Of a DNA stretch of 10,000 bases, positions 1-10,000 are shown piece by piece. The position numbers and the translations under genes were made by a program. The DNA is from Kiritimatiellota bacterium (GTDB lineage Bacteria; Verrucomicrobiota; Kiritimatiellia; JAAZAB01): contig VSJD01000174.1 in assembly GCA_008636095.1 (NCBI GenBank), positions 1 to 10,000 of the forward strand, read 5' to 3'. Numbering within the stretch: position 1 is the first letter of the stretch; each line of letters begins with the position of its first letter. Under the pieces are notes generated by a model. The model saw only the letters and a program-made list of their open reading frames with translations. It ran no database searches and was not told where the DNA came from.

Positions 1-306
1 CAACCAGGGCACACTCGAACCAGTTACGATCGAGCGATAAATCACCAGCCGTTTTTTGGCGGGAATCAGATAACTCATCAGGATCTGGCCCGCCGCGAAG
101 ATGGGTGGAAAAGACAAGATAAAACCAATCAGCGCCTTCGGGGCGTTCATAGCGCCAAGGTAGGCGGGTATGAATGTGGAAAACATGGCAAACGGCAGGC
201 CAAGTCCCCACAGGAATTCCCAGCTCACCATGGCCGTCAGGTTCCGCCGATAATCCCGCTCGACCAGGTGCTCGTATTCGGCCGTGACTGTCGGGTTAAT
301 GGGCAT
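1..306 (-). CDS. MFS-type membrane transporter, N-terminal part (cut by window edge)
   Basis: The first 102 codons are open from ATG (306-304) to the window edge. The ATG overlaps the TAA of waaA (TAATG, 308-304), which suggests translational coupling; GGAG lies 8 nt before the ATG. A charged cytosolic start of about 25 residues is followed by two hydrophobic segments, roughly residues 28-50 and 55-80, with a short NAPKALIG-type turn between them and then a basic loop containing KKR. This resembles the first two helices of a major facilitator superfamily protein, but two helices are not enough to name a substrate. The neighbour waaA does not prove an envelope role. It could be another multi-pass membrane protein. 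Confidence is high that it is coding and moderate for the family. Confidence 0.72.
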   Translation of the reverse strand, partial: MPINPTVTAEYEHLVERDYRRNLTAMVSWEFLWGLGLPFAMFSTFIPAYLGAMNAPKALIGFILSFPPIFAAGQILMSYLIPAKKRLVIYRSIVTGSSVPWL

Positions 307-1661
307 TACGAAGGCTCCGCACGGGCAACAAGCAGGGTCAATAAACATTCAGCGCTGGCGCGGATGGCGCCGGCCTTAGCGTGCACCACCTGCTCGGCCC
401 GCCGGCCATAAGCTTGGGCCACCTGGTTATCGAGCCACAGTTCTGTCACTACCCGCTCCAGAGCGGAGGCATCCGGAACCTGGATCAGAGCATTCGCGGC
501 GCGAAAGTCTGCGACGACGGTGGTGAAGTTTTCCGTGTACGGGCCGATTACGATCGGCTTGGCGAAGACGGCTGCTTCGATTACGTTCTGACCCCCGTGG
601 GACGTCAAGCTTTTGCCCACAAAGATAACCGTTGCCAGGGCAAAAAAAAGTTTCAATTCCCCGGTTGTATCCACCAGCAATACATCCGACTTCGCCAAGG
701 CTACGCCGGACAAGTCGGCACGGCTACAGGAAGTAGTTGCCGTATGCGCGGCTTTCAGCTCGCTCCAGGCCATTCCCGACAGGCCGGCTTTACGGATGGC
801 AGCCATGACCGCCTGGCGACGTTCGGCGTGGCGGGGAACCAGGACTAACCGGGTCTTCGAGTCCTGGGCGCGCAATTTTTTATACAGATCCAAAAGGATG
901 GTTTCTTCGCCCGGCCAGGTGGATCCGCCCACCAACCAGCGCGTGTCGGCATCAAAACCGGCCCGGAGCAGAAGAGCGCGAACAGGGGCCGAATCCATGT
1001 GCGAGGGTTCGGTCACATCATACTTGGCCGAGCCCATAACCCGGATTTTTTCCGGTTCCGCGCCCAGCTCCCTCAGCCGCTGGGCATCCTCCGGCCCCTG
1101 CATGCAAAAGAGATCAAAGCAGGCCAGTGCTTTTTTCACCAGGAGCCGCACCTTACGGTAGTTACGGCACGAATGCGCCGAAAGGCGGCCATTCAACAGC
1201 ATGATCGGCATACGACGGCGCCGGGCCAGTCGCAGGAGATTAGGCCAGAGTTCCCCCTCCACCAGTATGAGCGCCAAGGGACGCAGACGGTTCAGTACCC
1301 GCGTCATGATCCAGGGAAGATCTACGGGAAAATACAGCAGGACATCGTCCGCAGACAGTTGCTGTGCGGCAATGGCGTGCCCGGTGGACGTGGTGGTCGT
1401 CAAGACAAAAGCCAGGGTGCTCCGACGCTCCCGCAGGGCGCGCATGAACCGCAGGGCGACAAGGACCTCGCCCACGCTGACAGCATGAATCCAGACCCGT
1501 GGCCGGTTTCGCAGGCGTTCCTGCACGGAGGACTCGTAGCGGCCGAACCGCTGGAGAAATCCCTTGCGATAGCCGCCGCGCTTCCACATCCGCAACAGGA
1601 ATCGCGGCAGGAGCAGTAAAAATACGATTGGAAAAAAACAGTTGTAAAATAACCAGATCAT
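306..1661 (-). CDS. waaA: 3-deoxy-D-manno-octulosonic acid (Kdo) transferase WaaA/KdtA
   Basis: The 451-aa protein transfers Kdo from CMP-Kdo to the lipid A precursor on the inner face of the cytoplasmic membrane, the first step of LPS core assembly. Residues 4-24 form one hydrophobic N-terminal anchor. Then come the Kdo-transferase N-domain with HAVSVGEV (59-66; Glu65 is the expected catalytic base), ILVEGELWPNLL (132-143), GGSTWPGEE (245-253), DVLLVDTTGEL (326-336) and GGQNVIEAAVFAKPIVIGPY (356-375), the GT-B nucleotide-binding end. It is longer than typical members (about 425 aa), partly because residues 313-326 are repeat-derived (see 685-714). The start gives the usual membrane-anchor N-terminus, but no Shine-Dalgarno precedes it. 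The stop overlaps the start of the transporter gene. The family call is firm. Confidence 0.96.
   Translation of the reverse strand: MIWLFYNCFFPIVFLLLLPRFLLRMWKRGGYRKGFLQRFGRYESSVQERLRNRPRVWIHAVSVGEVLVALRFMRALRERRSTLAFVLTTTTSTGHAIAAQQLSADDVLLYFPVDLPWIMTRVLNRLRPLALILVEGELWPNLLRLARRRRMPIMLLNGRLSAHSCRNYRKVRLLVKKALACFDLFCMQGPEDAQRLRELGAEPEKIRVMGSAKYDVTEPSHMDSAPVRALLLRAGFDADTRWLVGGSTWPGEETILLDLYKKLRAQDSKTRLVLVPRHAERRQAVMAAIRKAGLSGMAWSELKAAHTATTSCSRADLSGVALAKSDVLLVDTTGELKLFFALATVIFVGKSLTSHGGQNVIEAAVFAKPIVIGPYTENFTTVVADFRAANALIQVPDASALERVVTELWLDNQVAQAYGRRAEQVVHAKAGAIRASAECLLTLLVARAEPS
685..714. repeat. Palindromic repeat element inserted in frame in waaA
   Basis: The plus strand has an interrupted dyad: TCCG (685-688) pairs with CGGA, and GCC pairs with GGC around an AA loop. 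A related copy lies in the spacer at 5303-5336; over 33-34 nt about 27 positions match, with one gap. Read on the minus strand it encodes LSGVALAKSD, inside residues 313-326 of WaaA, just before the conserved DVLLVDTTGEL block. The intergenic copy read in the same phase gives PSGVALSEAG. I infer that a mobile palindromic element landed in a permissive loop and stayed in frame, as Rickettsia palindromic elements do. Confidence 0.6.
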
Positions 1662-1671
1662 AATAATAAGA

Positions 1672-1818
1672 AATGAAGAATGTCCGCCAAAGCGGATCCG
1701 CTTCAGGCGGAAAAATCAGGCAAAGTACTAAACAATGCCTGCCATGCATCACTCAATCAATCTTTTTCTTTGCCTTTTGCTTTCTGAATTCTGCATTCTA
1801 CATTCTGCATTCCGCATT
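1672..1818. repeat. xerC-waaA spacer: inverted 7-nt-period arrays around a palindrome
   Basis: Positions 1784-1818 are five consecutive 7-nt units of the form CTGCATT (CTGAATT, CTGCATT, CTACATT, CTGCATT, CCGCATT), beginning 5 nt after the xerC stop. The opposite end, 1672-1683, carries AATGAAG plus AATGT, which pairs with 1800-1811 at 11 of 12 positions. So the array has an inverted partner and the 162-bp spacer can fold back. Between them lies the palindromic element at 1683-1711. The left arm ends 10 nt before the waaA ATG. The units and pairing are seen directly; function is unknown. Confidence 0.65.
1683..1711. repeat. Palindrome upstream of waaA
   Basis: TCCGCC (1683-1688) is mirrored by GGCGGA (1706-1711), and the centre AAGCGGATCCGCTT (1690-1703) is a perfect 14-bp palindrome with a BamHI-like core. 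It starts 21 nt upstream of the waaA ATG on the minus strand. No T-run follows on either strand, so it is not a classical intrinsic terminator. It may be a second family of dispersed palindromic element or a protein-binding site. Confidence 0.6.
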
Positions 1819-1823
1819 TGTCT

Positions 1824-2834
1824 TCAGGCCCGCGGGTGGGCTTCGTTATAAACCTGCTTAAGCCGTTCCACCGTGACGTGGGTGTAAATCTGGGTCGTGG
1901 AAAGACTGGCGTGACCGAGCAATTCCTGGACACTGCGCAAATCGGCGCCGGCATCCAGCAGGTGCGTGGCGAACGAATGCCGCAAGGCATGCGGCGACAT
2001 GTGGGGATCCAGATTGGCCCTGACCAGGTAGCGTTTCATGAGCCGCTCGATCGAACGCGTGGTCAACCGGCCACCCGTATGGCCTACGAAAACGAACGCG
2101 GGGCTGGTGCGCTTAAATACCCCGGCCAGCGTGGAGCGCTTTTCCAGCGCGGTCTGTATGGCTTTCACGGCCGGTTTGCCTAATAGGCACAGCCGCTCTT
2201 TCTTGCCTTTACCCCGGACTTTAACCACGCTCGCGAGCAGATCAATGTCGCTTTCATTCATACCGGCCAGCTCGCTGACCCGCATGCCGGTGCTGTAAAG
2301 AATTTCCAAGATCGCCGTGTCGCGGATGACGGCATAATCCAGCCATGCGCGCTTGGCGGCATCCGGTTCCCCGGCCGGAGCCGACGATTCGGCCGGAGCC
2401 GACGACTCGGCCAGCGCTTCTGCGGCCACCTGGCGCGGCGCCTCCAGCAGGCGGGTTACTTCCTGGAGCGTCAACACCTTTGGCAGTGGTTTTCCGCGTT
2501 TGGGTGAGATGATGCCGGCAAACGGGTTCTGCGTCACGTGTTCTTCCCGGTTCAGGAACTTGAAGAACGACCGCAGGCTGGAGAGTTTCCGGTTGACCGT
2601 CGTGGCCACGGCCTGCTGTTTCTGGCAGTGCACGATGAACTTGCGGGCGGAAAATTTATCCACGTCCGGCCAGGCATAGGGCGGCTTGGCTTCCGTGCCC
2701 CACTGGGTCCGGACAAACTGCTCCAGGTCAACCAGGTAACTGCTGATTGTATGCCCCGAGGCGTTGCGCTCGCCCTCCAGGTAACGCATGAAATGACCGA
2801 TACAAGGGTCGTCCATGATAATCTTTGCACTCAT
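1824..2834 (-). CDS. xerC: Tyrosine recombinase of the XerC/XerD family
   Basis: This 336-aa recombinase of the type that resolves chromosome dimers at dif with FtsK has an N-terminal SAM-like core-binding domain (about 8-95) and a catalytic domain (about 120-330). The full catalytic set is visible: Arg185 (STGMRVSEL), Lys209 (VRGKGKKER), His282 and Arg285 (PHALRHSF), His308 (LLGHAS) and nucleophile Tyr317 (TTQIYTH). The end EAHPRA is typical of Xer proteins. XerC is slightly favoured over XerD but not proven. It exceeds the usual ~300 aa because of an Ala/Ser/Pro-rich insertion near 135-160 holding a tandem repeat. GGGAG sits 7 nt before the ATG, which supports this start. dprA lies upstream, as in Firmicute smf-topA-codV regions. 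Confidence 0.93.
   Translation of the reverse strand: MSAKIIMDDPCIGHFMRYLEGERNASGHTISSYLVDLEQFVRTQWGTEAKPPYAWPDVDKFSARKFIVHCQKQQAVATTVNRKLSSLRSFFKFLNREEHVTQNPFAGIISPKRGKPLPKVLTLQEVTRLLEAPRQVAAEALAESSAPAESSAPAGEPDAAKRAWLDYAVIRDTAILEILYSTGMRVSELAGMNESDIDLLASVVKVRGKGKKERLCLLGKPAVKAIQTALEKRSTLAGVFKRTSPAFVFVGHTGGRLTTRSIERLMKRYLVRANLDPHMSPHALRHSFATHLLDAGADLRSVQELLGHASLSTTQIYTHVTVERLKQVYNEAHPRA
2376..2411 (-). repeat. 18-bp tandem duplication inside xerC
   Basis: Two adjacent 18-bp copies (2376-2393 and 2394-2411) differ at one base and encode AESSAP twice, followed by a partial third AGEP. They lie in the linker before the first catalytic Arg block, so length changes should be tolerated. The reading frame is kept. 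Confidence 0.8.
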
Positions 2835-2927
2835 GGTCCTACTCCCAACGTGCGCCTTGCCCGCAACCTAAACAACCAAAACCTCACCACAGAGTTACAA
2901 AGGCACGGAGAGCAAACAAGAGGAGGG

Positions 2928-2974
2928 TTTGTCAAATTTGGGATGAGCGTTCCGCTCCCCAAAAATTTGACAAA
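2928..2974. repeat. Long hairpin in dprA-xerC spacer
   Basis: Twelve-bp perfect outer arms TTTGTCAAATTT (2928-2939) and AAATTTGACAAA (2963-2974) enclose GGG/CCC and a GAGCG-TTC-CGCTC tip (2945-2957), with a two-base bulge on each side. About 20 bp can pair. No T-run follows on either strand. It could be a transcript-end stabiliser, a protein site or a repeat relic. Confidence 0.7.
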
Positions 2975-3051
2975 CGCAGTTGTATTTTGGAGCAAGATCG
3001 GAGATTTGATTAGTTCAATCATCTTCTTTCCTTCTCCAATGAAAGTCATTT

Positions 3052-3092
3052 CTTGAAATCCGGTTTTGCGTCCAACAAAACCGGATTTCAAG
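3052..3092. repeat. Perfect 17-bp inverted repeat with 7-nt loop
   Basis: Arms 3052-3068 and 3076-3092 are exact reverse complements, beginning CTTGAAATCCGG and ending CCGGATTTCAAG, around a 7-nt loop (CGTCCAA on plus). It lies about 100 nt downstream of the dprA stop. The lack of a following T-run argues against a classical intrinsic terminator, although a stem this stable could still end or protect the dprA transcript. Confidence 0.8.
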
Positions 3093-3189
3093 CAAACTCT
3101 ACTCCGTGCTTCCGTGTCTCCGTGGTGAACTTCATCTTGCTTTGGCAGCCTCTCGTTTTTTATAGCGATTTCGAGTGGATAAGGCGCTA

Positions 3190-4281
3190 TTATCTTCGTC
3201 TCAGCGCCACGCGCCTTCCCGGCAACATGCGCACCACGCGCTTCATTTCGAGACCCAGGACCAGCACGCTGAGGGCGGAGGCCGGCACGCCGGTTGTCCG
3301 GGTCAGGGTATCCATATCCAGTTCCTCCTCGGCCAGGGCCCGCACGATCTTTTCCTCGTCCGGGTTAAGCGGTGGAAGGTTTTCCAAGGCGCCGTGGCAA
3401 GCCGGCGGAATCAGGAATTCAAATTCCTCGAGGATATCATCCACGCTCTCGACCAGGCGTGCGCCTTGTTTTATCAACTGATGACTGCCCTTGGAGGCGG
3501 GCGAGTCAATCCTACCGGGAACGGCAAACACGCATCGGCCCTGGTCGAGCGCCTGGCTCGCCGTGATGAGCGCGCCGCTGGTGGGGCCAGCTTCCACCAC
3601 GAGGACGCCCATGCAAAGGCCGCTGACAATGCGGTTGCGCATGGGGAAGGTGGTTTTATCGGGCTGACGGCCCAGCGGAAATTCGCTCAGCACCGCGCCC
3701 TGGCGGGCAATGCCCAAGGCCAGCTCGGCGTTTTCCTCGGGATACAAGCAATCCAGCGCGCCGCCGAGCACGGCTAAGGTCCGACCACCGCCTTGCAGGG
3801 CGCCGCGGTGCGCGGCGGTATCAATTCCGCGCGCCAGCCCGCTTACCACGACAAAGCCGGTCTTGGCCAGATGGAAGGCAAATTTTTCGGCCGTCTCACG
3901 CCCGTACAGGGTGGTGTGCCGGGATCCCACCACGGCGATGGCGCGTTTGTCTTCCGGCGCCAGCGTTCCCCAGACATAAAGCGCCAGGGGCGGGTCATGG
4001 ATCGTCAACAACGGCTTGGGATAGGCGGCATCCACCGGCGTGATGATTTCATATCCCCGCTTGCGGGCGCGCGCCAGCTCCTCATCCGGTCGGAGGTGTC
4101 CGCGCTGGCTCGCTATCTTTTCGACCAGGGCCGGGCCGATACCTTCAGCCTTGAGCAAATCGCCCTTGTCGGCCTGGAAGATGGCTTGGGGCGAACCGAG
4201 TACGGTTACCAGGGCCCGGACGCTGACCGGCCCGATGTCCTCCATCATATTGAGTGCAATATAGGCTGTGCGGGAATCCAT
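3190..4281 (-). CDS. dprA: DNA-processing protein DprA (Smf)
   Basis: The 363-aa protein matches DprA, which binds incoming single-stranded DNA during natural transformation and loads RecA onto it. It has an N-terminal helix-hairpin-helix-like part (GIGPALVEKI, 47-56) and a long Rossmann-type domain with AVVGSRHTTLYGR (116-128), VVSGLARGIDTAAHRGAL (145-162), TFPMRNRIVSGL (211-222) and SGALITASQALDQGR (235-249). The C-terminal winged-helix (about 305-360), ending in a basic RRVALRRR tail, is present, so the protein looks complete. No Shine-Dalgarno precedes the ATG; an array arm ends 11 nt upstream. Many non-competent bacteria also keep dprA, so competence is not proven. Confidence 0.96.
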   Translation of the reverse strand: MDSRTAYIALNMMEDIGPVSVRALVTVLGSPQAIFQADKGDLLKAEGIGPALVEKIASQRGHLRPDEELARARKRGYEIITPVDAAYPKPLLTIHDPPLALYVWGTLAPEDKRAIAVVGSRHTTLYGRETAEKFAFHLAKTGFVVVSGLARGIDTAAHRGALQGGGRTLAVLGGALDCLYPEENAELALGIARQGAVLSEFPLGRQPDKTTFPMRNRIVSGLCMGVLVVEAGPTSGALITASQALDQGRCVFAVPGRIDSPASKGSHQLIKQGARLVESVDDILEEFEFLIPPACHGALENLPPLNPDEEKIVRALAEEELDMDTLTRTTGVPASALSVLVLGLEMKRVVRMLPGRRVALRRR

Positions 4282-4292
4282 TACTAAGAATT

Positions 4293-4416
4293 GCGGATTG
4301 TTGATTTCGGATTGATGATTGCAGAACCGTCAAATATTACGATGAAACAATCGAGGCTAACCGTGTATCTCCCTTTGTTCCGTTTGAAAATCAGAAATCA
4401 GCAATCATAGATCATA
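4293..4416. repeat. Inverted 7-nt-period arrays filling the spacer upstream of dprA
   Basis: Left array 4293-4320 has four 7-nt units ending in GATT (GCGGATT, GTTGATT, TCGGATT, GATGATT). Right array 4389-4416 has the inverted form (AATCAGA, AATCAGC, AATCATA, GATCATA). The core 4296-4313 pairs with 4389-4406 at 16 of 18 positions. Together they nearly fill the 142-bp spacer: the right array ends 7 nt from the stop of the upstream gene and the left array 11 nt from the dprA ATG. The 68-nt middle shows nothing I can name. Confidence 0.7.
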
Positions 4417-4423
4417 AATTCAT

Positions 4424-5047
4424 TTAGCTGGCCGGTGCGGCGGCGTTCCGGCGCGCGCGGCGTTTGCGGAGGGCGAACAACTCCAGTTGCGGCGCCTTCA
4501 ACAGATCGTAGTTTTTCAGAATGCGCAGGATCTGCAGGAGGTCCGACTTCTCGTAGTTTTTATTGGTGTCCACGCTCTCCAGCAGTTCCAGCAACATCGT
4601 GCGGAACGAAAGCACCCCATCAATGCCTTTCTGCTTCAGCAGGCCCAGTGTGTCGTTCCGCAGTTTTTCCGAGACCGGGAGCTGGGGCAGGCAGAGAATT
4701 TTGGCGAAGTCCGGCTTACCCAGCCGCCGCGCCGCCGAACGTACCGCGTCCGCGCTGGCGAAGCGCACGATTTCGGGGATGTGCTCCAGCATGGCGGGAT
4801 AGACGCGTTCCGTGTGCCAGGAGTACACACCGACGACCGCCCGCGGAACGGTTTTCAGGTCCTCCGTGGTCCAGAGCATGGTATCCGGCAGGCGCTGTGC
4901 GGTGATCAGCGGGTGATCCACAATCAGGTCAATTTCCTCGTCCATCCGCTTGGGACGGCCGGTGACGAAATACTTGCAGGGCTGGATGACCATGTAACCC
5001 TGCTGTTCAAAATATTCCCTGACAATCCATTCGCTGACCGAAGCCAT
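4424..5047 (-). CDS. Conserved-looking hypothetical protein, possible PD-(D/E)xK-like nuclease fold
   Basis: I do not recognise this 207-aa protein. It starts with a strong AGGAGG ribosome-binding site (complement of 5057-5062) 9 nt before the ATG, so it is a real gene. It has no signal peptide or membrane segment. The N-terminal third reads as an alpha-beta layout of restriction-like folds: helix with REYFEQQGY (10-18), strand with EEIDLIVDHP (37-46), then WTTEDLKTV (59-67). Glu11, Asp40 and the DLK at 63-65 could form an E...D...(D/E)xK site, but this is weak pattern matching. The C-terminal half is helical, with ELLESVD and DLLQILRILKNYDLL, ending in a very basic tail (ALRKRRARRNA). The tail and fold hint at nucleic acid binding. 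It lies just upstream of dprA. Confidence 0.85.
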   Translation of the reverse strand: MASVSEWIVREYFEQQGYMVIQPCKYFVTGRPKRMDEEIDLIVDHPLITAQRLPDTMLWTTEDLKTVPRAVVGVYSWHTERVYPAMLEHIPEIVRFASADAVRSAARRLGKPDFAKILCLPQLPVSEKLRNDTLGLLKQKGIDGVLSFRTMLLELLESVDTNKNYEKSDLLQILRILKNYDLLKAPQLELFALRKRRARRNAAAPAS

Positions 5048-5108
5048 GGCGCCACTCCTCCTATGATGATTGCCTACTTCTTCGTCTTGTTTTCTGCTTC
5101 AAGTGTGC

Positions 5109-5290
5109 TCGAATTCGGTTCGAAAAATGCGTCGGCGACCCCGCCAAGCGCGGGATAAATCTTGAGCCGCCTGCGGGTTTCCCGCGCTTGCGCATACACG
5201 GGTATTGCGCTGCGCGCGGCGCACCCACATTCGCCCCAAGCTTGCCTTGCTGTTTCGAACCCCTCGCCAAGCTCGGGGAACCGAATTCGA
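5109..5290. repeat. Large imperfect inverted repeat with inner stem
   Basis: Outer arms TCGAATTCGGTT (5109-5120) and AACCGAATTCGA (5279-5290) are perfect over 12 bp, and each is flanked outward by a GTGTG/CACAC remnant. Within the 158-nt interior an 11-bp perfect stem (5145-5155 with 5180-5190) is capped by a 24-nt loop, followed by a GC-rich block and an AAGCTTG motif. The size and nested stems would suit a miniature transposable element or a structured RNA. I see neither a target-site duplication nor a known RNA family. Confidence 0.5.
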
Positions 5291-5302
5291 CACACGCCGT
5301 CA

Positions 5303-5336
5303 TCCGGCTTCGCTCAGAGCTACGCCGGACGGGTCG
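5303..5336. repeat. Palindromic repeat element, intergenic copy
   Basis: TCCGGC (5303-5308) pairs with GCCGGA (5324-5329), with an inner GCT...AGC. It is related to the copy inside waaA at 685-714 (about 27 of 34 positions with one gap). Read on the minus strand in one frame it gives PSGVALSEAG and then a stop, against LSGVALAKSD in WaaA. Confidence 0.6.
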
Positions 5337-5501
5337 TGGCGCGCGAAACGCACGCCCGAGATCTGATTTCTCTGATCGGCGTACCGGATGCCTTCGAGGA
5401 GAGCCGCACGAGCTCCCCGCAGAAGGCGGACGAGTACGCTGTTTAAGTCTTTGCCAAAACAAAGTTCGGAAAATCTTCAAATACCCAATTGTTCTCCTTT
5501 G

Positions 5502-5578
5502 TTTCACACAAAGCCACGAAGCATTATTAGACCATCCCGCTTTCGTTTTCCTGCATACCTCTGTGCCTTTGTGTGAAA
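5502..5578. repeat. Inverted 8-nt-period arrays just downstream of nadK
   Basis: Arm 5502-5517 (TTTCACACAAAGCCAC) pairs with 5563-5578 at 15 of 16 positions, across 45 nt. Both show an 8-nt period: ACACAAAG, CCACGAAG on one side and ACACAAAG, GCACAGAG on the other. The word is close to the one in the dprA-xerC spacer. The arm starts 4 nt after the nadK stop, so the nadK transcript end would fold here. Confidence 0.65.
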
Positions 5579-5582
5579 AGAC

Positions 5583-6446
5583 TCAGGCCAGGGTCGAGCC
5601 GCGCCAGTGCAGTTTCTGGCGCAAAACCGTGAAGTAGCTGTAATCCGGCAGGTGCACAAAGTGGGCCGAGGTTTTACTGCGCCGGATTTCCACCTGGTCG
5701 CCCGGCTTGAGCTTTTCGCCTACCTGGCCGTCCACGGCAAGCAACAGGTCGCCCACGCTTTTGGCCACCCGGACAGTAATCCGCTTTTCATCCGGAATTA
5801 CCAGCGGGCGCGAACTGAGCGTGTGTGGACAGATCAGGCTGACAACAAACGCGGCGGCGCCGGGATGCAGGATCGGTCCGCCAGCCGCCAGCGAATGCCC
5901 CGTACTGCCAGTGGGCGTGGAGACGATCAGTCCATCGCACATGAAGGATGACACAGCTTCGCTGTCAAGGCGCATGTCCAACGTCACGATCCGGGGGCAC
6001 GCCCCGCGGTCAATGACGACGTCATTCAGTGCGCGGTAGCGGCTGATGATCCGGCCGGCGCGTGTAACCGCACATTCCGCCAACGCGCGGCCTTCCACGG
6101 TATACCGTCCCGTTGCCACGCATTCCAGTGCCCGCCCGGCATCCTGCTGGGCAACGCTTGTTAGGAACCCCAGGCTTCCCAGGTTAACGCCGAGCACCGG
6201 AATGGGCCGACCCTGAAGCAGGCGCATGGCCCTTAGCATGGTGCCGTCCCCGCCGAACACCATCAGGAGTGAAATGGCCCGGATCAGTTTTTCCGGCACC
6301 AGGCGGCGCACGCCCGGTAGAAAACGGGCGGCTTCCGGCTCGGCCGCCAGCCGCAGGCCGAGCCGCCTGGCGGTTTCCGCAAACCGGCCCAGCACATCCG
6401 GCGCCGAGGGTTTGGAGCCATTGGCAAATATTCCGATGGGTTTCAT
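5583..6446 (-). CDS. nadK: NAD kinase (ATP-NAD kinase)
   Basis: The 287-aa protein phosphorylates NAD to NADP in the cytosol. It has the diagnostic GGDG (65-68, FGGDGTMLRA), then GVNLGSLGFLTSV (86-98), LNDVVIDRG (140-148, where most members have NE), CDGLIVSTPTGSTGHSLAAG (170-189) followed by GPILHP, and a late DG (239-240). Length is normal (E. coli about 292). The start gives MKPIGIFANG, a normal first strand, but no Shine-Dalgarno is visible; an array arm ends 12 nt upstream. The adjacent tlyA upstream fits the tlyA-nadK order known in Mycobacterium and Firmicutes. The NE-to-ND change is conservative and is unlikely to remove activity. Confidence 0.96.
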   Translation of the reverse strand: MKPIGIFANGSKPSAPDVLGRFAETARRLGLRLAAEPEAARFLPGVRRLVPEKLIRAISLLMVFGGDGTMLRAMRLLQGRPIPVLGVNLGSLGFLTSVAQQDAGRALECVATGRYTVEGRALAECAVTRAGRIISRYRALNDVVIDRGACPRIVTLDMRLDSEAVSSFMCDGLIVSTPTGSTGHSLAAGGPILHPGAAAFVVSLICPHTLSSRPLVIPDEKRITVRVAKSVGDLLLAVDGQVGEKLKPGDQVEIRRSKTSAHFVHLPDYSYFTVLRQKLHWRGSTLA

Positions 6447-6458
6447 ATTCTATATGAG

Positions 6459-6641
6459 GTGTTCGGTGTTCGGCAACCGGTGGCCTTCAATCCAAGTGTG
6501 GGAATATAGGCGTTTAGGAGTCTGGGCGCATGATGCAAATTCTTTACTCCCATAAATCCAAACTCCCATACTTCCATAAGCCAACACCCTTTAACAGATG
6601 CTGTTGTAATCTTCCACCCCCTGAACACCGAACACTGAACA
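6459..6641. repeat. nadK-tlyA spacer built of two nested inverted tandem arrays
   Basis: Outer pair: two GTGTTCG units (6459-6472) against CTGAACA, CCGAACA, CTGAACA (6621-6641); 6459-6473 pairs with 6628-6642 at 14 of 15. Inner pair: four 8-nt units at 6496-6527 (GTGTGGGA, ATATAGGC, GTTTAGGA, GTCTGGGC) against four at 6546-6577 (ACTCCCAT, AAATCCAA, ACTCCCAT, ACTTCCAT); 6499-6528 pairs with 6547-6576 at about 20 of 30. The arrays span nearly the whole 208-bp spacer, from 13 nt after the tlyA stop to 12 nt before the nadK ATG. Confidence 0.72.
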
Positions 6642-6654
6642 CTTTTCCGAGTAG

Positions 6655-7398
6655 CTATCCTGGTTTTTCCCAACAGGCTAAAAATTCAATATTGCCGGCG
6701 GGCCCCCGGATGGGCGATTCACAAACACCCCGCCACACTAATCCCAGTTCCACCTGGCCAAAGGCGCGTATTTTCGACACGACCCGTTCATGCACGGCGG
6801 CATCGCGCACAACGCCCCCGCGGCAAACCTCCTTGCGCCCGGCTTCAAATTGAGGCTTGATGAGCGTGATGATCCCCGCGCCACGGCACAGAGTAGTATT
6901 AACCGCCGGCAGGACTTTTGTCAATGAGATGAAGGAAACATCCACGGCGGCAAAAGCCGGCGCGGTGTCCAGATCGCCCGGCTTAAGGTAGCGGGCATTC
7001 ACCTGCTCCATCATAACCACCCGCGGATCCTGCCGGAGCTTCCAGTGCAGTTGTCCTTTACCGACGTCCACGGCGAACACTTTGGCGGCCCCATGCTGAA
7101 GCAGGCAATCGGTAAATCCGCCCGTGGAAGCGCCCACATCCAGGCAGATTTTATCCCGGACATCCAGGGCAAAGACTTCGAAGGCCCGTTCCAGTTTTTC
7201 GCCGCCGCGTCCGACGAACCGATCAGGCGCCGCAACGGCAAGAACAACTTCCGCCGGAAATTCCTGGCCCGGTTTAAGCGCCGGCTGTCCATCCGCGCGC
7301 ACCGTACCGGCCAGGATCAGGCGCTGGGCCTTGGCTCGGCTTTCCGCCAGATTCCGCATTACCAGTAATTGGTCTAACCGTTGGCGTTGGGTCTTCAT
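6655..7398 (-). CDS. tlyA: TlyA-family rRNA (cytidine-2'-O)-methyltransferase
   Basis: This 247-aa protein has an N-terminal S4 RNA-binding domain (about 6-60; QRLDQLLVMRNLAESRAKAQ), the FVGRGGEKL linker (61-69) and an FtsJ-like SAM methyltransferase domain: DVGASTGGFTDCLL (87-100), FAVDVGKGQL (108-117), DVSFISLTKVLPAV (153-166) and LIKPQFEAGR (179-188). In Mycobacterium TlyA 2'-O-methylates C1409 of 16S and C1920 of 23S rRNA and affects capreomycin sensitivity; the old name hemolysin A is misleading. Length is normal. No clear Shine-Dalgarno is seen before the ATG, and the 79-bp upstream gap shows no repeat array and no promoter I would defend. Confidence 0.95.
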   Translation of the reverse strand: MKTQRQRLDQLLVMRNLAESRAKAQRLILAGTVRADGQPALKPGQEFPAEVVLAVAAPDRFVGRGGEKLERAFEVFALDVRDKICLDVGASTGGFTDCLLQHGAAKVFAVDVGKGQLHWKLRQDPRVVMMEQVNARYLKPGDLDTAPAFAAVDVSFISLTKVLPAVNTTLCRGAGIITLIKPQFEAGRKEVCRGGVVRDAAVHERVVSKIRAFGQVELGLVWRGVCESPIRGPAGNIEFLACWEKPG

Positions 7399-7477
7399 GG
7401 GCGCAATATGTTTAACCTAAAATGATTTACGAACCACTACAAATCAGATTGCACGTCCGCTCCAGATAAAATGGCTT

Positions 7478-8632
7478 TTACTTTTTTCTGGAATGCGGGA
7501 TGGGCGGGTAATAGATAAAGAGGTGTGAAATGGCATCGGTTTCACCGAGGAAAATTTCGCCAAAGGGTCCGACGCTCATGGCGCCGATGGAGTGTGCAAA
7601 CCAATACTCCGGTATCGTGGTGCCGATGATCCCTAAGTCGCAAAACCCCTGTCCGGCGGGGTCATAGACGAACAGGTGTGCCATGCCTTTTGGTTCATCC
7701 ACGATCCCGTAGATCAGGCCATCGTGGCCTTCGACCAGAGAGCGGATATACGACTGCCGGTTGGGCTTGCCAAGGTTCGCCAGGTTTCCGGAGACCGGAT
7801 CATAGCGGAAAAGGTATCCATCGACTGTGGTGCCGCCGTAAACTGTATTAGCGCTGCTCACCAGTAAGCTTGCCACACCGGCCACGTAGCGTTTGCCGCT
7901 CTGGCAGGGAGCGTGGGCGTCCAGTGCCTGTAACTTTGCCTGGAAGGGTTCGTATTCCCAGAGCCGGCCTTCGGCGTAGGTGCCCAACAACCGACCGTCA
8001 TGGAGCAGGGCCAGGACGGGGCAGGCTCCTTCAATCTTGGCCAGCATTTGCGGCTGCGCCTTCTTGTTGTCAACTGCCAGGGAGAAAAGAAAGTTGCCGG
8101 GCGCTGTCAAGCCGTAAACCATCCGGTTGCTGCGGTTGAAGACCAGGGTGCTAACGCCTTCGCCCTTCTGTGGAGCCGGCAGAAATTCGACCGGCGAGAT
8201 TTCTCCGAGGAACTGTTCAAGTCCCTGGGCGGCTTCCAACCGGATATTGTGCCGGAACAGGCCGCCGCCATCCTTGCCGTGCCAGCCGCCAAGGATTTCC
8301 TCATTGCCGAGATCAACCAGGGCGCCGCCGGCAACAGGTCCCTGGCCAAGTTCAGCGACATGCGACACGCCGAAGGCCGAATGGAAATAGAACAGGTGGC
8401 CGCGGTTGCCGCCGGTGATGCCGTAAGTCAGGTTGCACTCCAGCGCCAACAGGGCGAAGATGGCCGATTCCTCCCGCAGGATTTTCGGTTTCACCAGAGC
8501 CTCTTTCAAGGCGAACCCGTAAATTGTCCCGCGCCGGACAAATGGGAAGGCCTTGTCGCGGTACAGACGAGCCATGTCGCTCTCGGCAACTACTGTCAGG
8601 GTTGGCCAAGCCGGGGTTTCAGCTGGTTTCAT
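7478..8632 (-). CDS. Cytosolic seven-unit beta-propeller-like protein (second of pair)
   Basis: The 384-aa protein from ATG at 8632 has AGGAAGGAAG upstream (complement of 8641-8650; the last GGAAG is 8 nt away). A GTG at 8662, overlapping the stop of the upstream gene, would add 10 residues but lacks a good ribosome site. Seven units of strand-[YG]-turn-LFxYD-strand-DLG type occur near residues 68-96, 112-141, 171-200, 215-237, 263-288, 307-335 and 359-377; the clearest are TVYGGTTVDGYLFRYDP and LIYGIVDEPKGMAHLFVYDP. This suggests a seven-bladed propeller. No signal peptide or membrane segment is seen, so it should be cytosolic. It resembles the neighbour at 8659-9792 in unit pattern. I know no function; sugar-lyase or scaffold roles are only guesses. 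Confidence 0.85.
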   Translation of the reverse strand: MKPAETPAWPTLTVVAESDMARLYRDKAFPFVRRGTIYGFALKEALVKPKILREESAIFALLALECNLTYGITGGNRGHLFYFHSAFGVSHVAELGQGPVAGGALVDLGNEEILGGWHGKDGGGLFRHNIRLEAAQGLEQFLGEISPVEFLPAPQKGEGVSTLVFNRSNRMVYGLTAPGNFLFSLAVDNKKAQPQMLAKIEGACPVLALLHDGRLLGTYAEGRLWEYEPFQAKLQALDAHAPCQSGKRYVAGVASLLVSSANTVYGGTTVDGYLFRYDPVSGNLANLGKPNRQSYIRSLVEGHDGLIYGIVDEPKGMAHLFVYDPAGQGFCDLGIIGTTIPEYWFAHSIGAMSVGPFGEIFLGETDAISHLFIYYPPIPHSRKK

Positions 8633-8658
8633 TGATAAAGCTTCCTTCCTCTCAGAAA

Positions 8659-9792
8659 TCACTCGGGGCGATAGATCAGGATGTTAACCGGGATCCGTTG
8701 GACACAGGCGAAATAGAGCGTGCCGGCCGGGTCGCAGACCACGCGCCAGGGGAAATTCCCCTGCCCGTTCAACTCCATCAGGCCAATTACCTCTTTCTTT
8801 CCGGTGGCAACATGGTAACGGGCCAGGATGTTGCCGTCGGACTGGTTGCGCTTCTGGTTAACCGTGTAATATATATGACCACTGTGGTCCGCCGTCATGC
8901 AACGCAGGAAGACAGCGGGGATGTCATCCAAGCCTGGACCGAGATCCTCGATCGCCGGCTCATCCCGGCGCGGATCGAAACGGAAGAGATGGTCGTTGGA
9001 ATAGGTCAGGCCGTAGATGAACCCGTCCGGGCCCTGGCACATATCGGTGATCCAGGAACAGGCCCCGGACTGATTCCAAGGTTCCACATAGGGGCGTGTG
9101 TCGAAAAAACGGAGCCGATCCTGCTTGACGTCGTACTTAATCAACCGTGAGGTAACGTCCGATGTGTAAAGGTTGCCGGTGCTGTCGAAAATCATGGCAA
9201 TGGGATACATCGAAGAGATCCGGCCGTAGTCCTTGAAATCCCGGCCGGCGAGGTCGGTGCGGAAAAAATGCGCTTTCGGATAGGTCGCACCATAGAGGCA
9301 TTTCCGTTTCTCGTCCAGCATCAGGTAGGGGATGCCTTCATGGGGCGTGATCACACCGAAGTCCACCGCTTCGCGGCTCTTGGTATCGTAGCGGAAGATA
9401 TGGGCGCCGGGAAAGCTCATCACGGGATCACCCCACATGGTAAACGGGCTCCAGATCGGGACGCCGATGGGCGGAGTGGTGCAATGGGTGGCACCGTAAA
9501 CCTTGCCGTCACGGGCGTGGCAGAGGGAGAAATGGATCTTGCCCTGGGTAGCATGACCGCTATCCGGTGGTTCCCCGGTGACCCGGCCGATGTCCGCAAG
9601 GTGCTGGAGCCGCCGGGCCTTTGTGTCATACATATATAATTGGGCAACCCCGCCGCCGCGGCCTTCCAAGCAGAGGCCGATATAGACCTGGGCGTCGTGC
9701 CCCATGGTGATGGTCCAGATGGTGTCGTGCTGTGGATGTTCCGGAAAGACAACGGATTCCCATTGCCGCGGATTCAGGATTGGGATAACCAT
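8659..9792 (-). CDS. Cytosolic seven-unit beta-propeller-like protein (first of pair)
   Basis: The 377-aa protein carries seven recurring units with a [VIL]Y[GxT]...[HL][IL]FR[YF]D.....DFG pattern near residues 36-69, 98-146, 166-190, 208-231, 259-285, 307-337 and 359-375. Good examples are HIFRYDTKSREAVDFG (131-146) and DHLFRFDPRRDE (267-278). Its length and unit count suit a seven-bladed propeller. No signal peptide or transmembrane segment is present; the protein is rich in Trp, His and Cys (for example CSWITDMCQGPDG, 245-257), which may line a ligand pocket. AAGGTG lies 7 nt before the ATG. It probably heads an operon with the paralogue-like gene 26 bp downstream. It might be a sugar-acid lyase, an SMP-30-like enzyme or a binding propeller; nothing in the sequence decides. 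Confidence 0.88.
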   Translation of the reverse strand: MVIPILNPRQWESVVFPEHPQHDTIWTITMGHDAQVYIGLCLEGRGGGVAQLYMYDTKARRLQHLADIGRVTGEPPDSGHATQGKIHFSLCHARDGKVYGATHCTTPPIGVPIWSPFTMWGDPVMSFPGAHIFRYDTKSREAVDFGVITPHEGIPYLMLDEKRKCLYGATYPKAHFFRTDLAGRDFKDYGRISSMYPIAMIFDSTGNLYTSDVTSRLIKYDVKQDRLRFFDTRPYVEPWNQSGACSWITDMCQGPDGFIYGLTYSNDHLFRFDPRRDEPAIEDLGPGLDDIPAVFLRCMTADHSGHIYYTVNQKRNQSDGNILARYHVATGKKEVIGLMELNGQGNFPWRVVCDPAGTLYFACVQRIPVNILIYRPE

Positions 9793-9836
9793 AAACTGAC
9801 ACCTTGATTTTGAAGGAATTTTGGTCGTCCATTAAA

Positions 9837-9887
9837 GGCCAAATCCCACCGCCGCTACGGCGCGACAACGGCCGGCGGAGCCTGGCC
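9837..9887 (-). promoter_or_regulatory. Hairpin in the leader of the propeller genes
   Basis: GGCCA (9837-9841) pairs with TGGCC (9883-9887), and CCGCCG (9849-9854) with CGGCGG (9873-9878), enclosing an 18-nt loop. It would fall in the 5' untranslated leader if the promoter at 9941-9968 is used, ending about 45 nt before the ATG. It could be a regulatory leader or another palindromic repeat. Confidence 0.4.
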
Positions 9888-9940
9888 AGTTTAAAAATAA
9901 TTACACAACATGTACTTTACCGACATTATTCATGCTTGTT

Positions 9941-9968
9941 AATTTACGCTTTTGTGATCATTTGTCAA
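9941..9968 (-). promoter_or_regulatory. Possible sigma-70-type promoter for the propeller pair
   Basis: On the minus strand TTGACA (complement of 9963-9968) is a perfect -35 box, followed after 16 nt by TAAATT (complement of 9941-9946, 4 of 6 to TATAAT). It lies about 150 nt upstream of the first propeller ATG in an AT-rich stretch. A short TGTC-AA-GACA dyad (9963-9972) overlaps the -35 box and could be an operator half-site pair. Housekeeping sigma consensus is assumed for this lineage. Confidence 0.45.
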
Positions 9969-10000
9969 GACAGCCGGTGGCGTACGGCCACAGCTGAACT

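Follow-up and report, generated by a model that had tools for sequence, protein, structure and literature searches.

What makes short-period tandem arrays in inverted pairs, a different word each time, in the spacers between bacterial genes? The question is raised by the window, as we call the whole 10,000-nt stretch of DNA analysed here, which contains five such spacers (S1 to S5). A sequence-only reading had noted that these share layout and period, not sequence, and both the letters and shuffle tests confirm it (200 dinucleotide shuffles per spacer, scored for the inverted match and for the best tandem segment of period 6-9 nt). The inverted score seen in the window was reached in 3, 0, 4, 6 and 3 of the 200 shuffles for S1 (1662-1823), S2 (2835-3189), S3 (4282-4423), S4 (5048-5582) and S5 (6447-6654), and the best tandem segment in 0, 1, 0, 43 and 0, respectively; S4 by itself thus has no tandem array beyond chance, and barely two units of its array remain. 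A single standard transposable element behind every word was rejected, an Rfam scan of the window matched no family, and the earlier view that no single standard element accounts for the spacers stands.

Inverted arrays bracket two gene families

Two unrelated gene families are bracketed by such arrays: PF05635 (23S rRNA intervening-sequence protein, "IVP") and PF13366 (PDDEXK_3, "GxxExxY"). Inverted arms surround 61/88 IVP genes and 28/42 PDDEXK genes, with 15/300 for swapped partners and 6/150 for random places as controls (60 or 100 shuffles per locus for genes, 30 for controls). Significant arms are absent at about one third of the genes (27/88 IVP, 14/42 PDDEXK), including all six members (6/6) of one IVP clade (L081, L106, L221, L223, L225 and L228). 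The set of 133 loci comprises all 16 matches in the window's own genome (G000) and the better-scoring, mostly full-length ones among the many more matches listed, with fragments, two-domain ORFs and low scorers for the most part omitted; three IVP loci within it (L099, L244, L255) have flanks that are too short.

Full elements span about 0.5 kb, with inverted end arrays around one gene. The end array of the IVP class has ~4.4 units, the word being mostly 7 nt and less commonly 8 or 6 nt long, and that of the PDDEXK class ~2.6 units of an 8-10-nt word; the word of the GxxExxY element in G003 is CACAAAGC, and those of the IVP elements L083 and L079 are ATGGTTG and GTCAGAG. A contiguous conserved core within the repeat unit was looked for and is unsupported. 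The element ORFs have dN/dS values of 0.03-0.18 in 13 pairs, indicating purifying selection. GxxExxY is a large family, 7,994 of 7,999 scored candidates passing E 1e-10, and its D-ExK residues are invariant in 30 aligned proteins. The IVP family is a four-helix bundle whose solved members are pentamers, and we know of no transposase for this class; PF05635 has been described as resembling Avd, which is essential for the retrohoming of DGRs (PMC10053308).

Period and word go with the protein

All 58 scored IVP periods lie within 6-8 nt (7 in 46, 8 in 10, 6 in 2) and all 24 scored PDDEXK periods within 8-10 nt (9 in 15, 10 in 5, 8 in 4); the two classes overlap only at 8 nt (Fisher 1.7e-15, <=8 vs >=9), the period search being limited to 6-10 nt here and in both replications. 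This period code recurred in genomes outside the taxonomic class, where arms were found at 8/10 IVP loci, with period 7 in all (12 of 15 matches used, two of them with short flanks), and at 11/19 PDDEXK loci, with periods 8-10 (19 of 37 listed matches used, the omitted ones being three good matches that lack a locus plus 15 fragmentary or low-scoring ones).

The word, too, is linked to the protein. It is common to 16/16 between-genome IVP pairs with at least 75% protein identity (Mantel 0/999), pairs that are non-independent, some being the same insertion in sister species; the link is weaker for PDDEXK elements (Mantel 25/999). Words track the protein across genera and also into a MAG labelled Desulfobacteraceae; G029 and G030 carry the labels of their MAG records, and these may be contaminated. 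The comparison of array conservation covers 23 pairs, hand-picked partly for a common word.

Window spacers and genome-wide arrays

By these words and by alignment, S2 and S4 derive from PDDEXK elements, and S1, S3 and S5 bear IVP-type words (Table 1). The right arm of S1 matches the arrays of IVP elements L229 (G002) and L231 (G004) with score 28 (shuffle maximum 13), and the counterpart of S1 in G002 is a fuller array, AATGCAGAATTAAGAATGCAGAATG. S2 aligns to the PDDEXK element on contig C237 of G000 with score 81 (shuffle maximum 19; 86% over 112 nt), its right end retaining the inner hairpin and a CACGGAG array (3103-3124). S4 is identical at 81/90 aligned bases to the CACAAAG PDDEXK element in S5 of G003, with the ORF missing (score 85, maximum 51 in 100 shuffles); the fuller counterpart of its arms in that intact element is CACAAAGCCACGAAGGCACAAAG. 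S5 is nested, with GTGTTCG arrays outside and an 8-nt CTCCCAT-type word inside.

Table 1. Array features of the five window spacers
Feature	Positions	Basis
S1 left arm, AATGNAG array, eroded remnant of <2 units	1670..1682	Letters; fuller array at same place in G002
S1 right arm, 7-nt array TGCATTC/AATGCAG	1778..1818	TRF; word comparison
S2 left arm, 8-nt CACGGAG-type array	2885..2911	Letters; sister-species comparison
S2 right end of ORF-less derivative of PDDEXK element G000:C237	3018..3133	Alignment
S3 left arm, 7-nt GATT-type array, IVP-type word	4293..4322	TRF; word comparison
S3 right arm, 7-nt AAATCAG-type array	4388..4419	TRF; word comparison
S4 ORF-less derivative of CACAAAG PDDEXK element; arms 5502-5525 and 5560-5577	5486..5585	Alignment
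S5 entire insertion, missing from G002 and G004	6447..6661	Sister comparison; T at 6661 assignable to either side
S5 outer left array, GTGTTCG word of IVP element L080	6458..6473	Word comparison
S5 inner left arm, 8-nt word	6495..6527	Letters, read by eye
S5 inner right arm, 8-nt word of CTCCCAT type	6547..6581	Best match ties with shuffles (15 and 15)
S5 outer right array	6623..6643	Word comparison

The layout recurs in the genome at large. A blind sample of 24 contigs of G000 (240,432 nt) was scanned, excluding contigs fetched for having matches and also contig C280, picked blindly and later found to contain an IVP gene. It held 89 tandem segments of period 4-12 (mean of 21.4 in five shuffles), 36 of period 7 (2.6 in shuffles) and 19 with an inverted partner within 900 nt (0.4 in shuffles); a stricter scan gave 41 segments vs 1, and 6 paired vs 0, in a single shuffle. 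The word of some gene-bearing element is matched by 18/19 of these blind paired arrays.

Comparison of sister species

Whole inverted pairs are present or missing at the same spacer among sister species. The S5 site, empty in G002 and G004, holds an IVP-type element in the window and a PDDEXK element in G003; the latter is flanked by a 12-nt target duplication, and the window insertion has none. The S3 element is also in G003 and is missing from G002. The element at C237 is whole in G000, has its ORF deleted in place in G003, and is absent in G004. The L080 ORF recurs in another genus at 94.3% identity, between flanks that are unrelated. At three sister sites of a single IVP element two word-like units remain, so the absence there is not clean. 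Candidate target duplications were found for 4/28 PDDEXK elements (0/200 permutations), or with other bounds 3/24, a value that permutations also reach; duplication at IVP elements is unsupported, 2/67 flank pairs scoring at least 10, one of them being the array itself, and 6/200 permutations reaching this.

The word at S4 is CACAAAG in the window and AATTCCA in G002 and G003, and that at S2 is CACGGAG in the window and AATTCCA in G002. The expectation that words change at orthologous spacers while layout stays is borne out, and such a change reads as one element exchanged for another. As to selection for folded spacer RNA, the other process suggested by the sequence-only reading, one orthologous arm pair, compared by eye, keeps its word with single units changed; unit changes under a constant word hint at sequence recognition, not base-pair covariation.

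Origin of the arrays

We think it probable, from these comparisons of DNA, that paired arrays form the termini of small mobile elements, which in full have a PF05635 or PF13366 gene, and that each lineage-specific word is inherited with the protein. Mobility is suggested by the occupied and empty sites of related genomes.

The sequence-only reading had offered local origin as one option, with template switching or hairpin slippage giving every spacer a word of its own. The different words of the five window spacers, their degenerate units and the unit-level turnover between orthologous arms favour this, but the blind arrays overwhelmingly carry words of gene-bearing elements, words are common to several genera and the Desulfobacteraceae-labelled MAG in step with the protein, and sister species have empty sites; we had to abandon the idea as barely credible. 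It is very unlikely that these are ordinary MITE- or REP-like elements moved by a known transposase, e.g. a Y1 transposase, with the IVP and PDDEXK genes as passengers. Such elements would fit the inverted ends, the internal deletions and the single 12-nt duplication, and the genome has four Y1_Tnp genes; however, no strong inverted pair of this kind lies at those four loci or at the RT locus, REP/RAYT was rejected, and a single transposase leaves the ties of period to ORF class and of word to protein unexplained.

The genes might instead be fixed regulators, with the arrays as their operators or RNA target sites, a role proposed by MacGregor for TAACTGA repeats, and the ORF-less arrays as regulated, non-mobile sites elsewhere. 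Word-protein linkage and conserved arrays suit a binding protein with its sites, the arrays adjoin start codons, and a repeat-binding protein was suggested for TAACTGA repeats (MacGregor 2015, PMC4679880). We nevertheless judge this unlikely, since whole inverted pairs come and go at the same spacer, S2 and S4 retain inner element sequence beyond a mere site, one sister species has an ORF-deleted copy at a site occupied by the complete element in another, and a near-identical ORF occurs in unrelated flanks.

If the arrays are ends of mobile elements, the window copies would be internal-deletion products without the gene, and any movement of theirs would be in trans. The element protein would bind the tandem word at both ends and join the ends together, possibly yielding a copy intermediate. 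The nuclease class (PDDEXK) would make a staggered cut in its target, which can leave ~12 nt duplicated, and the Avd-related IVP class may recruit a host enzyme. Insertions would survive between co-directional genes, and paired transcript arms may be trimmed in the way that RNase III processes 23S rRNA intervening sequences.

We propose a widespread class of small mobile elements that perhaps includes 23S rRNA intervening sequences. In its full form the proposal could as easily fail as hold: an unnamed class would extend over several phyla, its ends a tandem word read by its own small protein (~4.4 units of 6-8 nt for IVP, ~2.6 units of 8-10 nt for PD-(D/E)XK), with 23S rRNA intervening sequences as the branch inserted in rRNA, and its ORF-less copies would supply many of the unexplained heptamer and octamer repeats found in spacers. 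It would explain where a common and so far puzzling type of bacterial spacer DNA comes from, gives a context to two large protein families that lack a known role, and makes the old question of the origin of 23S rRNA intervening sequences testable. The natural series of protein-word pairs could help decode how a tandem DNA or RNA word is read.

Relation to known systems

MITEs and REPs are short non-autonomous intergenic repeats with inverted ends, whose partners encode transposases, and cyanobacterial STRRs are direct heptamer arrays; we know of no MITE, REP/RAYT or STRR in which word families are linked to IVP or GxxExxY proteins. ORF-less internal-deletion derivatives with the same inverted ends (S2, S4, and C237 in G003) resemble MITEs, but the full-length partners here encode PF05635 or PF13366 and no known transposase. 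Unlike DGRs, the element loci show no RT, template or variable repeat; the RT search of the own genome gave a single match, on C278, a contig without IVP or PDDEXK matches.

TAACTGA heptamers are described as intergenic in Beggiatoaceae, cyanobacteria and Bacteroidetes, often beside start codons, and horizontal spread along with a binding protein has been proposed for them (PMC4679880). They are almost all direct, with one word and one inverted case, and the account given of these repeats mentions neither element ends nor an IVP or GxxExxY gene (PMC4679880); the arrays here have many words, inverted partners and periods of 6-10.

The closest likeness is to the 23S rRNA intervening sequence of Coxiella burnetii, described as a unit of about 430 nt in which terminal inverted repeats enclose a PF05635 (S23p) ORF and tandem heptamers GACAGAT precede that ORF, and regarded as a selfish element or, in an older idea, a transposition remnant (PMC4990558). 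A PF05635 ORF within inverted repeats is equally the arrangement at most IVP genes here, the window copies being without the ORF. That intervening sequence sits in 23S rRNA and is reported to be cut from the RNA by RNase III, whereas the elements here are intergenic, and neither the 40 IVP loci scanned nor the window gave an Rfam match placing them in a 23S rRNA gene. The elements described here further differ in their many word families, a second class whose protein is nuclease-like, and many ORF-less copies.

Paired arrays in the window and its genome

The sequence-only reading had described inverted pairs of degenerate, short-period tandem arrays in all five long spacers (S1-S5) that separate minus-strand genes of the window. 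The pairs are there in each: the inverted score of a spacer was reached by 0 to 6 of 200 shuffles, and the tandem score by 0 or 1 of 200 in four spacers and by 43 in S4, which retains barely two units. S4 consists of two adjoining repeats, because 5058-5330 holds an interspersed repeat of a different kind, with tens of matches in this genome (G000) and four others of the genus (G001-G004). S1 also contains a hairpin repeat (TCCGCC...GGCGGA, 1683-1712), found in S1 of G003 at another position in the spacer. The window comes from a MAG of Kiritimatiellae type: the closest records to its DprA are 97% and 93% identical and labelled Verrucomicrobia and Kiritimatiellae. The expected genome-wide excess was likewise found: 24 G000 contigs, chosen without regard to arrays, carry 19 inverted-paired arrays versus 0.4 in shuffles, and 36 period-7 segments versus 2.6.

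Genes and long spacers of the window (gene names are our presumptive assignments, made from translations)
Feature	Positions	Strand	Remark
waaA/kdtA-like gene	306-1661	minus	presumptive name from translation
S1	1662-1823		spacer
xerC/D-like gene	1824-2834	minus	presumptive name from translation
S2	2835-3189		spacer
dprA-like gene	3190-4281	minus	presumptive name from translation
S3	4282-4423		spacer
ORF	4424-5047	minus	207 aa
S4	5048-5582		spacer
nadK-like gene	5583-6446	minus	presumptive name from translation
S5	6447-6654		spacer
tlyA-like gene	6655-7398	minus	presumptive name from translation

Sister MAG loci were placed in G002 (L009) and G003 (L010) by matching coordinates; the aligned window genes are 87-94% identical to both, while the spacers differ in kind. 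The prediction that words would change between orthologous spacers with the layout kept is borne out in S4, where the window has CACAAAG and both sisters have an AATTCCA pair. The S2 word of the window is CACGGAG; G002 has an AATTCCA pair there and G003 the right half of one. The S3 element is shared by the window and G003 and missing from G002. The S5 site has no element in G002 or G004, whose tlyA stop and nadK start overlap. It holds a GTGTTCG element in the window and, in G003, a ~450-nt element with CACAAAGCCACGAAG ends and an enclosed ORF, flanked by GGTTTTTCCCAA and GGTTTTTTCCAA, one per side, of which the empty sites have a single copy.

Genes enclosed by the arrays

The ORF in the G003 S5 element encodes a GxxExxY protein (TIGR04256, PF13366; here PDDEXK). 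Profiles match 4 PF13366 and 12 PF05635 genes (23S rRNA intervening-sequence protein, IVP) in G000, and 12 of these 16 are flanked by significant arms, i.e. inverted-paired arrays. Among 133 loci from 24 genomes, 130 of them testable, arms exceeded all 100 shuffles at 61/88 IVP and 28/42 PDDEXK genes; swapped flanks, upstream of one element joined to downstream of another, exceeded 30 shuffles in 15/300 cases, and random places had arms in 6/150. The median array-to-array length is 498 nt for 66 IVP and 471 nt for 24 PDDEXK elements. About a third of the IVP and PDDEXK genes, including 6/6 of one IVP clade, have no significant arms and are perhaps settled host genes.

D67, E77 and K79 are invariant across 30 aligned GxxExxY proteins, D-x(9-16)-[EQ]xK is present in 36/42 PDDEXK ORFs, and the predicted GxxExxY fold weakly matches the restriction-endonuclease-like fold. 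In 13 ORF pairs, one from the array-less IVP clade, dN/dS is 0.03-0.18 (a 14th pair is saturated); therefore the ORFs are under purifying selection. At some IVP elements, L080 (ORF 420-857) and L083 (ORF 1354-1818, minus), the stop lies inside the right array, such that the protein tail is translated array. At another locus, L268 (G003:C4:52500-57500), ~1.2 kb separates a PDDEXK gene from an IVP gene.

Words and periods

Words group by clade on the protein trees, across genera and families as well. For 64 IVP elements, between-genome pairs of at least 75% protein identity have a word in common in 16/16 cases, 2/1398 pairs below 30% reach word score 17, and 0/999 permutations equal the word-protein Mantel value; the correlation is weaker for 24 PDDEXK elements (25/999). 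In 23 hand-picked element pairs, the arrays exceed shuffles in 18 and the outside 40 nt in 3; the non-coding sequence inside the element could be measured in 11 pairs and exceeds them in 1. GTCAGAG is common to IVPs of G000 and a Desulfobacteraceae-labelled MAG, whose proteins are 72% identical.

Significant arms with a scored period show 7 (46), 8 (10) or 6 (2) at IVP elements and 9 (15), 10 (5) or 8 (4) at PDDEXK elements; 3 IVP and 4 PDDEXK elements with significant arms had periods too weak to score. Arrays have a median length of 31 nt, or 4.4 units, at IVP elements and of 24 nt, or 2.6 units, at PDDEXK elements. Since period 8 occurs in both, an 8-nt word alone is not class-diagnostic; the PDDEXK parent of window S2 and S4 was established by sequence match. 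In other classes, 8/10 IVP genes have arms, all of period 7 (by MAG label, Desulfobacteraceae 6/7, Nitrospirae 2/2, Betaproteobacteria 0/1), as do 11/19 PDDEXK genes of the Desulfobacteraceae-labelled MAG and relatives, with periods 9 (6), 8 (4) and 10 (1).

ORF-less copies, gain and loss

Of the blindly found paired arrays, 18/19 match an array of some gene-bearing element (90 elements, above 20 shuffles), as do 7 of 9 window arms tested, the S4 right arm and S5 inner arm tying with shuffles. Judged by such matches, the ORF-less copies belong to gene-bearing element families. S4 is identical to a G003 PDDEXK element at 81/90 bases, without the ORF, and S2 matches one end of a PDDEXK element on contig C237 over ~116 nt. 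S1 matches 2/2 AATGCAG IVP elements tested and S5 3/3 GTGTTCG ones; S3 exceeds shuffles against two GATT-type IVP elements and fails against two others. The C237 site has the complete element in G000, both ends with the ORF deleted in G003, and no element in G004. Also on C237 (L068, 9474-9509) is a 36-nt stretch that is near-identical at many sites in all five same-genus genomes.

The ORF at L080 in G000 is 94.3% identical to that at L222 in another genus, with unrelated flanks. G000 and G002 share two IVP elements on contig C239. Of these, the first is missing from G001, G003 and G004; at these sites without the ATGGTTG element (L274, L273 and L272, respectively) two word-like units persist, which may be a loss footprint or a word-resembling target. 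G003 lacks the second, G004 has it half deleted, and G001 carries a mini-pair made of four units and one. This pattern implies that elements come, go and decay. A ~105-nt many-copy repeat (L166, 7986-8091, G000:C239) lies just upstream of a start codon and is lacking at the G002 and G004 site. Proteins 79-86% identical to the G003 GxxExxY are labelled Deltaproteobacteria, Nitrospirae, Phycisphaerae and Anaerolineae, which fits horizontal spread.

A possible mechanism

We infer that the element protein would read the tandem word of either end. The PF05635-family protein Xcc0516 is described as a homopentamer (PMC4990558), and structure 2rld has five chains; PF05635 is similar to Avd, which DGR retrohoming requires (PMC10053308). 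The nuclease class (PDDEXK) might cut the target by itself. Within 50 nt, direct repeats scoring at least 10 flank 4/28 PDDEXK elements versus ~1% of swapped flanks (0/200 permutations as high); within 30 nt the count is 1/28, with 20/200 permutations as high, and other bounds give 3/24, a value that permutations also reach. Target duplication is proven by empty sites solely for the G003 S5 element, and the flank comparison revealed none for the IVP class. The IVP class would need a host enzyme. G000 has four Y1_Tnp matches and one RT match, which, judged by its sequence, is probably a group II intron ORF; no strong inverted pair of this kind lies beside these five loci.

Relation to known systems

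Local slippage, offered earlier as an origin of the arrays, does not hold up; the arrays are probably the ends of small mobile elements. A single standard element for all arrays was rejected. A class of small mobile elements with word-array ends and either of two small proteins is well supported, and no testable family here has its defining features. Among the matches listed in the literature searched, which lay outside bioRxiv and most subscription journals, no description was found of array-ended elements around PF05635 or GxxExxY genes, which is weak evidence for their absence from print. The TAACTGA repeats of MacGregor share with our elements the heptamer and the spacer habitat, and that work suggests that the mobile element could be a repeat-binding protein (PMC4679880); a further paper, in the part cited, reports TAACTGA counts in Thiomargarita and nothing further of relevance (PMC4853749). 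The likely nearest kin is the Coxiella 23S rRNA intervening sequence, which has the same three parts as the elements here, a PF05635 ORF, terminal inverted repeats and tandem heptamers ahead of the ORF (PMC4990558); by this published likeness, the 23S rRNA intervening sequence is likely a branch of the same element class.
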